Below, piece by piece: positions 1-64,000 of a stretch of DNA of 64,000 nt (its first letter is position 1; every line of letters starts with the position of its first letter). The notes below the pieces were generated by a model. That model ran no database searches, was not told the DNA's origin, and worked only from the letters and a program-made list of their open reading frames with translations. The stretch is taken from the NCBI RefSeq assembly GCF_002019705.1, contig NZ_KV917377.1:3569649-3633648 (forward strand), read 5' to 3'. Made by a program: the position numbers and the translations under genes. This DNA is from Shouchella patagoniensis (lineage in GTDB: Bacteria > Bacillota > Bacilli > Bacillales > Bacillaceae_D).

Positions 1-188
1 GGGGTGATAATATGGACGATAGCCTTGTACGAGATTTTATTGAGAGTGTGCGTGAAAAACGCCAACCGTCTGTTACAGGAACGGATGGCCTTAGAGCGCT
101 AGAAGTGGCGATTGGTGCTTATGCCTCTGCTGCTAAAGGAGAAGTTGTTGCTTTGCGCGGAAATGAAAGAGAGAGGGTGTCTCCATGA
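1..188 (+). CDS. Gfo/Idh/MocA-type oxidoreductase, C-terminal fragment
   Basis: Only the last 61 residues are inside the window; the frame is open from base 3. The tail, with a segment reading REKRQPSVTGTDGLRALEV, is typical of the C-terminal end of NAD(P)-dependent sugar/inositol dehydrogenases of the Gfo/Idh/MocA family. The stop TGA overlaps the next gene's ATG (ATGA), so the two are translationally coupled. The partner is a sugar isomerase-type TIM barrel, a common pairing in polyol or inositol catabolism. The substrate cannot be told from the tail alone. Confidence 0.7.
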   Translation, partial: GDNMDDSLVRDFIESVREKRQPSVTGTDGLRALEVAIGAYASAAKGEVVALRGNERERVSP

Positions 189-1027
189 AAAAAGGGATAA
201 ACCAATGGTGTTATCCAGCAGGTACACCACTTGATAGCGTACTTGAGTGGACGAGGGAGGCGGGGTTTTCTTCGATTGAATTAAATGTAGGCCATTCTGG
301 CGACGTAGGGCTTACGCTTGATACTACTCCAGAAGAAGCGAAGGAAATTTGCAAGCAAATACAAACGGCCGGACTTGAGATTGACAGCTTATCAACCGCA
401 TTGTTGTGGGAGACTCCCCTCTCTGCAAAGGATGAGTCTGTACAGGAAGCTGGCAAACAAGTAGTGAAAAAAATGCTTGGACTTGCTCATACATTGAAGG
501 CTAGTACGGTTCTGGTTGTGCCTGGAGTCGTCACACAAGACGTCCCATATGATCAATGTTATAAACGAAGCTTGTCTGCATTAAAAGAGCTTGCGCCACT
601 GGCTGAACAATTAAATGTATCGATTGGGATTGAAAATGTATGGAACCGCTTCCTCCTGTCTCCACTCGAAATGGTTGCTTATATTGATGGAGTTGCTTCG
701 ACTCACGTCGGTGCCTATTTCGATGTGGGGAATGTACTACAGTTTGGTTACCCAGAACAGTGGATATCGATTTTAGGTAAACGAATTTTAAAAGTGCATG
801 TGAAAGATTTTAAAACAAGCATTGGCAATATGACAGGGTTTACGAATCTTCTATCCGGAGATGTGGCTTGGGTAAGTGTAATGAAAGAACTTAAGAGGAT
901 TGGCTATACAGGAGAGCTGACGGCAGAGCTAACGCCATATGCACATGATCCTGCAGCTCTTGCATTTGATACAGCGCGACATATGGATGTGTTACTTGAA
1001 ATAGGAAAAGAAAAGCAGTATAAGTAA
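185..1027 (+). CDS. sugar phosphate isomerase/epimerase, xylose isomerase-like TIM barrel
   Basis: A 280-aa protein of the AP endonuclease 2/xylose isomerase-like TIM barrel superfamily (IolE, IolI, UlaE and hydroxypyruvate isomerase relatives). Support comes from the N-terminal pattern GINQWCYP...EAGFSSIELNVG, the internal IGIENVWNRF strand carrying a metal-ligand Glu, YFDVGNVLQFG, and ILKVHVKDFK near residues 200-210. These are the usual metal-binding strands. It overlaps the upstream oxidoreductase by 4 bp and ends just before a strong terminator, so it is the last gene of its operon. Family assignment is secure; the substrate (sugar phosphate, inosose or hydroxypyruvate) is not. Confidence 0.8.
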   Translation: MKKGINQWCYPAGTPLDSVLEWTREAGFSSIELNVGHSGDVGLTLDTTPEEAKEICKQIQTAGLEIDSLSTALLWETPLSAKDESVQEAGKQVVKKMLGLAHTLKASTVLVVPGVVTQDVPYDQCYKRSLSALKELAPLAEQLNVSIGIENVWNRFLLSPLEMVAYIDGVASTHVGAYFDVGNVLQFGYPEQWISILGKRILKVHVKDFKTSIGNMTGFTNLLSGDVAWVSVMKELKRIGYTGELTAELTPYAHDPAALAFDTARHMDVLLEIGKEKQYK

Positions 1028-1033
1028 TGGAGG

Positions 1034-1060
1034 AAACGGCCTTGATGGCCGTTTTTTTGT
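1034..1060 (+). terminator. Rho-independent terminator after the isomerase gene
   Basis: An 8-bp perfect stem (AAACGGCC with GGCCGTTT), 5-nt loop, followed by a T-run. It closes the oxidoreductase-isomerase operon. Confidence 0.85.
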
Positions 1061-1230
1061 TGGAAATCAGTAGTAATGCATGTTTGTGCGTGAAGACTAG
1101 GTTGAAAGTAATGATTAGATCCAATTTATTGGATAACTAGGGCGTATTTAGGGCTAATAATAGATTGAATATTCTATGGGGTACTTTTAGAATTAGATAT
1201 AACTGGAAAATTTTAAAAAGGTGGGGCCTC

Positions 1231-1651
1231 ATGGATCATTCATTCCAAATTGAACGACTTCAAATGAGCATAAGCTCTCTTCGAGGAGATATAAGGCAGA
1301 CTGAACAAGAGATTGAGAGGCTCCAAACAGCAAAAAGTACATTAATTCAAGAACAACAATCTCTTCACAATGACAAAGCAGCCACGAAGGAACCGGAGCT
1401 AAGCTACGATATGTGGCGGGGAAAAGAAACGGAAGAACATGATCAGAAGCGCTTTCAATTAGAAATTTCCTATAGTTATTCACAAGAACAGTTAGAAGGA
1501 ATCATTACCACGTAAGGTAACAGATCTAGAAACGACGTATAGAAGCCAAATACAAGCATATATAGAAACCTTAAAAAAGATTGAACAGGAGAGCGAAAGC
1601 TTAATTAAAACATACGGTGAAAAAGATGCAGAGTTAGCTAACCAATTCTAA
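1231..1651 (+). pseudogene. DUF5082 (YwqH-like) LXG chaperone-type helical protein, frameshifted
   Basis: The start is the ATG at 1231 behind GGTGGGG. The first frame gives a coiled-coil helical protein (MDHSFQIERLQ...) with the ELSYDMWRGKETEE segment that corresponds to the W-x-G turn of small WXG-like DUF5082 proteins. It stops at 1515, but the helical sequence continues in another frame (KVTDLETTYRSQIQAYIETL...) to a TAA at 1651. The span is 421 nt, one base more than a multiple of three, so one single-base indel near 1505-1512 explains the break. Proteins of this kind sit directly upstream of LXG toxins (YwqH-YwqI-YwqJ in B. subtilis) and act as targeting partners for the T7SS. The DUF assignment is by pattern, not by search. 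Confidence 0.6.
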
Positions 1652-1666
1652 AAGGGGTTTAAGAAG

Positions 1667-3207
1667 ATGAAAGTTCTTGATGTGCAGAATGGGATCGATC
1701 AACTTGTAAAAGCGAAGAAAGAGGACGCTGCGAGTCTAGAGACAATCGAAGGAAGCATCCGCAAAATCCATAATCTTCATTCTTTAGAAGGAGAAGGCGG
1801 CAATGCAATTAAAGATCATTTCTCGCAATTGCATTTGCCATCTTTGCGTTTTTTTCAAACCTTTATTGAACAATACATCCAACAACTAGAAACGATGAAA
1901 TCCTATATCCTTAATTTTGAAACAAACAACGCTTTAGTACGACAAGAATTCCTGCAAGACACCATTCCAAACGGAATCGACCGGGTTTTAGACAATGCAG
2001 AGACACGAACACAAGCGATTAACCAAGCCTGCTCATCTGTTAGTGATTTGGTGTACACAGAAACATTTGGAATGGAAGGTGTAAAAGCCTGGGCTGATCA
2101 GTTAAAAACCCATGCCTCTGAAACCGCTGAACGATTGGAAGAACTAGATATTGAAAACCAAAGCCTTGCGAGTGAAGCAGAGGCAACGTTAACGGAACTC
2201 ATCAGTTCAACAAATAAAGTGATTAATTGGTCGACGGGTGGTCCAATTGTCTCCCAGGCTGTACAGCAAGAGATTGATACTCACTTCAAAGAAAACGATG
2301 TTTACTACATGATGTGGTCGGAAGCAATGGAAATCGCCTCAACCGAAGACCCGACTCTAATGGGCGCAGTCGCCAATTGGTTTGGTACCGCCGGACAATT
2401 TTTTAAAGGTATGGATGTCGTAAAAGGTGCAGGTGCGTTTGCGGTGATCGCATCGAAGCGGCTTAGTTTTGAGAGAGCGGGGAACGGGATTTTTCATGTG
2501 AGAAATCATAAGGACTGGGTACAAGTAAATGGGAAATATAAATCAAGAGTGGCAACTAGTTTAAATGCTATTATGAGAAAGTACGGCAACAAGAACTCAA
2601 GTGTGAAATTCTTAAATCAATTAGGAAGATTAAACAACCAACCAACGAATTTCTTCGTAAATTAGTAGGGGTTGGGACAAGTAAGTCGAAGATAGCATAT
2701 GGATCTCTTTTTAAATCTAATGCTGCAAGTGTTGCATTAAATGTCGACAAAGCAAAAGAGTACGTCACTCGAATTGATGTGAAAGATACGGCAAAAGCAG
2801 CTAAGAATACGTTTGTTAATACGTTTAAGAGGGTGCCGCTAGTCGGAACCATTGTTTCAGTAGGAAGTAATGCCTCAGAGCTCTGGAAAGACGAAAATAA
2901 GGAAAAAAGCGAGGCTGAAAGAACTGGTAGGATGGCAGCGGGCTTTGGGATGGATCTTGGTGTAGCTGGTCTTACAGCAGGTGGTGCAGCTATTGGTTCA
3001 ATGATTATGCCTGGAGTAGGTACTGTGATTGGTGGGGCTGTTGGAGCAACGGTTGGTATTGTTGGATCGCTAGCATTGGACGAGAAAGTGAAAGATATGG
3101 GAGAAAGTGCTGGCAGAAAGGTCGAAGAAATTACTGAAAAAGGTCTTGAGTTTGTTCAAGATAATGTTAGTAAAGTTGGAGACTTTGTGACAGGTCTTTT
3201 CAGGTAG
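1667..3207 (+). pseudogene. LXG-domain T7SS polymorphic toxin with glycine-zipper C-terminus, frameshifted
   Basis: The ATG at 1667 follows AAGGGG. Residues 1 to about 200 (MKVLDVQNGIDQLVKAK...) match the helical LXG secretion domain of YeeF/YwqJ-type effectors. The first frame ends at 2665. The next frame continues without a gap in sense (KQPTNEFLRKLVGVG...) to a stop at 3207, and 1541 nt total implies a net one-base loss around 2620-2655, in a CAACCAACC tandem. The C-terminal part is a Gly/Ala-rich hydrophobic block (GMDLGVAGLTAGGAAIG, then MPGVGTVIGGAVGATVG) followed by an amphipathic helix. That suggests a membrane-inserting or depolarising toxin rather than a nuclease; this is inference. 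As written the toxin tail cannot be made unless frameshifting occurs. Confidence 0.7.
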
Positions 3208-3221
3208 AAAAGGAGTAAATA

Positions 3222-3851
3222 ATGTACTCATTTAGAAGAACATGGGGAGTTTTTTTTAAAACGCAACCCTGGATAGCAGGTGCTGCTTTACTCGTCTTGC
3301 TGAGTTATTTTTCTTGGAATGTAAATAAGAAGGAAGCATACATAATATTTGTTTTCTTAGCAGAGATGTTTGCATTTTTATTGGCTTTATTAGCAGGGTT
3401 TAAAACAAAAAAGAAAAGCATTATTCCAACAGATAGAGGAGCAAACATGCTCTCAATAGAAGGCTTTTTTAAAAGTTTATTGTTCACCATCCCCATAATA
3501 GGTTTTTGGACAATTTCAATGAGCCAATTACCTAGGGGAGATGATACGATCCATATATTGAGTGCTTTTGTACTTGGTATGTTAATGATTAATGGTGTTT
3601 TTGCTTTTGCATCTTTAGTGTTCCCAAGCTATATCGTTTCTTTTTATCTAGCAAATGTTTATGACAAGAAGCAAACAATTACTAGTGAAGGTTTTAGGTA
3701 TCTTGCTCTTTACTTTTATGCTCTAAATGGAGAAGTGCAAATTATACTTTCTCGTTTTCCTTTTTTAATTCAAAGAATAATGGGTGTACTTTTCTTACTT
3801 GTCATAATAGCATGCTATAGCTTCTTGTTATTATTGGTGGGTAATGGTTGA
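3222..3851 (+). CDS. polytopic membrane protein, putative immunity protein of the LXG toxin
   Basis: A 209-aa protein with five or six hydrophobic segments (about residues 17-35, 40-58, 85-100, 111-135, 150-165 and 185-206). The start ATG lies 14 bp after the toxin stop, behind AAAAGGAG. I do not recognise the family. Its position directly after an LXG toxin whose C-terminus looks membrane-active parallels the S. aureus TspA/TsaI arrangement, where a polytopic membrane protein neutralises a membrane-depolarising T7SS toxin. Immunity is therefore inferred from position and topology only. Confidence 0.55.
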   Translation: MYSFRRTWGVFFKTQPWIAGAALLVLLSYFSWNVNKKEAYIIFVFLAEMFAFLLALLAGFKTKKKSIIPTDRGANMLSIEGFFKSLLFTIPIIGFWTISMSQLPRGDDTIHILSAFVLGMLMINGVFAFASLVFPSYIVSFYLANVYDKKQTITSEGFRYLALYFYALNGEVQIILSRFPFLIQRIMGVLFLLVIIACYSFLLLLVGNG

Positions 3852-3897
3852 GCTAACGTTGGCTTGTTTACGAATAAGGAGAAAATGGAGGTCCTCA

Positions 3898-4686
3898 ATG
3901 ATCAAAGACAAGCAAATCTCTCTATCGACAGAAGAATTAGTTGCTGCATTTACTTTATGCGGATATGAAAAAGCAGCGGCAGATATTATAAATGAACGAC
4001 AATTTGCCCAAACGGAGGAACAACTTGTTACTTTTTCGAATCAAGCTGAATCTTTATTAAACAATCGTGGCTACTGGGATGAAACTCGCTCAACGAATCT
4101 TGTAAAAGGACTAGAAAGTTTTATTCATTTGTTGTTCAAGTCAGAGAAAAAGACGCGCTGTGTTTATGGAAACCATGTGCTCATTTTTCATCAACTTGAG
4201 GGCGACGAGATGATTGTTCAAACTTTTAAAGGGATGGAACATCGTTTTGAACTTGCAAAACACGATGATCCGTTGTGGGGAAAAATTGCTTCGTTCTACG
4301 AATTAGAAGATTCGGAAATAGATTTACCAGAAGGTTTTTCACTAGATTCAGAAGGCTTTGATTTATTTTCTCAAGCGAAAAGTGAAGAAGTAGATGCCAT
4401 CATTCGAGATCAAATCTACCCTGAAATGTTTAATATTTTCTTAAATGATTATCGTAATAATCACTTTGAGTTAGAAAATTTTTCTTTGTTGCTGTCTAGT
4501 TATTCAAGAGACGAGAGCGAACTTGTACAAGTCAATTTTCTGTTAAAAAGTAAGGGTTTTATGTGGTTGATTGATTATTCGTTGATCGAAGAAAAAGATG
4601 AGATTCACTTTAAAGCAATGGCGCCAAAAGAGTGTTTTGAAGGAATTGTTTATGTGATGCTTGATTGGTATAAACAAGCTGATTAA
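3898..4686 (+). CDS. T7SS-locus companion protein, possibly EspG/DUF5081-like
   Basis: The start is taken as the ATG at 3898, preceded by GGAGG at 7-8 nt spacing; an upstream in-frame start at 3844 lacks such a site. The 262-aa product is soluble, acidic and has no signal peptide. The first ~60 residues are helical (STEELVAAFTLCGYEKAAADI), followed by alternating beta segments such as CVYGNHVLIFHQL and MIVQTFKGMEHRFELA. This helix-then-sheet layout resembles EspG-fold or DUF5081 proteins found in firmicute LXG loci. The identification is tentative. It is the last gene of the effector locus. Confidence 0.45.
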   Translation: MIKDKQISLSTEELVAAFTLCGYEKAAADIINERQFAQTEEQLVTFSNQAESLLNNRGYWDETRSTNLVKGLESFIHLLFKSEKKTRCVYGNHVLIFHQLEGDEMIVQTFKGMEHRFELAKHDDPLWGKIASFYELEDSEIDLPEGFSLDSEGFDLFSQAKSEEVDAIIRDQIYPEMFNIFLNDYRNNHFELENFSLLLSSYSRDESELVQVNFLLKSKGFMWLIDYSLIEEKDEIHFKAMAPKECFEGIVYVMLDWYKQAD

Positions 4687-4835
4687 AATCTGTTTTAACG
4701 ATAAATAGTTTCAGTGGAGGCAGCTTAATTTGTAGCTGTCTCTATTTGAGAGGGGGCTATATTCATTGCGACTCTCTCGTCTTTCCATCCTAAATTTGGT
4801 AGAATGGTAGAAAGGAAGAAGGAGTTGATTTGCAC

Positions 4836-6533
4836 ATGCCAACTTATTATAAAGAACAATTGGATTTCACTGATACAACAATCTTAGAAAATAAATTTAA
4901 AGAACTACTGGAAATCCCACTTGATTCCGTGCAGCAATTAGAAGTTTTCCTTAAGAAAGAATCAGAGTTACTTAGTCAAGTTGAAGAAATGGTAACTGGA
5001 CATTACATCGATTTTAATAGCCATAGTGATTCAGAAGAGGCGAAACGGGTATTTGAGCATGATCAACAAGTTATCACGCCGCTTATAAAGACGTATGAGG
5101 CAAAGCTAGACCAAGCTTTTTTGCAAGCACAGGCGTTGTCAGATTTGCCTCAAGAGGAATATAGTTATTTGGTTAAAAGAAGGAAAAATGCAGAGAGCTT
5201 GTTTCGAGAAGAAAACGTGAAATTGGAAGTTGAAGAAGATCGGTTAACGACCAAATATTTTGAACATACAGGCTCGTTAACAGTTAATTGGGCAGGAGAA
5301 GAGTTAACGCTCGCCCAACTTGCTCCCTATTTACAAGCTGAAGACCGTGAAGATAGAAAAAAAGCGATGACTCTTATGCGAGAAACGATGATTAAAAAAG
5401 AAGAACCGCTGCAACAGATTATGTCGGAGCTAATTAAGTTGCGGCAGCATAAGGCTGATAATGCAGGGCTTGCGAATTATCGCGATTATATGTTTAAGTT
5501 ATATGAACGATTTGACTATACCCCAGATGATTGTAAGACATTGGCGGAAAGTGTCGCACGGTATGTAAAGCCGCTAAAAGAAAAATTACAAGCAAAACAT
5601 GCCAAGGCACTGGGCGTTGAGACTTATAAGCCTTGGGATCAGAGTGCGGTATTACCAGGGCAAGCTCCACTAAAACCATTTGATAGCACAGGCGAGCTTA
5701 TAGCAAAAGGACGTAGCATTTTAGCTACGCTTGATCCGAGGTTTGGAGAATTGCTCCATTTGATGGATGATCAAGGAATGCTTGATTTGGAGAGTCGAAA
5801 AAGCAAATCACCTGGGGGCTTTTGTGCTCCTTTGCCGATATCCGGTTTATCTTTTATCTTTATGAATCATGCGAAGACACAAGATGATATGACGACGCTT
5901 TTCCATGAGATGGGTCACTGCATTCATAATGATTTGAATAAAGATATTCCACTACGGATGTATCGTGAAACGCCAATGGAATCAAGTGAGCTTGCGAGTA
6001 TGACGATGGAATTATTTACGATGGATCAATGGGAACAATTTTACTGTTCGAAAGAAGATTCGGTCCGTGCGAAGCGGGAACAACTTAAGTCCATTGTTGA
6101 TTTTCTGCCAGTTGGCATGGTCATTGATCAATTTCAACATTGGCTTTATGAAAACCCGACTCATTCACCACATGAACGAAACGAGAAATACCGTGAGCTT
6201 ATCCAAGTGATTGACGCGAATGTAGCCGATTGGTCTGGTTTTGAGAAATGGCAGGAATCTGCATGGATGCGTGTGCTTCATATCTTTGAAGTACCATTCT
6301 ATTATGTGGAATATGTCATTGCACAGCTAGGCGCATTGCAGTTATATAAAAGGTACAAGGTAGATCCGGAAGAAGCACTAGCTCTTTACAAGAAAGCCTT
6401 ATCTCTCGGTAGTTCAAAACCTCTTTCTGAAGTGTATGAAGCTGCGGGAATTCGGTTTGATTTTTCAGCTGAAACAATTAAGCAGCTGATGGTGTTTGTT
6501 GGAGAAGAGCTAGAAGCGTTAGAGCGACCTTAA
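4836..6533 (+). CDS. M3 family oligoendopeptidase (PepF-like)
   Basis: A roughly 565-aa zinc metallopeptidase of family M3 with the HEMGH motif near residue 357 and the downstream ESSELASMTME segment that supplies the third zinc-ligand Glu. It is cytoplasmic and degrades short peptides. The start is ATG 4836; an in-frame TTG at 4830 sits closer (5 nt) to the AAGGAG at 4819-4824 and could also be used. The length matches the family. It is transcribed alone, with a terminator 28 bp after the stop. Confidence 0.9.
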   Translation: MPTYYKEQLDFTDTTILENKFKELLEIPLDSVQQLEVFLKKESELLSQVEEMVTGHYIDFNSHSDSEEAKRVFEHDQQVITPLIKTYEAKLDQAFLQAQALSDLPQEEYSYLVKRRKNAESLFREENVKLEVEEDRLTTKYFEHTGSLTVNWAGEELTLAQLAPYLQAEDREDRKKAMTLMRETMIKKEEPLQQIMSELIKLRQHKADNAGLANYRDYMFKLYERFDYTPDDCKTLAESVARYVKPLKEKLQAKHAKALGVETYKPWDQSAVLPGQAPLKPFDSTGELIAKGRSILATLDPRFGELLHLMDDQGMLDLESRKSKSPGGFCAPLPISGLSFIFMNHAKTQDDMTTLFHEMGHCIHNDLNKDIPLRMYRETPMESSELASMTMELFTMDQWEQFYCSKEDSVRAKREQLKSIVDFLPVGMVIDQFQHWLYENPTHSPHERNEKYRELIQVIDANVADWSGFEKWQESAWMRVLHIFEVPFYYVEYVIAQLGALQLYKRYKVDPEEALALYKKALSLGSSKPLSEVYEAAGIRFDFSAETIKQLMVFVGEELEALERP

Positions 6534-6560
6534 CAAGCAAAGTAATGAGTATAGAGAAAG

Positions 6561-6597
6561 GCGTGACCCGACAAACGGATGGGGTCACGCTTTTTGT
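6561..6597 (+). terminator. Rho-independent terminator after the M3 peptidase
   Basis: A 9-bp perfect stem (GCGTGACCC with GGGTCACGC), 12-nt loop, and a TTTTTG tail. Confidence 0.85.
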
Positions 6598-6714
6598 ATT
6601 TCATTTAAGAAAGTAATTAAATGAAACAGGAGATTAGCTAACAAGGAGGGAGGAAAATTAAGACAGTGAGTGGAACAGTCTTAATGAAAGGAATTTTGGA
6701 AGGGGAGACGTCAA

Positions 6715-8190
6715 ATGGGTTCATTGCAAATTCAAACGGATTACGGAACGATTGATGGTGTACTTGAAAAAGGGATTAGAAGTTGGAAAGGGATTCCTTA
6801 TGCAGAACCTCCAGTTGAAGATAGAAGATTTAAAGCACCTGTACCTAAAAAATGTTGGGCGGGGGTTTTGAAAGCGGATTCGTTTGGTCCAGTTTGTCCC
6901 CAGCCAGAATCTGGTGCTGCTGGATTACTTGGTGAAGAAATGACAGAGGGTGAAGTCCAATCAGAAGACTGCCTTTACTTAAATGTATGGGCGCCAGTGG
7001 ATGCTAAAGAGGCGTCTTTGCCAGTGATGGTTTGGATTCATGGCGGGGCATTTGTGACGGGGAGTGGTAGTTTACCTATTTATGATGGAGCCCCACTTGC
7101 TGAAAGAGGAAACGTGGTCGTAGTGACGATTAATTATCGATTGGGTCCGTTTGGTTTTATGCATATGTCTCCGTTTGGAGAAGAATTTGTATCAAATGCT
7201 GGATTGCTTGATCAAATTGCGGCCTTACAATGGGTGAAGGATCAAATTGCTCCTTTTGGCGGAAATCCAACAAACATGACCGTGTTTGGAGAATCGGCAG
7301 GAAGCATGAGTATTGCTGGATTACTAGCGATGCCAATGGCAAAGGGACTCTTTAATAAAGCGATCATGCAGAGTGGTGCATCTCAATCTTTGTCAGATCC
7401 AAAAGGCAAAGAAGTCGCAATGGGTATGCTTCAAATACTGGAGCTGGAAGTGAATGACGTACATCGATTAAAGAATATACCGGCTAAACGAATAGTGGAA
7501 GCTGGTTTGAAGTTAACAGAGAAACTTGGTAGTGGGGGACTGACGATGTTGTTTCAGCCAGTTGTTGAGGCAAATACATTGCCACTTCCACCGATTGAGG
7601 CAATTATTCAAGGTCAGGCAAAGGATATTCCGCTCTTGATTGGTACAAATTTGCATGAGGGATTGTTGTTTTTCCGAGAAGATATGCAGTTGCCTAAAAA
7701 AGAAGATGTTCTAAAGGGTATGAAAGTGATGGCCGGGGGTGCTGAACAGTTGGATACCGTTTTAGCTGAATATCCAGGTACGGCAAAGGGATATGCGGAT
7801 ATGATGACGGATCTTTACTTTTGGCGTTCTTCATTAGCATTTGCGTCCGAGCAAAACAAACATGCCGCGGTATATATGTATCGATTTGACTGGACCTATT
7901 CTGACCATCCAGTTTTAAAAGACGCGGTTCATGCAGCGGAATTGTTTTTTGTTTTTAACCATTTACATCTCTTTGAAAGAGTAGGTGTATCGATCGATGA
8001 ACAAACGAGGAAGCTTGCCAATTCCATGCAAGATGCATGGGCGAACTTTGCTGCGGCGGGAACACCAACAAGTTCTAATATACCATGGCCTCAATATGAA
8101 CAGCAAGGAAGAAAAACATTGATTTTTGACCGTGAAATGGGGCTTGTTGAAGATCCAATGGTAGCGAAACGTAAAGCACTTGGATTATAG
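6715..8190 (+). CDS. pnbA: type B carboxylesterase / para-nitrobenzyl esterase
   Basis: A 491-aa alpha/beta hydrolase of the COesterase family. The N-terminal GIPYAEPPVEDRRFKAP segment, the oxyanion-hole HGGAF motif, the nucleophile elbow FGESAGS (Ser near residue 194), GTNLHEG (Glu near 315) and DAVHAAELFF (His near 406) give a complete catalytic triad. It has no signal peptide, as in B. subtilis PnbA. It cleaves short-chain esters; the physiological substrate is unknown. The start ATG lies behind GGGGAG. It is monocistronic, with a weak terminator after it. Confidence 0.9.
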   Translation: MGSLQIQTDYGTIDGVLEKGIRSWKGIPYAEPPVEDRRFKAPVPKKCWAGVLKADSFGPVCPQPESGAAGLLGEEMTEGEVQSEDCLYLNVWAPVDAKEASLPVMVWIHGGAFVTGSGSLPIYDGAPLAERGNVVVVTINYRLGPFGFMHMSPFGEEFVSNAGLLDQIAALQWVKDQIAPFGGNPTNMTVFGESAGSMSIAGLLAMPMAKGLFNKAIMQSGASQSLSDPKGKEVAMGMLQILELEVNDVHRLKNIPAKRIVEAGLKLTEKLGSGGLTMLFQPVVEANTLPLPPIEAIIQGQAKDIPLLIGTNLHEGLLFFREDMQLPKKEDVLKGMKVMAGGAEQLDTVLAEYPGTAKGYADMMTDLYFWRSSLAFASEQNKHAAVYMYRFDWTYSDHPVLKDAVHAAELFFVFNHLHLFERVGVSIDEQTRKLANSMQDAWANFAAAGTPTSSNIPWPQYEQQGRKTLIFDREMGLVEDPMVAKRKALGL

Positions 8191-8196
8191 AGGAGG

Positions 8197-8226
8197 GGCT
8201 GCGTGTGTATATGCAGCCGCTTTTCC
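8197..8226 (+). terminator. weak terminator after pnbA
   Basis: A 6-bp stem (GGCTGC with GCAGCC), 10-nt loop, and an imperfect CGCTTTTCC tail. It also separates pnbA from the convergent sda gene. Confidence 0.5.
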
Positions 8227-8236
8227 TTTATGAAGG

Positions 8237-8371
8237 TTAACCACAACGGTTGAGCATACCACGTCGAATTAGTTCTGTTTCTAGAATTGAAATAAAGTCA
8301 GCGCTTAGTCCATGTTCAAGCGCTTGTTGATAGGATTCTAGCAACAGATCATTTGATAAATGGGCTAGCAT
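8237..8371 (-). CDS. sda: Sda, sporulation histidine kinase inhibitor
   Basis: A 44-aa reading frame starting at 8371 behind GGAGAGGGGAG. The core LSNDLLLESYQQALEHGLS followed by ADFISILETELIRRG aligns with the two-helix hairpin of Sda (LSDELLIESYFKA...FIELIENEIKRR). Sda binds the DHp domain of KinA and blocks phosphorelay entry into sporulation when replication is disturbed. It lies next to a YolD gene with LexA boxes on the same strand, but about 125 bp downstream of that gene's end, so it could have its own promoter; none was resolved. Identification is by sequence pattern and length. Confidence 0.85.
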   Translation of the reverse strand: MLAHLSNDLLLESYQQALEHGLSADFISILETELIRRGMLNRCG

Positions 8372-8496
8372 GGCAATACTCCCCTCTCCAAGTTAATAAA
8401 CAGTGCTTCTTTTTTGAATTATACCACAATATATAGTGTTTTTGGTATAACATTAACACTGTATATCCATAAAAGATCTGATTTGGAGTGAGTCAT

Positions 8497-8847
8497 TTAG
8501 ACCTGGACGATGCTTTTAATTATGCGGAGGTTAAGCCATTCGTAATCATCGGAAAAAACGACTTTAATACGTTTATTAAGTTCGTCAAGTTTATCGATTG
8601 TGCAAGTTAGCTCCTGATAGCGTCCATTCACCCAATACGTAACCATAACATCATGTGTATGACTTAATGCGTCTATAATGATCATTCCAAGCTCTTGCCA
8701 CTGATCATCAGCTAGTTCCTCATGGAGGGGGACATTATTTTCTTGTTCCTGCATATGAATCCATGCTTCTTTATGTTCGGGAAGCATCATTCGGCTGCTT
8801 TCCCAGAGTAAATTGCCTCTTGCTAGATATCGTTCTTCTTTACGCAT
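8497..8847 (-). CDS. YolD-like protein, probable SOS gene
   Basis: A 116-aa soluble protein with the YolD-family N-terminus (RGNLLWESSRMMLPEHKEAW), the WMMxxEH-type signature, followed by a beta-rich domain. YolD-like genes usually sit next to Y-family DNA polymerases (UvrX, YqjW) and belong to the LexA regulon. Here no polymerase is adjacent. Two LexA-box-like dyads lie directly upstream (8878-8915), supporting SOS control. The biochemical role of the family is not established. Confidence 0.8.
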   Translation of the reverse strand: MRKEERYLARGNLLWESSRMMLPEHKEAWIHMQEQENNVPLHEELADDQWQELGMIIIDALSHTHDVMVTYWVNGRYQELTCTIDKLDELNKRIKVVFSDDYEWLNLRIIKSIVQV

Positions 8848-8877
8848 GTGTAAACACCCTTTCTAAGTATACAGATA

Positions 8878-8915
8878 AGAACGTTTGTTTGTTATTATAA
8901 TCGAATGTACGTTCG
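8878..8915 (-). promoter_or_regulatory. promoter with two LexA (DinR) box candidates for the YolD gene
   Basis: Box 2 (8902-8915) reads CGAACGTACATTCG on the minus strand, one mismatch from CGAAC-N4-GTTCG. Box 1 (8878-8891, GAAC-N4-GTTT core on the plus strand) is weaker. A TATAAT -10 lies between them, with TTGATC 18 bp upstream as -35, so LexA would cover the promoter. The match to the consensus is visible; regulation is inferred. Confidence 0.65.
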
Positions 8916-8987
8916 TTGATCAATAGGAAATAAAAGGGATTGTATGACTTTTTTGTCGTATGAATCGAAAGACAGGGAGATAGGTGG

Positions 8988-9018
8988 AAAAAAAGAGCCA
9001 TGCACAAAATGCAAGGCT
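8988..9018 (-). terminator. terminator for the UMP kinase gene
   Basis: On the minus strand AGCCTTGCA pairs with TGCATGGCT (one T-T mismatch), followed by CTTTTTTT. Confidence 0.75.
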
Positions 9019-9040
9019 AGGGGTATGTCATCACGATTCT

Positions 9041-9775
9041 TCAGTAATCCAGTTTTGTTTCCTGATTATTAATGACTGTCCCATCAAGTCTTCCTTCGCA
9101 TATGCGTTTCATCACTCCAGGTTTGTCAAAATCAAAGATATGCACAGGTAAGTTGTAATCACGTGCCAAAAGGAGAGCAGCTTGATCCATGACACGAATA
9201 TCTTTTTTAACAATGTCATCATAATTGAGACTCTTAAACAGTTGCGCAGAATCGTTTTTGTTAGGATCTGATGTATAAACACCATCAATACCTTGTTTTG
9301 CAGCAAATAAAGCATCGCATTCCATCTCCAACGCACGTTGAACACTAGGGTAATCCGTTGTAACAAAAGGTTGACCGTTCCCTCCACCAAATATAACAAC
9401 GTATCCTTTTTCGAGATAACTCATACCCTTTAAACGAATATACGGTTCCGCAACTGATTGAGTAGGTATGGAGGTCATAACACGTACTTCTTGTTTCGTT
9501 TTTGCTTTTAATACACCTCTTAGCATCAGACTGTTAATAATTGTACCCAATGTTCCAATGTTATCGGCCTCAACGCGGTCAATGCCCCATTGTTCTGCTA
9601 AGTGTCCACGAAAGATATTGCCGCCGCCAACAACAATACAAACTTCAATTTCTAGTTTAATTAAAGAAATGAGTTCATTTGTAATATGTTCTAAGCGGTC
9701 GTTCCCGAAACTGTTTCCTTTTTTATCGGCCAATGCCCCGCCACTAAGCTTTACGAGCACTCGTTTATAGGTCAA
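9041..9775 (-). CDS. pyrH: stand-alone UMP kinase paralog
   Basis: A 244-aa amino acid kinase-family protein with all UMP kinase hallmarks: VLVKLSGGALA at the N-terminus, VVGGGNIFRG, the ADNIGTLGTIINSLML helix, FGGGNGQPFVTTDY, and FAAKQGIDGVYTSDPNK. It phosphorylates UMP to UDP. The start is TTG at 9773-9775 with GGAGG 7 nt upstream. It is not in the usual tsf-pyrH-frr context, so it is probably a second copy rather than the housekeeping gene; this cannot be proved from the window. It is monocistronic. Confidence 0.85.
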   Translation of the reverse strand: MTYKRVLVKLSGGALADKKGNSFGNDRLEHITNELISLIKLEIEVCIVVGGGNIFRGHLAEQWGIDRVEADNIGTLGTIINSLMLRGVLKAKTKQEVRVMTSIPTQSVAEPYIRLKGMSYLEKGYVVIFGGGNGQPFVTTDYPSVQRALEMECDALFAAKQGIDGVYTSDPNKNDSAQLFKSLNYDDIVKKDIRVMDQAALLLARDYNLPVHIFDFDKPGVMKRICEGRLDGTVINNQETKLDY

Positions 9776-9923
9776 AGAAAAGCCTCCATTCTAAACGTTT
9801 AACAACGATCATTCGACAGAGTGTGAGAGAAATCCTGTGAAAATAATTTAATTAAGAAAGAGGGTTTCAGAAGAAGCTTTACGGGTATAAGTATGTGATT
9901 GTGAAATAGAAAAGAGGGAATTC

Positions 9924-12900
9924 ATGAATTGGATTATAAATCGGCCTAAATTAGTGATTTTATTTTTTGTTATGTTGACAGCAATTGGAGCAATTAGCTT
10001 TCTGCAAATGCCGCAACGAGAAATACCAGAATTCTCACCACCGATTGGTCAGATTACGACCGCCTTCCCTGGCGCGACCTCTGAAGCTGTGGAGCAGCAA
10101 GTGACCAATCAGATCGAAGAAGTGCTTAGTCAATTTGATGAGATTGAACAATATCAATCCGTATCTGCACCGAGTATTTCTCTTGTGACGGTTGAACTCG
10201 ACGAAAGTGTCGGGAATGTCGAGAATGTTTGGAATGACATTAGTCAAAGCATAAATCAAGTTGCCACGGCATTTCCAGATGATGCACGTGAACCAGAGCT
10301 TGATACAGACCTTGGAGATCAGGGACTTGCTACGTATCAAATTACGTACGATAATAACGTCAGTATTGAAGAACTTCAGCAGACAATTGAAACGTATGCG
10401 AGTGATATTTCTGGTTTAAACGATATTATCGGTTTAGATGTACAAGGGGTGTTGGAGAAAGAAATTTCCGTCATGCTTGATCCAGAAGCGATGGAGGATG
10501 CAGAGATCTCTTTTGGACAAGTGATGGGGATTCTTGATGGAGAAAATGACACCGCTCCAATTGGAGCATGGCAAGATGAGCGTGGGACGTACCCTGTTAA
10601 CCTTGATACATATTCATCTGTGGAATTATATAACCAGCTGCCGGTTGGTGTGGATGAACAAGGAGAGATTATTCGTTTATCTGATGTTGGCACAATGGAA
10701 GAAACCTATAAGCAGAGAGAAGAACAAGTATATTACGATGGAGAACAAGCATTGTCACTTACATTTACACTGCGCTCTGGAAGTAGCGTTCCGGCAGCGC
10801 AAAATGAGTTAGATCGCTTTGTCGAACAGCTTGAAGGTGACTTGCCTGAAGGTGCTGAAATGGAGCTTTTGTATACACAGTCGGAGCTCGTTTCAGAATT
10901 GTTTGTTGATCTTGCGCTCTCCTTTGCGTTTGCTATACTAGCCGTGTTAATTGTTTGTTCATTAGGACTTCGGATTGGTACAGCTCTGAGTGTAGCGTTT
11001 GCTGTGCCAATATCGCTCAGCATTGGTTCAATCGCGCTTCCTTTCTTTAATGTTGATTTAAATCAGATATCATTAATTGCCTACATTCTTGTATTAGCGA
11101 TTCTTGTTGATGATGCAATTGTTGTTAATGATAATATTGAACGACAATTACGCGAAGGGAAAGCACCAAAAGAAGCTGCAAGAAAAGGAACTCGGGAAGT
11201 GCTTGTTTCCGTTATTACATCAACGATCATCGTCGTCTTTACGTTTTTTCCGATTTTGTTCCTTCCTGGTGGAGCGGGAGAATTTATTCGTCCTTTACCT
11301 GTTGTTGTAATAAGTGCAATTATGGCCTCCACATTAGTTGGGCTAATCGCGATCCCGATTTACCGAGTGTGGAAAGAAAAACGTAAACCATCGGCGAAAA
11401 ATGAGCGACCGGCTGGAATTCTAGGTCCATTTCTTTCGAAAGCAGGTCAAACTTATAGTCAGAAATGGATGCCTAATGTTGTAAAACACCCATTTTATGT
11501 GGGCTTTGGTGGACTGCTTATTGGAACGGCAGCTTATGCACTTATCCCTTGGATTCCAATTGAATTCTTTCCAGATTCGGACCGGGAAGAAGTATTTATT
11601 GAAACGACGCTAGCAGATGGGACACCACTAGAACAAACCGAAGAGCAGTCTAAAGAAATGGCTGCTTGGATTGCTGAACATGATTTTGTGCAATCCGTAT
11701 CCACATACACCGGAACATCTATCCCTCGACTATTCAATTATGAGGGTGGGGGCGAGGAAAGTGAAAATATGGCCAATTTCCTCGTGTTTATAGATAAAGA
11801 GCAAGTTGAAGCACGAGCAGCGATGGACGAATGGAGCGAGACGCTTCCGGAAACATTTGAGAATCTCGAATCCTATGAGGTTTCTATTATAGAATCCGGG
11901 CCCCCAGTCGGAGCACCAATCGCAATTGAAATGACTGGGCCCTCTATCTCGGAATTAATGGAAAAAAGTGCAGAGGCACAAGACATCCTCGCAAATGCAA
12001 GTGGAGTTGTAAATGTTGATGACGATGTAGGAACACCTGTTGATTCCTACTTACTTGAATTAAATAGAAGTACAATGGAAGAGAACGGTTTAGCAAGCAG
12101 TGACGTTGCCGGGGCCCTAGCCGCGGTAGGTGAGGGAATTCCGTTAGGCACGTTTGATGTTGACGGCGAATTAATTGACTGGCGTATTGCTTATGAAGGA
12201 AATGAAATCGATTTGCTTGAGCAAGTAACGGTTACTGGTAATACACAACAAGCGGTTGCTCTCGCTGATCTTGTCTCAATAAATGAAGCAGAAATACAAC
12301 CGCGAATTCCTCATCAGAACGGGGAACGGACAATTACGATTCGAGCATTTCCTGCAGAGGGGCAGTCTGCTGACGACATTGTTGCGGAAGTAGAAGATGA
12401 ATTGTTTGCTCTTGAAGATGGAGAACACTCGATTGTAATTGGTGGAGAAACATCGGAACGAACCGATGTGTTTATCCAAATTGGGCAAATCTTTATTCTC
12501 GTAGTCTTTTTAATTTTAATCGTCATGGTTATCCAGTTCTATTCCATTACGATTCCCTTTATTATATTGAGTGCGGTGTATCTTGCTTTCTCTGGGGCAA
12601 TGATTGGTTTGTTTATCACGCAAACAGGTCTTGGATTTATGTCACTAATGGGTGGAGTGAGTCTTGCAGGTATTGTTGTCCGGAACGGAATTGTGTTGAT
12701 TGAATTCATTGAGCAACGACGAAAAGCGGGGCTTAGTCCTAAGGATGCCGTTCTTTTAGCGGCTGAACAGCGATTCCGTCCAATTGTTCTAACGTCATTA
12801 ACAACCATTGCTGGTTTACTGCCGATAGCACTTGGAAATAGTACACTCTTTAAGCCACTTGGTATTACAATTGTTTCTGGAGCGTTATTTTCAGCGATCT

Positions 12901-12968
12901 TGACTCTTTTTGTTGTGCCAGCTCTGTACTTAGTGAGAGTAAGATGGAAAGAAGGAAAGATATCATAA
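9924..12968 (+). CDS. RND family efflux transporter (AcrB/SwrC-like)
   Basis: A 1014-aa protein with the duplicated RND architecture: TM1, a large extracytoplasmic loop, TM2-6 (about residues 325-475), a second loop, then TM8-12. The proton-relay pair Asp396-Asp397 (ILVDDAIVVND) in TM4 and the GVSLAGIVVRNGIVLIEF motif in TM10-11 are present. The soluble loops are strongly acidic, as in alkaliphile or halophile proteins. It would export hydrophobic compounds or lipids with proton import. No membrane-fusion partner gene is next to it, as with SwrC/YerP in B. subtilis. It has its own terminator. Confidence 0.9.
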   Translation: MNWIINRPKLVILFFVMLTAIGAISFLQMPQREIPEFSPPIGQITTAFPGATSEAVEQQVTNQIEEVLSQFDEIEQYQSVSAPSISLVTVELDESVGNVENVWNDISQSINQVATAFPDDAREPELDTDLGDQGLATYQITYDNNVSIEELQQTIETYASDISGLNDIIGLDVQGVLEKEISVMLDPEAMEDAEISFGQVMGILDGENDTAPIGAWQDERGTYPVNLDTYSSVELYNQLPVGVDEQGEIIRLSDVGTMEETYKQREEQVYYDGEQALSLTFTLRSGSSVPAAQNELDRFVEQLEGDLPEGAEMELLYTQSELVSELFVDLALSFAFAILAVLIVCSLGLRIGTALSVAFAVPISLSIGSIALPFFNVDLNQISLIAYILVLAILVDDAIVVNDNIERQLREGKAPKEAARKGTREVLVSVITSTIIVVFTFFPILFLPGGAGEFIRPLPVVVISAIMASTLVGLIAIPIYRVWKEKRKPSAKNERPAGILGPFLSKAGQTYSQKWMPNVVKHPFYVGFGGLLIGTAAYALIPWIPIEFFPDSDREEVFIETTLADGTPLEQTEEQSKEMAAWIAEHDFVQSVSTYTGTSIPRLFNYEGGGEESENMANFLVFIDKEQVEARAAMDEWSETLPETFENLESYEVSIIESGPPVGAPIAIEMTGPSISELMEKSAEAQDILANASGVVNVDDDVGTPVDSYLLELNRSTMEENGLASSDVAGALAAVGEGIPLGTFDVDGELIDWRIAYEGNEIDLLEQVTVTGNTQQAVALADLVSINEAEIQPRIPHQNGERTITIRAFPAEGQSADDIVAEVEDELFALEDGEHSIVIGGETSERTDVFIQIGQIFILVVFLILIVMVIQFYSITIPFIILSAVYLAFSGAMIGLFITQTGLGFMSLMGGVSLAGIVVRNGIVLIEFIEQRRKAGLSPKDAVLLAAEQRFRPIVLTSLTTIAGLLPIALGNSTLFKPLGITIVSGALFSAILTLFVVPALYLVRVRWKEGKIS

Positions 12969-12970
12969 AA

Positions 12971-13008
12971 AAGCCTTGAGCTGCCATTTGGTGGCTCAAG
13001 GCTTTTCT
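12971..13008. terminator. bidirectional terminator between the RND gene and a small convergent gene
   Basis: An 11-bp perfect stem (AAGCCTTGAGC with GCTCAAGGCTT), with a T-run on the plus side and an A-run before it that serves the minus strand. Confidence 0.85.
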
Positions 13009-13179
13009 TTATATAAAAAATTCTACTGTCCAATACGAACTATTTTGTAGTAAATGGGTATTTAGTTTGTTTGCCAAAGATTGCGCGGCAACAGAATCAG
13101 GAAAGGTTTTAACTTGTTGGCTGTTCGTGTCCTTTAGGGTTTCTGTCACCCCGCCGATGATGCGTACTAATTTGTACAT
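13009..13179 (-). CDS. small conserved-looking protein of 56 aa, function unknown
   Basis: An ATG at 13177-13179 is preceded by AGGAGG at 8 nt spacing, an excellent site. The 56-aa product (MYKLVRIIGGVTETLKDTNS...YWTVEFFI) is soluble and mixed alpha/beta, with a VRIIGGVTETLKD strand pair, then an amphipathic helix and a YWTVE strand. I recognise no family. Placement against a bidirectional terminator and the strong ribosome binding site support a real gene. Confidence 0.65.
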   Translation of the reverse strand: MYKLVRIIGGVTETLKDTNSQQVKTFPDSVAAQSLANKLNTHLLQNSSYWTVEFFI

Positions 13180-13762
13180 GTAGGGGTTCCTCCTAATTTC
13201 AATTCAGCCTAATTATGCACTGTCCTTCTATTGTGTCACATTATAACTTGAATTGATAGGGGAATAACGAACTAATAAGTATACCCTATTTGAATTGAAA
13301 TGAAACTAGTTATTGATATGGAAAATTCAACCAAATTAATGCTGGTTAAGCACCTGTCAAAGGTAACTGGACTTCCATCAGCCATTCATAATTAATAGCT
13401 ATCTACTAGTCTGTGAGGTTTGTTAATCAAGATGAGAAATTCGTTAAACATCAATACAATTTTGTAAAAAAGCTTTTTGCAATTAGATGAGTATAAATAA
13501 ACAAAATGCATATTTATGAGGAGATTTGTCTTGAAGTCATAGATAATAGAAAAGTGTTTGTCCATGGAAGAGGTCGAGCTTATTATTTTGTTCAAATCGG
13601 TGAAAAACGCTATACAACAATAGCATTTGAGCCGGGAGATGCGTTTGTCTTGGAATAGAGGAGGCGATAGAAGTGAAAATGTTTATAGGTCAGCATGATC
13701 TCTAGCTGACAGCGGTGAAGTAACTGTCGTTGTAAAATCAAATGATAATAAACGAGTTAGAA
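13180..13762 (+). other. gene-poor stretch with short broken reading frames
   Basis: No intact gene is clear. Short frames include 13318-13395 (25 aa), 13506-13658 (50 aa, no ribosome binding site, ending AFEPGDAFVLE), and a GTG frame after GAGGAGGCGATAGAA near 13673 that stops after 10 codons and resumes one frame away (SGEVTVVVKSNDNKRVRIKK) up to the stop at about 13782. They look like debris of one or more small genes. No function is assigned. Confidence 0.35.
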
Positions 13763-13764
13763 TA

Positions 13765-13793
13765 AAAAAGCGAGCTACTTAGGCTCGCTTTTT
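13765..13793. terminator. bidirectional terminator at the end of the uronate operon
   Basis: An 11-bp perfect stem (AAAAAGCGAGC with GCTCGCTTTTT) with a 7-nt loop works on both strands. Confidence 0.85.
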
Positions 13794-13800
13794 AACGTTT

Positions 13801-15195
13801 TTATTGAAAATACCTCTCTGCATTCGTATAGGAAATATCTTGAGCCATACGCCCAACAAGGTCATAATCGGCAGGGATTTCTCCGTCTTCGATCCATTCC
13901 CCTAATAGTTGGCAAAGTATCCGGCGGAAGTAGTCATGCCGTGTGAAAGAGAGGAAGCTTCTTGAATCCGTTAGCATACCGACAAATTGACTAAGCACAC
14001 CAATGTTGGCAAGGCTTGCGAGTTGTCTGCGCATACCATCCTTTGTGTCATTAAACCACCAACCAGATCCGAGTTGCATTTTTCCTGGCATACCTTCTTT
14101 TTGAAAGTTTCCTAACGCACTTGCAATCATTTCGTTTTTTGTCCAATCGAGATTGTAACAAATCGTTTTTGGGAGCTCATTCGTTTGTTCTAATTCATTG
14201 AAGAAGCGATTTAATCCAACAGCGTAATTGCTATCATGAATAGAATCAAATCCGCTATCTGGACCAATTTGTTTGTAGGCAGCATGATTATTGTTTCTTA
14301 ACGGACCAATATGCAGTTGCATGGCCCAACCATGTGCATGATAGCGTTTCGCAAGAAATAGCAATGTTGCTGAACGCAGAAGGTCGTGCTCGTTAGCGGA
14401 TACAATTTCACCGGCTAAGATCCGTTTAAAAATGTTGGCAGCTTCTTCTACGCGAATTGAGTGATATGAAAAAGTTCCAAGACCATGATCGCTCGCCCGG
14501 CAGCCTTGTTTATGAAAATCGTTTATTCGCTGGTCAAGTGCGTGTAAGAATGATTCATACGTGTTAATTGTAGTATTTGTGATCGATTCTAACTTGGTTA
14601 AGAAATGTTGAAAACCCGGGTTTTCTGATTGTAGTGCTTTATCCGGACGAAAAGTAGGCAACACGTCCACTTTTACGTTGACATCATCGTGAATCAATTT
14701 ATGGTAATCGAGTGTACTTGTCACCTCATCTGTAGTGAAGATTGTATTTACGTTTGAAGTAGTGATGAGGGAGCGAACGGTTAGTGCCCCTTCTTGTAAT
14801 TGGCGGTTCGTATTTGTCCAAATTTCTTCTGCAGTCTCTTCGTTAAGAAGAGTTTTTATACCAAAATAGTAGTCCAGCTCTAAATGTGTCCAGTGATATA
14901 GAGGATTCCCAAGCAACTTCGGCACTGTTGCGGCCCACGCGAAGAATTTTTCTTTATCTGTGGAATCACCTGTGATAAGTCGTTCAGAGACTCCGCATGC
15001 ACGCATTGCCCGCCACTTATAATGATCACCCGCAAGCCATAGTTCTGTAATGGTTGTGTACTTTGTGTCTTCGGCTATGTCTTTTGGGTCCAAGTGGCAA
15101 TGGAAGTCGTAAATCGGCATATCTTTCACATACTCATGATATAGACGTTTAGCGGATTCATTTTGGAGCATAAAATGTTCGGTTATCAGTGTCAT
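13801..15195 (-). CDS. uxaC: glucuronate (uronate) isomerase
   Basis: A 464-aa amidohydrolase-fold uronate isomerase. It converts D-glucuronate to D-fructuronate and D-galacturonate to D-tagaturonate. The N-terminal YDFHCHLDP motif places the metal-ligand His pair at residues 32 and 34. MQLHIGPLRNNN, GLGTFSYHS and the ending MLTDSRSFLSFTRHDYFRRILC are typical. The start ATG overlaps the stop of the upstream GH31 gene by one base. It is the last gene of the dctP-dctQ-dctM-GH31-uxaC operon, so it probably feeds the uronate imported by the TRAP system into central metabolism. Confidence 0.95.
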   Translation of the reverse strand: MTLITEHFMLQNESAKRLYHEYVKDMPIYDFHCHLDPKDIAEDTKYTTITELWLAGDHYKWRAMRACGVSERLITGDSTDKEKFFAWAATVPKLLGNPLYHWTHLELDYYFGIKTLLNEETAEEIWTNTNRQLQEGALTVRSLITTSNVNTIFTTDEVTSTLDYHKLIHDDVNVKVDVLPTFRPDKALQSENPGFQHFLTKLESITNTTINTYESFLHALDQRINDFHKQGCRASDHGLGTFSYHSIRVEEAANIFKRILAGEIVSANEHDLLRSATLLFLAKRYHAHGWAMQLHIGPLRNNNHAAYKQIGPDSGFDSIHDSNYAVGLNRFFNELEQTNELPKTICYNLDWTKNEMIASALGNFQKEGMPGKMQLGSGWWFNDTKDGMRRQLASLANIGVLSQFVGMLTDSRSFLSFTRHDYFRRILCQLLGEWIEDGEIPADYDLVGRMAQDISYTNAERYFQ

Positions 15196-17591
15196 TAAAT
15201 CATTCTCCCTAAGTTGTTTGAACTCACTTCTTTGCCGTTCACTAGTAAGCGGCGAGAATCATTTGGGATGATTCTAAATGTAGCTTTATTGTATGGAAGT
15301 GAAAACCCTTGCTCTTTGATTTCAGTTGTGACATAGATGGTGTCTTCTGTCGTCTCCATTTTTAAGGAAACGAGTGCGTGTTTATTTTGCCAATTTGAAC
15401 TCTCACCGTCATCCTCATAAAGCGTATAGCTTGATAGGAGTCCAGCTTTTCGCCCAGGGAATAGCAAGAATCCACGAAGGTCTTGATCTTTAGTTAAGAA
15501 ACTACGTTCCGCTTCGTTTACAGGGATGATTGAACCTGCTTTTACAAGAAGTGGCGTTTGATCATAAGGTGCTGGAAGAGTAGTTGTTGTCCCGCCTTCT
15601 ATGTGATTCCCTGTATAAAAATCGAACCATCCACTTTCGTGTTTCGGTGCGTAGACTTGTCTTTTAGCCACACCTGGTTCAACGACAGAAGCAACGAGGA
15701 ATGCGTCACCAACAAGAAAATCATCATTTTCTTCCCACGTTTTTTGGTCATTCTCGAAATCGAAAAAAGTAGGCTTTAAAATTGGCTCATGAATAGAGCG
15801 AGCCTTGTAGAATGCTGAATACCAATAAGGCAATAACTTCGAGCGCAGTTTGATTAACTCTCGAATGGCAGGTGTTGCATTTGGATACATCCATGGTTCA
15901 TTTACGGTTTCATCTTCATTCCATGAATGAATGGTAAAACGAGGGTGGAAGATGCCATTTTGTACCCAACGGATAAAAAGTTCTTCATCTGGCTTAGGAC
16001 CAGCAAAACCACCAACATCATGACCGAAGCTATAAATGCCTGATAAGCTCAGACTTAAGCCTGTCTTATTATTGAACCGAATTGTTTTCCACTCCGTTCG
16101 GTTATCTCCAGACCATGTTTGAACATAGCGGTGCATACCAGGTGCGCCAGAGCGAGAAATTAAAAATGGGCGCTCATCTTTTGAATGCTCCATTTGTGCT
16201 TCAAATGATGCTTTCATCATTAATAATGGATGGAGGGCACGGATTGTTTGAAAAGATAGGGCTGATCCAAAACCATTCACTTTCGCGTCTCTGCTCCAAA
16301 TTTCGAACTCGTTGTTATCGTTCCAAGTGGAAGCAATTCCATAATCAAGGAGCTGTTTTTTTACTTGGTCTTTCCACCAACCATAAGCTTCCTCATTTGT
16401 GAAGTCTATGTATGCTCCACCACCATCCCAAAATTGAGCAGTCTCCACCTCGCCTTTGTTATTTTGAATGAAATAGTTCTTCTGTTCCAAGTCAGCATAT
16501 TGAGGATGGCTTTCAAGTAAGGCCGGTTTTATATTTGCAGCAAAGCGTAGCCCTTTTTGTTTAAAATCGTTGGTAAGTTTTTTTGCATCAGGGAACTTAT
16601 CCTTGTTCCAATGGAATACATAGCGTCCATCCCCAATTGATGTATAACCAGAGGAAAGTTGAAATGAGTCACATAGAATATCGTTTCTTTCACATTGATT
16701 AATAAACTCATATAACTGTTCTTGCGCATTGTCAGAGTCTGTATAACTCATTGTAGAACCAGAGTAGCCAATACTCCATTTAGGTGGCATCGCTGTGTTT
16801 CCGGTCATCCACGTGTATGTTTGAACAACATTTCGCATGGTAGGTCCCGCAATCATATAGTAATCAAGGTCTCCAGCCTCTGCTTCAAAATAACGATATA
16901 GACCATGGTAGTTATCAAGTTCTCGACCTAAATCAAAATAGCCAGGTGCGAGATTGTCATAGAAGAGACCATAAGAAAAAGTAGTATTAGGGTTTCTTGT
17001 CACATAAAAAGGAATATGCTTGTACAATGGATCAGAATGCTCAGCGTCATAGCCCATTGCATCAATCGTTACGCTACTGTAACGACCGTGGTGACGGTTC
17101 AAAGCCCCTGTTCTTTCTCCGAGACCGTAATACGATTCATGGATCTCTCTTTTTAAGTAGTGTTTCACGCCTTCCCCAAGTTCACCATTGAAGTTATAGG
17201 CCTGTGTTTGGCGATCTTCAGCAAACCAAACCCACTCGCTATTTTCTTGGCGATACCAAGTGATGCGAAATCCTTCTTTTTGAATGACAGCTTTTAAATA
17301 GTTTGTACTAAGTTCGTAAGTGTTATCTAGTTCTGTAAAGGCATAAGAAGGGCAGCTAAAGTTAGCAACGCTCATGCGGTCTCTTCCAGTATAAGGAACA
17401 TCGTCAAGTCCAGGTGCAATGCTCCATGTGTTCGCAACTTCAAGGCCATCTTTTTGTTCAAATAATACTCGAATGACCTTTTCTTCTAAAATAAATAAGT
17501 GTGCTGTAGTAGAAGATGTTGAATCAAAAAAGCTTAAGCGCGGACCGTTCTGTTCGTTTAGTTTAAATTGATTGTGTGTTTGTATATTCAT
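15195..17591 (-). CDS. GH31 family alpha-glycosidase in the uronate operon
   Basis: A 798-aa GH31 enzyme. The start is taken as ATG 17591 (MNIQTHNQ...), behind AAGGAG at about 12 nt; an earlier in-frame codon at 17645 overlaps the TRAP gene. Domain order: N-terminal beta-sandwich, catalytic barrel with nucleophile in STWNDNNEFEIW (Asp near residue 425), acid/base region ISRSGAPG...TWSGDN, then C-terminal beta domains. The nucleophile motif reads WNDNNE rather than the usual WxDMNE. There is no signal peptide, so it acts on an imported saccharide. From its neighbours it should release a uronic acid or a uronide-linked sugar; the substrate is inferred, not shown. Confidence 0.85.
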   Translation of the reverse strand: MNIQTHNQFKLNEQNGPRLSFFDSTSSTTAHLFILEEKVIRVLFEQKDGLEVANTWSIAPGLDDVPYTGRDRMSVANFSCPSYAFTELDNTYELSTNYLKAVIQKEGFRITWYRQENSEWVWFAEDRQTQAYNFNGELGEGVKHYLKREIHESYYGLGERTGALNRHHGRYSSVTIDAMGYDAEHSDPLYKHIPFYVTRNPNTTFSYGLFYDNLAPGYFDLGRELDNYHGLYRYFEAEAGDLDYYMIAGPTMRNVVQTYTWMTGNTAMPPKWSIGYSGSTMSYTDSDNAQEQLYEFINQCERNDILCDSFQLSSGYTSIGDGRYVFHWNKDKFPDAKKLTNDFKQKGLRFAANIKPALLESHPQYADLEQKNYFIQNNKGEVETAQFWDGGGAYIDFTNEEAYGWWKDQVKKQLLDYGIASTWNDNNEFEIWSRDAKVNGFGSALSFQTIRALHPLLMMKASFEAQMEHSKDERPFLISRSGAPGMHRYVQTWSGDNRTEWKTIRFNNKTGLSLSLSGIYSFGHDVGGFAGPKPDEELFIRWVQNGIFHPRFTIHSWNEDETVNEPWMYPNATPAIRELIKLRSKLLPYWYSAFYKARSIHEPILKPTFFDFENDQKTWEENDDFLVGDAFLVASVVEPGVAKRQVYAPKHESGWFDFYTGNHIEGGTTTTLPAPYDQTPLLVKAGSIIPVNEAERSFLTKDQDLRGFLLFPGRKAGLLSSYTLYEDDGESSNWQNKHALVSLKMETTEDTIYVTTEIKEQGFSLPYNKATFRIIPNDSRRLLVNGKEVSSNNLGRMI

Positions 17592-17614
17592 AATGATAGA
17601 AATCTCCTTTTGGT

Positions 17615-18913
17615 TTACATTAATCCTGCTAACGTTGGAAGCCATGTACTAAAGAAAGGGAACAGCGTAATAATCATTAATACGATTACTACCGCGGCAT
17701 AGAAAGGGATAAGCGGACGAATGATTTCTTCAATTTTTACTTTTCCAACGGTACTTCCAACAAATAAAGCACTACCTCCAGGGGGAGTAATATTGCCGAT
17801 ACATAGATTGACGATTAAAATGATACCAAAGTGAACAGGATCCATACCAAATTCCATAACAACTGGTAGAAAGATAGGGGTGAAAATTAAAATGGCTGGC
17901 GTCACATCCATAACGATACCAATTAATAACAATATGAGATTAATAAGCAAAAGGATTAGAATAGGGTTATCTGTTAGTGCTAAAATGCTTGTACTAATCG
18001 CACTAGGAATACCGGTGAATGACATAACAAGAGATAGCATTGCTGATGTACCAATTAAAAACATGATAACTACAGTCAATTCAACTGCTTCTCTAAAAAT
18101 ACCAGGAAGTTGGCGAACCTTTAGACTACGGTAAATAAAGGAAAGCAATAAGGCGTAAACGATTGCAATTGCTGATGCTTCTGTAGCAGTAAAGAAACCG
18201 CCAATAATACCACCAATAATGATAAAAACTAAAAATAAGCTTGGAACTGCTTCCCAAATTACTTTGAGTGGGGATTCAACTCGAGTTGTAAGAGAGGCGG
18301 TATAGCCTTTCTTTTTCGCAATGAAAAAAGCGACTATCATTGTGGCGATACCCCAAAGGAGGCCTGGTAAATAACCGGCTAAAAAAAGAGCGGCTACTGA
18401 CGTGCCTCCACTAACAAGTGAGTAGATGATAAGCAAACCAGTGGGTGGAATGATCAGTCCTGTTGGTGCAGAGGCAATATTGACAGCAGCAGAGAATTTT
18501 CTGTCGTATCCTTCTTTTTCTTGGAGTGGATGCATGACTTTTCCTATGGCGGCGGCAGATGCGACCGAAGAACCAGCGATGGAACCGAATAACATATTCC
18601 CGACAATGTTTGTATGGGCGAGAGAGCCCGGCAACCTACCAACAAATAGTTTTGCAACATTCACAAGACGTAAGGCAATACCTCCTTGGTTCATAATAAT
18701 TCCGGTCAATAAGAAAAAGGGAATAGCTAACAATGTAAAACTATCAATCCCGGTTACCATCTTCTGTGCAGAGGTGAAAATAGCAACATCAAAAGGGGCG
18801 ATTAAAAACATGGTAACAATTGATGCACCTGCAACACTTATTGCAATGGGGACACCAAAAAACAACAAGCCAAGAAAAACAACAATTAAACTAATTCCAG
18901 CAAGGAGAGGCAT
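17615..18913 (-). CDS. dctM: TRAP transporter large permease subunit (DctM-type)
   Basis: A 432-aa, 12-TM DctM/SiaM-type protein. Signatures include LLAIPFFLLTGIIMNQGGIA, NMLFGSIAGSSVASAAAIG, and the C-terminal GNITPPGGSALFVGSTVGKVKIEEI motif. It is the sodium-coupled translocation subunit of a tripartite ATP-independent periplasmic transporter. It lies between dctQ and the GH31 gene on the minus strand. Operon context with uxaC suggests hexuronate or a uronate-containing oligosaccharide as substrate. Confidence 0.93.
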   Translation of the reverse strand: MPLLAGISLIVVFLGLLFFGVPIAISVAGASIVTMFLIAPFDVAIFTSAQKMVTGIDSFTLLAIPFFLLTGIIMNQGGIALRLVNVAKLFVGRLPGSLAHTNIVGNMLFGSIAGSSVASAAAIGKVMHPLQEKEGYDRKFSAAVNIASAPTGLIIPPTGLLIIYSLVSGGTSVAALFLAGYLPGLLWGIATMIVAFFIAKKKGYTASLTTRVESPLKVIWEAVPSLFLVFIIIGGIIGGFFTATEASAIAIVYALLLSFIYRSLKVRQLPGIFREAVELTVVIMFLIGTSAMLSLVMSFTGIPSAISTSILALTDNPILILLLINLILLLIGIVMDVTPAILIFTPIFLPVVMEFGMDPVHFGIILIVNLCIGNITPPGGSALFVGSTVGKVKIEEIIRPLIPFYAAVVIVLMIITLFPFFSTWLPTLAGLM

Positions 18914-18941
18914 ATCATCAGTCCTTTATCTATGTAGTCAT

Positions 18942-19442
18942 TTATAAGTCGAGCGTTTGATCATGTTCAGATTCTGCTCCTGCTTTTCCGATAAGTAATT
19001 CAGTCATACTAAACCAGGTAATTAACAATCCAGAGATTGGCAGAGATAGGTACACATACCCCATTGGTATACCAAGTGATACGGTTTGTTGAGAAAGTGT
19101 TAATGAGACAAGCTGAATGCCCCCATAAACCATCACAACAAGGGCGAAAGCGATTAAGAATAATTGGACAAACTGCCGCATTCTTTTTTGAACACGATCA
19201 GAGAAACGGTTCAACATCATCTCAATTGCGATATGTTTCTTTAAATGAAAAGCGTACGCTCCGCCAATCATTGTGACCCAGATAAGTGAGTAACGTAAAA
19301 ATTCTTCAGAAAATGTACTTGGTGCATTCAATACATAGCGACTAATAACTTGCCAAATAGCAACAAGAACCATGAGACCAAGCATTGTCGATGAGAGGAA
19401 AATAATTATTTTTCCTAAAACGTGATTGGTTTTATCAATCAT
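18942..19442 (-). CDS. dctQ: TRAP transporter small permease subunit (DctQ-type)
   Basis: A 166-aa, 4-TM membrane protein of the DctQ family with the usual WVTMIGGAYAFHLKKHIAIEMM segment between TM2 and TM3. The start is ATG 19442, with GAGGAGG 9 nt upstream; a codon at 19460 is also in frame but has no such site. It overlaps the end of dctP by 8 bp, so the two are coupled. It forms the membrane complex with DctM. Confidence 0.9.
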   Translation of the reverse strand: MIDKTNHVLGKIIIFLSSTMLGLMVLVAIWQVISRYVLNAPSTFSEEFLRYSLIWVTMIGGAYAFHLKKHIAIEMMLNRFSDRVQKRMRQFVQLFLIAFALVVMVYGGIQLVSLTLSQQTVSLGIPMGYVYLSLPISGLLITWFSMTELLIGKAGAESEHDQTLDL

Positions 19443-20448
19443 TGGTCTGTACCTCCTCATTCATTTCTTGAATTCGATTATAAAAAGGAGATAGATCAGG
19501 ATCTTGCCTTACTTCTTCATGCATAGGCTCTACGAGCTCACGAAATGCTTCTAAATCAACATCTGAATGGAATGTTACGCCCATTTCTTCTGCTTGCTCA
19601 ATCGCTTGTGCGGTTTCGTTTGCCCATAGCTCCTTATGATATTCACTTGATGCAATTGCTGCTTCGGTGAGCAGTTGTTGCTCTTCTTCAGAAAAGCTTT
19701 CCCAACGACTTTGGCTAAATATAAGCAAGTCAGGAACAATTGAATGTTCTGTATACGAATACTCTTTTGCAACCTCACCGTGGTTATTCGATGTCAATGA
19801 AGTCTCATTGTTTTCAGTGCCATCAATGACGCCTTGTTGTAAAGCCGTATAGACTTCCCCGAAAGCCATTGGCGTAGGTGCTCCGCCCATTAATCGTGTC
19901 ATTTCAATTGCGGTCTCACTTGGCTGCACACGAATCTTCATTCCGCTTAAATCTTCAGGTGTTAGGATTGGTGTACCAATGGTGTACATGTTTCGTATAC
20001 CAGCATCATAGTATGTTAATCCAAAAAACCCGTTAGTGGCAGTTAGGTCATAAATATCCGTCGCAATATCACTTTCCATTACCTCATAATAATGTTCAGC
20101 GCCATTAAATAAATAAGGAGTGCTAAACAAGGCGTATACTGGAGAAAAGCTTTCTAACGCGGTAGCGCTTACTTTTGTAGCATCAACAGCCCCGGTTTGA
20201 GTTAATTCAATTGCTTCTCGTTCTGAACCGAGTTGACCATTAGGAAAGACCTGAAATGTAATTGAACCATTGCTTTTCTCTTCTGCTAACTCAGAGAAAT
20301 GTACTAAGGATTGGTGTATTGGGTGACTTTCATTCATATTGTGAGCAAGCCGTAACACAGTAGTGTCTGTTGATAATTCAGTTGGAGTGGAACATCCGAC
20401 AACGAAAATAAGGGAAACGCTTACAAATAAAGGTGCTTTGCGACGCAT
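19435..20448 (-). CDS. dctP: TRAP transporter substrate-binding lipoprotein (DctP-type)
   Basis: A 337-aa extracytoplasmic binding protein. The start ATG 20448 follows GAGGAGG at 8 nt. The signal peptide ends in the lipobox VVGC, so it is a lipoprotein, as expected in a Gram-positive. It carries DctP-family segments LRLAHNMNESHPIHQ, FPNGQLGSEREAIEL, and GMKIRVQPSETAIEMTRLMGG with the conserved Arg that binds the substrate carboxylate, then GEVYTALQQGVIDGTENN. First gene of the uronate operon; the carboxylate-binding Arg fits an acidic sugar ligand. Confidence 0.93.
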   Translation of the reverse strand: MRRKAPLFVSVSLIFVVGCSTPTELSTDTTVLRLAHNMNESHPIHQSLVHFSELAEEKSNGSITFQVFPNGQLGSEREAIELTQTGAVDATKVSATALESFSPVYALFSTPYLFNGAEHYYEVMESDIATDIYDLTATNGFFGLTYYDAGIRNMYTIGTPILTPEDLSGMKIRVQPSETAIEMTRLMGGAPTPMAFGEVYTALQQGVIDGTENNETSLTSNNHGEVAKEYSYTEHSIVPDLLIFSQSRWESFSEEEQQLLTEAAIASSEYHKELWANETAQAIEQAEEMGVTFHSDVDLEAFRELVEPMHEEVRQDPDLSPFYNRIQEMNEEVQTND

Positions 20449-20464
20449 GATGGATACCTCCTCA

Positions 20465-20488
20465 ATAAATAACAACGTTGTTATTTAT
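20465..20488. promoter_or_regulatory. LacI-family operator O1 (24-bp perfect palindrome)
   Basis: The half-site ATAAATAACAAC is mirrored exactly around 20476/20477. The core AACAACGTTGTT is repeated at O2, 50 bp away. It lies between the dctP promoter and its ribosome binding site, and the central CG fits a LacI-type operator. Confidence 0.8.
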
Positions 20489-20497
20489 AAAGAAAAA

Positions 20498-20512
20498 AGA
20501 AACCGTTTGCAT
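20498..20512 (-). promoter_or_regulatory. cre site (CcpA) in the dctP leader
   Basis: Minus strand ATGCAAACGGTTTCT matches the WTGNAANCGNWNNCW cre consensus at every fixed position. It sits between the two LacI operators and downstream of the operon promoter, so CcpA would act as a roadblock. Confidence 0.65.
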
Positions 20513-20515
20513 TTG

Positions 20516-20537
20516 TGAATAACAACGTTGTTATTCA
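20516..20537. promoter_or_regulatory. LacI-family operator O2 (22-bp perfect palindrome)
   Basis: Half-site TGAATAACAAC is mirrored around 20526/20527 and has the same core as O1. It covers the predicted transcription start of the dctP operon and overlaps a possible lacI -35 (TTGTTA 20528-20533, TAAACT 20551-20556), so it could also autoregulate the regulator. Confidence 0.8.
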
Positions 20538-20539
20538 TT

Positions 20540-20567
20540 ATTATATCGATTAAACTAATTAAATCAA
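20540..20567 (-). promoter_or_regulatory. sigma-A promoter of the TRAP-GH31-uxaC operon
   Basis: On the minus strand TTGATT (20562-20567), a 16-bp spacer and a perfect TATAAT (20540-20545). The start point would fall inside operator O2. Confidence 0.7.
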
Positions 20568-20609
20568 GTATTTTTTATAAGTCGATCCAAAGCTAAGGAG
20601 AGAATATGC

Positions 20610-21587
20610 ATGACGGTTACGATTAAAGATATCGCTAAAGCGGCAAACGTCAGTTATTCGACTGTTTCCAAAGCATTAAACGATAGCCCACTTGTGAAAA
20701 CAGGAACAAAACGGGTGATTGTAGAAAAAGCAAAGGAACTTGGCTATACGCCAAACTTTTCTGCTAAACACTTGGTCACTCGTAGGAGCAACACGATTGG
20801 TTTGGTTTGGCCAACAATTGAGCGGGCTGCGTTATCAGAATTAGTCACTCATGTAAATAAACAAATTAGCAAAAATGGTCGTTCAATGATCTTATCAATA
20901 AACGATGCGCTGGAAGCAGTTGAGTTATTTTCAAGAATGAGAATTGACGGTATTTTACTATTTGAAGAAGACATTGCTCAAGATGAACTTCCAAACAATT
21001 TAGGTATTCCATTATTATCGTATGGAGTGCCAGGTATTAACCAGTTTCCTACCTTAGGGGTGCAGCATGAACTAGCTATGGAACTTGCTGTCAATGAATT
21101 AGTGGAGAAGGGGCATAGGGAGATTGTTTATGTAGGTATTCATAACGGTATTGGAAGACGACAGCAGGCGAAGCAAGCTGGGTTTGAGCAAGCGATGAAG
21201 GAGCGAGGCTTTGGTTCAAAGATCGTCAATACTGGAGGGTTAAACGCGGGAGATGCAGAGCATGCAGTTACACAGTTTTTAGATAGTGAAGGTACTCCAG
21301 AGGCGATCATTTGTTCAAGTTATGATCTTACGATTGGCACGTTACGTGCTTTAAAAAGACATCAATTAAGCATTCCAAATGACGTATCGGTTATTTCCTA
21401 TGACAACATACCTCAGTTAAAAGAAACAGAAGTACCAGTTACGAGTGTAGGTGTTCCTATAGACGCGCTTGCTTGTGCATTAGTAGAGATGTTAATTGAT
21501 TTAATTGAGAAAGGCGAGGAGAATGTTGAAAATCGAAAACTTAGCCCAGTTCTTGTTAAGAGAAAATCGGTAAAAATAAGAAATTGA
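20610..21587 (+). CDS. LacI family regulator of the uronate operon
   Basis: A 325-aa LacI/GalR repressor. The N-terminal helix-turn-helix and hinge are clear (TIKDIAKAANVSYSTVSKALN, then ARTV-like region NFSAKHLVTRRSNTIGLV). The rest is a periplasmic-binding-protein-like effector domain ending VPVTSVGVPIDALACALVEML. The start ATG follows AAGGAG. It is divergent from dctP and separated from it by two matching palindromes, the natural operators. The effector is probably a uronate or its catabolite; this is inference. Confidence 0.92.
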   Translation: MTVTIKDIAKAANVSYSTVSKALNDSPLVKTGTKRVIVEKAKELGYTPNFSAKHLVTRRSNTIGLVWPTIERAALSELVTHVNKQISKNGRSMILSINDALEAVELFSRMRIDGILLFEEDIAQDELPNNLGIPLLSYGVPGINQFPTLGVQHELAMELAVNELVEKGHREIVYVGIHNGIGRRQQAKQAGFEQAMKERGFGSKIVNTGGLNAGDAEHAVTQFLDSEGTPEAIICSSYDLTIGTLRALKRHQLSIPNDVSVISYDNIPQLKETEVPVTSVGVPIDALACALVEMLIDLIEKGEENVENRKLSPVLVKRKSVKIRN

Positions 21588-21635
21588 ATCTGTCTATAAT
21601 CTCACATTTATAGAGTAAGTGAACCCTAGCAAATA

Positions 21636-21683
21636 ACAAACCAACTCTGCTCCGAGCTTATGGGAGCAGAGTTGGTTTGTTTG
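21636..21683. terminator. terminator between the LacI gene and a convergent small gene
   Basis: An 18-bp perfect stem (ACAAACCAACTCTGCTCC at 21636-21653 with its complement at 21663-21680). The T-tail is weak but the stem is very stable, and it can serve both convergent genes. Confidence 0.75.
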
Positions 21684-21696
21684 TCCTTGGTTAAAG

Positions 21697-21843
21697 CTAA
21701 GCACCTCTTCTACCCGTGATAAGTTTAATGACAAATACGACTAGTGCAATGACGAGTAAAATGTAAATAAGCCCGCCAGCAATATCTAATATTAGTCCAA
21801 CCAACCATAGTGCAATTAAAATACCGATTATCGTCCAAAGCAT
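21697..21843 (-). CDS. lmo0937 family small membrane protein
   Basis: A 48-aa protein with two hydrophobic segments (LWTIIGILIALWLVGLI and GLIYILLVIALVVFVIKL) ending LITGRRGA, the pattern of the lmo0937 family of tiny stress-associated membrane proteins. The ATG at 21843 follows AAGGAGG at 8 nt. A sigma-B-like promoter sits upstream. The molecular role is unknown. Confidence 0.8.
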   Translation of the reverse strand: MLWTIIGILIALWLVGLILDIAGGLIYILLVIALVVFVIKLITGRRGA

Positions 21844-21895
21844 TTTGAGTTCCTCCTTATATAGGGTCTGTTTTTATTTATTATAGCAATAGTCT

Positions 21896-21921
21896 GTTCC
21901 CTTCATGGTGCAGGCGTAAAC
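21896..21921 (-). promoter_or_regulatory. sigma-B-like promoter of the lmo0937 family gene
   Basis: Minus strand GTTTAC, a 14-bp spacer and GGGAAC, close to the GTTTAA-N12-15-GGGTAT general stress consensus. Members of this protein family are stress genes in Listeria, which fits. Confidence 0.5.
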
Positions 21922-22128
21922 ATAATCAAATAAATGAAAGGGAACGAAGAGTTGTTTAATGTGTCATTCCTTTATGTATATTTACGGTACTCAACTTGTC
22001 TTGAATGGAACGCTTATAGAGATATAGGCTATAGAAGAATCGATTGTAATGAGAGATTTCCCGATTTAAACTAAAAGTATGGGAAGGATAGGAGGAAGTG
22101 ATTCCTCATAATACAAGGAGTAATTAGG

Positions 22129-22440
22129 GTGGCAATTGAAAACGAGAAGCCAAAAAATTTTATAAAGGACGTTTTTGTGATGCTAAAAAAAATAAGCGTG
22201 CTTTTTGATTTAATGCTTGCCTTAGGGTTTGTTTTTGTCATAGGAAGGTTCTTAGGTATTGCAATCGACTATCCTTTACTTCAGTTCTTTCATACGTATA
22301 CGTTGGAGTCATTTATTGTATTAGCGGTAGGGATAGTCGGTTCAAACGTAACAAGAAGGCGAATAGAGAAAGAAAAGGAGATAATTGCTCCTATTAAAAA
22401 AGAAGGGGTAGAGAATTGGATAAAGACATTGCGGAGGTAG
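22129..22440 (+). CDS. small membrane protein of unknown function
   Basis: The GTG start at 22129 has AAGGAG 8 nt upstream. The 103-aa product has two TM segments (about residues 24-46 and 62-73) between charged ends; the C-terminus is Lys/Arg-rich (TRRRIEKEKEII). I recognise no family. It overlaps the next gene by 25 bp, so it is co-translated with the MFS carrier and may be an accessory of it. Confidence 0.6.
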   Translation: MAIENEKPKNFIKDVFVMLKKISVLFDLMLALGFVFVIGRFLGIAIDYPLLQFFHTYTLESFIVLAVGIVGSNVTRRRIEKEKEIIAPIKKEGVENWIKTLRR

Positions 22441-23666
22441 TTAGTGAAAAGCAACGAAAGAACCTGTACAAACGAACCTTAATCGTTGTGTGCATAGCGC
22501 AAATATTTGGTGGTGCAGGACTTGCGGCAGGAATTACGGTTGGTGCATTACTTGCTAGGGATATGCTAGGAACCGATGCTTATGCAGGATTACCTACAGC
22601 ATTATTTACGCTAGGCTCAGCCTTAGCTGCTTTTGCAATTGGTAGGTTAACACAAAGGCTTGGTCGAAGACGTGGACTCGTTACGGGCTTTATGGCCGGT
22701 GGTTTAGGAGCTGTGGGCGTTGTGTTCGCAGCACTTATAAGTAGTATCACTCTCTTACTGATGTCATTGTTTGTTTATGGAGCAGGGACAGCCACAAATT
22801 TACAGGCGCGTTATGCAGGAACTGATTTGGCTACGGATAAGCAACGAGCAACAGCTGTTAGTGTTGCGATGGTTGCGACAACATTAGGAGCCGTGGCAGG
22901 ACCTAATTTAGTTGGAGTTATGGGACAGTTCGCTTTATCAATTGGTGTACCAGCACTAGCGGGGCCATTTATTTTAGCTGGAGGAGCATTTATCGCAGCA
23001 GCAATAATTCTCTTTTTCTTCCTAAAGCCTGATCCGCTTTTGATTGTTAAAGAATGGGAAGCTATTCAGCCACGTATAGAAGAGGTACTACAATCGGAGA
23101 CAAAAAAACGTTCAAAAGGAGTAGCTATTGGTGTGGCTGTAATGGTTACAACCCAACTAGTTATGGTAGCAATTATGACATTGACACCTGTGCATATGGA
23201 ACATCACGGGCATAGCATAAATGCAATTGGCCTTGTCATTGGTATTCATGTTGGTGCAATGTATCTGCCATCGCTCTTTACAGGCATATTAGCTGATCAA
23301 TTTGGTAGAAAGGCAATCGTTTTTGCTGCTGGGGTCACTTTATTATTAGCTGGAGTTGTAGGGGCACTGGCACCTGGAGATTCGATGGTATTTATGATTA
23401 TTGCACTTGCGTTACTTGGTCTTGGTTGGAATCTTGGTTTAATAAGTGGAACAGCACTTATTATTGATTCTACTAATGCATCCACGAGAGCGAAAACACA
23501 AGGCACAACAGATGTGTTTATTGCACTCGCTGGCGCATCTGGTGGGGCAATGTCAGGAATGGTGGCAGCAGGTTCAAGTTATGCGGTACTATCTTTAACT
23601 GGTGGTGTATTAGCTCTTTTACTTGTTCCAATTGTCTTCATAGTTGATAGAAAAAAAGAATCATAA
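22416..23666 (+). CDS. MFS transporter, drug/metabolite exporter type
   Basis: A 416-aa, 12-TM major facilitator. The loop 2-3 signature is present (IGRLTQRLGRRRGLVTGF) and is echoed in the second half (GILADQFGRKAIVFAAG). The start is TTG 22416, inside the preceding gene, with AAGGGG upstream. The first half is rich in Gly/Ala as in B. subtilis YwoG-like carriers. The substrate is unknown. Confidence 0.85.
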   Translation: MDKDIAEVVSEKQRKNLYKRTLIVVCIAQIFGGAGLAAGITVGALLARDMLGTDAYAGLPTALFTLGSALAAFAIGRLTQRLGRRRGLVTGFMAGGLGAVGVVFAALISSITLLLMSLFVYGAGTATNLQARYAGTDLATDKQRATAVSVAMVATTLGAVAGPNLVGVMGQFALSIGVPALAGPFILAGGAFIAAAIILFFFLKPDPLLIVKEWEAIQPRIEEVLQSETKKRSKGVAIGVAVMVTTQLVMVAIMTLTPVHMEHHGHSINAIGLVIGIHVGAMYLPSLFTGILADQFGRKAIVFAAGVTLLLAGVVGALAPGDSMVFMIIALALLGLGWNLGLISGTALIIDSTNASTRAKTQGTTDVFIALAGASGGAMSGMVAAGSSYAVLSLTGGVLALLLVPIVFIVDRKKES

Positions 23667-23717
23667 CTTGTCCTCTACGTGCATAGAATAGTAGAAACAT
23701 GACTAAGGGGGCAGTCT

Positions 23718-24167
23718 ATGCACAAGTGGTTATTAATTAGTTTAATTACTTCTTCTTTTTTTATAAACGAACAAACACAGGAAGTAGAAATCCCTATAGA
23801 ATCAATTGGACAAGCCGTTGAATACACGCAGCTAAATATTGAATATAAGTTAGCGGAAGATGATGTCTCACGCTCTTACTCTACTTTAGCGACCCAAGGA
23901 AAAGAAGTTGCTAGAGTATTCATTCATGTAGATTCAGCAGCAGAAAATGCCGCAGAACAATTACGTTTTGCGTATAAGCTACATGAAACACTTGAGAAAA
24001 CATTTCCTGGATTAAGCAGAGGAATTGTATCAAGTGATTCTTCACAGCTGATTAATCGGACTCCCTCGCTGTTTATGCATATTGGGGGAGTAGAGAACAC
24101 GAAAGAAGAAGTAGATAAGACATTTGCACTTATTAAAGAAATAGTAAGAGAGATTCAAAATGAGTAA
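23718..24167 (+). CDS. secreted SpoIIP-related protein lacking the N-terminal half
   Basis: A 149-aa protein with an N-terminal signal peptide (MHKWLLISLITSSFF). Residues 65-145 resemble the C-terminal part of sporulation amidase/transglycosylase SpoIIP: AEQLRFAYKLHETLEKTFPG, then LSRGIV, then IGGVENTKEEVDKTFALI. The N-terminal half of SpoIIP, which carries the HTHxxE-type motif, is absent, so catalytic activity is doubtful. It could be a peptidoglycan-binding regulator of the true SpoIIP or a shrunken paralog. The start ATG follows GGGGG. Family link is by pattern only. Confidence 0.55.
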   Translation: MHKWLLISLITSSFFINEQTQEVEIPIESIGQAVEYTQLNIEYKLAEDDVSRSYSTLATQGKEVARVFIHVDSAAENAAEQLRFAYKLHETLEKTFPGLSRGIVSSDSSQLINRTPSLFMHIGGVENTKEEVDKTFALIKEIVREIQNE

Positions 24168-24169
24168 AT

Positions 24170-24208
24170 GCAAAAGAGTGCTAACTTAATTCGTTAGCAC
24201 TCTTTTGC
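24170..24208. terminator. strong terminator after the SpoIIP-like gene
   Basis: A 16-bp perfect stem (GCAAAAGAGTGCTAAC and its complement) with a 7-nt loop. Confidence 0.85.
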
Positions 24209-24369
24209 TTACGTAATTGGTATAAGTAAACTTGAATAGATTTAAAGTGGTTTAATTAAAATGTAAATGCTTAAATTCATAAGCCTGAACATAATAAAAA
24301 AAGGAATGGAAGTTATATAGTTTGAACATTCCGATTGATTGTGCGATTGTTAAGGCAGGAGGTTAAACA

Positions 24370-24879
24370 ATGGAGTTGATGACTAAGCGGTTACACATTC
24401 GACCATTTGACAAACAAGATTGGTTAGCTGTTTACGATTACGTATCAATACCTGAAGTGATGGCGTATATGCCAAATGGAGTGCTAAACGAAACAGAGGT
24501 TAAAAAACTAGTAGGCCAGCATTCGGAGCACAATGCAAAAAAGTATGCGATTGTATTAATAGAAGAAAATCAGCTAATTGGTCATCTTGAGTTTTTTAGT
24601 TACTTTGGCACTCATACATATGAGATTGGCTGGGTCCTTAATCCAAAATACCAAAATAAAGGGTATACAACTGAAGCAGCTAAAGCAGTAATGAACTATG
24701 GATTTGAAGAAATGAAGTTACATAGGATTGTCGCAACATGTCAACCAGAAAATATACCTTCATGGAAAGTGATGGAAAAAGTTGGGATGAGGAGAGAAGG
24801 GTTGTTTAAGAAATGTATCCCACATGGTGAGCTGTGGTGGGATGAATATGCTTATGGCGTCTTAGCAGAAGAGTGGTAA
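24370..24879 (+). CDS. RimJ/RimL-type GNAT acetyltransferase
   Basis: A 169-aa GNAT with the RimL-like N-terminus (MELMTKRLHIRPFDKQDW) and the acetyl-CoA region EIGWVLNPKYQNKGYTTEAAKAV, then HRIVATCQPENIPSWKVMEKVGM. It acetylates an amino group of a protein or small molecule. The ATG follows AGGAGG. It lies upstream of a NUDIX gene, 35 bp apart, perhaps one transcript. Confidence 0.85.
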   Translation: MELMTKRLHIRPFDKQDWLAVYDYVSIPEVMAYMPNGVLNETEVKKLVGQHSEHNAKKYAIVLIEENQLIGHLEFFSYFGTHTYEIGWVLNPKYQNKGYTTEAAKAVMNYGFEEMKLHRIVATCQPENIPSWKVMEKVGMRREGLFKKCIPHGELWWDEYAYGVLAEEW

Positions 24880-24914
24880 AATACGTGAACTACGAGGGGA
24901 TTGGGGCCTTTTAA

Positions 24915-25532
24915 ATGGAACAGCAATGGCTAAGTTGGGCAAGAAGAATGCAAGCAATTGCCCAGTCTGGAATCGCATTTTCAAAAGATACGTTTGACAT
25001 TGAGCGATATGAAGAACTAAGAGGTATCAGTGCAGAAGTGCTTGAACATTATTCTAGTTTGGAGAGAGAAAAAATTGAAGCATTGTTTGCAAAAGAAGAA
25101 GGTTATCAAACGCCAAAAGTGGATGTACGCGGTGTCGTGTTTAAAGAGAATCGAATTTTACTTGTTCGAGAAAGGTCAGAGAGCCGTTGGTCGCTCCCTG
25201 GTGGATTTTGTGATGTCGGTTTATCCGCAGCAGAAAACATTTTGAAAGAAATAAGAGAGGAATCAGGATACGAAACGAAAGCCGTGAAGTTTTTGGCTTT
25301 ACTGGATATGAATAAACATCCTCATACGCCTCAACCCTATCATTATTATAAAATTTTTATTCAATGTGAACGAATAGGTGGAGTAAAGAGCTTGGGTATT
25401 GAAACCGATCAAGTTGATTTTTTTGCGAGAGATGAATTACCAAACCTTTCAGTTGGTAGAAATACAGAAGAACAAATTAAAAAGATGTTTGCTTTTTATG
25501 ATGATCCATTAAAGCAATCTATTTTTGATTAA
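24915..25532 (+). CDS. NUDIX hydrolase with N-terminal helical domain (ADP-ribose pyrophosphatase type)
   Basis: A 205-aa protein: a helical N-terminal domain (residues 1-60, WARRMQAIAQSGIAFSKDTFDIERYEEL) typical of the NUDIX N-terminal domain, then a NUDIX fold with the complete box GGFCDVGLSAAENILKEIRE followed by ESGYE (residues about 96-120). It should hydrolyse a nucleoside diphosphate-linked compound such as ADP-ribose. A terminator follows. Confidence 0.87.
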   Translation: MEQQWLSWARRMQAIAQSGIAFSKDTFDIERYEELRGISAEVLEHYSSLEREKIEALFAKEEGYQTPKVDVRGVVFKENRILLVRERSESRWSLPGGFCDVGLSAAENILKEIREESGYETKAVKFLALLDMNKHPHTPQPYHYYKIFIQCERIGGVKSLGIETDQVDFFARDELPNLSVGRNTEEQIKKMFAFYDDPLKQSIFD

Positions 25533-25534
25533 CG

Positions 25535-25572
25535 AAACAGGCGGCTAACGATTCTAGTCGCCTGTTTTATTT
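25535..25572 (+). terminator. terminator after the NUDIX gene
   Basis: AAACAGGCGGCTA pairs with TAGTCGCCTGTTT (one G-T pair), followed by TATTTTG. Confidence 0.75.
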
Positions 25573-25720
25573 TGTCATTTAAAGTTTAGAGGTTAACACT
25601 CCAAATAGTTTGTCAGAAAACTTGTCGAAAATAACCAAAAAATCAAACGATTCTAGTAGGCTTATACGTATAAAAATCTATCATGCTAAATGGATTTTAC
25701 TACGAAGAACAGGAGTGGTG

Positions 25721-26569
25721 ATGGTGACAAATCGTCCAATCCCTTTGGAACATCCAAAGAAGACGAGTAAATGGTCAACCGTTGTAAAAGAAAAAACAAT
25801 AAAACAGGTCCTGCCTCCAATTGTAGCGCTTGTGATAGTGGTCGGACTGTGGGAATTAATTGTGCTATTGGCTGGAACACCCCCATATATAATGCCAAAG
25901 CCAAGTGACATTGTACAAGCAGCAATTACCAACTGGTCAAACCTTTCTAGTGCTTTAATGACCACAATCGTCTCTAGTGTAACTGGTTTTTTGCTAAGCG
26001 TTATTATTGGTATTGGACTGGCGGTTATGATGGCTAGTTCAGAATGGGTTGAACGCAGTTTTTATCCGTATGCAGTGATCTTACAGACGATACCCGTAGT
26101 AGCTGTGGCACCAATCATTGTCATTTGGTTAGGTTCGGGAATGAGCGCCATTGTTGTTATCGCTTTTTTAATTGGCTTTTTTCCAATGCTATCCAACACT
26201 TTAATTGGCTTAAACGCAACAGACAGAAATATGCAAGACTTGTTCACTCTTTATCATGCTTCTAAATGGCAATTGATGTGGAAACTTCGTTTTCCAGCAG
26301 CGCTACCGTTTGTGATTGCTGGAATGAAAATTTCTTGTACGCTTGCAGTCGTTGGCGCCATTGTCGGAGAATATATCGCTGGTGTTGGTGGTGGAGCTGG
26401 AGGACTAGGCTATTCAATTACGGTAGCAGCTTCAAGAATTCAGACACCATATTTATTTGCGCTTGGACTTTCGGCAGCTATGTTAGGAATCGTCTTTTTC
26501 TTAGTTGTTAATGCCCTCTCAAAGAAATTACTTGGATCTTGGCATGATTCAGAAATGAAGAAAGAGTAA
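25721..26569 (+). CDS. NitT/TauT-type ABC transporter permease
   Basis: A 282-aa, 6-TM BPD-type permease (SsuC/TauC/ThiX relatives). The start is taken as ATG 25721, with AGGAG just upstream; an earlier in-frame codon at 25610 lies in poor context. The cytoplasmic EAA loop is visible (FTLYHASKWQLMWKLRFPAALP), followed by GEYIAGVGGGAGGLGYSI. The ATPase follows 154 bp later, but no substrate-binding protein gene is present. The substrate (sulfonate, pyrimidine or similar) is undetermined. Confidence 0.85.
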   Translation: MVTNRPIPLEHPKKTSKWSTVVKEKTIKQVLPPIVALVIVVGLWELIVLLAGTPPYIMPKPSDIVQAAITNWSNLSSALMTTIVSSVTGFLLSVIIGIGLAVMMASSEWVERSFYPYAVILQTIPVVAVAPIIVIWLGSGMSAIVVIAFLIGFFPMLSNTLIGLNATDRNMQDLFTLYHASKWQLMWKLRFPAALPFVIAGMKISCTLAVVGAIVGEYIAGVGGGAGGLGYSITVAASRIQTPYLFALGLSAAMLGIVFFLVVNALSKKLLGSWHDSEMKKE

Positions 26570-26723
26570 TGAATTGAAGTAGGTTCTGTGATGGAATCGA
26601 ATATGTGTTGGCTAAATTGGCGTCGAATGTTTTTCAGTATGCCTAAAAGTCGGAGTGAAAATAATACATTTTGCAATCGCTTATACAATATGGTCGTAGA
26701 AAAAGAAAAGGAGGCAATCGTTA

Positions 26724-27512
26724 ATGAGCGTAAAAGAAATCCAAGATCGTTCCGCTTTGCAAACAACGAAGAGTTTAGAGCCGATCTTATCGATTGCGAA
26801 TGTGAACAAAACGTATGGAAATGATACGATCGCTTTATCCAATATGAACCTAGACATTTATGAAGGCGAATTTACCTCATTTGTTGGACCATCAGGTTGC
26901 GGGAAATCTACTATTTTTAAAATTATTGCTGGGTTAAGTGAACCGACATCTGGGAAAATAACGATGGGAAAAGAAGCGATAAACCGTTCAGAGATTGGTT
27001 TTGTGTTTCAAAGCGCTACACTTTTACCGTGGCGTAGCGTAGCGGACAATGTTGCTTTGCCACTTGAACTTAAAGGAGTAGCAAAGGAAGAGCGCTTAAA
27101 GCAGGCAAACGATGTGCTTGAACTAGTGGGTCTTAATGGTCAAGGTGAATCGCTTCCACGTCATCTTTCGGGGGGGATGAAAATGCGTGTATCCATTGCT
27201 CGGTCATTAATTGCGAAACCTAAACTGTTGTTAATGGATGAGCCTTTTGGAGCACTGGATGAGATGACAAGGCAAAATCTCCACTATGAGTTGTTGAACA
27301 TATGGAGAAAAACGAATATGACTGTCTTGTTTATAACCCATAATGTATTTGAGGCTGTATTCTTATCAACAAAAATAGCTGTGATGAGCGCTAGACCAGG
27401 TAGAATTACAGATATGCTCAGCGTGCCTGCTTACGATCGTGATGAGTCATTCCGTTCGAGACCAGAATTTAGCCAACTGGTAGGAAAGGTGTCTGGAGCA
27501 TTACATGATTAA
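26724..27512 (+). CDS. NitT/TauT-type ABC transporter ATP-binding protein
   Basis: A 262-aa ATPase: Walker A GPSGCGKST (near residue 56), Q-loop FVFQSATLLPWRS, signature LSGGM, Walker B LLLMDEPFGALDE and H-loop FITHNV. This is the SsuB/TauB/ThiZ subfamily. The ATG is behind AGGAGG at 8 nt. It pairs with the upstream permease; the 154-bp gap between them holds no gene. Confidence 0.9.
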   Translation: MSVKEIQDRSALQTTKSLEPILSIANVNKTYGNDTIALSNMNLDIYEGEFTSFVGPSGCGKSTIFKIIAGLSEPTSGKITMGKEAINRSEIGFVFQSATLLPWRSVADNVALPLELKGVAKEERLKQANDVLELVGLNGQGESLPRHLSGGMKMRVSIARSLIAKPKLLLMDEPFGALDEMTRQNLHYELLNIWRKTNMTVLFITHNVFEAVFLSTKIAVMSARPGRITDMLSVPAYDRDESFRSRPEFSQLVGKVSGALHD

Positions 27513-27876
27513 GCATTGTCTTCAAAAAGACGATTAAGAGAATAGAAGAAAAAAGAGTATGAATGAATGGGCATAGGATTTATGGTATCCTCGCCTTGGT
27601 TGATGGTTAATCCCCGTTTTAGAGGAGGATTAGCCATCGTCTACATATTAGATGATCTATTAGATTAACATCACTTCTTCGTTTACTAATTAAATCAAGT
27701 AATGAATGAAATAAATATATATAGTTGTAAAAAAAGGTCTTGACAAGTTTGGGAAAGGTAAGGATAATTCAAATTGAAAGCGCTTCCTTTTTGGTGGGGC
27801 GCTCCTGAAATTGAATTATTTTTTTGGATACTTAGTTTATAATATAAACAAACAAAATTTGATTGGAGGTATACTA
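27513..27876 (+). other. intergenic region with stem-loop and sugar ABC promoter
   Basis: A 12-bp stem-loop (GATGGTTAATCC 27602-27613 with GGATTAGCCATC 27627-27638, one G-T pair) lacks a T-run, so it may be an mRNA 3' end stabiliser rather than a terminator. The rest is AT-rich and holds the promoter and cre site of the next operon. Confidence 0.5.
27740..27788 (+). promoter_or_regulatory. sigma-A promoter with overlapping cre site for the CUT1 sugar ABC operon
   Basis: TTGACA (27740-27745), 17-bp spacer, GATAAT (27763-27768). A perfect cre match, TGAAAGCGCTTCCT (27775-27788), begins at the expected start point, so CcpA should repress the operon when preferred sugars are present. Confidence 0.8.
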
Positions 27877-29136
27877 ATGAAAAAAGGTGCAGTTTGTGCT
27901 TTAGTGGGGGCATTGAGCTTGTCGTTATTTGTTGGGTGTAGCAACGAAGATCCAAAAGATGAAATCACAATTTGGAGTTTTACGGATGAGGGCGAATATG
28001 CAGTTGAAGCTTTTTTAGAAGAAAATCCTAATGTGAAAGTTAATTTTCAGTATATTCCATCAAGTCAATATGAAACAAAGCTGAGATCAGCTTTATCAAC
28101 TGGAATTCGGGCACCCGACGTATTTGCTTTAGAGGCTGAGTATGTTCGGAAATTTATTGATCATCCCTCGCTAGAGTCGTTAACTGGTGCTCCTTATTAC
28201 GCAGATGAGTTGGTGGAAGACCATTATGATTATATCCAAGGAATTGAAAAAGATTTTGAAGGGGATGTACGTACTGTTGCCTATCAAGGAACGACTGGTG
28301 GCTTTTATTTCCGTAGAGACTTAGCAGAAGAATATCTAGGTACAGATGATCCTAAAGAAGTGAGTGCGATGATTGAAACATGGGACGACGTTTTTTCAAT
28401 TGGTGAAAAAATTTATGAGGAAAGTGGAGGGGAGGTAAGGATGCTGCCCAATTGGAATTCAATTGGGCAAGTGCAAGATGCAATTGTTAAGGAGCCATGG
28501 GTCGTGGATAACGAGTTGGTAATTGATCAAGCAAAACACGATGCTCTGGACTTAGTTGATCAAGCAATTGAAACCAATTCACTTGCCATGTTGGAAGATT
28601 GGTCGCCAGGTTGGTCGTCTTCAATGCAGCAAGGGAGCATTCTTTTTTATCCAGGACCTTCTTGGTATTTAAAATTTGTATTGCAATCAAACGCCCCTGA
28701 TACGACGGGTCAGTGGGGGCTTGCAAGTGGTCCATCAGCGTTTAGTGGAGGTGGAACGTTTTATTCTGTTTACTCTGGAAGCGAGAACAAAGAGCTGGCT
28801 TGGGATTTTGTAAAATACTACGGTTTTGATGTTGACTTTCTAGAAGGGCTGGCTGTTGAAGAACAGTATTATACGAGTAATCGTGTTGCTAACGAAGGTG
28901 TAGCGGATGAGATTACGAGTGATTTTCTAGCTGGCCAAAATTTCTTCGAATTCTTTAATGAAGAATCAGAGAAAGTGAATGCAGTGGTTCGTACATCCTT
29001 TGATGGCGATATTAATAGCATTTTTAATGAATTGTTAGGTTCCTATGCACGTGGCAATTTCAGCTCAAAAGATGCATTTTGGGAGAGATTTAAACGAGAT
29101 GTAAAAATATATTTTCCTGAATTGACTGTCGAATAA
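27877..29136 (+). CDS. sugar ABC transporter substrate-binding lipoprotein (CUT1)
   Basis: A 419-aa family 1 extracellular solute-binding protein. The start ATG 27877 follows TTGGAGG. The signal peptide ends LFVGC, a lipobox. The mature part starts ITIWSFTDEGEYAVEAFLEENP, the usual CUT1 binding-protein pattern, with SALSTGIRAPDVFALEAEY. The two permeases follow in an operon without an ATPase, which implies use of a shared MsmX-type ATPase. The sugar is unknown; the cre site confirms a carbon-catabolite role. Confidence 0.9.
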   Translation: MKKGAVCALVGALSLSLFVGCSNEDPKDEITIWSFTDEGEYAVEAFLEENPNVKVNFQYIPSSQYETKLRSALSTGIRAPDVFALEAEYVRKFIDHPSLESLTGAPYYADELVEDHYDYIQGIEKDFEGDVRTVAYQGTTGGFYFRRDLAEEYLGTDDPKEVSAMIETWDDVFSIGEKIYEESGGEVRMLPNWNSIGQVQDAIVKEPWVVDNELVIDQAKHDALDLVDQAIETNSLAMLEDWSPGWSSSMQQGSILFYPGPSWYLKFVLQSNAPDTTGQWGLASGPSAFSGGGTFYSVYSGSENKELAWDFVKYYGFDVDFLEGLAVEEQYYTSNRVANEGVADEITSDFLAGQNFFEFFNEESEKVNAVVRTSFDGDINSIFNELLGSYARGNFSSKDAFWERFKRDVKIYFPELTVE

Positions 29137-29158
29137 AGCGTAATGAAGGAGGGGGTAT

Positions 29159-30055
29159 ATGATGTTCGCGAAACGAATCAACAAAGGGAACAGTGGTTAT
29201 TTCTTTATCGCTCCATTTTTTATCGTCTTTTTATTATTTGGGCTTTACCCTATTCTCTATTCCTTTTATTTAAGCTTAACGAACTGGGACGGGTTAAATG
29301 ATCCTGAATTTATTGGATTGGCTAACTATGCCCGCGCAGTGATAGATCCTTTGTTTCTACAATCATTATTCAATACATTTTTTATCTGGATTGTATCGGT
29401 CGTTCCACAACTTACGATAAGCCTGGTGCTTGCGGTTATTCTTACGAATAAATTTCTAAAAGGAAAAGACTTTTTCCGAGCTGTTTACTTTTTTCCAAAT
29501 ATTGTAACGGCTGCTTCACTTGGTTTGCTCGTTAGTCTAATGTTTGATTGGCAAACGGGTAGTGTGAATCAATTATTAATGTCTATCGGCATTGTTGATA
29601 ATCCGTTTGATTGGAAGAACAATGCACTATTTATGCAAATGCTTGTATCTGCTATTCTCTTTTTTCAATACTTCGGGTACTCAATGTTAATTTATATAGC
29701 TGGATTGCAAGGAATATCGCCTGAATATGCTGAGGCTGCAAGGGTAGATGGTGCTAGCAGAGTACAGATTTTCTTTAAGATTACGGTGCCACTTCTAAAG
29801 CCCATCATTCTTTTTCAAGTAATAACATCGTTAATCGGTGGAGTGCAAATCTTTGATCAACCTTATATGTTGACCGCTGGATCTGGCGCCCCCGACCATG
29901 CGACATTAACAAGTGTTATGTACTTGTACCGTACAGCATTTGAACAAGGAAGATTTGGTTATGGTGCCACAATTGCTTTCTGTCTGTTCCTTGTCATTGT
30001 TACTTTATCCATTGTGTCATATCTTGTTTCAAGGAATCGAAGCAAAATATCATGA
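29159..30055 (+). CDS. sugar ABC transporter permease (MalF/MsmF type)
   Basis: A 298-aa, 6-TM CUT1 permease. The N-terminus LFGLYPILYSFYLSLTNWDG and the EAA loop EYAEAARVDGASRVQIFFKI are characteristic. The ATG is behind GGAGGGGG, 22 bp after the binding protein gene. It forms the heterodimeric channel with the next gene product. Confidence 0.92.
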   Translation: MMFAKRINKGNSGYFFIAPFFIVFLLFGLYPILYSFYLSLTNWDGLNDPEFIGLANYARAVIDPLFLQSLFNTFFIWIVSVVPQLTISLVLAVILTNKFLKGKDFFRAVYFFPNIVTAASLGLLVSLMFDWQTGSVNQLLMSIGIVDNPFDWKNNALFMQMLVSAILFFQYFGYSMLIYIAGLQGISPEYAEAARVDGASRVQIFFKITVPLLKPIILFQVITSLIGGVQIFDQPYMLTAGSGAPDHATLTSVMYLYRTAFEQGRFGYGATIAFCLFLVIVTLSIVSYLVSRNRSKIS

Positions 30056-30068
30056 GGGGGGCGATGAG

Positions 30069-30941
30069 ATGAATAAGCAAACAGTTTCAGTTAATAAAGG
30101 AAACGTGTCGATAGAACATAGAAAGAAAAAAAGAGCGCAAGCCTCCCTATATCTTGTTTTAGGATTGCTTGCGGCAATCTGTTTGTTTCCATTCTATTTG
30201 ATGATTATGTACTCAACGCATACAAATGCAGATATTACTTCCACATTCTTATTCCTTCCCGGTAATCATTTATTGGAAAATTTATCTCGAATGGTTGAGA
30301 ATGTGAATATTTTTAGAGGGTTTATGAATAGTTTTATTATCGCTGGTGGTTCTACTGCTCTGACGCTCTATTTTGGCGGTATGACTGCTTATGGATTCTC
30401 TAAGTTTAAATTCAAGTATAATACAGTTCTGTTTTTGTTTATGTTAGCGACGATGATGATTCCAGCACAATTGGCTTTAATTGGGAGTTACCGTTGGCTT
30501 GGAATGATTGGGTTACTTGATTCACATGCTGCAATCATTCTCCCTGCAGCAGCAAACACATTTGCTGTTTTCTTTATTAAACAATTTCTTGATGGTAGCG
30601 TACCAGATGATGTATTAGAATCAGCTCGAATTGATGGGGCTGGTGAATTAAAGATTTTCCATCGCATTATTTTGCCCATGATTGTACCTGCTTTAGCCGC
30701 AATTGGCATCTTTACATTTATAGGTGCTTGGAATAACTTTATTAGCCCCCTCGTCCTTTTGTTTTCAGAGGAAAAGTATCCTTTGCCTGTAATGGTAGCA
30801 ATGATTCAAGGATACTATGATACAGATTACGGTTTAATGTATTTAGGAGTTGCGATGTCCGTCCTACCAATTATCATTGTATTTTCAATCTTCTCTAAGC
30901 GGATTATGGGAAGTGTGGCAATAGGAGCTGTAAAAGGATAA
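30069..30941 (+). CDS. sugar ABC transporter permease (MalG/MsmG type)
   Basis: A 290-aa CUT1 permease. The start is ATG 30069, behind GAGGGGGG, 13 bp after the partner's stop; the frame is open further upstream but overlaps that gene. The EAA loop reads DVLESARIDGAGELKIFHRI, and the C-terminus ends SKRIMGSVAIGAVKG as usual for MalG-type proteins. Last gene of the operon. Confidence 0.92.
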   Translation: MNKQTVSVNKGNVSIEHRKKKRAQASLYLVLGLLAAICLFPFYLMIMYSTHTNADITSTFLFLPGNHLLENLSRMVENVNIFRGFMNSFIIAGGSTALTLYFGGMTAYGFSKFKFKYNTVLFLFMLATMMIPAQLALIGSYRWLGMIGLLDSHAAIILPAAANTFAVFFIKQFLDGSVPDDVLESARIDGAGELKIFHRIILPMIVPALAAIGIFTFIGAWNNFISPLVLLFSEEKYPLPVMVAMIQGYYDTDYGLMYLGVAMSVLPIIIVFSIFSKRIMGSVAIGAVKG

Positions 30942-30945
30942 AACG

Positions 30946-30980
30946 AGAGCCAACAGTTAATATAACTGCTGGCTCTTTTG
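30946..30980 (+). terminator. terminator after the sugar ABC operon
   Basis: AGAGCCA-a-CAGTT pairs with AACTG-c-TGGCTCT (one internal mismatch), loop AATAT, tail TTTTG. Confidence 0.8.
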
Positions 30981-31055
30981 TCTATTATTAGGTGAAACTT
31001 TTTGAACTTTCATTCGAATAAAAGAGTACGGATACACGAAATAGGAGGAACAAAC

Positions 31056-31913
31056 ATGCTAAAGAAGCAGAGTCACTTATCAACTACCTTACTAGATGGA
31101 GAGTATCGAAGTGTTTATCAACAAACAAGTGAGGATTTTCAGGAAATGATTAATGAAGCAAAGTTCATTCAGTTATGTGAAGATTTTCTTGAGGGAGTCA
31201 CATCATTCACACGCATTTCAACAATAAAGATAAAAGAGTACACGGAATGCCAATGGTTGGCGGATGTTACAGATCGAGGCATTAGGGCGTATTTTTCTAG
31301 TGACGGAACAATAGGAGGACTGCAATTTATACCAATTGCATCTTATCCTAAAACCGATAAAGCATATACACGCAATCGATACAAAATGCCCATAAAAGAA
31401 GAGTGGATGACTTTTTGGGGTGGGGTGAATGAACTGGTAAACTACCATTACCCTTATGAAAGTCAGCGATACGCTTATGACTTGGTCATGATGAGAGATG
31501 GTTTTAGTTATGACGGTAGTCCAGACCAAAATGAAAACTACTACGCATTCGGAAAAGAAGTAGTCGCACCATTAGATGGAATCGTTATTTCACTTGAAAA
31601 TGAAGTGAAGGATAATACTCCAACCCTGGAAATAAATGAAGTTCATCCGCTTGGGAACTACGTCATTATCAAACATACGCATGAGGAGTATAGTTTGCTT
31701 GCACACTTTAAGAGGAAGAGCCTTTTAGTATCGATCGGTGATCATGTGAAAGCCGGAGATTTGCTTGGGCAATGCGGAAATTCTGGGCACTCCACAGAAC
31801 CGCATATCCATTATCAAGTAAGTAATGGACCTGACATTAAAAACATGGTTTCATTACGAATAAAACTAGACAATGAGCCAGTGCGTGGAGATACGGTAAG
31901 AGGGTTTCTATGA
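31056..31913 (+). CDS. M23 family (LytM-type) peptidase without signal peptide
   Basis: The start is ATG 31056, behind AGGAGG. The 285-aa product has an N-terminal alpha/beta domain resembling DUF3887-type folds (residues 1-100, QQTSEDFQEMINEAKFIQLCEDFLEGV), then an M23 domain: His and Asp in YHYPYESQRYAYDLV, the GKEVVAPLDGIV entry, and EPHIHYQ at the C-terminus. No signal peptide or TM segment is visible, so it either acts in the cytoplasm or is exported another way. It overlaps the HAD gene by 4 bp (ATGA). Confidence 0.8.
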   Translation: MLKKQSHLSTTLLDGEYRSVYQQTSEDFQEMINEAKFIQLCEDFLEGVTSFTRISTIKIKEYTECQWLADVTDRGIRAYFSSDGTIGGLQFIPIASYPKTDKAYTRNRYKMPIKEEWMTFWGGVNELVNYHYPYESQRYAYDLVMMRDGFSYDGSPDQNENYYAFGKEVVAPLDGIVISLENEVKDNTPTLEINEVHPLGNYVIIKHTHEEYSLLAHFKRKSLLVSIGDHVKAGDLLGQCGNSGHSTEPHIHYQVSNGPDIKNMVSLRIKLDNEPVRGDTVRGFL

Positions 31914-32461
31914 GGCAAATTGAAGCCGTGTTTATCGATCGCGATGGAACGATTGGCGGGACAGGGCACTTTATTCACCCACGGAAATTCCAGCCCTATC
32001 CCTATAGTATTAAAGCAATTCGGATGTTAGAAGAGAACCAGCTCAGATCATTTGCTCTTTCGAACCAACATCGCATTAGTAAAGGCGAAGCAACCTTACA
32101 AGATTTTGAACAAGAATTTAACCTTTTTGGATTGGATGATGCGTTTGTTTGTCCCCATAGTTCGGCTGCAGGCTGCAATTGCCATAAACCGAGAACAGGA
32201 CTATTAGAGAAAGCAGCGACAGTGCATCAACTGGTTTTAACAAAAACAGCTGTTATTGGGGAGGTCGGTGCAACAGATATGTTAGCTGCTGATAAGGTGG
32301 GAGCATATAAAATCTTAGTACGAACAGGCTGGGGAGAAAAGTCTTTAGGGAAGTTTCGGCATACATGGAAAGATACAGAACCAGATTATATTGCTTTGAA
32401 TTTATTAGAAGCAGTAAAATGGATAATAAAATACAACAATGGTATGGGGAATGCACTTTGA
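31910..32461 (+). CDS. HAD-IIIA family phosphatase (histidinol-phosphatase/GmhB-like)
   Basis: A 183-aa HAD hydrolase. The catalytic FIDRDGTIGG motif is at residues 8-17, the Zn-knuckle-like CPHSSAAGCNCHKPRTGLL follows, and VIGEVGATDMLAADKVGA holds the last Asp motif. This layout matches the HisB-N/GmhB subfamily. It is coupled to the M23 peptidase gene upstream and to a GNAT gene downstream. The phosphorylated substrate is unknown. Confidence 0.8.
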   Translation: MRQIEAVFIDRDGTIGGTGHFIHPRKFQPYPYSIKAIRMLEENQLRSFALSNQHRISKGEATLQDFEQEFNLFGLDDAFVCPHSSAAGCNCHKPRTGLLEKAATVHQLVLTKTAVIGEVGATDMLAADKVGAYKILVRTGWGEKSLGKFRHTWKDTEPDYIALNLLEAVKWIIKYNNGMGNAL

Positions 32462-32868
32462 ACTATCAAACAACAGTGAAAGACGTAACAGCTGATCAAT
32501 TATCTGGATTTTTTGACGGTTGGCCAAATCCTCCAAGCCAAGACACGCACTTGATTTTACTCAAGCAGAGCAGTTATGTTGTTATCGCAAGAGACGATTC
32601 AAGTCATAATGTCGTAGGTTTTATTACCGCGATTAGCGATGGTGTGCTTTCAGCTTATATTCCTTTTCTGGAAGTAGTGCCGGCATATAAAGGAAGAGGG
32701 ATAGGAAAAGAGTTGGTTAAACAAATGTTAAAACAACTTGATGATATTTATATGATTGATGTGTGTTGCGATGATGACGTTGTTGGCTACTACGAATCAT
32801 TTGGTATGCAACGTACAAATGGTATGGTTAAAAGAAATTATGATAAACAAGTAGGGAAACAGAGTTAG
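32458..32868 (+). CDS. GNAT family N-acetyltransferase
   Basis: The start is taken as TTG 32458 (TTGA overlap with the HAD stop), with GGGG at 8 nt upstream; an ATG at 32419 is in frame but lies deep inside the HAD gene. The 136-aa protein has the acetyl-CoA motif EVVPAYKGRGIGKELVKQML and the C-terminal VGYYESFGMQRTNGM strand typical of small GNATs. Substrate unknown. It ends the three-gene operon. Confidence 0.75.
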   Translation: MNYQTTVKDVTADQLSGFFDGWPNPPSQDTHLILLKQSSYVVIARDDSSHNVVGFITAISDGVLSAYIPFLEVVPAYKGRGIGKELVKQMLKQLDDIYMIDVCCDDDVVGYYESFGMQRTNGMVKRNYDKQVGKQS

Positions 32869-32880
32869 AGGTGAAACGAG

Positions 32881-33270
32881 AGTGGAGGTTAAAATAGCAT
32901 TAGTAGGAGAAAGCGAAGCGGTTTGGAAAGCTCATAAGATGATTAAGTGTTTTGATTTTAAAGGACTTCCATCACAAGTAAAGATGTATAACTCAAGTGA
33001 GGAAGTCTTGGCAGAAGGATAAAAAGAAAACATTATTGCGATTGATGAGAATCTGTTTTTTGATGATCTGCCTCGAGTGCAATTGGAGCTAATCAAACGT
33101 GTCAATCTGCAAGACGACCGTATCATCCTTACTCAAGTAACCTGAGATTTTAATCATGAAAAAATAAAAAATTAATTAAAAGAACTTGAAGTAGAAGAAA
33201 CGTACGTAAAGATTCCAATAAAAGGAGGAGTGAGGGAAGAACGTGTAGAGGAGATAAAGTTAACTTCAAA
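32881..33270 (+). pseudogene. decayed reading frame of unknown family
   Basis: From a GTG at 32881 the frame reads VEVKIALVGESEAVWKAHKM..., then meets TAA at 33019, TGA near 33143 and TAA near 33175, while the same frame stays protein-like in between (ENIIAIDENLFFDDLPRVQ, KELEVEETYVKIPIKGG). Successive in-frame stops without a frame change indicate an old pseudogene. I do not recognise the family. Confidence 0.5.
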
Positions 33271-33299
33271 AGCAATCGTTTGCTCATCTGGACTAATCG

Positions 33300-34018
33300 C
33301 AAACCTATGATATTCAGACCAACGAATATACAACAATTGACCTTCCTGTTACCATCATTGAACAATTTCAACTATCGTCGACTGGAACCATTTATTTACT
33401 TGGTGGGACAGCGACAAAGCCAAACAATATATATAGACAAACGGCAAATGGTTGGGAACATTTAACGGCCATAAGGTATCAGGGGTTGACGAAAATGACT
33501 TGGTTATGTCGAAATTCATTCGGTATCCATCGATGGATCGACTTGAAATTGAAGCATTATACTATGAACCTGCAAAAGACAAAGACAATGGTTACACTAT
33601 TCTCTTGCCTCATGGAGGTCCTCAAGCTGCAGATCTATTAACATTTTCCTCTTGGCAACAGATCTTTGCCTTTGAAGGATATCGAGTCGTGTCCCCCAAT
33701 TACAGAGGTTCTACAAGGTATGGGTCATCTTTTACAAAAATGGTAGAAGGCGATTGGGGTGATGGACCCCGCTATGATGTCATTGCTTGTGTGGAATACT
33801 TAATCGATCAAGGATGGGTGAATCGAGAGAAACTGTTTGTCCTTGGAGCAAGTTATGGTGGGTATATGTCACTCTTGCTTCACGGACGCCACCCCGATTA
33901 CTTTAAAGCGGTTATTGATATTTGTGGTGTTTCGAATTTATTTAGTTTCTCGAGTTCCGTACCCGATTCATGGAAACCAATTATGGAGCAATGGGTTGGG
34001 GGCGAAAGGACGGGATAA
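33300..34018 (+). pseudogene. S9 prolyl oligopeptidase family remnant
   Basis: A frame (TIYLLGGTATKPNNIYRQTA, then WEHLT) runs into another frame near 33460 that encodes an S9 catalytic region: HGGPQAADLLTFSSWQQIFA, the PNYRGSTRYG strand and the nucleophile elbow GASYGGY. It ends at 34018 before the catalytic Asp and His, and the N-terminal propeller is mostly gone. This is a truncated and frameshifted acylaminoacyl-peptidase-like gene. Confidence 0.75.
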
Positions 34019-34256
34019 AAGACAAGCTCTAGAAGAGATTTTGGTTGAAATGGATCAGCGTATTATTTATAGCTTAAATGAAACGCCACTGCAGGAACGC
34101 GAAGATCTAAAACAAGAGATTTATAAATGAATCCTTGAAGCACTTGATAAAATGGAGGTTGTACCACTAGAACCTTCGTTGAGCGGAAAATACATGAAGA
34201 TAATTCGAATGAAGAATGAAATAACAACTATTGATTTGATACGTAATCAGTCTTAG
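34019..34256 (+). pseudogene. relic of an unidentified helical protein, fused to the S9 remnant
   Basis: After the S9 break a different frame reads RQALEEILVEMDQRIIYSLNE, passes a TGA at 34128, and continues LEALDKMEVVPLEPSLSGKYMKI to a TAG at 34254-34256. It is predicted to be helical and charged. It has no start of its own, so it is probably the 3' end of another gene joined by deletion. Confidence 0.4.
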
Positions 34257-34340
34257 AGAATAGGATTAATATTAACGTAATGATGGTACAGTGTGGTTAT
34301 TTTCGATATAGTTAATAAAGTAGTAGGCTTGTGATCCTTT

Positions 34341-34359
34341 CTCCTTATTAAATAAGGAG
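34341..34359 (+). promoter_or_regulatory. hairpin sequestering the Shine-Dalgarno of the 58-aa peptide gene
   Basis: CTCCTTAT (34341-34348) pairs perfectly with ATAAGGAG (34352-34359) across a 3-nt loop. The sealed AAGGAG is the ribosome binding site 8 nt before the TTG start at 34368. SD sealing is a hallmark of type I toxin mRNAs. Confidence 0.6.
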
Positions 34360-34367
34360 GGAGGTGT

Positions 34368-34544
34368 TTGTTTATTCCTTTACCCACACGTAAACAGCGA
34401 ATGGAACGGCAGAAAGTAAAACAAAAAAGCCGCAGGAAACTAGCCATTTCCGCAGCTTTGAGTGGACTTCTTTATCTTGTGTTAGAAGAGTCGATAAAGA
34501 AGTTTATTGAATATCTATTTAGTTCCATAACAGGTTCTAAATAG
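34368..34544 (+). CDS. 58-aa basic/hydrophobic peptide, candidate type I toxin
   Basis: TTG start at 34368 with AAGGAGGGAGG just upstream. The peptide has a strongly basic first third (PTRKQRMERQKVKQKSRRK), then a hydrophobic or amphipathic stretch (LAISAALSGLLYLVLEESIK) and FIEYLFSSITGSK. I recognise no family; it does not resemble TxpA, BsrG or Fst closely. The sealed SD, a downstream mRNA hairpin and an opposing small RNA with a matching loop suggest an RNA-controlled membrane-active toxin. The function is inferred. Confidence 0.5.
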   Translation: MFIPLPTRKQRMERQKVKQKSRRKLAISAALSGLLYLVLEESIKKFIEYLFSSITGSK

Positions 34545-34563
34545 AGCGTGATCGGTCAGAGTG

Positions 34564-34593
34564 ATATCGGAATCTCAGCGGATTTTCCGATAT
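34564..34593 (+). promoter_or_regulatory. mRNA hairpin with kissing-loop candidate
   Basis: ATATCGGAA (34564-34572) pairs with TTCCGATAT (34585-34593). The 12-nt loop TCTCAGCGGATT exposes nine bases exactly complementary to the terminator loop of the opposing RNA (34693-34770). Confidence 0.6.
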
Positions 34594-34692
34594 TGGATCG
34601 CTTTACCTACTACGACTCTGGCCGATTCAAGTTAATATCTTTAATAGTATATCCAATATATTTTAAATTATGCCAGCATATAAAAAGACAAA

Positions 34693-34770
34693 TAAAAAAC
34701 GCCCTATCTCAGCGGTGTAGGACGCTTTTGACGACGTAGCCAACGCCGTTCGGTGTTTGTTTATCCCTAT
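34693..34770 (-). ncRNA. candidate antisense antitoxin RNA, about 78 nt
   Basis: A minus-strand promoter (34777-34805) predicts a start near 34770. The RNA would end in a terminator whose stem is AAAAGCGTCCTA with TAGGGCGTTTT, loop CACCGCTGAGA, and a T6 tail at 34694-34699. Its loop is complementary to the toxin mRNA loop at 34573-34581. A second hairpin (GTTGG...CCGAAC side, 34740-34760) precedes it. Size, convergent orientation and a shared 3' region match par/Fst-type or SR-type antitoxin RNAs. Expression is not shown. Confidence 0.5.
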
Positions 34771-34776
34771 GTCATA

Positions 34777-34805
34777 AGAATATCATAGTTTGCATTTTAT
34801 ATCAA
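34777..34805 (-). promoter_or_regulatory. sigma-A promoter of the candidate antitoxin RNA
   Basis: Minus strand TTGATA (34800-34805), exactly 17 bp, then TATTCT (34777-34782). Confidence 0.65.
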
Positions 34806-34829
34806 AGGTTAAAACTCTAATAAAATGAG

Positions 34830-35022
34830 GGGAAATCTTGATTCAAGATACAGAAAGAAAACTGATTTGTCAGCTTACCACATCCTGAATGGTTGATGAA
34901 TCCGAGATACATTCCTACGGATGAGGAGCGTTACTATAAGTGATTGATGCCTCGTAACCGAGTTTTTTCTATTATACTAGTCTCTCTATAAATCAGTCAT
35001 CTTCGTAATACAAATCGTCTAA
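34830..35022 (+). other. non-coding debris
   Basis: No intact gene. A short frame around 34875-34942 (PHPEWLMNPRYIPTDEERYYK) looks like a fragment of a protein, but nothing upstream or downstream continues it. Confidence 0.35.
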
Positions 35023-35190
35023 TTAATTGCCGACTTCCTGGAGGTTTGATGTGGTATAAATTTTAGTTGTTTTAGGATCATCATGTCCAGCCGGGTTGTA
35101 AGTGGAACCCGTTTGGCAGCTTGGTAGAGAAACGTATGGCGAAAAACGTGTGGGTGAATCGTTCCTTTTTAAATCCGCGGCGAGTATTAA
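35023..35190 (-). pseudogene. tyrosine recombinase C-terminal remnant
   Basis: On the minus strand one frame reads FTHTFFAIRFSTKLPNGF, resembling the HxxR region of phage-type integrases (HTFRHTFAIRF). After a frame change it reads DDPKTTKIYTTSNLQEVGN and a stop at 35023, which matches the GH-x-D-x-KTT-x-x-Y catalytic Tyr region at the end of such enzymes. Only about 55 residues survive. It suggests that a mobile element once ended here. Confidence 0.6.
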
Positions 35191-35295
35191 CTTCTGGGCT
35201 ATCTTTAAGGACGCAGGACAATAAGAAGGAAGATAACTTGGATAAGTTGAAAATAAAGAGATGCAGCTCTGTGATCAGTATTTATTGGGGGAAAG

Positions 35296-36202
35296 ATGAT
35301 GGGAGAATGGTTGAGAAAGGAAATTTCATATGCAGCAGGAGCGAAATCTATCCGCCAGTTAAACAAAGGCTTCTCTTATGATATAAAGTACGTAATCGAT
35401 GAGCAATACCTTGTTAGAATATTTCCGATGGAAGAGATAGAACGTAGAAAAATAGAATTTTAAACGTTGCAGAGTTGTTCTGCTTATTCTGCATTTGTAC
35501 CAAAGGCTTTGGAAATTGGTGTGTTGGAAGAACTCGATAAAGCGTATATGATTCTCTCTTATACACAAGGAGAAGATGGAGAAGTAGCACTTAAATCATT
35601 AACAACAACACAGCAGTATGAGGCAGGTTTTGTGGCTGGGAAGGAGCTGTGCAAACTTCATCAAATTCCTGCGGCAAATACTTGGCCTGTATGGGCTGAA
35701 GCAAAAAAGAAAAAAAGCGATCGCTATCTGAAGGCGCTTGAGGAAATTGAAATTGAAGTTTCGTTAATACAATTGTTGAAAAGCTACATAGAAACACATG
35801 AATTCCTTTTGCACGACCGACCGAATAGGTTTCAACACGACGATTTCCATCCATCAAATATCATTATTGATCAAAAGCAGTTTGCTGGACTTATTGATTT
35901 TCAGAGAGTGGATTTTGGCGATCCGATTCACGATTTGCAGAAGCTCGGCTTTTTTGCTGTTCGAATGAGTGTGCCATTTTCAAGAGGCGCAATTGATGGC
36001 TACCACAATGGCGTGGAACCTAGCGAGTCATTTTGGCAGTTATATGCGCTATATAGTGCTATGCATGTCGTCTCTGCTATTGTTTGGGGAAAGAGAATGA
36101 GTGAACAGCAGTATAGCCTTGTTTTCTTATTCACTAGATGTCATTAACGATCATGAGGGTTTCACAAAAGCAATTCCAAGCTGGTATAAAGAATCAGAAT
36201 GA
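35296..36202 (+). pseudogene. aminoglycoside phosphotransferase (APH) family gene, broken
   Basis: From ATG 35296 the frame reads MMGEWLRKEISYAAGAKSIR... and meets an in-frame TAA at 35461, then continues in the same frame. The Brenner motif FQHDDFHPSNIII and the DFG-like LIDFQRVDFGDP are intact. Near 36115 the frame shifts: the natural end FSYSLDVINDHEGFTKAIPSW is in another frame, with TGA at 36200-36202. A kinase of the APH/choline kinase fold, now with one nonsense mutation and one indel. Confidence 0.8.
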
Positions 36203-36218
36203 TAGGAGAGAGTGAAAA

Positions 36219-36737
36219 ATAGAACATTTACGTTTCCCGATTGGCACGTTTGATTCGAACAAACAATTAACCGAAAACGAGGTACAAGAATGGATTGAAT
36301 CGATTAAAACATTTCCCGCTCGCTTACGTGGGGTTGTTGAAAACATGCCAGAATCTTTATGCGATCAATCGTATCGTGAAGGGGGATGGACAGTTCGTCA
36401 GCTTGTCCACCATCTTGCAGATAGTCATATGCAGTCATTCAGTCGATTCAAGTTTGCTTTGAGCGAAGAGAGTCCGACAATTAAGCCATACTCTGAATAA
36501 TTATGGACAGAATTACCTGATGCAAGTGCGCCAATCGAGCCATCCTTATGCATAATTGAAGGATTGCATGCAAGATGGGTATTTTTGCTGGAGTCCTTAA
36601 CTGAGGCAGAGTTGAAAAGAGTTTTTCATCACCCAGATGATGGAGAAATTGTTCTTGAACGTAGTATAGGCAAGTATGCATGGCATGGCGACCATCATTT
36701 GGCTCACATTAAACTGATAGTAAAAGCTGGTTGCTAA
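36219..36737 (+). pseudogene. YfiT/DinB-family bacillithiol transferase-like gene with lost start and nonsense codon
   Basis: The frame begins at ATA 36219, where relatives have ATG (..EHLRFPIGTFD, YfiT-like). A ribosome binding site GGAGAG is still present upstream. Metal-ligand His are visible in VHHLADSHMQ and WHGDHHLAHI. TAA at 36498 replaces the codon before LWTELPDA. So two independent point changes, start loss and nonsense, inactivate a DinB-fold enzyme that in B. subtilis (BstA) transfers bacillithiol to electrophiles. Confidence 0.75.
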
Positions 36738-36829
36738 AAAACATAAGATTCGATAAGATAAAAATAACATTATAGGAAATGTACGATCAAAATTATCTGT
36801 GGATCTTTTCAGAGCTTTGCTCTTTTTTC

Positions 36830-36870
36830 GCCACACTGGGCTATTTATGCCCGGTGTGGCTTTTTATTTG
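36830..36870 (+). terminator. strong terminator just upstream of the EamA gene
   Basis: GCCACACTGGGC (36830-36841) pairs with GCCCGGTGTGGC (36849-36860, one T-G pair), then TTTTTATTTG. Only 17 nt separate the tail from the next start codon, so it is either the end of the decayed yfiT transcript or a transcription attenuator of the exporter gene. Confidence 0.8.
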
Positions 36871-36887
36871 TAGAAAGGATGGTCGAA

Positions 36888-37796
36888 ATGAAAAACAATT
36901 GGATGTATGCACTAATTGTCTTAGCTGGGGGCACGTGTTTTGGCATCTTATCCACGTTTGTCAAACTTGGATATGAAAATGGATTGAATTTAACTCAAAT
37001 TGTAATGGCTCAATTTTTAGCGGGTATCTTGATACTAGGAGGGATGCTTGTTTTTTCTAAAAAACACCACCTTTCACTAAAGACATTACTTGCGTTATTT
37101 GCTTGTGGCGTCCCTACAGGACTTACTGGTGTTTTTTATTATCATTCGCTCCAAACGCTTGATGCGTCTCTTGCTGTCATTTTTTTATTTCAATTTGTCT
37201 GGATTGGTTCTCTTTATGAGTACCTTTTTTCTAGAAAAAAGCCGACTAAAAAACGTATTCTTTCCATTGCAATTTTAATTGGAGGATCTATTCTTGCGGC
37301 TGGTGTGCTGCAATCAACTGTTCAATTTAATTGGATTGGAGCAGCTTGGGCGATGCTTGGTGCATTTTGTTCAGCATTGTTTATGTATATGACTGGGACA
37401 ATAGGGACAACTGTCCCAGTTGTCCAAAAAAGTTTTATCATTTCTATTGGAGGTTTTATAACATCTGGCCTTTTGTTGTTGCCAACTCTGAATAGTTTTT
37501 TTGCTGGGGGAATTCAACCGGCCTTAGTTGGAATCGGTTTGCTCATCGGTTTATTTGGTGTCGTACTTCCGCCGCTGCTTTTTTCTATTGGTATGCCTAA
37601 GGTCGGTTCTGGGCTTGGGGCTATTCTTTCAACAGCAGAACTACCTGTTGCACTCATCTTATCTATTTTCCTTTTGCACGAAACGGTGCGACCGTTACAA
37701 TGGCTAGGGGTAGCCATTATCTTTACAGGTATTGCTATTGGAAATGTTGAATGGAAACAGGTTGGGATAATGTTAAAACAAAAACACGCTAATTAG
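36888..37796 (+). CDS. EamA/DMT family transporter
   Basis: A 302-aa, 10-TM drug/metabolite transporter with two EamA repeats. The start ATG 36888 is 9 nt from AAAGG; an ATG at 36879 overlaps that site. Repeat 1 starts MYALIVLAGGTCFGILSTFVKLGY; repeat 2 ends PVALILSIFLLHETVRPLQWLG. The substrate is unknown. Its last codons (KHAN, stop) lie in a palindromic terminator shared with the convergent gene. Confidence 0.88.
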   Translation: MKNNWMYALIVLAGGTCFGILSTFVKLGYENGLNLTQIVMAQFLAGILILGGMLVFSKKHHLSLKTLLALFACGVPTGLTGVFYYHSLQTLDASLAVIFLFQFVWIGSLYEYLFSRKKPTKKRILSIAILIGGSILAAGVLQSTVQFNWIGAAWAMLGAFCSALFMYMTGTIGTTVPVVQKSFIISIGGFITSGLLLLPTLNSFFAGGIQPALVGIGLLIGLFGVVLPPLLFSIGMPKVGSGLGAILSTAELPVALILSIFLLHETVRPLQWLGVAIIFTGIAIGNVEWKQVGIMLKQKHAN

Positions 37797-37805
37797 CGTG
37801 TTTTT
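37780..37805. terminator. 26-bp perfect palindromic terminator shared by two convergent genes
   Basis: AAAAACACGCTAA is followed directly by its reverse complement. It covers the stop codons of both flanking genes, each of which ends Lys-His-Ala-Asn-stop because the DNA is a palindrome. Confidence 0.85.
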
Positions 37806-39244
37806 GTTGTTTTTTTAGGGCAATTACACCTGATAATAATCCATTTACTGCGAATAGACAAAGGAGCACGGTGCAAAGGAATGCAACGTCAGGGGCGAAG
37901 AGGCGAAACGTATGCCACGGAACACCAAGTAAGTGAGGTATGAATAAAGTTCCTACGATTGTTATAAGAAGCTGAATCCCAGCAAAAACAAACCAAGAGA
38001 TTGGACGTTTGATTGAACCGTAACGAATTTTTAAAAACAGAAAAATAGAACTTATAATAGTGGACAAGACAACTACTGTGACTAGTACAGGTATGCTAGG
38101 CTTTAGTTGAGGGAAATCAGTGAGAGATTCGCCATTAAGAATTTGGATAATGCCCTGTTTTAAAAAGAATAGACCTTCTTCCTCAAGCGCATGGGTTTTG
38201 TTTGTTAAAATTGCGCCGCTCCATCCTGTTTCAGGCAGATAAAAAATTTCATTTTGAAAATGAGGTGTGGAGCCTGAATGCCAAATCATTTCTTCATTCG
38301 TCCCAATATTGGAAAAACGCAAACCGAAACCGTACGATTGGGTTTCATCTCTTGCAAAGAGAGGTTCCTTATACAGCTTTTGCACTAGTATGATCGATAA
38401 AGAAGTCATCATTATAACCACTTAACAAGCTTAAGTATGCCATCATGTCGTTTGCGCTCGCGGCAATATAGCCGTATGGAGCACCGCTATTGTCATACAT
38501 GTCTGGTCCAGGGTATGCTTGCCCAAACCAAGACTCGTATCCAGAGGGGAGCGCGTTGCTATAAGCAGATTGTTTATCTGCTGCCGCATTGTCCATTGCA
38601 AGGGGCGTAAAGATACGTTCTTGCATAAAATTGCTATATGGTTGCCCAGCTATTTCTTCAATAAGTGCACCTAGAAGGATGTAATTGGCGTTGCTGTATT
38701 GATGAATTTCTCCTGGTGCAACAGTTAATTTAAGTGTGGAGACTTCGTGGGCCATTAAACGTATTGCCTCTTTATCGTTTAACCCTCGATCAGATAGCTT
38801 GTAGCCATCGTAACTTCCAAAACCACTTGTCTGACTAAGCAGATCACTAATTGTAATGGCATTTGCTTTTTTGTCTTCAAATGTAAGCCATGGTATTAAG
38901 GTGGTTACAGAATCATCTAAATCAAGAGCGCCATCATCAATAAGAACGGCAATAGCAAGCCCGGTTAAAGATTTGCTTATGGACCCTAATAGAAACGGAG
39001 TATCGAGTTCTACTGGTTTTTGTTCACCACCAGTCACCCCCCATGCATTCGCGTAAAAAAGACTGTCCTCTTTAAGTAGAGCAATAGAAACCCCAGGTAT
39101 ATTTCGTTCAGTCATAAAGCGCTCAACCAATTGAGTAATCTGCTCTTCTTTACTCAATTGTGCTGTAGCTATGTGTGGGAATAGAGGGAATAATAAAATA
39201 TTTATTATGATAAAGGTGCGCAAGACTATTTTCATCTTAGGCAC
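37789..39244 (-). pseudogene. beta-lactamase-family serine hydrolase with C-terminal TM domain, frameshifted
   Basis: The N-terminal 291 codons encode a signal peptide (IIINILLFPLFPHIATAQ) and a class C beta-lactamase/FmtA-like domain with SISK (SxxK) and YSNANY (YxN). The frame is lost near 38385 (stop 38369), and the rest is in another frame: MIWHSGSTPHFQNEIFYLP with an HSG third motif, then four TM segments to 37789. A 1456-nt span, one base over a multiple of three, indicates a single-base indel. An intact form would be a membrane-anchored cell-envelope hydrolase. Confidence 0.8.
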
Positions 39245-39749
39245 CTTGTACTTGCCGCTTTTTTAAAAGGAATAGAGAAAGAATAAAAACGATTAATGAG
39301 ATAACTAAACTTGTTGAGGTTAAGGCTGCATTCCACCAGCTATTGTCTGAAATACGATATATAAGATTGTATTGGTATGAATTTAGGGGATTAAAGAATT
39401 CTGTTAAAGTAAATGCAAACAGCAATTGACAAGCTAAAAATGTGATCACTGAAGTAAGCGAGGTGATCAATATTGGCAGACTTGATGCTATTCTGGACTG
39501 CTGTAATTGGTTACCAGGACTGTGAAGATCAATGCCGCATGCTTCTAAATGTGATTTGGCAAATATCTCTGGTTCTTCTAAATTAGAGAATGAGTCTTCT
39601 CCATTGTCTCGATATTCTTCAAAATGAGAAATGAGTTGCTCATTCACTTCTCTTATTTGAATAGAATCAAGCTCATAGTGTTGGATTTCGGAATTGACCT
39701 TCTCAAGATAGGTTACTTCTTGCTTCGTTAAGTTATTTTTCATTTTCAT
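39237..39749 (-). CDS. DUF1700/DUF1129-type membrane protein, PadR partner
   Basis: A 170-aa protein with a helical cytoplasmic N-terminus (TKQEVTYLEKVNSEIQHYEL) and two TM segments (about residues 91-113 and 140-163). Such proteins are usually encoded after PadR regulators and sense or modulate envelope stress. It overlaps both padR (17 bp) and the serine hydrolase gene (8 bp), so the three form one operon. Function unknown. Confidence 0.65.
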   Translation of the reverse strand: MKMKNNLTKQEVTYLEKVNSEIQHYELDSIQIREVNEQLISHFEEYRDNGEDSFSNLEEPEIFAKSHLEACGIDLHSPGNQLQQSRIASSLPILITSLTSVITFLACQLLFAFTLTEFFNPLNSYQYNLIYRISDNSWWNAALTSTSLVISLIVFILSLFLLKKRQVQGA

Positions 39750-40083
39750 TTACACCCTTCCACCCATTTTCAACTAATAACGAAGAAATATCATTTTGTA
39801 GTTCAAGCCACTCCTCAATTTTTTTATGTAGTCGTTCCTTCCCTTGCTCATTAATCTCATAATATACCCGGGCACGTCCGCTTTCTGTAAAGACTCGATC
39901 TGTTTCAACCCAACCTTGAGTTTTAAGCTTAGTCAGAATTGGATAAATACTTCCAATGCCTTTTAGTTCTAAATTATGTGTTTCCAATTCCTTCATCAGT
40001 TCATACCCGTAACTCTTTTGCTTTGCTAGAATCGCTAATACACACATTTCAAGATGACCTTTTATTAAACTTATTTTATCCAT
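39733..40083 (-). CDS. PadR family transcriptional regulator
   Basis: A 116-aa winged-helix PadR protein: KISLIKGHLEMCVLAILAKQKSYGYELM, then GIGSIYPILTKLKTQGWV and the wing SGRARVYYEINEQGKERL. It probably represses its own operon (DUF1700-like gene and serine hydrolase). A diverged, broken copy lies at 47770-48121, and both copies share TTAAATCAAGTAT upstream, which may contain the -35 (TTGATT on the minus strand) or an operator. Confidence 0.88.
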   Translation of the reverse strand: MDKISLIKGHLEMCVLAILAKQKSYGYELMKELETHNLELKGIGSIYPILTKLKTQGWVETDRVFTESGRARVYYEINEQGKERLHKKIEEWLELQNDISSLLVENGWKGVNENEK

Positions 40084-40160
40084 AAAATAAACTTATCAGG
40101 ATTATATATTTAAATCAAGTATATATTTTATTTATTCCAATTCTTAGTAAGCATACAAAA

Positions 40161-40272
40161 TATATAGAGAATGCAATAGTAGAACGGAATGGAAGGGAAC
40201 TTAATAGCAGGAGCAAATATCTCTGGATTTAAGAAAGTAGCGGACGTTATGATTGCGCAAGGAGTCATTTAA
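40161..40272 (+). pseudogene. glutamate dehydrogenase remnant (internal deletion)
   Basis: Two pieces of a gdhA gene are joined here. 40161-40190 corresponds to YMENAILERM (YIENAIVER here), about residue 55 of GdhA. 40191-40272 matches the last 26 residues (NLIAGANISGFKKVADVMIA, then QGVI and TAA). About 360 codons between are missing. Third-position differences from the intact gdhA at 48260-49612 show an old paralog, not a recent copy. Confidence 0.8.
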
Positions 40273-40420
40273 AAAGAAGATCTCTTGGTTAGTAACGAAG
40301 GACGCAGAATTGAGGGAAAGCTCAAATCTAAAAACCTAATGTATATTTTAAAAATGAAATGGTGAATGGATAAAATCGATCATAAGATAAAAACAATTAC
40401 TGTTCACTAGGAGGAGCAAG

Positions 40421-40909
40421 ATGCAAATTTACGAAGATTGGAATGGTCACAATGTGAAACTAACATGGATGCCAAATCATGTTTTATCATCGGAGAAAGT
40501 CATTACAAGCGTCCATGGACTCTGTCTTTACCAAGGACTTGTTCTTCTCGTGAACATTAAAGGAAGGGGATTTAACTATCCAGGGGGGCACATTGAGGAT
40601 GGAGAATCACCGATAGATGCTTTACATAGGGAAGTATATGAAGAAGGTTATGTAAAAGGAGAGGCTATATATATTGGTGCGATCGAGGTGAGTCATTAAA
40701 ACAACTCTCTATATGAACCAGAAGGGAACTATCCATTCATTGGCTACCAAACCTTTTATCAATTGGAAGTAAAACAGCGGTTGCTGTTTTTGAAGGAGCA
40801 CGAGTCAACAGCTCGCATTTGGATGGAACCTAATCTTGTTTCTTCTGTCATTAACGATCATGCACTTGCAAAAAGGATTGTAAGGGAGTTTTGTAGAGAA
40901 GCTAACTAA
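40421..40909 (+). pseudogene. NUDIX hydrolase gene with in-frame stop
   Basis: ATG 40421 behind AGGAGG. The NUDIX box GGHIEDGESPIDALHREVYE with EEGYV is intact. TAA at 40697-40699 follows EVSH; the same frame continues NNSLYEPEGNYPFIGYQTFY to RIWMEPNLVSSVINDH and TAA at 40907. One nonsense mutation truncates the C-terminal third; the catalytic box is still translated in a 92-aa product. Confidence 0.75.
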
Positions 40910-40942
40910 ATCGGAGACAACCATAATGGCCCTGGTGGTGTC

Positions 40943-41044
40943 ATGAGTATTAGCTTGAAATCTTCCTCTTGGTCAATTTTTAGTAGCAAAAATAAGGAAT
41001 ACAAAGAGTTATTAAACGAAGCGTATAGAGTCATGCTTAAGTAA
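40943..41044 (+). other. 33-codon reading frame, probably a gene fragment
   Basis: MSISLKSSSWSIFSSKNKEY..., in the same frame as the broken NUDIX gene and preceded by further open codons (GDNHNGPGGV). There is no ribosome binding site. It looks like the 3' end of an unidentified gene. Confidence 0.3.
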
Positions 41045-41047
41045 TTA

Positions 41048-41080
41048 AAAAATAAGTCCAGCTATTCTGGACTTATTTTT
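41048..41080. terminator. terminator at the end of the carnitine operon
   Basis: A 14-bp perfect stem (AAAAATAAGTCCAG and its complement), 5-nt loop, T-rich on both strands. It overlaps the last codons of the thioesterase gene. Confidence 0.85.
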
Positions 41081-41540
41081 TGCGTATCCCCATTTGTTTA
41101 TTTGCACTTACAGGCCAAGCCTCTTTAGGTATTATTGGAATTGATGCAATCGCTTTTTCAACAGTATTTGGGAAAGGGGCTGGTCGACCGCTTATCTGAT
41201 CCATTCCCATGACCATTTGTTCACTTGTGGAAATCGTATCTCCGTTATTATTCTTCATTTCAAACCAAAGATGCATCCGTTTTTGGTCAAGATCAAGCAA
41301 GTGAACAAAAACGTACAAAGTTTGACCTTTTTGTGCTTCGGCTAAGTATTTGATATGAGCTTCGAGTGTGAAAATCGTGTAATTTTCTTGATTGCGACCT
41401 ACTTCGTCCAAACCAATCGAATCAATTAACGCATCAAGACTTATGCTAAACGCTTCTGCGTAGGCAGCATCGTTCATGTGACCATTATAATCGACCCATC
41501 TCTCGAAAACTTCACCACTCCAAATAGGCTTATTTCTCAT
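41073..41540 (-). CDS. hot-dog thioesterase, probable betainyl-CoA thioesterase
   Basis: A 155-aa 4HBT-like hot-dog protein with the catalytic VDYNGHMNDAAYAEAFS segment (Asp and Asn/His region at the N-terminal helix). The start is ATG 41540; a TTG at 41546 is an alternative. It overlaps the carnitine dehydrogenase gene. Next to carnitine dehydrogenase and a BKACE enzyme, it is expected to hydrolyse betainyl-CoA to glycine betaine, the last step of carnitine breakdown. The substrate is inferred from the operon. Confidence 0.8.
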   Translation of the reverse strand: MRNKPIWSGEVFERWVDYNGHMNDAAYAEAFSISLDALIDSIGLDEVGRNQENYTIFTLEAHIKYLAEAQKGQTLYVFVHLLDLDQKRMHLWFEMKNNNGDTISTSEQMVMGMDQISGRPAPFPNTVEKAIASIPIIPKEAWPVSANKQMGIRKK

Positions 41541-42495
41541 ATGCAATCAACTTTTCCGATGGCCAGAAACCTTCTTCTTCTAGTAACTGCATGAGTTTGA
41601 TTAAAAAGCGGTCACGACGGTTTTCCATCTCCTGAATAGAGGTTGTACCACTTTGAGCAGCGGTACCTTCAATCACTTTTTGACTTAATTCATCAGTGAG
41701 TTCAGGAGCAACTAACCGTGTCCAAGGCAGCTTTAATGCTGGTCCGAATTGTTCAAGCATATGCTTCATGCCTTCGCTACCCCCAGCGAGATGGAGTGTG
41801 AGGAAAGGACCCATTAGTGCCCAACGTAAACCTGGCCCATAAACAATGGCTTTATCAACTTCTTCTGTTGTAGCAATACCATCATTGACGATATGTAAGC
41901 TTTCGCGCCAGAGTGCTTCCATCAAACGGTCACCAATATGACCATCAATTTCTCCTGACATCATCAAGGGCTTCATATTCATAAGATCGTAAATGTCTCG
42001 CGCTTTCTCCATAAAGTTTATTTCTGTCTTTTCTCCCCCTGCAATCTCAACAAGTGGAATTAAATAAACTGGATTAAACGGATGGGCCACGATGACCCGT
42101 TCAGGATGATTTACGCAATTTTGTTGCAGTACAGTTGGTATATAGCCAGATGTACTTGAGGCAATAATTGCATCCGGTTTTGAAGCAGCATCGACCTGCG
42201 CAATAATCGTTTTTTTTAATTCTTCACGTTCAGGAACGTTTTCTTGAATCAAGTCTGCCTCTGCAACGGCTTCTTCTAATGTTGAAGCAAAATGAAGATT
42301 GCTTTTGGCTGCCTCTGTAGACATGCCGTATTGTTTAAGGGTTTCCCATGTTTCATCTAAAAAGGTGTTTGTTTTTGTCTCTGCTTCTGGTGCTGGGTCA
42401 AATGCGAGTACTTTATGGCCGTTTGCTAGAAAACGTGCAATCCAGCCATTTCCAATTACTCCAGTGCCGATAACGGCCATTGTTTTTTGTGACAT
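41530..42495 (-). CDS. lcdH: L-carnitine dehydrogenase
   Basis: A 321-aa 3-hydroxyacyl-CoA dehydrogenase-like protein: Rossmann motif AVIGTGVIGNGWIARFLANG, ENVPEREELKK, SSTSGYIPT, then VAHPFNPVYLIPLVEIAGGE. The family includes L-carnitine dehydrogenases that oxidise carnitine to 3-dehydrocarnitine with NAD. Flanking BKACE and thioesterase genes make this the most likely role. It is cytoplasmic. Start ATG 42495. Confidence 0.85.
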   Translation of the reverse strand: MSQKTMAVIGTGVIGNGWIARFLANGHKVLAFDPAPEAETKTNTFLDETWETLKQYGMSTEAAKSNLHFASTLEEAVAEADLIQENVPEREELKKTIIAQVDAASKPDAIIASSTSGYIPTVLQQNCVNHPERVIVAHPFNPVYLIPLVEIAGGEKTEINFMEKARDIYDLMNMKPLMMSGEIDGHIGDRLMEALWRESLHIVNDGIATTEEVDKAIVYGPGLRWALMGPFLTLHLAGGSEGMKHMLEQFGPALKLPWTRLVAPELTDELSQKVIEGTAAQSGTTSIQEMENRRDRFLIKLMQLLEEEGFWPSEKLIAYEK

Positions 42496-42526
42496 TGTTC
42501 CACCTCTTTTATGATCGCTTTTTCTA

Positions 42527-43411
42527 TTATTGTGTAAAGGTTTTGAGCTTCAATATCTCGCGTGCTTCTTGGGGAGACATTGGTTCGAGGTTAACGCTGT
42601 TTAAAACGTTGACTGCTTTATCGACTAATTGCTCATTTGTTCCTAGAACCCCTTTTTCAAGATATAGGTTATCTTCAAGCCCTACGCGAACATTACCTCC
42701 GAGCAAGGCTGCTTGAGCTACAATTGGTAATTGCATGCGACCAATTCCAAAAGCAGACCAGCTTCCATCTGTTGCAATTCGGTCACGCATATACGTAATT
42801 GTCTCTACATCAGCTGCAGCCCCCCAAGGGATACCTAGGCAGAATTGATACATTGGGTTCTCATCTATTAAGCCGTCTGCGATTAGTTGATTAGCTAAAC
42901 GTAAGTGACCCGTATCAAAAACTTCCATTTCTGGTTTCACTCCACTTGCCCGAATTAATTTTGCATGTTCTCGTAACCATCCTTCGGGTCCGAGATAGAC
43001 TTGTTCACCGAAATTTAAACTGCCACAGTCAAGCGTGCAAATTTCAGGAAGAAGCTTCCCGACTGGTTCATGCCGTTCTGCTGGTGTTTGGATATCTGTC
43101 CCTGGTCCACCGGAAGTTGGTGTCTCTAAGCTTGGTACAAAGTCACCGCCTCCACCCGCAGTAATATTAATAATGACATCTGTATTTGATTCACGAATTC
43201 GTGTAACTGTTTCACGAAACAGTTCAACATCATGGCTGAGCTTACCGGTTTTTGGATCGCGGACATGAATGTGAGCAATGGCCGCTCCAGCTTTAGCTGA
43301 TTCAATCGCCGAATGAGCAATTTCTTTTGGTGTAACTGGGACATGCGGACTTTTATCGGCTGTATCTCCTGCACCGGTAACTGCTGCTGTAATAATTCGT
43401 TTATTCTTCAT
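42527..43411 (-). CDS. BKACE family 3-keto acid cleavage enzyme (3-dehydrocarnitine cleavage)
   Basis: A 294-aa DUF849/BKACE protein. Start ATG 43411 (MKNKRIITAAVTGAGD). The TIM-barrel metal site shows as AAIAHIHVRDPKTGKLSHD, with VIINITAGGGGDFVP. In this family the enzyme condenses a beta-keto acid with acetyl-CoA, giving acetoacetate and a new CoA ester: here 3-dehydrocarnitine would give betainyl-CoA. It overlaps the regulator gene by 11 bp. Confidence 0.85.
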   Translation of the reverse strand: MKNKRIITAAVTGAGDTADKSPHVPVTPKEIAHSAIESAKAGAAIAHIHVRDPKTGKLSHDVELFRETVTRIRESNTDVIINITAGGGGDFVPSLETPTSGGPGTDIQTPAERHEPVGKLLPEICTLDCGSLNFGEQVYLGPEGWLREHAKLIRASGVKPEMEVFDTGHLRLANQLIADGLIDENPMYQFCLGIPWGAAADVETITYMRDRIATDGSWSAFGIGRMQLPIVAQAALLGGNVRVGLEDNLYLEKGVLGTNEQLVDKAVNVLNSVNLEPMSPQEAREILKLKTFTQ

Positions 43412-43991
43412 GTGTTTGTTTATCCTCCTTATGTGGATCTTCAATCGGTACTACATCAAAAATTTTGCCACTTTCAAAGAAATTAACTAATCGATTTATC
43501 CAATTGTAATAGGCTTTCCAGTCATCAAGTTCTTGGCAGAGTGTATGAAGCCTTTCTTTCACTTCTGGGCTCATGTCTTCAGAATCGAATTGCTCCAACT
43601 TTTGGACGCGATCTCGTAGACGTCTTTCTAATGTCGTATTGCGTCCGACAACTTCTTTCCAATTTGTTGTAAAAAGAGAAATGAACGTTTGTGTATAGTC
43701 GTTCTCTACAGCGTAATGTTCCTTACGGCTCCCTTTAACGAAAACTTTTTCCGCAATATTAAGTGTAATCATTTGGCGCATCACTTGACTCATACGTGTC
43801 TTACTCATACCTGTTTGTTCTGCGAGCTCATCAAGCGTCATTGCTTTTCGATTCATATAGATAATCCCGAGTAGTCTGCCAATAGTGGCGGAAACACCAA
43901 ATGTATCCATGTTATCTGCAATGCGGTCGGCAATTTGATCTTCTGTTGTTTTGATTTCTTCTAGTAGTTTGTCATTTGATATAGAGCCCAT
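43401..43991 (-). CDS. GbsR-type (MarR superfamily) regulator of osmoprotectant genes
   Basis: A 196-aa GbsR/OpcR-like protein with a winged helix (TIGRLLGIIYMNRKAMTLDE, then LAEQTGMSKTRMSQVMRQMI) and a C-terminal helical extension. The start ATG 43991 follows GGGAGG at 6 nt. GbsR proteins bind choline and OpcR represses opu genes. It heads the carnitine catabolic operon and is divergent from opuC, with an inverted repeat in the intergenic region. Confidence 0.85.
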   Translation of the reverse strand: MGSISNDKLLEEIKTTEDQIADRIADNMDTFGVSATIGRLLGIIYMNRKAMTLDELAEQTGMSKTRMSQVMRQMITLNIAEKVFVKGSRKEHYAVENDYTQTFISLFTTNWKEVVGRNTTLERRLRDRVQKLEQFDSEDMSPEVKERLHTLCQELDDWKAYYNWINRLVNFFESGKIFDVVPIEDPHKEDKQTHEE

Positions 43992-44110
43992 TATAAGCCT
44001 CCCTAAAAATTCCTAGTTGTAACTTTATCACGACTTCAAAGAAAAGGAAAAAAACATATAAGGGATAAAGAGAGAGCAAAATGAAGGAATTGTAAGAATG
44101 AGTGGACTCA

Positions 44111-44149
44111 CACTTTGTGCAATTTAAATTGTACAGAATGCACAAAGTG
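44111..44149. promoter_or_regulatory. inverted repeat between the GbsR-like gene and opuCA
   Basis: CACTTTGTGCA (44111-44121) and TGCACAAAGTG (44139-44149) are perfect 11-bp arms around an AT-rich centre holding AATTTAAATT. Good operator candidate for the GbsR-like repressor acting on opuC and/or its own operon. Confidence 0.6.
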
Positions 44150-44242
44150 AATGGATTATATGGAGCTTTCGTTTTGTTTGAGCGGTTTATTATACTTAAA
44201 AAGTTATTTAGACGAGCGATAAAGCGAATGGGAGTGCTGAGG

Positions 44243-45394
44243 TTGTTAGAATTTAAACAAGTGACAAAGACATTTGAAGGCAGCGAAAAGCCTTCTGTAA
44301 ACAATCTAAACTTAAAGATCGAGAAAGGTGAGTTTGTTGTTTTTATTGGACCGAGCGGGTGCGGGAAAACAACTACAATGAAAATGGTAAACCGACTTGT
44401 TGAACCAACTGAAGGTGAAATTTTAGTAAACGGGGTCAATGTTCTGGATCAAGATCCAGTGAAACTACGTCGTTCAATTGGGTATGTTATTCAGCAAATT
44501 GGTCTAATTCCCCACATGACTGTAGGAGAGAATATTTCTCTTGTCGGCTCCTTATTAAAATGGGACAAAGGAAAGCGGGAAGCGAGAGCGAGGGAGTTGA
44601 TCAAGCTTGTAGATTTGCCAAAAGATTACCTTCGCCGGTATCCCCGTGAATTGAGTGGGGGGCAGCAACAACGCATAGGTGTACTTAGAGCGCTTGCGGT
44701 GGACCCGCCGCTTATATTAATGGACGAACCATTTGGAGCGCTTGATCCAATTACGCGTGATGGACTGCAGGAAGAGTTTAAAAAGTTACAAAAAGAAGTA
44801 GATAAGACGATCGTTTTTGTCACACATGACATGGATGAGGCGATTAAACTAGCTGATAAAATTGTCATTATGAACCAGGGTGAAATTGTACAAGTAGGTA
44901 CGCCAGAAGATATTTTGCGTAATCCAGCAAATGAATTCGTTGAGGACTTCATAGGAAAGGATCGCCTTTTGCAAGGGCGCCCGGAAATTACAAGGGTAGA
45001 ACAAATAATGAATCCAAAACCCATTACCATTACGGAAGAAAGTACGTTAAAAGAAGCGATTCAAAAGATGCGTGAAACACGGGTAGACTCATTGCTTGTT
45101 GTTGATGAAGCATTTCACTTGCGGGGATATGTAGATATTCAAATGATTGATTCAAACTATAAAAAACGTAATCAAGTATATGAAGTGATGGATACAGAAG
45201 AATACTCTGTTCATAAAGATAGCTTATTGCGTAATACGATGTATCGCATGCTCCGTAGAGGCAGTGCTTATGTTCCAGTCGTGAGTGAAAACAATAAGCT
45301 TGCTGGAATTGTCACACGTGCGAGTCTTGCGGATATGGTTTACGACACAATCTGGGGCGATAGCAGCAGTGAAGAGACTCCCGGCTGTACTTGA
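44243..45394 (+). CDS. opuCA: glycine betaine/carnitine/choline ABC transporter ATP-binding protein
   Basis: A 383-aa ATPase with Walker A GPSGCGKTT, signature LSGGQQQR, Walker B LILMDEPFGALDP, and two C-terminal CBS domains (VEQIMNPKPITITEE... and YEVMDTEEYSVHKDS) that sense ionic strength in OpuA/OpuC. The start is taken as TTG 44243, with GGGAG 9 nt upstream; ATG 44228 is the next in-frame choice. First gene of opuC; only 19 bp to opuCB. Confidence 0.92.
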   Translation: MLEFKQVTKTFEGSEKPSVNNLNLKIEKGEFVVFIGPSGCGKTTTMKMVNRLVEPTEGEILVNGVNVLDQDPVKLRRSIGYVIQQIGLIPHMTVGENISLVGSLLKWDKGKREARARELIKLVDLPKDYLRRYPRELSGGQQQRIGVLRALAVDPPLILMDEPFGALDPITRDGLQEEFKKLQKEVDKTIVFVTHDMDEAIKLADKIVIMNQGEIVQVGTPEDILRNPANEFVEDFIGKDRLLQGRPEITRVEQIMNPKPITITEESTLKEAIQKMRETRVDSLLVVDEAFHLRGYVDIQMIDSNYKKRNQVYEVMDTEEYSVHKDSLLRNTMYRMLRRGSAYVPVVSENNKLAGIVTRASLADMVYDTIWGDSSSEETPGCT

Positions 45395-45413
45395 TTAAGG
45401 AAGGTGGAAAACG

Positions 45414-46061
45414 ATGGTGGATGCCGTGTTGAATACATTGTCTTCATATGGTTGGGACTTACTTGAGAAAACAGGGGAGCATATGTATATTTCTTTTGCT
45501 GCCGTTTTATTAGGTGTCATTGTTGCAGTTCCAGTTGGTATCATGCTTACGAGAATCCCGAATGCAGCAGATAAAATTATTTCGTTTGTTGGGATCTTGC
45601 AAACCGTTCCAAGTCTAGCGATTCTTGCTTTTTTAATGCCAATTTTAGGCGTCGGTACAACTCCAGCTATCATTGCTCTGTTTATCTACTCCGTTTTACC
45701 AATTTTAAGAAATACATATACTGGGGTAAAAGAAGTAGATTCAGGGCTTTTAGAGGCCGGCAGAGGGATGGGAATGAACAATTGGGAGACAATCCGGAAG
45801 ATCGAACTACCAATTGCCTTGCCTGTCATCATGACAGGTATTCGTTTTGCGACCGTTTATCTTATTGGTTGGGCTACACTTGCCGCTTTTATTGGAGGCG
45901 GTGGCCTTGGTGATCTTATTTTTGACGGGTTGAATTTGTATCAGCCTGAATTGATCATTCTTGGTACAATACCTGCTACTATTTTAGCTTTAATTGCAAG
46001 TTGGTTACTTGGCAAATTAGAAAAAAAATTGACGCCTATAGCTTATAGAGAAACGGCCTGA
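45414..46061 (+). CDS. opuCB: osmoprotectant ABC transporter permease
   Basis: A 215-aa, 5-6 TM permease of the OpuCB/ProW family. Signatures: GVIVAVPVGIMLTRIPNAAD, GILQTVPSLAILAFLMPILGVG, and the EAA loop DSGLLEAGRGMGMNNWETIRKI. Forms the channel with OpuCD. ATG behind GGAAGG. Confidence 0.92.
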   Translation: MVDAVLNTLSSYGWDLLEKTGEHMYISFAAVLLGVIVAVPVGIMLTRIPNAADKIISFVGILQTVPSLAILAFLMPILGVGTTPAIIALFIYSVLPILRNTYTGVKEVDSGLLEAGRGMGMNNWETIRKIELPIALPVIMTGIRFATVYLIGWATLAAFIGGGGLGDLIFDGLNLYQPELIILGTIPATILALIASWLLGKLEKKLTPIAYRETA

Positions 46062-46078
46062 AGGGAGAGAGCTGAACC

Positions 46079-47002
46079 ATGAGAAAACAACTACTTTGTA
46101 CAACTCTCGTATCAAGTCTTGTCCTTTCAGGGTGTGCACTTCCAGGGCTAAGCGGTCCGGCGGATAGCACAATTCGAATTGGTACGTTAGATACAGTAGA
46201 ATCAGAAATTTGGGGTTATACAATTGCCCATATGATCGAACATTATACGGACTTAGAAGCCGAACTCATCACAAATCTTGGATCTACGATCGTGCAGCAT
46301 CAGGCGATGATGCAAGAGGAAGTCGATATTACCGCTACACGATACACAGGGACGGATATCGCTGGAGTGCTCAATAAGGGAGGCGTCACGGATCCAGAAG
46401 AGGCAATGGAAATTGTACAACATGAGTTTAGAGAACAATTTAATCAAACTTGGGGTGACTCATACGGTTTTGAAAATAGTTATACCGTTTCTATTCCTGC
46501 CGAATTTGCAGAAGCAGAAGACATTATCCATGTAGATGATCTTGAGGCATTTGCAGATGAAATGAATTTTGGTGTAGACAATTCTTGGATAAACCGTCAA
46601 GGTGACGGATATCAAGCTTTTACAGAAACTCATTTTGCATTTGGAAATGTCTATCCAATGGCAATCGGACTTGTTTATGAAGCAGCAGCTACTGGTAATA
46701 TGGATGCTGTGCTCGGTTATTCATCCGATGGAAGGGTCGCTGCGTATGATTTGAGGGTACTTGAGGATGATTTTTTTCCTCCTTATGATGCATCTCCGGT
46801 TATTCGGAACGAATTATTTGACGAACATCCAGAATTAGAAGAAGTGCTTGCACGTCTTGCGAATACAGTGACCACGGAACAAATGCAGGAAATGAATTAC
46901 AAAGGCGATGTCGAGTTAGTGAGTCCTTCTGCAATTGCGGAAGAATTTCTTGAAGAAAATAGCTATTTTGAAGATGACGAACAAAATGAGGAGGGCGCAT
47001 AA
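46079..47002 (+). CDS. opuCC: osmoprotectant-binding lipoprotein
   Basis: A 307-aa QAT-family binding protein. The signal peptide ends VLSGC, a lipobox. The mature part begins STIRIGTLDTVESEIWGYTIA, typical of OpuCC/OpuBC, and carries TRYTGTDIAGVL and NMDAVLGYSSDGRVAAYDL. It binds glycine betaine, carnitine or related quaternary amines. The stop TAA shares one base with the opuCD ATG. Confidence 0.93.
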   Translation: MRKQLLCTTLVSSLVLSGCALPGLSGPADSTIRIGTLDTVESEIWGYTIAHMIEHYTDLEAELITNLGSTIVQHQAMMQEEVDITATRYTGTDIAGVLNKGGVTDPEEAMEIVQHEFREQFNQTWGDSYGFENSYTVSIPAEFAEAEDIIHVDDLEAFADEMNFGVDNSWINRQGDGYQAFTETHFAFGNVYPMAIGLVYEAAATGNMDAVLGYSSDGRVAAYDLRVLEDDFFPPYDASPVIRNELFDEHPELEEVLARLANTVTTEQMQEMNYKGDVELVSPSAIAEEFLEENSYFEDDEQNEEGA

Positions 47003-47658
47003 TGGGGGTCTGGGAGCAATTTGTGACGTATGTGTCCCAAAATGGCTTTTACATTTGGGAAGAATTTTACCGCCACTTTTTAATGGCGGCATATGGTGTC
47101 TTGTTTGCTGCGATCGTTTCTATCCCAATTGGCATTCTCATTGCAAAGTACGGGAAGATGAGCGGTTGGGTACTAACTGTTGGAAGTATTATCCAAACGA
47201 TACCTGTACTTGGTTTTATGGCGATGTTAATGGTCTCAATGGGTCTTGGCACAACAACGGTTATTACAACTGTATTTTTCTATTCGTTGTTGCCAATCAT
47301 TCAAAATACGTATGTGGGGATAAAAGGGGTCGATCAAACCGTAATTGAGGCTGCATACGCTTCTGGAATGACGTGGCTACAACTTCTAACCAAAGTCGAA
47401 GTTCCTCTTGCTGTTAGCGTTATTATGGCGGGTATTCGTACGGCATTGGTTGTAGGAATTGGTATTGTTGCAATTGGTACATTTGTTGGCGCTGGTGGAC
47501 TTGGTTCAATCATCGTTAGAGGAACAAACGCAACGGATGGAACTGCAATTATCTTAGCAGGGGCCGTGCCAACGGCATTTATGGCGATTATCGCAGATCT
47601 TGTGTTAGGAAGAGTTGAACGAAAGTTAAACCCAGCCAATAAAACAAGCTCTGCGTGA
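47002..47658 (+). CDS. opuCD: osmoprotectant ABC transporter permease
   Basis: A 218-aa permease paralogous to OpuCB (GSIIQTIPVLGFMAMLMVSM, EAA loop IEAAYASGMTWLQLLTKVEV, GAGGLGSIIVRG). Translationally coupled to opuCC by a one-base stop/start overlap. A terminator follows. Confidence 0.92.
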   Translation: MGVWEQFVTYVSQNGFYIWEEFYRHFLMAAYGVLFAAIVSIPIGILIAKYGKMSGWVLTVGSIIQTIPVLGFMAMLMVSMGLGTTTVITTVFFYSLLPIIQNTYVGIKGVDQTVIEAAYASGMTWLQLLTKVEVPLAVSVIMAGIRTALVVGIGIVAIGTFVGAGGLGSIIVRGTNATDGTAIILAGAVPTAFMAIIADLVLGRVERKLNPANKTSSA

Positions 47659-47665
47659 AGGAGAG

Positions 47666-47696
47666 AAGAACCCGATTTAAAGCGGGTTCTTTATTT
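47666..47696 (+). terminator. terminator of the opuC operon
   Basis: AGAACCCG pairs with CGGGTTCT, 8-nt loop, tail TTATTTG. Confidence 0.8.
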
Positions 47697-47769
47697 GTTT
47701 TTGAGGGTGTAAAAGAATAGATACATTCCTTCCCATGTCGGATAGGGGTTTGTTTTTTGCGATGTTAAT

Positions 47770-48121
47770 CTAGAGGTCAGCATTTTTAACTCTTTTCAAG
47801 CCGTTGTTGTTCAATAACGAAACGATATCCCTTTGCATTTCAAGCCACTCCTCAACTTTTTTCTGAAGGTGCACATGTCTATGTTCATTCATTTCGTAAT
47901 AAACTCTTGCTCGAACGCTTTCAGTTAATACTCTTTCTGTGTTGACCCATCCTTGATTTTTAAGTTTTGTTAGAATGGGGTAAATGCTTCCTATGCCTTT
48001 TAGCTCTAAATGTTGGGCTTCCAGTTTCTTTCATTCATTCATAACCGTAGCTTTTTTCCTTAGACAGAATCGCTAACACACACATTTCAAGATATTCTTT
48101 AATTAAACTTGTTTTATCAAT
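47770..48121 (-). pseudogene. PadR family regulator, broken second copy
   Basis: The frame begins at ATT 48119-48121 where the paralog has ATG (IDKTSLIKEYLEMCVLAILSKEKSYGYE). It then has TGA in place of a Leu codon, followed by one extra A that shifts the frame. After it the paralogous sequence resumes (GIGSIYPILTKLKNQGWVNT ... EEWLEMQRDIVSLLNN) to TAG 47770. Three lesions: start loss, nonsense, +1 insertion. It is clearly related to the intact PadR at 39733-40083 and, like it, sits beside a gdhA sequence. Confidence 0.85.
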
Positions 48122-48259
48122 AATATAAAATTTTCATAAAAATAAAATTAAATCAAGTATATTGTTTTTTTGTCATGAATCAGGTTTACTTCTCTTAAGG
48201 TCGGAAAAGGAATGACCAGAATGTGATAGTAGAATATAGGGTGAGAGGAAGATTGTATA

Positions 48260-49612
48260 ATGGAAGGTAAGGATGCAAAGAAGTATGTGAATGAAGTGAT
48301 TGAAAAAGTCAGAGAACGAAATCCAAACGAACCGGAGTTTTATCAAGCTGTAGAAGAATTGGCAGAGTCCCTTATTCCTGTTTTTGAAAAGTATCCAGTA
48401 TATATGGAGAATGCTATTCTGGAACGAATGGTTGAACCAGACCGTTTGATCATGTTCCGTGTTGCTTGGATTGATGATGAGGGGTGCCCGCAAGTCAACC
48501 GTGGCTATCGCGTTCAATTTAATAATGCAATTGGTCCATATAAAGGTGGGCTCCGGTTTGATCCTTCTGTAAATGCAAGCATTGTTAAATTCCTAGGGTT
48601 TGAGCAGATCTTTAAAAACTCTTTAACGGGTCAAGCAATTGGCGGTGGAAAAGGTGGCGCTGATTTTGATCCGAAAAACAGATCAGATATGGAGATCATG
48701 CGTTTTACGCAAAGTTTTATGAATGAATTGTCAAAATACATAGGACCAAATGTAGACGTTCCTGCTGGTGATATTGGTGTAGGCGGTCGAGAAATAGATT
48801 ACATGGTTGGTCAATACAAACGGTTGCGTGGTGCTTTTGAGAAAGGTGCATTTACTGGAAAAGGCATCGATGTTGGTGGTAGTTTGATGCGGAAAGAATC
48901 AACAGGTTACGGGACTGTCTATTTTGCCCAACGAATGTTAGAAGATCTGGGCAAACAGTTTGAAGGACAAAGAGTAATTGTATCAGGAGCTGGAAAAGTA
49001 TCGATTTACGCAATGGAAAAAGCTGTTGAGTTTGGTGCGAAAGTGGTTGCCTGCAGTGACTCTGGTGGTTATATATACGATGAAAATGGTCTTGATGTTG
49101 AGTTAATTAAACAATTAAAAGAAGTGGAACAAAAACGGATTTATGAATACATTGATAGCTATCCAAATGCACGCTATGAAGCCGAAAAGAGCATTTGGAT
49201 GCTTCCTTGTGATATTGCGCTTCCATGCGCAACACAAAATGAACTTGATGAAGATGGAGCAAAGAAACTTGTCGAGAATGGTGTTTATGCCGTGGCTGAA
49301 GGAGCAAATATGCCTTGTTCCCATGATGCGATTGCTGTTTTTCAAAATAACAAAGTAGCATTTGGACCTGGCAAAGCAGCTAATGCAGGTGGGGTCGCTG
49401 TATCCGCTTTGGAAATGGCACAAAATAGTTCGAGAGTTTCCTGGTCATTTGAAGCAATTGATAACATGTTGCAAGAAATTATGTCTAATATTTATGACAA
49501 GAGTGTAGCTGCTGCAAAAGAATACGGTTCTGAAGGCAATTTAATAGCTGGAGCAAATATTGCTGGGTTTAAAAAAGTGGCCGATGTGATGATTGCCCAA
49601 GGTGTTATTTAG
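48260..49612 (+). CDS. gdhA: NADP-type glutamate dehydrogenase
   Basis: A 450-aa hexameric GDH of the small-subunit NADP-linked type. Visible are the substrate loop GYRVQFNNAIGPYKGGLRF, the catalytic GGGKGGADFDPK (Lys), VPAGDIGVGGREIDYM and the Rossmann segment VIVSGAGKVSIYAMEKA. It aminates 2-oxoglutarate to glutamate. It has no neighbour in an operon; a terminator follows. The upstream region shares features with the padR/gdhA-remnant locus at 40 kb. Confidence 0.93.
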   Translation: MEGKDAKKYVNEVIEKVRERNPNEPEFYQAVEELAESLIPVFEKYPVYMENAILERMVEPDRLIMFRVAWIDDEGCPQVNRGYRVQFNNAIGPYKGGLRFDPSVNASIVKFLGFEQIFKNSLTGQAIGGGKGGADFDPKNRSDMEIMRFTQSFMNELSKYIGPNVDVPAGDIGVGGREIDYMVGQYKRLRGAFEKGAFTGKGIDVGGSLMRKESTGYGTVYFAQRMLEDLGKQFEGQRVIVSGAGKVSIYAMEKAVEFGAKVVACSDSGGYIYDENGLDVELIKQLKEVEQKRIYEYIDSYPNARYEAEKSIWMLPCDIALPCATQNELDEDGAKKLVENGVYAVAEGANMPCSHDAIAVFQNNKVAFGPGKAANAGGVAVSALEMAQNSSRVSWSFEAIDNMLQEIMSNIYDKSVAAAKEYGSEGNLIAGANIAGFKKVADVMIAQGVI

Positions 49613-49725
49613 GCTAAAGCGATTGATTATCAGAACTTAGGTTAGAAGGATTTATATGAGGAAGGTGAAGCGTGGTAAATCCTAATGGATGCCTAGTCAA
49701 TTAGAATTACCTCAAATCACTTAAT

Positions 49726-49766
49726 AAAAAGCATAGCCTGTTTTTATGCAGGCTACGCTTTTTTTA
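49726..49766. terminator. terminator after gdhA
   Basis: AAAAGC-a-TAGCCTG pairs with CAGGCTA-c-GCTTTT, tail of seven T. Confidence 0.8.
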
Positions 49767-49976
49767 TTCTTCGCGTACTTTCATACGTGTGACAAAACAA
49801 TCAAACATGATGCGAGCTGCCCTCGCTGTTGTCATGTCTTGGTGGTCATATAATAAATTTACCTCAGGTATATCAAACACATCAACGAGAGGATAGAATG
49901 CATCTAAGAAGGGGCTTTAAGGAATTGCGCCATAAATAGTCCTATTACCATGGTCTAAACAAATCGTCGCCCGCAT
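49764..49976 (-). pseudogene. unidentified 70-codon remnant
   Basis: From ATG 49974-49976 the frame reads MRATICLDHGNRTIYGAIP, TAA at 49917-49919, then SPFLDAFYPLVDVFDIPEVN and LYDHQDMTTARAARIMFDCF to TAA 49764. No ribosome binding site. The sequence is protein-like through the stop, so it is a decayed gene fragment of unknown family. Confidence 0.45.
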
Positions 49977-50002
49977 AGTTTGTAAAAAAGCGGAAGTGAG
50001 TG

Positions 50003-50350
50003 ATGGATTTGTCTGATGAAGTCATTGTACAAAAAGACGGTGAGCTAGCACCAACTAAACAGTTGCAAGTGAGTCGAACAATGAAATGGGTGTTTGGTAG
50101 TCTTGAAGCGATTTGGGGAATTCCGATTTTAGGTGGAGTGCTTATTCTTAGCTTGGCTTGGACACCACTAGCTATTATGCTTATTCTACATATTATTGGA
50201 TTGGTTTTTGCCTCTAAGGAAAATCGAAGCAAAACAGGTCATATTCTAGGTATTCTAGCGTCATCAGTAGGCTGGATTTTTGGTGTGGGGATGGTACTGC
50301 ACATTCTAGCAGCAATCTTTTTAATGATTGAAGCGGGCAAGAATAACTAG
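50003..50350 (+). CDS. small membrane protein of unknown function
   Basis: A 115-aa protein (ATG 50003; GTG 50000 also in frame) with three hydrophobic segments: about residues 30-52, 54-68 and 80-110. It resembles DUF4064/YrhC-like small membrane proteins only in topology. No conserved polar motif is visible. Monocistronic. Confidence 0.6.
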   Translation: MDLSDEVIVQKDGELAPTKQLQVSRTMKWVFGSLEAIWGIPILGGVLILSLAWTPLAIMLILHIIGLVFASKENRSKTGHILGILASSVGWIFGVGMVLHILAAIFLMIEAGKNN

Positions 50351-50471
50351 CTACATAGTAGGCGTGATAACTTAGTCTTTCATTTATGAGAGGCTTTTTT
50401 TAATGGAACCTAGTAACTCTTCAAATTAGTTTAAGGTCCTTGTACTAGTGCCTGTTCTGCTTTATCAAAGA

Positions 50472-50503
50472 GATAAAAGGCAGAATTGTAGCTCTGCCTT
50501 ATC
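50472..50503 (-). terminator. terminator of the sigma/anti-sigma locus
   Basis: On the minus strand AAGGCAGA pairs with TCTGCCTT, extended by GATA/TATC with a bulge. T-rich tail is short. Confidence 0.55.
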
Positions 50504-50506
50504 GTT

Positions 50507-51723
50507 CTAATAATAAATCGTTCCATTTGAAGATGGATGATACCAATTCCAAAGATCAACGTCACCTAACCTCACATAATGAACTTGTTCATTTTCTTGT
50601 AAGCGAAGTAGCTCTTTTGTTGGTCCAGTTACAACTACTCCGTAAGTGTGAACACCGTGTTCTTCCACATACATAAGCCGATCTGATAAACTCGTTTCTC
50701 GATCAATATCGTATAGATATCGCTTTGCTATTTTTTCATTTTCTGTAAGGTAACGCAAACCATCTATAAAGGCTTGTGCTCGTTTTTGACCGTCCCCACG
50801 CTCAAGAATCGAATTTGTATCTAATTGAGAAAAATCAAAAATATTTTGAGCATGGACTCCCCAAATGCCATTCACTGCGCTTAGGTATGGAGACTGGTTC
50901 TCATCGCCGTTCTGTTCTGTACCGGTTTCAACGGCGTACCAAGGAATATTGACATCATAATCTTCCAAAATCGTGTAGACATATCATCAATCTCATATAA
51001 ATCGTCAAATGAAATAGCTAATTCAGCAACTGTTCCTTCTGGAAGGATCTCCAACGCTTCCCATACGTCCTTCATATCTGATCGGTATTTGTCTGAATCA
51101 CTAGGGTAATTATCAATATAGTGAGGATGAAGAAAATAGAGTTGTACATTATACGTACTATCATGCCAATCCCGTTCTACATTCAATTGATTAAAAAATA
51201 ACGTGCCATTAAATTTACCAATTGTTTTATACTCCTTTCCTATTTCTTTCTGAATTTCTGTATTTAAGTCCATTGTAAAAAAGAAGTTTGTTTGCTGATT
51301 AATCCCTTGTAGAAAAACGTTTGGCATTGTCATTTGTGTCGCAGTTTTGAGAACCTGTGCAGTTTTAGTACCGCGACCTCCATCTGGTCCGATTCCAAAG
51401 AAAAGTCCGGTGAAGATACCAGAAGCAATACTAATAATGATAAATAGGCAAAACATTGTAATGGCATTGCTCATCCGATTTTTCCATTTAGCTCTGAAAA
51501 TGAGCTTTTTCTGTGCCTTTGAAGAAAGAGGAACGACATGTTCTGTTGCGTTCTTATAAGAAGCTGCTAGAAAGCTTTCGTTTTGATCTTCGATTGCAGA
51601 ATCTAGTTTATAAGAACATTTAGGACAAGTTTTTAAATGTTCTTCAATATCTCTTTCCTCTAAAGATAAACAAATTACCTCTAAATAATCATTCCACTTC
51701 TTATTCACTTCATTACAATCCAT
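50507..51723 (-). pseudogene. zinc-finger anti-sigma factor with large extracytoplasmic domain, frameshifted
   Basis: ATG 51723 has GGAGG 8 nt upstream. Residues 1-45 form a zf-HC2-like anti-sigma domain (MDCNEVNKKWNDYLEV...HLKTCPKCSY), then a TM segment (MFCLFIIISIASGIFTGLFF). The extracytoplasmic part is cut near 50978: one frame ends at 50881, and the true continuation (VYTILEDYDVNIPWYAVET...) is in another frame to 50507. 1217 nt implies a net one-base loss. The sigma gene before it is broken too. Confidence 0.8.
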
Positions 51724-52228
51724 GAAGCATTCCTCCATTTAAGTGTTGGATTTCTTTTCGAGCGCGGGAAATCATAATTTTTACTTGAGCAAGAGTTAAT
51801 CCCAAAATATCTGCAATATCTTGATAAGAAAATTAATAATAGCTTTTTAATAATAAAGCTTGACGTTTTTTAAACCGCAGTGCGTTAACAGCTGTAATCC
51901 ATATGTCCTTCGCTTCTTGATTGAGATATTCATCTTCAGCACTTTTTATATAATTAAGGATTCCTTTAGAGGTAAGTAGATCGTGATCAAATAAAACGAA
52001 CCGTTTGTCTTTTCGTATTTAATCAATAAATGTATGGTACGCTACTTTAAACAACCAAGGTTTAATTGCTTCATCCTTATAACTATCCAAAAAAAAGTAG
52101 GCTCGGTAAAACGTTTCTTGCATAATGTCTTCAGCAAGGTTTATATTTTTGCACATGGAAAAAAGGTATTGATATAAGTCATCGGCATAAAGAATATAGA
52201 TTTCTTCTAATGAGTGTTTTTTGTCCAT
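51713..52228 (-). pseudogene. ECF RNA polymerase sigma factor with two in-frame stops
   Basis: ATG 52228; 172 codons in one frame. Region 2 is seen as LYQYLFSMCKNINLAEDIMQ ETF (split by spacing only here) and region 4 as FSYQDIADILGLTQAQVKIM. TAA occurs at 52019-52021 (after AYHTFID) and at 51833-51835 (before FSYQDI). The frame is otherwise intact and overlaps the anti-sigma start by 11 bp, as in functional pairs. Two nonsense mutations, no indel. Confidence 0.85.
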
Positions 52229-52250
52229 CCGAGCCTCCTTCTATAAGAAC

Positions 52251-52275
52251 AACGTATAAGTAGAAAAAAGTTACA
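52251..52275 (-). promoter_or_regulatory. ECF-type autoregulatory promoter
   Basis: Minus strand TGTAAC, 15-bp spacer, CGTT, about 25 bp before the sigma gene start. It fits the -35 AAC / -10 CGT pattern of autoregulated ECF sigma genes. Confidence 0.5.
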
Positions 52276-52359
52276 CAAATACTTAAAGCGTTCTCATTTT
52301 AAATAAAAAAAGATCGTTAAGCTCATTTAATTTTTATAGGACAACACAATAAAGGAGTC

Positions 52360-53226
52360 ATGAATCAAATGAAGGAAAAGATTATTGAATTACAAACAAA
52401 CGATATTTCGAGTATCGTCGCCTTATCAGAAACCGTAGGATGGGATTATGACAAACGAGAAGTTCGGACGGTATTAGAAGTCGGGACCGTTTATGTGATT
52501 AAAAATGGTGATTATGTTATCGCAAGCGCAGCACTAATCCCTTATGCGAATACAGGACTTGCTTCAATCGGCATGGTTATTGTTGCCCCAGCGTATAGAG
52601 GGCAAGGACTCGGCAGAATGGTGACTCAAGCATGTATTAATAAGGCTGACAATAAATTCACATTGCTTCTTGTTGCAACAGAGGATGGAAAAAAGCTTTA
52701 TGAGAAGATGGATTTTGTAGAGTGGGGGGAGGTACATAAGTACGTAAGGTCAGAAACAGAGTATCAACGAGAAACAAATCTAGACGACCATGAATATAAA
52801 TGGAGACCTTATCAGAAAGAAGATTTTAATCAACTGGTTCAATTAGATGAACAAGCCTTTGGTGCAAACAGGCGGCGCTTGATAATACAACGCTTGAATC
52901 AATGTAAAAAATGCACTGTACTTATTGACGAAAGAGAGTGCATAACAGCATATGGAATGGCTATAGAAACTCCAGCGAATACGATTATTGGTCCACTTGT
53001 TGCCCCGGATTCAGAAAAAGCGAAGAAACTTATTAATTTATTGCTAAGAGGCAATCAAGGTAATATTCGAATTGATATGCCTAAGCAGGATGACTTAATT
53101 AGCACTTATTTAATTGATCAAGGATTTAAACTGAGTGCGCAACCACCAATTATGGTTCGGGGCAATAAAGCAGGGATAAAAAGAAACGGACAATTGTATG
53201 CTCTTGCTGCACAGATTTTCGGATAA
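52360..53226 (+). CDS. tandem-GNAT acetyltransferase
   Basis: A 288-aa protein with an N-terminal GNAT domain (acetyl-CoA loop VIVAPAYRGQGLGRMVTQAC) and a second degenerate domain (residues 150-285) of the DUF/YitH type. ATG 52360 is only 2 nt from AAAGGAG; ATG 52369 is the alternative start. Substrate unknown. Monocistronic. Confidence 0.8.
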   Translation: MNQMKEKIIELQTNDISSIVALSETVGWDYDKREVRTVLEVGTVYVIKNGDYVIASAALIPYANTGLASIGMVIVAPAYRGQGLGRMVTQACINKADNKFTLLLVATEDGKKLYEKMDFVEWGEVHKYVRSETEYQRETNLDDHEYKWRPYQKEDFNQLVQLDEQAFGANRRRLIIQRLNQCKKCTVLIDERECITAYGMAIETPANTIIGPLVAPDSEKAKKLINLLLRGNQGNIRIDMPKQDDLISTYLIDQGFKLSAQPPIMVRGNKAGIKRNGQLYALAAQIFG

Positions 53227-53440
53227 TAAACGGCCGTGAATTAGTAGCTTGCTGCAGCATTAGTATGCAAAAAGGGACAGGTTTCAATGACTCGTATTTT
53301 TTCCTTGGAGTAGAAGCAGCATTGGTTATGCAAAGAATTGAGTTGCGATCATTAAGGTGCTTTCTTTATACAAAAAACAAGATAGGAATCTGAAGAGATG
53401 TGTCGAATGCTGACGGAGTAGGAAGAGGAGTTGAATATAG

Positions 53441-54457
53441 GTGAGAAAATCCTTTGATCAAGTCACAAAACATGTGGAAGCAACAGCTAAGAAAGTAGAG
53501 CAATCAGGTTCAGCACTGATTATTATGCACAATGGTGAAACGGTCTTGGAGAAGTATTGGGGGAGACACTCAAACAGTGAAAATGCAAGAAAGGTGCAAG
53601 CGAATACACGTTTTCATGTAGCCTCTGTGCGCAAGAGTTATATTGGTTTTGCCGTCGCTTATGCAGTATATAAAGGTTATATTTCTTCTATTAATGATCT
53701 AGTTATACGTTATTTGCCAGAGTGGAATCAACCCATAATGGAAGGGACAACCATTCGGCATCTACTTACGCATACACATGGATTAAGAGAACGGGAAGGG
53801 AACATCGCCCGGGATTTTCTCCCAGGAACGAGTTGGGCGTACCGAGGAGTAGGGATTGGGATGCTTGCTGAAATCGTAAAAAGAACGACTGGACAAACGG
53901 TTTCCGAAATTCTAGCTACACAAGTATTTATACCCCTTCATTATTACGAGTCTGGTTGGATAGGGAAAAAAGATGAAACACTTGTGGAGGTTATTCGGAA
54001 AGAAAACGATTCCGCGTGGACAGAAAGTTTGTCTACTGAAGGGGATCAAATGAATATGTATGTATCCGCAAGAGAACTAGCAAGATGGGGAGAACTTCAT
54101 CGCACTAAAGGTTTTATCAATGGCAACCAGCATATTTCAAAAGAGATTTTTCAAATGACAACTTCTTTGCAAAGTCCGGATCTTGTTAATGGGGATTTAC
54201 CGCAAAATGGTTTTCTATGGTTCGTGAAAGACAAGGAAGTAGCAAAATCGGAGATAGGTGCTTTAGTTCCGAGGGGTTCTTATCAAATTTTAGGGTATAC
54301 CGGGGTAACGGTTTTAGTGATACCTGACTATCAACTTGTGACCGTTCGCGCTTTTAATAGCTTTGGATCACCTGAAGGGTTTGATTATTTGTCTGATGTT
54401 AGAGACTTTGGTGACGCGGTTGTAACAGCCTATAAAACGAATGATGTGCATGCTTAA
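53441..54457 (+). CDS. beta-lactamase family serine hydrolase
   Basis: A 338-aa cytoplasmic class C-like serine hydrolase. The GTG start lies after GAGGAG. SxxK is VASVRKS (Ser near residue 68); the second motif is WAYRG, with Gly where YxN enzymes have Asn; the third is LGYTGVTV. HLLTHTHGL is the usual family segment. It has no signal peptide and is more likely an esterase or peptidase than a true beta-lactamase. Confidence 0.8.
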   Translation: MRKSFDQVTKHVEATAKKVEQSGSALIIMHNGETVLEKYWGRHSNSENARKVQANTRFHVASVRKSYIGFAVAYAVYKGYISSINDLVIRYLPEWNQPIMEGTTIRHLLTHTHGLREREGNIARDFLPGTSWAYRGVGIGMLAEIVKRTTGQTVSEILATQVFIPLHYYESGWIGKKDETLVEVIRKENDSAWTESLSTEGDQMNMYVSARELARWGELHRTKGFINGNQHISKEIFQMTTSLQSPDLVNGDLPQNGFLWFVKDKEVAKSEIGALVPRGSYQILGYTGVTVLVIPDYQLVTVRAFNSFGSPEGFDYLSDVRDFGDAVVTAYKTNDVHA

Positions 54458-54501
54458 AAAATGGGAGTAGAAGTGAATAGGTTTGTAGAGGGGGTTGAGT
54501 A

Positions 54502-54756
54502 ATGCAAACGATACTTTATTTTATCAGGCATGCAGATTCAGACTTTGTTTTTGGAATGGAACGTGAGCGCACTCTGTCGATACAAGGGAAAAGGGATGCA
54601 AATCATCTCGTAACCTTATTGGAAAAAAGGAAAAGGAACCATTTTATTTCAAGTCCTTACGTGCGGGCTGTTCAAACCATTAATCCACTCGCGATAAAAA
54701 CTAATTCAACGATTACTACATATGAAACCAGCACAAATTTTGCTTGCTCATTCTAA
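54502..54756 (+). pseudogene. histidine phosphatase (phosphoglycerate mutase-like) 5' fragment
   Basis: MQTILYFIRHADSDFVFG with the RHA catalytic motif, then FISSPYVRAVQTINPLA, the first third of a histidine phosphatase. The frame then changes character and stops at 54756. The second catalytic His region is missing. Probably joined to another sequence by deletion. Confidence 0.75.
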
Positions 54757-54826
54757 ATTAGAAGATATGAGTTTAGAAGAAATGAAAGCACGATTAGCAG
54801 AAAGTTATGCAAAGCGACTTTATTAA
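54722..54826 (+). other. 34-codon frame joined to the phosphatase fragment
   Basis: MKPAQILLAHSKLEDMSLEE, then MKARLAESYAKRLY, stop. Helical, charged, no ribosome binding site. It may be the 3' end of another gene captured at the deletion junction. Confidence 0.35.
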
Positions 54827-54832
54827 GTAGGC

Positions 54833-54866
54833 AAAAACACAGGGAGCGTTATCTCTGTGTTTTTAT
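54833..54866 (+). terminator. terminator before the phenylacetate operon
   Basis: AAAAACACAGGGA pairs with TCTCTGTGTTTTT (one G-T pair), T tail. Confidence 0.8.
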
Positions 54867-55033
54867 TTGCTATTAATATTACGATAATGAAACGAATAGA
54901 ATAAAATTGTTATTTAATTATAGAAGTTACAAGATAAAGAGAAAAGTTCTAAAACTTATCTATTATAAACGATACCCTCGAAATTTTCGTTTTAGTTAAG
55001 CCTGAACAGAATAATTTTTCTGATATTCTATAA

Positions 55034-55062
55034 TTGACAGCGCTTTCATTAGGTGTTACTGT
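55034..55062 (+). promoter_or_regulatory. promoter of the paa operon overlapped by a cre-like site
   Basis: TTGACA (55034-55039), 17-bp spacer, TACTGT (55057-55062). TGACAGCGCTTTCA (55035-55048) is one mismatch from the cre consensus and covers the -35, predicting catabolite repression of phenylacetate degradation. Confidence 0.65.
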
Positions 55063-55151
55063 TTTTAATATAACAAGATAGTTAGTGTTCGTTTTATATT
55101 GTTATTAATAAGTGAAAAGAAAAATAAAATAATTAAAAGGGGATGTAGAGG

Positions 55152-56975
<1,824 letters not shown>

Positions 56976-57013
56976 ATATGAAAGAAAAGAGAGTTATGAT
57001 TATGGATAAATGA

Positions 57014-57271
<258 letters not shown>

Positions 57272-57295
57272 CGATTAAAAGAAAGGGTGAAATAC

Positions 57296-58243
57296 ATGCA
57301 TGTCATTACAGAAAGTATGACAGAGGAAGAACGTATGACAGTATTTATGACTCGAATTGAAGCAGGTGAGAAGATTGAAGCGGATGATTGGATGCCAGAA
57401 GAATATAGGGTCACATTAATTAAATTGATCTCAATGCATGGTATTAGTGAGATTATGGGAGCTCTTCCAGAAAAAGAATGGGTTCCGCGTGCGCCTTCCC
57501 TTTATAGGAAACTTGGCATTATGGCGAAAGTGCAAGATGAGATGGGGCACGGTCAATTGCTTTTGCGCGTAGTGGAAGATTTAATGAAGCCTTTTGGTCG
57601 TAACCGAGATGACCTAATGCAAGACTTGTTTACAGGGAAGCTGAAGTTCCATAATGTCTTTCACATGAAAACGAAAACATGGGCTGACGCGGGTATAATT
57701 GGCTGGCTTGTTGACGGGGCAGCTATTATTACACAAACGAATATGCTTGGTGCATCTTATGGTCCATATGCACGTGCGTTAAAGCGGATTTGCGCGGAAG
57801 AAGTTTTCCATGCCCAACATGGTGAAGCGATTATTATGGCTCTAGCAGAAGGCAACGAGAAACAGCGAGAGATGATTCAAGAAGCGCTTAATCGTTGGTG
57901 GGAACCGTTACTCATGTTTTTTGGACCAGCGAGTAAAGAAACAACTGGATCTTCCAAACAAGATGTGACGATTAAGTACAATATTCGCACCAGTACAAAT
58001 GAAGAATTGCGGCAGCGGTTTTTAACAAAATATATTCCACGTGTTTTATCTCTTGGACTAAACATTCCTGATGAAACATTATTGTTTGATGAGGTAAATG
58101 AAACATGGACGTACCAACAACCAGACTGGAATGAATTTAAAAAGATTACTCGAAATGAAGGCCCATTTTCTCAAGAACGTTTAAACTTGCGTCGTGTCTC
58201 ATACGACAATAATGCTTGGGTTCGACGTACGTTAGCGGAGTAG
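57296..58243 (+). CDS. paaA: phenylacetyl-CoA epoxidase subunit A (catalytic)
   Basis: A 315-aa ferritin-like diiron protein. MAKVQDEMGHGQLLLRVVED and RICAEEVFHAQHGEAIIMAL supply the E-x-x-H pairs of the diiron site. Epoxidises the ring of phenylacetyl-CoA. ATG 57296 has AAAGG 9 nt upstream; GTG 57287 is in frame but overlaps that site. Confidence 0.94.
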   Translation: MHVITESMTEEERMTVFMTRIEAGEKIEADDWMPEEYRVTLIKLISMHGISEIMGALPEKEWVPRAPSLYRKLGIMAKVQDEMGHGQLLLRVVEDLMKPFGRNRDDLMQDLFTGKLKFHNVFHMKTKTWADAGIIGWLVDGAAIITQTNMLGASYGPYARALKRICAEEVFHAQHGEAIIMALAEGNEKQREMIQEALNRWWEPLLMFFGPASKETTGSSKQDVTIKYNIRTSTNEELRQRFLTKYIPRVLSLGLNIPDETLLFDEVNETWTYQQPDWNEFKKITRNEGPFSQERLNLRRVSYDNNAWVRRTLAE

Positions 58244-58255
58244 AAGGAGGATATA

Positions 58256-58606
58256 ATGAACGAAAAAAACGGATTTTATAAAGAGTTTGAAGTATTCTCA
58301 AAACGAACCGATGCAGCACCTTTTACTCATCAATTTAGCTTGACTGCTCCGAATAAGGAGCTTGCCATAGTGATGGCGCAGGAAAATTTCATGAGAAGAG
58401 AACCAGTAACTGATATTTGGGTTGTAGAACGGGACAGCATTCGCGGACTTAGTAGTGAAGAAAAAGCGTCTTTGCAACGATTGGATAACAAAGATTATCG
58501 AAATACAAAGGGATATGGTTATTTAAAAAAGAAGTGGCGCAAATATGAACAACAAGCTCTAGATGAAAAAGAAATCATGTCTTGGCAGGGGGGCAAAAAG
58601 AAATGA
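58256..58606 (+). CDS. paaB: phenylacetyl-CoA epoxidase subunit B
   Basis: A 116-aa PaaB with the usual core KEFEVFSKRTDAAPFTHQFS, then LAIVMAQENFMRREPVTDIW and VVERDSI. It bridges the PaaA/PaaC dimers. GGAGG precedes the ATG; its stop overlaps the paaC start by 4 bp. Confidence 0.93.
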   Translation: MNEKNGFYKEFEVFSKRTDAAPFTHQFSLTAPNKELAIVMAQENFMRREPVTDIWVVERDSIRGLSSEEKASLQRLDNKDYRNTKGYGYLKKKWRKYEQQALDEKEIMSWQGGKKK

Positions 58607-59406
58607 ATGAACATTTCGTATATGCTCATCGAGAAGAATTGATCAGCTTATTGCTACAACTTGCGGATGATGACTTTATTTATGCCTTTCGTGGAGCAGA
58701 ATGGCTAGGGCTTGCCCCTCACATTGAAGAAGATGTTGCGTCGGCTTCCATTAGTCAAAACAGTATGGGGCATGCCTCTATGTTTTATGAATTGGCGGAA
58801 GAGCTTGGTCTTGATGAAGCGAATATTCTTGCTCATGCACGTCCGGCTAAAGAACGCCGGAATAGTATATTACTCGAGCGTGTAAATGGTGAAGGTTCTT
58901 ATATGGGCACGCCAACGTATAACTGGGCCTACACTGTTGTCCGTAATTATTTTTATACACAAGCCAAGAAGATAAAGATGGAATCGCTTCGGTCAAGTTC
59001 TTACACACCGCTAATTGATGTAGCTTTGAAAGTGAATATGGAGTTACATTATCATTTGCTACACTGGCGAACTTGGTTTGTTCAGCTTGTTGGAGCAACA
59101 GAGGAAGCGAATGAGAAGATGGTTTCTGCAATAAAAGAGGTAATGGTTGATTTTGGAGATTTGTTTTCTTATGGCAAGGAGAGTGAAACGATTATTGCTG
59201 CAGGGTTAATTGAGTCTAGCGATGTTTTACTCGAACGTTGGAAGCAGCAGATGGAAAGTATATTTCACGTTGGCGGTCTTGATTTACATCTTCTTACTTT
59301 TAAAACAGAAAAGAATGGGCGTAACCAAGAGCATACAGCAGATTTAGACCAAGCAATTGCAACGTTAGCAGAAGTGTATCAAGTCGATCCAGCAGCAATC
59401 TGGTAA
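58603..59406 (+). CDS. paaC: phenylacetyl-CoA epoxidase subunit C (structural)
   Basis: A 267-aa ferritin-like subunit (LADDDFIYAFRGAEWLGLAP, SISQNSMGHASMFYELAEEL, VNMELHYHLLHWRTWFVQL). It lacks a full diiron site and stabilises PaaA. Start ATG 58603 (ATGA overlap with paaB); an upstream in-frame codon at 58582 is inside paaB. Confidence 0.93.
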   Translation: MNEHFVYAHREELISLLLQLADDDFIYAFRGAEWLGLAPHIEEDVASASISQNSMGHASMFYELAEELGLDEANILAHARPAKERRNSILLERVNGEGSYMGTPTYNWAYTVVRNYFYTQAKKIKMESLRSSSYTPLIDVALKVNMELHYHLLHWRTWFVQLVGATEEANEKMVSAIKEVMVDFGDLFSYGKESETIIAAGLIESSDVLLERWKQQMESIFHVGGLDLHLLTFKTEKNGRNQEHTADLDQAIATLAEVYQVDPAAIW

Positions 59407-59432
59407 TAAGTTGAAAGAAAGGAGCTTCTTTC

Positions 59433-59933
59433 ATGGCGATTATTGAACATATGCATGTTGGGATAGATGAGGTAAGGAGAAAACTTGAAGAGGTAAAGGA
59501 CCCTGAAATTGATACGGTCAGCATTGTTGAACTCGGGATGGTTGAAGCAATTGAAGTAAAAGAAGGCCATGTTGTAGTTAAAATCCTACCCACTTTTCTT
59601 GGTTGCCCAGCATTGCCCATTATCCAAAAAAATATTGAGCAGGTGCTTTGGTCTCTTAGAGGAGTAGTAAGCATTAATGTAAAGTTTATTCACTCACCAC
59701 CGTGGACTTCCGATCGGATTAACGATGCTGGACGTAAGGGTCTAAAGAAATTTGGGATTGCCCCACCTCCACGGTTTGAAGAAGATGGATCTTGGCATGT
59801 TGATTGCCCTTTCTGTTTATCTACTTATGTGACAATGGAAAATCTATTTGGACCAACAGCTTGCCGGAGCATCTTATATTGCAAAAGTTGTAAAAACCCA
59901 TTTGAAGCAATGAAACCTGTATCGACATTATAA
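59433..59933 (+). CDS. paaD: PaaD-like Fe-S assembly factor for the epoxidase
   Basis: A 166-aa protein with the MIP18/DUF59 domain (VRRKLEEVKDPEIDTVSIVE) and a C-terminal Cys cluster (CPFCLSTYV ... CRSILYCKSCKNPFEA). Needed for maturation of the reductase or oxygenase Fe-S centres in the paa system. ATG behind AAAGGAG. Confidence 0.92.
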   Translation: MAIIEHMHVGIDEVRRKLEEVKDPEIDTVSIVELGMVEAIEVKEGHVVVKILPTFLGCPALPIIQKNIEQVLWSLRGVVSINVKFIHSPPWTSDRINDAGRKGLKKFGIAPPPRFEEDGSWHVDCPFCLSTYVTMENLFGPTACRSILYCKSCKNPFEAMKPVSTL

Positions 59934-60023
59934 AATGACTATTTACTTTGCTCAACAACGGTCCAATTACGGGCCTTGCTAAATCATAAAAAACAAATAC
60001 GTATCTAAAGGGAGAGACAAACA

Positions 60024-60326
60024 ATGGCAAAATTAATCGCACTTTACAAGCATCCGGAAGACAAGGCAGCATTTGATGAGCATTATTTTAATGTTCATGC
60101 ACCAATCACAGAAAAGATACCTGGATTAAAAGAAATGAAAGTAACGAAGTTTACTGGTACCCCAATGGGAGATGGTTCACCTTACTATTTGATGTGCGAA
60201 ATGGTATATGACAGCATGGATGATTTGAAAAGTGGCCTTCGTTCTGAAGAGGGGAAAGCATCAGGAAAGGATTTAATGAAATTCGCTGGTAAGTTGGTCA
60301 CGTTAATGATCGGCGAGGATGAGTAA
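60024..60326 (+). CDS. EthD family protein
   Basis: A 100-aa dimeric alpha/beta-barrel protein of the EthD family (KLIALYKHPEDKAAFDEHYF, then HAPITEKIPGLKEM). Members of this family appear in aromatic degradation operons, but their role is not defined; a monooxygenase or isomerase-like aid is possible. ATG behind GGGAGAG. Confidence 0.85.
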   Translation: MAKLIALYKHPEDKAAFDEHYFNVHAPITEKIPGLKEMKVTKFTGTPMGDGSPYYLMCEMVYDSMDDLKSGLRSEEGKASGKDLMKFAGKLVTLMIGEDE

Positions 60327-60328
60327 TC

Positions 60329-61105
60329 GTGTCTGGCTATAGCCAAATTCAAACTTCAATTGAGGCCGGTGTAGCAAGAATTGAGCTGGATCGGCCCCAG
60401 CAATATAACGCTCTTAACCGGAAGATGGTCAGCGAGATAGCCAATGCGCTTGAATCATTTGATCGTAATGAACGTGTGGCTGTTGTCCTCTTATCTGGAA
60501 GAGGAAAGGTGTTTAGTGCTGGTGCAGATATTGACGAGATGATGAATGACAATCCCATCCATCTCGAATTACTTAATCAGTTTACGGATTGGGACCGGAT
60601 CACAAAAATAAAAAAGCCAATTGTTGGAGCGGTTCAAGGTTTAGTTCTTGGTGGTGGATTTGAACTTGCATTAAGTTGTGATTTACTAATCTCTGCTGCT
60701 AAAACCGAATTTGCTTTTCCAGAAGTTGAACTAGGCGTGATGCCAGGCGCCGGAGGAACGCAGCGGTTGACTAAGCTTGCCGGTCGAACAAAGGCTTTGG
60801 AATGGCTGTTTACAGGAGAACGCATTTCGGCAGAAGAAGCACTTAAACATAACATCATCAATCGAATTGTTCAACCGGAAGTGTTAGAAGAAGAGAGTTT
60901 AAAGTTTGCTATGAAATTAGCACAAAAACCACCATTATCTCTAAGGCTGATAAAGGATGCTGTGAATCAGGCAGATCATACATCTGTTGAAGAAGGTATG
61001 CAATATGAACGCAAAAACTTTTATTTACTCTTTGCGTCAAACGATCAAAAAGAAGGCATGAAAGCATTTGTGGAAAAAAGAAAGCCGCGATTTGAGGGGA
61101 GGTAG
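60329..61105 (+). CDS. paaF: enoyl-CoA hydratase (2,3-dehydroadipyl-CoA hydratase type)
   Basis: A 258-aa crotonase. GTG start 2 bp after the EthD stop. Oxyanion-hole motifs FSAGADIDEM and QGLVLGGGFELAL; the catalytic Glu pair is in AAKTEFAFPEVELGVMPGAGG with GTQRL, which marks a true hydratase. Expected to hydrate 2,3-didehydroadipyl-CoA. PaaF and PaaG are assigned mainly by motif and order. Confidence 0.88.
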   Translation: MSGYSQIQTSIEAGVARIELDRPQQYNALNRKMVSEIANALESFDRNERVAVVLLSGRGKVFSAGADIDEMMNDNPIHLELLNQFTDWDRITKIKKPIVGAVQGLVLGGGFELALSCDLLISAAKTEFAFPEVELGVMPGAGGTQRLTKLAGRTKALEWLFTGERISAEEALKHNIINRIVQPEVLEEESLKFAMKLAQKPPLSLRLIKDAVNQADHTSVEEGMQYERKNFYLLFASNDQKEGMKAFVEKRKPRFEGR

Positions 61106-61110
61106 CCAAC

Positions 61111-61878
61111 ATGGAACTCATAAATTACCTGGAAGAAGCTGGAGTTGCAACAATCGCTCTGAATCGCCCCGACTCTTATAATGCTCTTACAGCTCATATG
61201 CTTTCAGAGCTTAAACATGCATTTAAGAAAGCGGAATCCTCTTCTGACATAAGGTGTATTGTTTTAACAGGTAACGGTAAAGGGTTTTGTTCAGGGCAAG
61301 ACTTAAATGAGGTCCCAGGCGATATCGATCATGGTGAAATGATCCGTACGAGTTATGCGCCTGTCATTAAACAGATGAAAGCATGTGAGAAACCAATTGT
61401 TGCAGCGGTGAACGGTGTAGCAGCGGGGGCTGGGTTTAGTTTGACCTTGGCATGTGATTTTAGATTAATGCATGAACAAGCAAACTTTATGAATGCGTTT
61501 ATACATGTAGGGCTCGTTCCGGATTCGGGAAATCTTTTATTTTTGAGCCGTTTAATCGGAGAAGCAAAAGCATTAGAGTTAGCCATTCTTGGTAAGAAGG
61601 TTCAGGCGGCGGAAGCATTAACATTAGGGTTAGCAACTGAAGTCATAAAAGAAGAAGATTGGGATTTAGCATGTAAGCAATTTGCATCAAAACTCGCGGC
61701 AATGCCAACGCAAGCTATTGCCTTAATCAAGCGTTCGTTAATTCTAACTCATTTACAGTTAGACGCTTATCTTATTCATGAAGCTGATATGCAGAGAATT
61801 GCAGGTAAGACCTTTGATCATTATGAAGGTGTGGAAGCATTTAAGAAAAAAAGAAAACCTGTTTTTTCAGGATGCTAA
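61111..61878 (+). CDS. paaG: enoyl-CoA isomerase (oxepin-CoA forming)
   Basis: A 255-aa crotonase with FCSGQDLNEVPGD and VNGVAAGAGFSLTLACDF. The region after it, FMNAFIHVGLVPDSGNLLFL, has Asp (PDSG) in the PaaG-type place, where hydratases carry the second Glu. PaaG converts the ring epoxide to oxepin-CoA and shifts double bonds. ATG 61111 behind GGGGAGG. Confidence 0.9.
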   Translation: MELINYLEEAGVATIALNRPDSYNALTAHMLSELKHAFKKAESSSDIRCIVLTGNGKGFCSGQDLNEVPGDIDHGEMIRTSYAPVIKQMKACEKPIVAAVNGVAAGAGFSLTLACDFRLMHEQANFMNAFIHVGLVPDSGNLLFLSRLIGEAKALELAILGKKVQAAEALTLGLATEVIKEEDWDLACKQFASKLAAMPTQAIALIKRSLILTHLQLDAYLIHEADMQRIAGKTFDHYEGVEAFKKKRKPVFSGC

Positions 61879-61892
61879 AAGGAGAGGTAGAG

Positions 61893-63410
61893 ATGACTGG
61901 AGCGACACAAACCACAATGGATACAACTGCGTTAAAAAGAGACATATATGGTCTTTTTATAAATGGGGAGAGCATTCTCAGTGAGAGTGGTAGAACGATG
62001 AACACGTATAATCCGGCTACTGGAGAGAAGCTAGCAGAAGTTGCGAAAGCAAGTTCAGTTGATGCGGATCAAGCGGTTGCTGCTGCACGTCATGCATTTG
62101 AAAATGGAAAGTGGAAGAAATATCCGATCGGTAAACGGGCAAAAGTTTTACATAAAATCGCAGATATCATGCGGGAACGATTTAATGAAATCGTCGAATT
62201 AGAAATTTTAGACACAGGAAAATCCTTAGCTGCAGCGCAAGGGCAAGTTACTCAGGCGATTGAGAACTTCGAATTTTATGCAGGTGCGATTGTCGGCCAC
62301 CGTGGGACAGTTAATCCAATGCCTGGGCAATTTCATAATTATACAGAAAAAGAACCAGTAGGTGTTTGTGCACAAATCATCCCATGGAATTACCCGATTA
62401 TGATGGCTTCATGGAAGATTGCTCCTGCAATTGCAGTAGGGTGTTCAATTGTTGTTAAGCCTGCAAGCCTAACCCCATTGACAGCAATTGTATTAGGAGA
62501 AATTTGTTCAAAAGCAGGTGTACCAGCAGGTGTTATTAATATCGTTCCAGGCTCTGGTTCAGAAGTAGGGAATTACTTAGTTGAACATCTAGATGTAGAT
62601 AAAGTTGCTTTCACTGGTTCAACGCCAATTGGAAAAGACATCATGGCGAGTGCTTCGGAAACTCTAAAACGTGTCACACTTGAGCTTGGTGGGAAGTCGC
62701 CAAACCTTGTTTTTGAAGATGCTGATATCGATGCAGCAATAGCAGGATCATTGTTTGGTATTTTCTATAATACTGGGCAATCGTGTGAGGCGCGTTCACG
62801 TCTTTACGTCCATGAAAATGTGTATGAAGAATTTCTTCATAAGTTTGTTGAGAAAACTAAACAACTGAAGCTTGGAAATCCATTTGATGAAGGGACTCAT
62901 ATAGGAGCCATTATCGATGAAAACCAGCTGAAGGTAATTGACGGATATGTGAAATCAGCGAAAGAAGACGGAGCAGAAATATTGGCTGGTGGCAAACCGG
63001 CAATGATTGAAGGTTTCGAAAATGGCTACTGGTATGAACCGACAGTGATATCTGGAGTTACACATGAAATGACGGTGGTTAAAGAGGAAATCTTTGGACC
63101 TGTAGTCATAATCATGCCGTTTAAAGAGGAAAAAGAAGCGATCAAGTTAGCGAATGATACGGAATATGGGCTTGGTTCAGCGATATGGTCTACAAATGAT
63201 GCTCGAATTAAACGAGTTGGTGGTGCGATTCGAGCGGGAATTGTCATGGTTAATTGTCCATTTTCTGCATTTCCTGGCACGCCGTTTGGTGGATATAAAC
63301 AATCAGGATTTGGTCGGGAACTTTGTATTGAAACGCTTGACCTTTACACTGAAACAAAGAGTATTTTATCGTACTATGGCCAGCGTCCAATCAATCCGTT
63401 TGGCATTTAA
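61893..63410 (+). CDS. aldehyde dehydrogenase of the paa operon
   Basis: A 505-aa ALDH. Start ATG 61893 behind GGAGAGGTAGAG. Catalytic Glu264 (TLELGGKSPN) and Cys298 (GQSCEARS); PWNYP and GKxxxxR cofactor motifs are present. The operon encodes no paaZ fusion here, so this enzyme probably oxidises the ring-opened semialdehyde (3-oxo-5,6-dehydrosuberyl-CoA semialdehyde). Sequence resembles betaine-type ALDHs, so another substrate is possible. Confidence 0.88.
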   Translation: MTGATQTTMDTTALKRDIYGLFINGESILSESGRTMNTYNPATGEKLAEVAKASSVDADQAVAAARHAFENGKWKKYPIGKRAKVLHKIADIMRERFNEIVELEILDTGKSLAAAQGQVTQAIENFEFYAGAIVGHRGTVNPMPGQFHNYTEKEPVGVCAQIIPWNYPIMMASWKIAPAIAVGCSIVVKPASLTPLTAIVLGEICSKAGVPAGVINIVPGSGSEVGNYLVEHLDVDKVAFTGSTPIGKDIMASASETLKRVTLELGGKSPNLVFEDADIDAAIAGSLFGIFYNTGQSCEARSRLYVHENVYEEFLHKFVEKTKQLKLGNPFDEGTHIGAIIDENQLKVIDGYVKSAKEDGAEILAGGKPAMIEGFENGYWYEPTVISGVTHEMTVVKEEIFGPVVIIMPFKEEKEAIKLANDTEYGLGSAIWSTNDARIKRVGGAIRAGIVMVNCPFSAFPGTPFGGYKQSGFGRELCIETLDLYTETKSILSYYGQRPINPFGI

Positions 63411-63497
63411 ACTAAAGAGGGGCTGACCGAATGGTAGCTCATTTTTATTAAAGGTTAGCAAAGCTGGATGCGATAAATGGAGAGGACGGTGTAAGAA

Positions 63498-64000
63498 ATG
63501 AACGAAATTGTTGTAGTAGGTTCTGGTGTTATGGGGAGAGGAATCGCGTACGTTGCTGCAGCGAGTGGTTTTCCTACATCTGTTGTAGATGTTAGTGCAG
63601 ATGCTTTAAAAAGTGCAGAAGAGGCTATTCATCAATTTTTTAGAAAAGGTGTTGCACGAGGGAAGGTAAGTGAGGAAGAGGCGACGGTAGCTTTAAGAAA
63701 ACTGGCATTTACTCAAGATCTTGAAGCGGTTGCGAGATCTGCTGATCTCATCATTGAAGCAGTGCCTGAAAGGGCTAAATTAAAGCAACAAGTTTTTGAA
63801 ATAGTAGGGCGATCTGCGAAAGCATCGTGCATCTTCGCGACGAACACATCAACAATGAGTCCGACAGAAATCGCATCATTCGGAGGAAGGCCAGAACGAA
63901 CAATTGCCATGCACTTCTTTAATCCAGTTCATAAAATGCCTCTAGTTGAGATTGTTCGAGGGTTAGAGACTAGCGATGAAACTGTAAAATACATTGAGTC
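63498..64000 (+). CDS. paaH: 3-hydroxyacyl-CoA dehydrogenase, N-terminal part
   Basis: ATG 63498; the gene runs off the window after 167 codons. Rossmann motif VVGSGVMGRGIAYVAAASG, the EAVPERAKLKQQVFEIVG strand, ATNTSTMSP and MHFFNPVHKMPLVEIV are typical of PaaH/PaaC-type dehydrogenases. It should oxidise 3-hydroxyadipyl-CoA. The 87-bp gap before it holds no gene. Confidence 0.92.
   Translation, partial: MNEIVVVGSGVMGRGIAYVAAASGFPTSVVDVSADALKSAEEAIHQFFRKGVARGKVSEEEATVALRKLAFTQDLEAVARSADLIIEAVPERAKLKQQVFEIVGRSAKASCIFATNTSTMSPTEIASFGGRPERTIAMHFFNPVHKMPLVEIVRGLETSDETVKYIE

Follow-up and report, generated by a model that had tools for sequence, protein, structure and literature searches.

Diverged padR-gdhA copies in Shouchella patagoniensis and the probable divergent resolution of an old duplication

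The window analyzed here, a stretch of 64,000 bp from the Shouchella patagoniensis genome, carries two divergently arranged padR-gdhA pairs that form direct repeats 8 kb apart. At the first of these (position 1), padR (39733..40083, minus strand) is open and encodes a PadR-family regulator of 116 amino acids (PF03551, E = 1.7e-20). It heads an operon on the minus strand in which the second gene encodes a HAAS-like protein of 170 amino acids (39237..39749) and the third a serine hydrolase of family PF00144 (37789..39244). A frameshift near 38.4 kb splits the hydrolase gene into ORFs 38369-39244 and 37789-38421; its S. clausii counterpart (L101) is a single ORF of 490 amino acids. On the other side of padR lies a gdhA remnant (40132..40272, plus strand), in which approximately codons 39-55 (piece 1, 40132-40188) are fused to approximately codons 425-450 and the stop codon (piece 2, 40189-40272). 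Missing are about 370 internal codons, the first 38 or so codons and the promoter.

At position 2, gdhA (gdhA-2; 48260..49612, plus strand) is open and encodes an NADP-type glutamate dehydrogenase of 450 amino acids, the sole intact gene of this type found in the genome. With 734 bits against NF006929, it is above the curated threshold of 536 bits and by score belongs to the NADP-specific glutamate dehydrogenases of that model, with nothing unusual in the protein. Its partner padR' (about 47781..48121, minus strand) is a pseudogene: the start codon ATG of padR is replaced by ATT, a TGA stop lies at 48035-48037, and a single base is inserted near it. A HAAS remnant was not found next to padR', the observed score there being reached by 125 of 300 shuffles. 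For a fragment near 49.8 kb, an arginase-like reading was rejected at a Pfam E value of only 0.1. The original prediction had taken padR at position 1 and gdhA at position 2 to be intact and had listed the same three lesions in padR', all in agreement with our results. It was also right that the gdhA remnant consists of two fused pieces, but its estimate of about 360 deleted codons is revised to about 370, and it did not mention the loss of the 5' end and promoter.

The two units flank a carnitine-type block of eight genes (41073..47658), namely thioesterase-like, carnitine dehydrogenase-like, BKACE and MarR-like genes and four ABC transporter genes. BKACE is named after PF05853, and the best carnitine dehydrogenase model gave 394 bits, below its cut-off of 414. 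The eight genes occur in the same order in four other genomes (G005, G008, G001 and G002), with no gdhA within the 18 kb examined. The carnitine dehydrogenase gene is apart from gdhA in the five other Shouchella genomes that have both, the whole block having been checked in three of them.

Comparison with related loci shows that padR and gdhA do not form a conserved or functional unit, contrary to what had been proposed. At all 21 close padR loci, padR is the first gene of a padR/HAAS-like/serine hydrolase operon and is followed by a homologue of the HAAS-like protein; gdhA was near padR at none of them (12.8-20.3 kb of DNA examined per locus). Operons of this kind are scattered across many genera. 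The HAAS-like protein of the window itself gave no match in Pfam or NCBIfam, and a homologue (L044) resembles DUF1129 below threshold (E = 1.1e-5, 25.5 bits, cut-off 29.1). According to excerpts of PMC11237479, DUF1129 is grouped with HAAS. The order of padR and then the HAAS-like gene at 21/21 close loci resembles the HAAS-PadR-like wHTH dyads described in those excerpts; the PF00144 serine hydrolase as third gene is a difference from them (PMC11237479).

The motif TTAAATCAAGTAT, which the original prediction had correctly noted in both intergenic regions, is predicted to be part of a PadR-type operator found at all 21 close padR loci. The putative operator at position 1 (40103..40125, minus strand) lies 19 bp before padR and matches the pattern perfectly; it is the sole place in the genome with two mismatches or fewer. 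The operator-like site before padR' (48141..48163, minus strand) has three mismatches, compared with 0-2 in the 21 relatives. Its arm symmetry of 7/9 is within the relatives' range of 6-9, and the apparently mild alteration of this site thus gives only mild support to decay at position 2.

The two positions match at 73% over 431 bp of padR and intergenic DNA (E = 1e-77), and this pair of positions was the only one found when the whole 64 kb was compared with itself at E = 1e-8. In a tree of 25 sequences, from which L060-L063 (29-39% identity), four of the 25 padR loci collected, were excluded, padR and padR' are sisters, with UFBoot values of 97 (amino acids) and 100 (nucleotides); each sequence was aligned pairwise to the reference at the nucleotide level, and several padR rows contain gaps or X in variable parts. 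When regrafts were tried in the padR tree, on terminal branches only, the AU test rejected all 23 placements (p at most 0.009) and the SH test left one of the 23 standing (p = 0.062). The sister relationship indicates that both padR copies are of one origin, so that the origin from unrelated lineages named as an alternative in the original prediction is not borne out. The divergence of the pairs is also old, as had been claimed from silent sites: dS between padR and padR' is 1.20 (bootstrap 0.73-3.7), a value near saturation.

The age of the copies can be set against the split from G006, the nearest relative compared. Between gdhA-2 and the G006 gdhA, dS is likewise 1.20, near saturation (bootstrap 0.91-1.61), compared with 0.31-0.69 for 18 flanking genes of the window and G006; the silent sites therefore indicate that the copies diverged before the two lineages separated. 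Similarly, the ratio of dN to G006 over dN to G001 is 0.70 for gdhA-2 (0.076/0.109), compared with 0.20-0.39 (mean 0.28) for eight flanking genes. Over six windows of 75 codons, dS between gdhA-2 and the G006 gdhA ranges from 0.86 to 1.99, with no converted stretch. Trees of gdhA, which include 14 of the 32 non-window genomes with a full-type match (E = 1e-187 or better), place neither G001 nor gdhA-2 firmly as the closer of the two to the G006 gdhA (UFBoot 68 and 56).

It is fairly well supported that the gdhA remnant is orthologous to the G006 gdhA. Piece 2 matches gdhA-2 with E = 7e-18. For piece 1, the match to gdhA-2 (E = 3e-6) is by itself not beyond chance, since an opposite-strand match of equal score occurs in the same comparison, but it matches the G006 gdhA at 91% across 57 bp (E = 1.7e-16). 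The remnant and the G006 gdhA cluster together, on only 43 codons, with UFBoot values of 98 (amino acids) and 99 (nucleotides). On trees whose remainder was fixed by hand, the nucleotide AU test rejects grouping the remnant with gdhA-2 (p = 0.014 and 0.021), whereas the amino acid AU test does not (p = 0.057-0.062) and one tree joining the two survives the nucleotide SH test (p = 0.054). At sites where G006 and gdhA-2 differ, the remnant sides with G006 16 times, with gdhA-2 4 times and with neither 5 times (p = 0.012 by sign test); this signal sits in piece 1 (11 sites versus 1), with almost none in piece 2 (5 versus 3). Silent-site values are 0.61 (0.31-1.09) for remnant and G006 versus 1.14 (0.57 to unbounded) for remnant and gdhA-2, with overlapping intervals, and 0.91 for gdhA-2 and G006 on the same codons.

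In G006, the Nudix region, the carnitine block and the paa genes have the same order as in the window, and the block lies between gdhA and position 2. G006 retains gdhA at position 1, and of the padR operon there only the tail of the hydrolase gene is left, adjoining EamA. At position 2 it has a DinB-family gene; a short-word search for the position-2 unit in G006 found no trace, with only 10-25 bp matches besides the two flanks. The G006 gdhA carries one frameshift, probably a sequencing error, because EamA, BKACE, MarR and at least two transporter genes are also broken or short in this draft (290 contigs, 86% complete).

We favor an old duplication that was resolved differently in two Shouchella lineages, a reading to which we assign a probability of about 0.58. 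In an ancestor shared by the window genome and G006, the padR/HAAS-like/hydrolase operon would have become a divergent neighbor of gdhA. The padR-gdhA stretch would then have been copied nearby in the same orientation, probably in tandem, before the two lineages split. We infer that the common ancestor carried both units. The padR at position 2, with no operon behind it, would have had hardly anything to control, and only one of the two gdhA genes may have been needed. In the window lineage, deletions would have removed the promoter and 5' end of gdhA-1 as well as some 370 of its internal codons, the internal loss being probably mediated by a short direct repeat; padR' would have decayed while gdhA-2 and padR-1 were kept. 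The G006 lineage would have kept gdhA-1, its padR operon being deleted down to the hydrolase tail and the position-2 unit being absent. With different copies kept, the one gdhA of the window genome and the one of G006 would be paralogues. The DinB-family gene in place of any position-2 trace in G006 speaks against an old duplication, and the lack of a converted stretch between gdhA-2 and the G006 gdhA would be odd if the copies long shared a genome.

The original prediction had proposed complementary loss, with each copy keeping what the other lost. One half of each pair is indeed ruined, but simple loss within one genome does not fit, given that the divergence predates the G006 split and that G006 kept the other gdhA. 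A recent duplication confined to the window lineage and followed by rapid complementary decay would account for both units lying in one genome in one orientation, and it is compatible with the amino acid AU test. We consider it very unlikely in view of the silent-site divergence from G006, far above that of the flanking genes, and of the remnant, which sides with G006 and whose grouping with gdhA-2 the nucleotide AU test rejects; a faster rate of gdhA-2 is not seen either, its nucleotide branch (0.13) being shorter than that of the G006 gdhA (0.22). Two separate captures of the padR operon beside gdhA, conceivable for an operon so widely scattered, or an assembly artefact, can hardly be credited: padR and padR' are sisters and share their orientation relative to gdhA, and a divergence of 27% is too high for assembly error.

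The main rival, possible if somewhat doubtful, is transfer. After the G006 split, the window lineage would have gained padR'-gdhA from an unsampled Shouchella relative of the same arrangement and then lost gdhA-1, padR' decaying; gdhA-2 would then be a xenologue, not a paralogue. Such a gain would explain why G006 has no trace of the position-2 unit and why no conversion is seen between the copies, and it is consistent with the branching of gdhA-2 near the G001 split and with a low pairwise dN/dS of 0.14 for padR and padR', found despite the lack of an operon behind padR' at this locus. Against this, the incoming unit would have had to insert 8 kb away from the resident copy and in the same orientation, and its donor would have needed an arrangement seen at 0/21 close padR loci. 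In a search of 41 genomes of the family (its own included), the closest gdhA genes found were those of G006 and G001, and the top-ranked match in a plasmid search reached 65%, with no donor found. With 0.293, the GC3 of gdhA-2 falls just under the range of nine other genes measured (0.307-0.379; padR 0.256), which counts weakly against transfer. It is unlikely that a single event accounts for both the duplication and the carnitine block's arrival. In that scenario, one crossover at the resident padR-gdhA would have inserted a circle or donor fragment that carried the block together with a diverged padR-gdhA, leaving two diverged direct repeats to flank the block.

In conclusion, the favored reading of the locus, an old duplication with different copies kept, would make it a clear example of an ordinary and already known process. 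Literature searches returned no papers for Shouchella glutamate dehydrogenase or for Alkalihalobacillus/Shouchella in general, and the papers found on divergent resolution concern mostly eukaryotes. In divergent resolution, or hidden paralogy, sister lineages keep different copies of old duplicates, and the remaining single genes mimic orthologues. When two close and largely colinear genomes each have a single gdhA, the two genes would by default be treated as orthologues; the remnant suggests that here they probably are not, and trees or dates based on them would mislead. The present case shares with the known process the old duplicates, the retention of different copies and the apparent orthologues. 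It differs in that it concerns a small bacterial locus, that the ancestor is proposed to have carried both units, and that the lost copy can still be read in place as a scar of 141 bp, which illustrates how hidden paralogy can be recognized.

The two padR-gdhA pairs of the original prediction are real: they share one orientation, lie about 8 kb apart, and alignment confirmed their lesions. At the first site (position 1), padR (39733-40083, minus strand) is intact and gdhA is reduced to a remnant of two fused pieces (gdhA-1, 40132-40272, plus strand), whereas at position 2 a padR copy, padR' (about 47781-48121, minus strand), whose start is altered and whose frame holds a TGA and one extra base, adjoins an intact gdhA-2 (48260-49612, plus strand). 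The positions match at E 1e-77 across padR and the intergenic DNA, and at E 7e-18 in the second gdhA piece. The first piece reaches only E 3e-6, where an opposite-strand match scores likewise; against gdhA of the nearest relative, G006, it aligns over 57 bp at 91% identity (E 1.7e-16). Self-comparison of the window (E 1e-8) found no further repeats of this kind. In the genome, gdhA-2 is the sole intact gene of its type (next full-length match, 29% identical), and no unusual feature was seen in the proteins. Position 1 is also eroding, because a frameshift splits the serine hydrolase gene of its padR operon (37789-39244).

Rather than coming from unrelated lineages, padR and padR' are sisters in a tree of 25 sequences (UFBoot 97 for amino acids, 100 for nucleotides), in agreement with the predicted shared origin. 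The AU test rejected regrafting of padR' onto each of the 23 other tips (p at most 0.009); under SH, one of the 23 remained (p 0.062). In alignment columns that relatives conserve to 80% or more, padR' alone departs nine times, padR alone once, and both four times, consistent with padR' being the decayed copy. Their pairwise dN/dS of 0.14 suggests that selection probably maintained padR' over much of its existence, with decay setting in late.

One contig scan of genomes yielded 25 padR-like loci, of which 21 are close (65-74% identity) and the other 4 distant (29-39%). In all 21 close loci padR precedes a HAAS-like protein and a serine hydrolase; gdhA occurs in none (12.8-20.3 kb of DNA each), which contradicts the view of padR-gdhA as one unit. 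The sequence TTAAATCAAGTAT, predicted as common to both pairs, is present in both but belongs to a wider near-palindrome, TATATACTTGANNNAANTATATA, found upstream of padR in 21 of 21 close loci (11 perfect, 5 with one mismatch, 5 with two), at 19 bp from the padR start in 20 loci and 20 bp in one. Position 1 holds a perfect match, the only place in the genome with at most two mismatches; the position 2 site has three, two in the right arm, its arm symmetry still inside the range of relatives. This near-palindrome is a putative operator that PadR may bind.

Of 12 other Shouchella genomes, G006 is the closest both in gdhA (87.7% amino acid identity, against 83.0% for G001) and in carnitine dehydrogenase (95%, with 78% for the next best). 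On its contig C57 the genes follow the window order all the way from EamA (36.9 kb) through the paa genes (63.5 kb), with two differences seen beyond positions 1 and 2. The window sigma/anti-sigma genes (50.5-52.2 kb) have no counterpart at that place in G006, and a 210-aa ORF ahead of the G006 paa genes is unmatched among window ORFs of at least 80 aa. This pair (50507-52228) is apparently decaying: the anti-sigma-like gene is spread over two overlapping frames, and the other member is a 69-aa sigma-70 region 2 piece. Next to EamA, G006 has the terminal part of the hydrolase gene, followed by gdhA; searches of its genome (86% complete) turned up neither a padR nor a HAAS-like gene of this kind. 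With the hydrolase tail left and these genes gone, position 1 of the common ancestor most likely held the padR operon, which G006 later lost. Elsewhere in the window, a Nudix gene (40421-40930) is broken by a stop and unmatched by G006 ORFs of at least 80 aa, though its DNA is present there; a short fragment with a weak arginase-like end (49760-49935, minus strand; Pfam E 0.1), between gdhA-2 and the 50.0 kb gene, has no match at the corresponding place in G006; and 33452-34018 encodes a 188-aa portion of an S9 peptidase (PF00326), with homologues of 595-603 aa near gdhA in G005, G008, G012, and G003.

The gdhA remnant clusters with G006 gdhA (UFBoot 98 for amino acids, 99 for nucleotides); the nucleotide AU test rejects trees that join it to gdhA-2 (p 0.014, 0.021), but the amino acid AU test does not (p 0.057-0.062). 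The trees give low support (UFBoot 68 and 56) to the relative placement of gdhA-2 and G001 with respect to G006 gdhA. Sites favor G006 over gdhA-2 by 11 to 1 in piece 1 and by 5 to 3, hardly any signal, in piece 2. Over its 43 codons, the remnant has dS 0.61 (0.31-1.09) to G006 gdhA and 1.14 (0.57 to unbounded) to gdhA-2, with overlapping intervals, and gdhA-2 and G006 gdhA differ by 0.91. The internal loss was likely a deletion across a short direct repeat, since its junction lies within ACGG-ATGG-like letters, and G006 carries such letters on either side of the segment that the remnant lacks. The 5' loss removed the promoter and about 38 codons, with its edge some 6 bases away from the putative padR operator. 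Tandem repeats like GGTGAGGAGCTCAGGATTA were seen by eye immediately 3' of G006 gdhA (locus record L093, about 2480-2650, reversed strand); after the remnant, alignment found degenerate traces at most of GGTGAGGAGCTCAGGATTA-like repeats.

Silent sites bear out the predicted old age: dS is 1.20 between padR and padR' (bootstrap 0.73-3.7) and also 1.20 between gdhA-2 and G006 gdhA (bootstrap 0.91-1.61), as expected of one event, against 0.31-0.69 between window and G006 in flanking genes (10 genes and 8 genes). By these distances, the copies diverged before the window/G006 split. The best fit is an ancient duplication that the window and G006 lineages resolved differently (probability roughly 0.58), and both units would have been present in the common ancestor; of the predicted duplication with complementary loss, the common origin stands, with an outcome that would differ between the window and G006. 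Arrival of the position 2 unit by transfer is the main rival, and a rather doubtful one. At position 2, G006 carries a DinB-family gene and no trace of padR'-gdhA.

Because the carnitine block (eight genes, 41073-47658) sits between the two units in the window and directly after gdhA in G006, its arrival and the duplication could have been a single event, which we consider very unlikely. The block's gene order, thioesterase-like to last transporter gene, is kept in G005, G008, G001, and G002. Carnitine dehydrogenase is present in 8 of 13 genus genomes, the window genome included, and lies away from gdhA in G001 (on a separate contig), G003, G005, G008, and G012. Old duplicates resolved differently in separate lineages are a kind of event already known.
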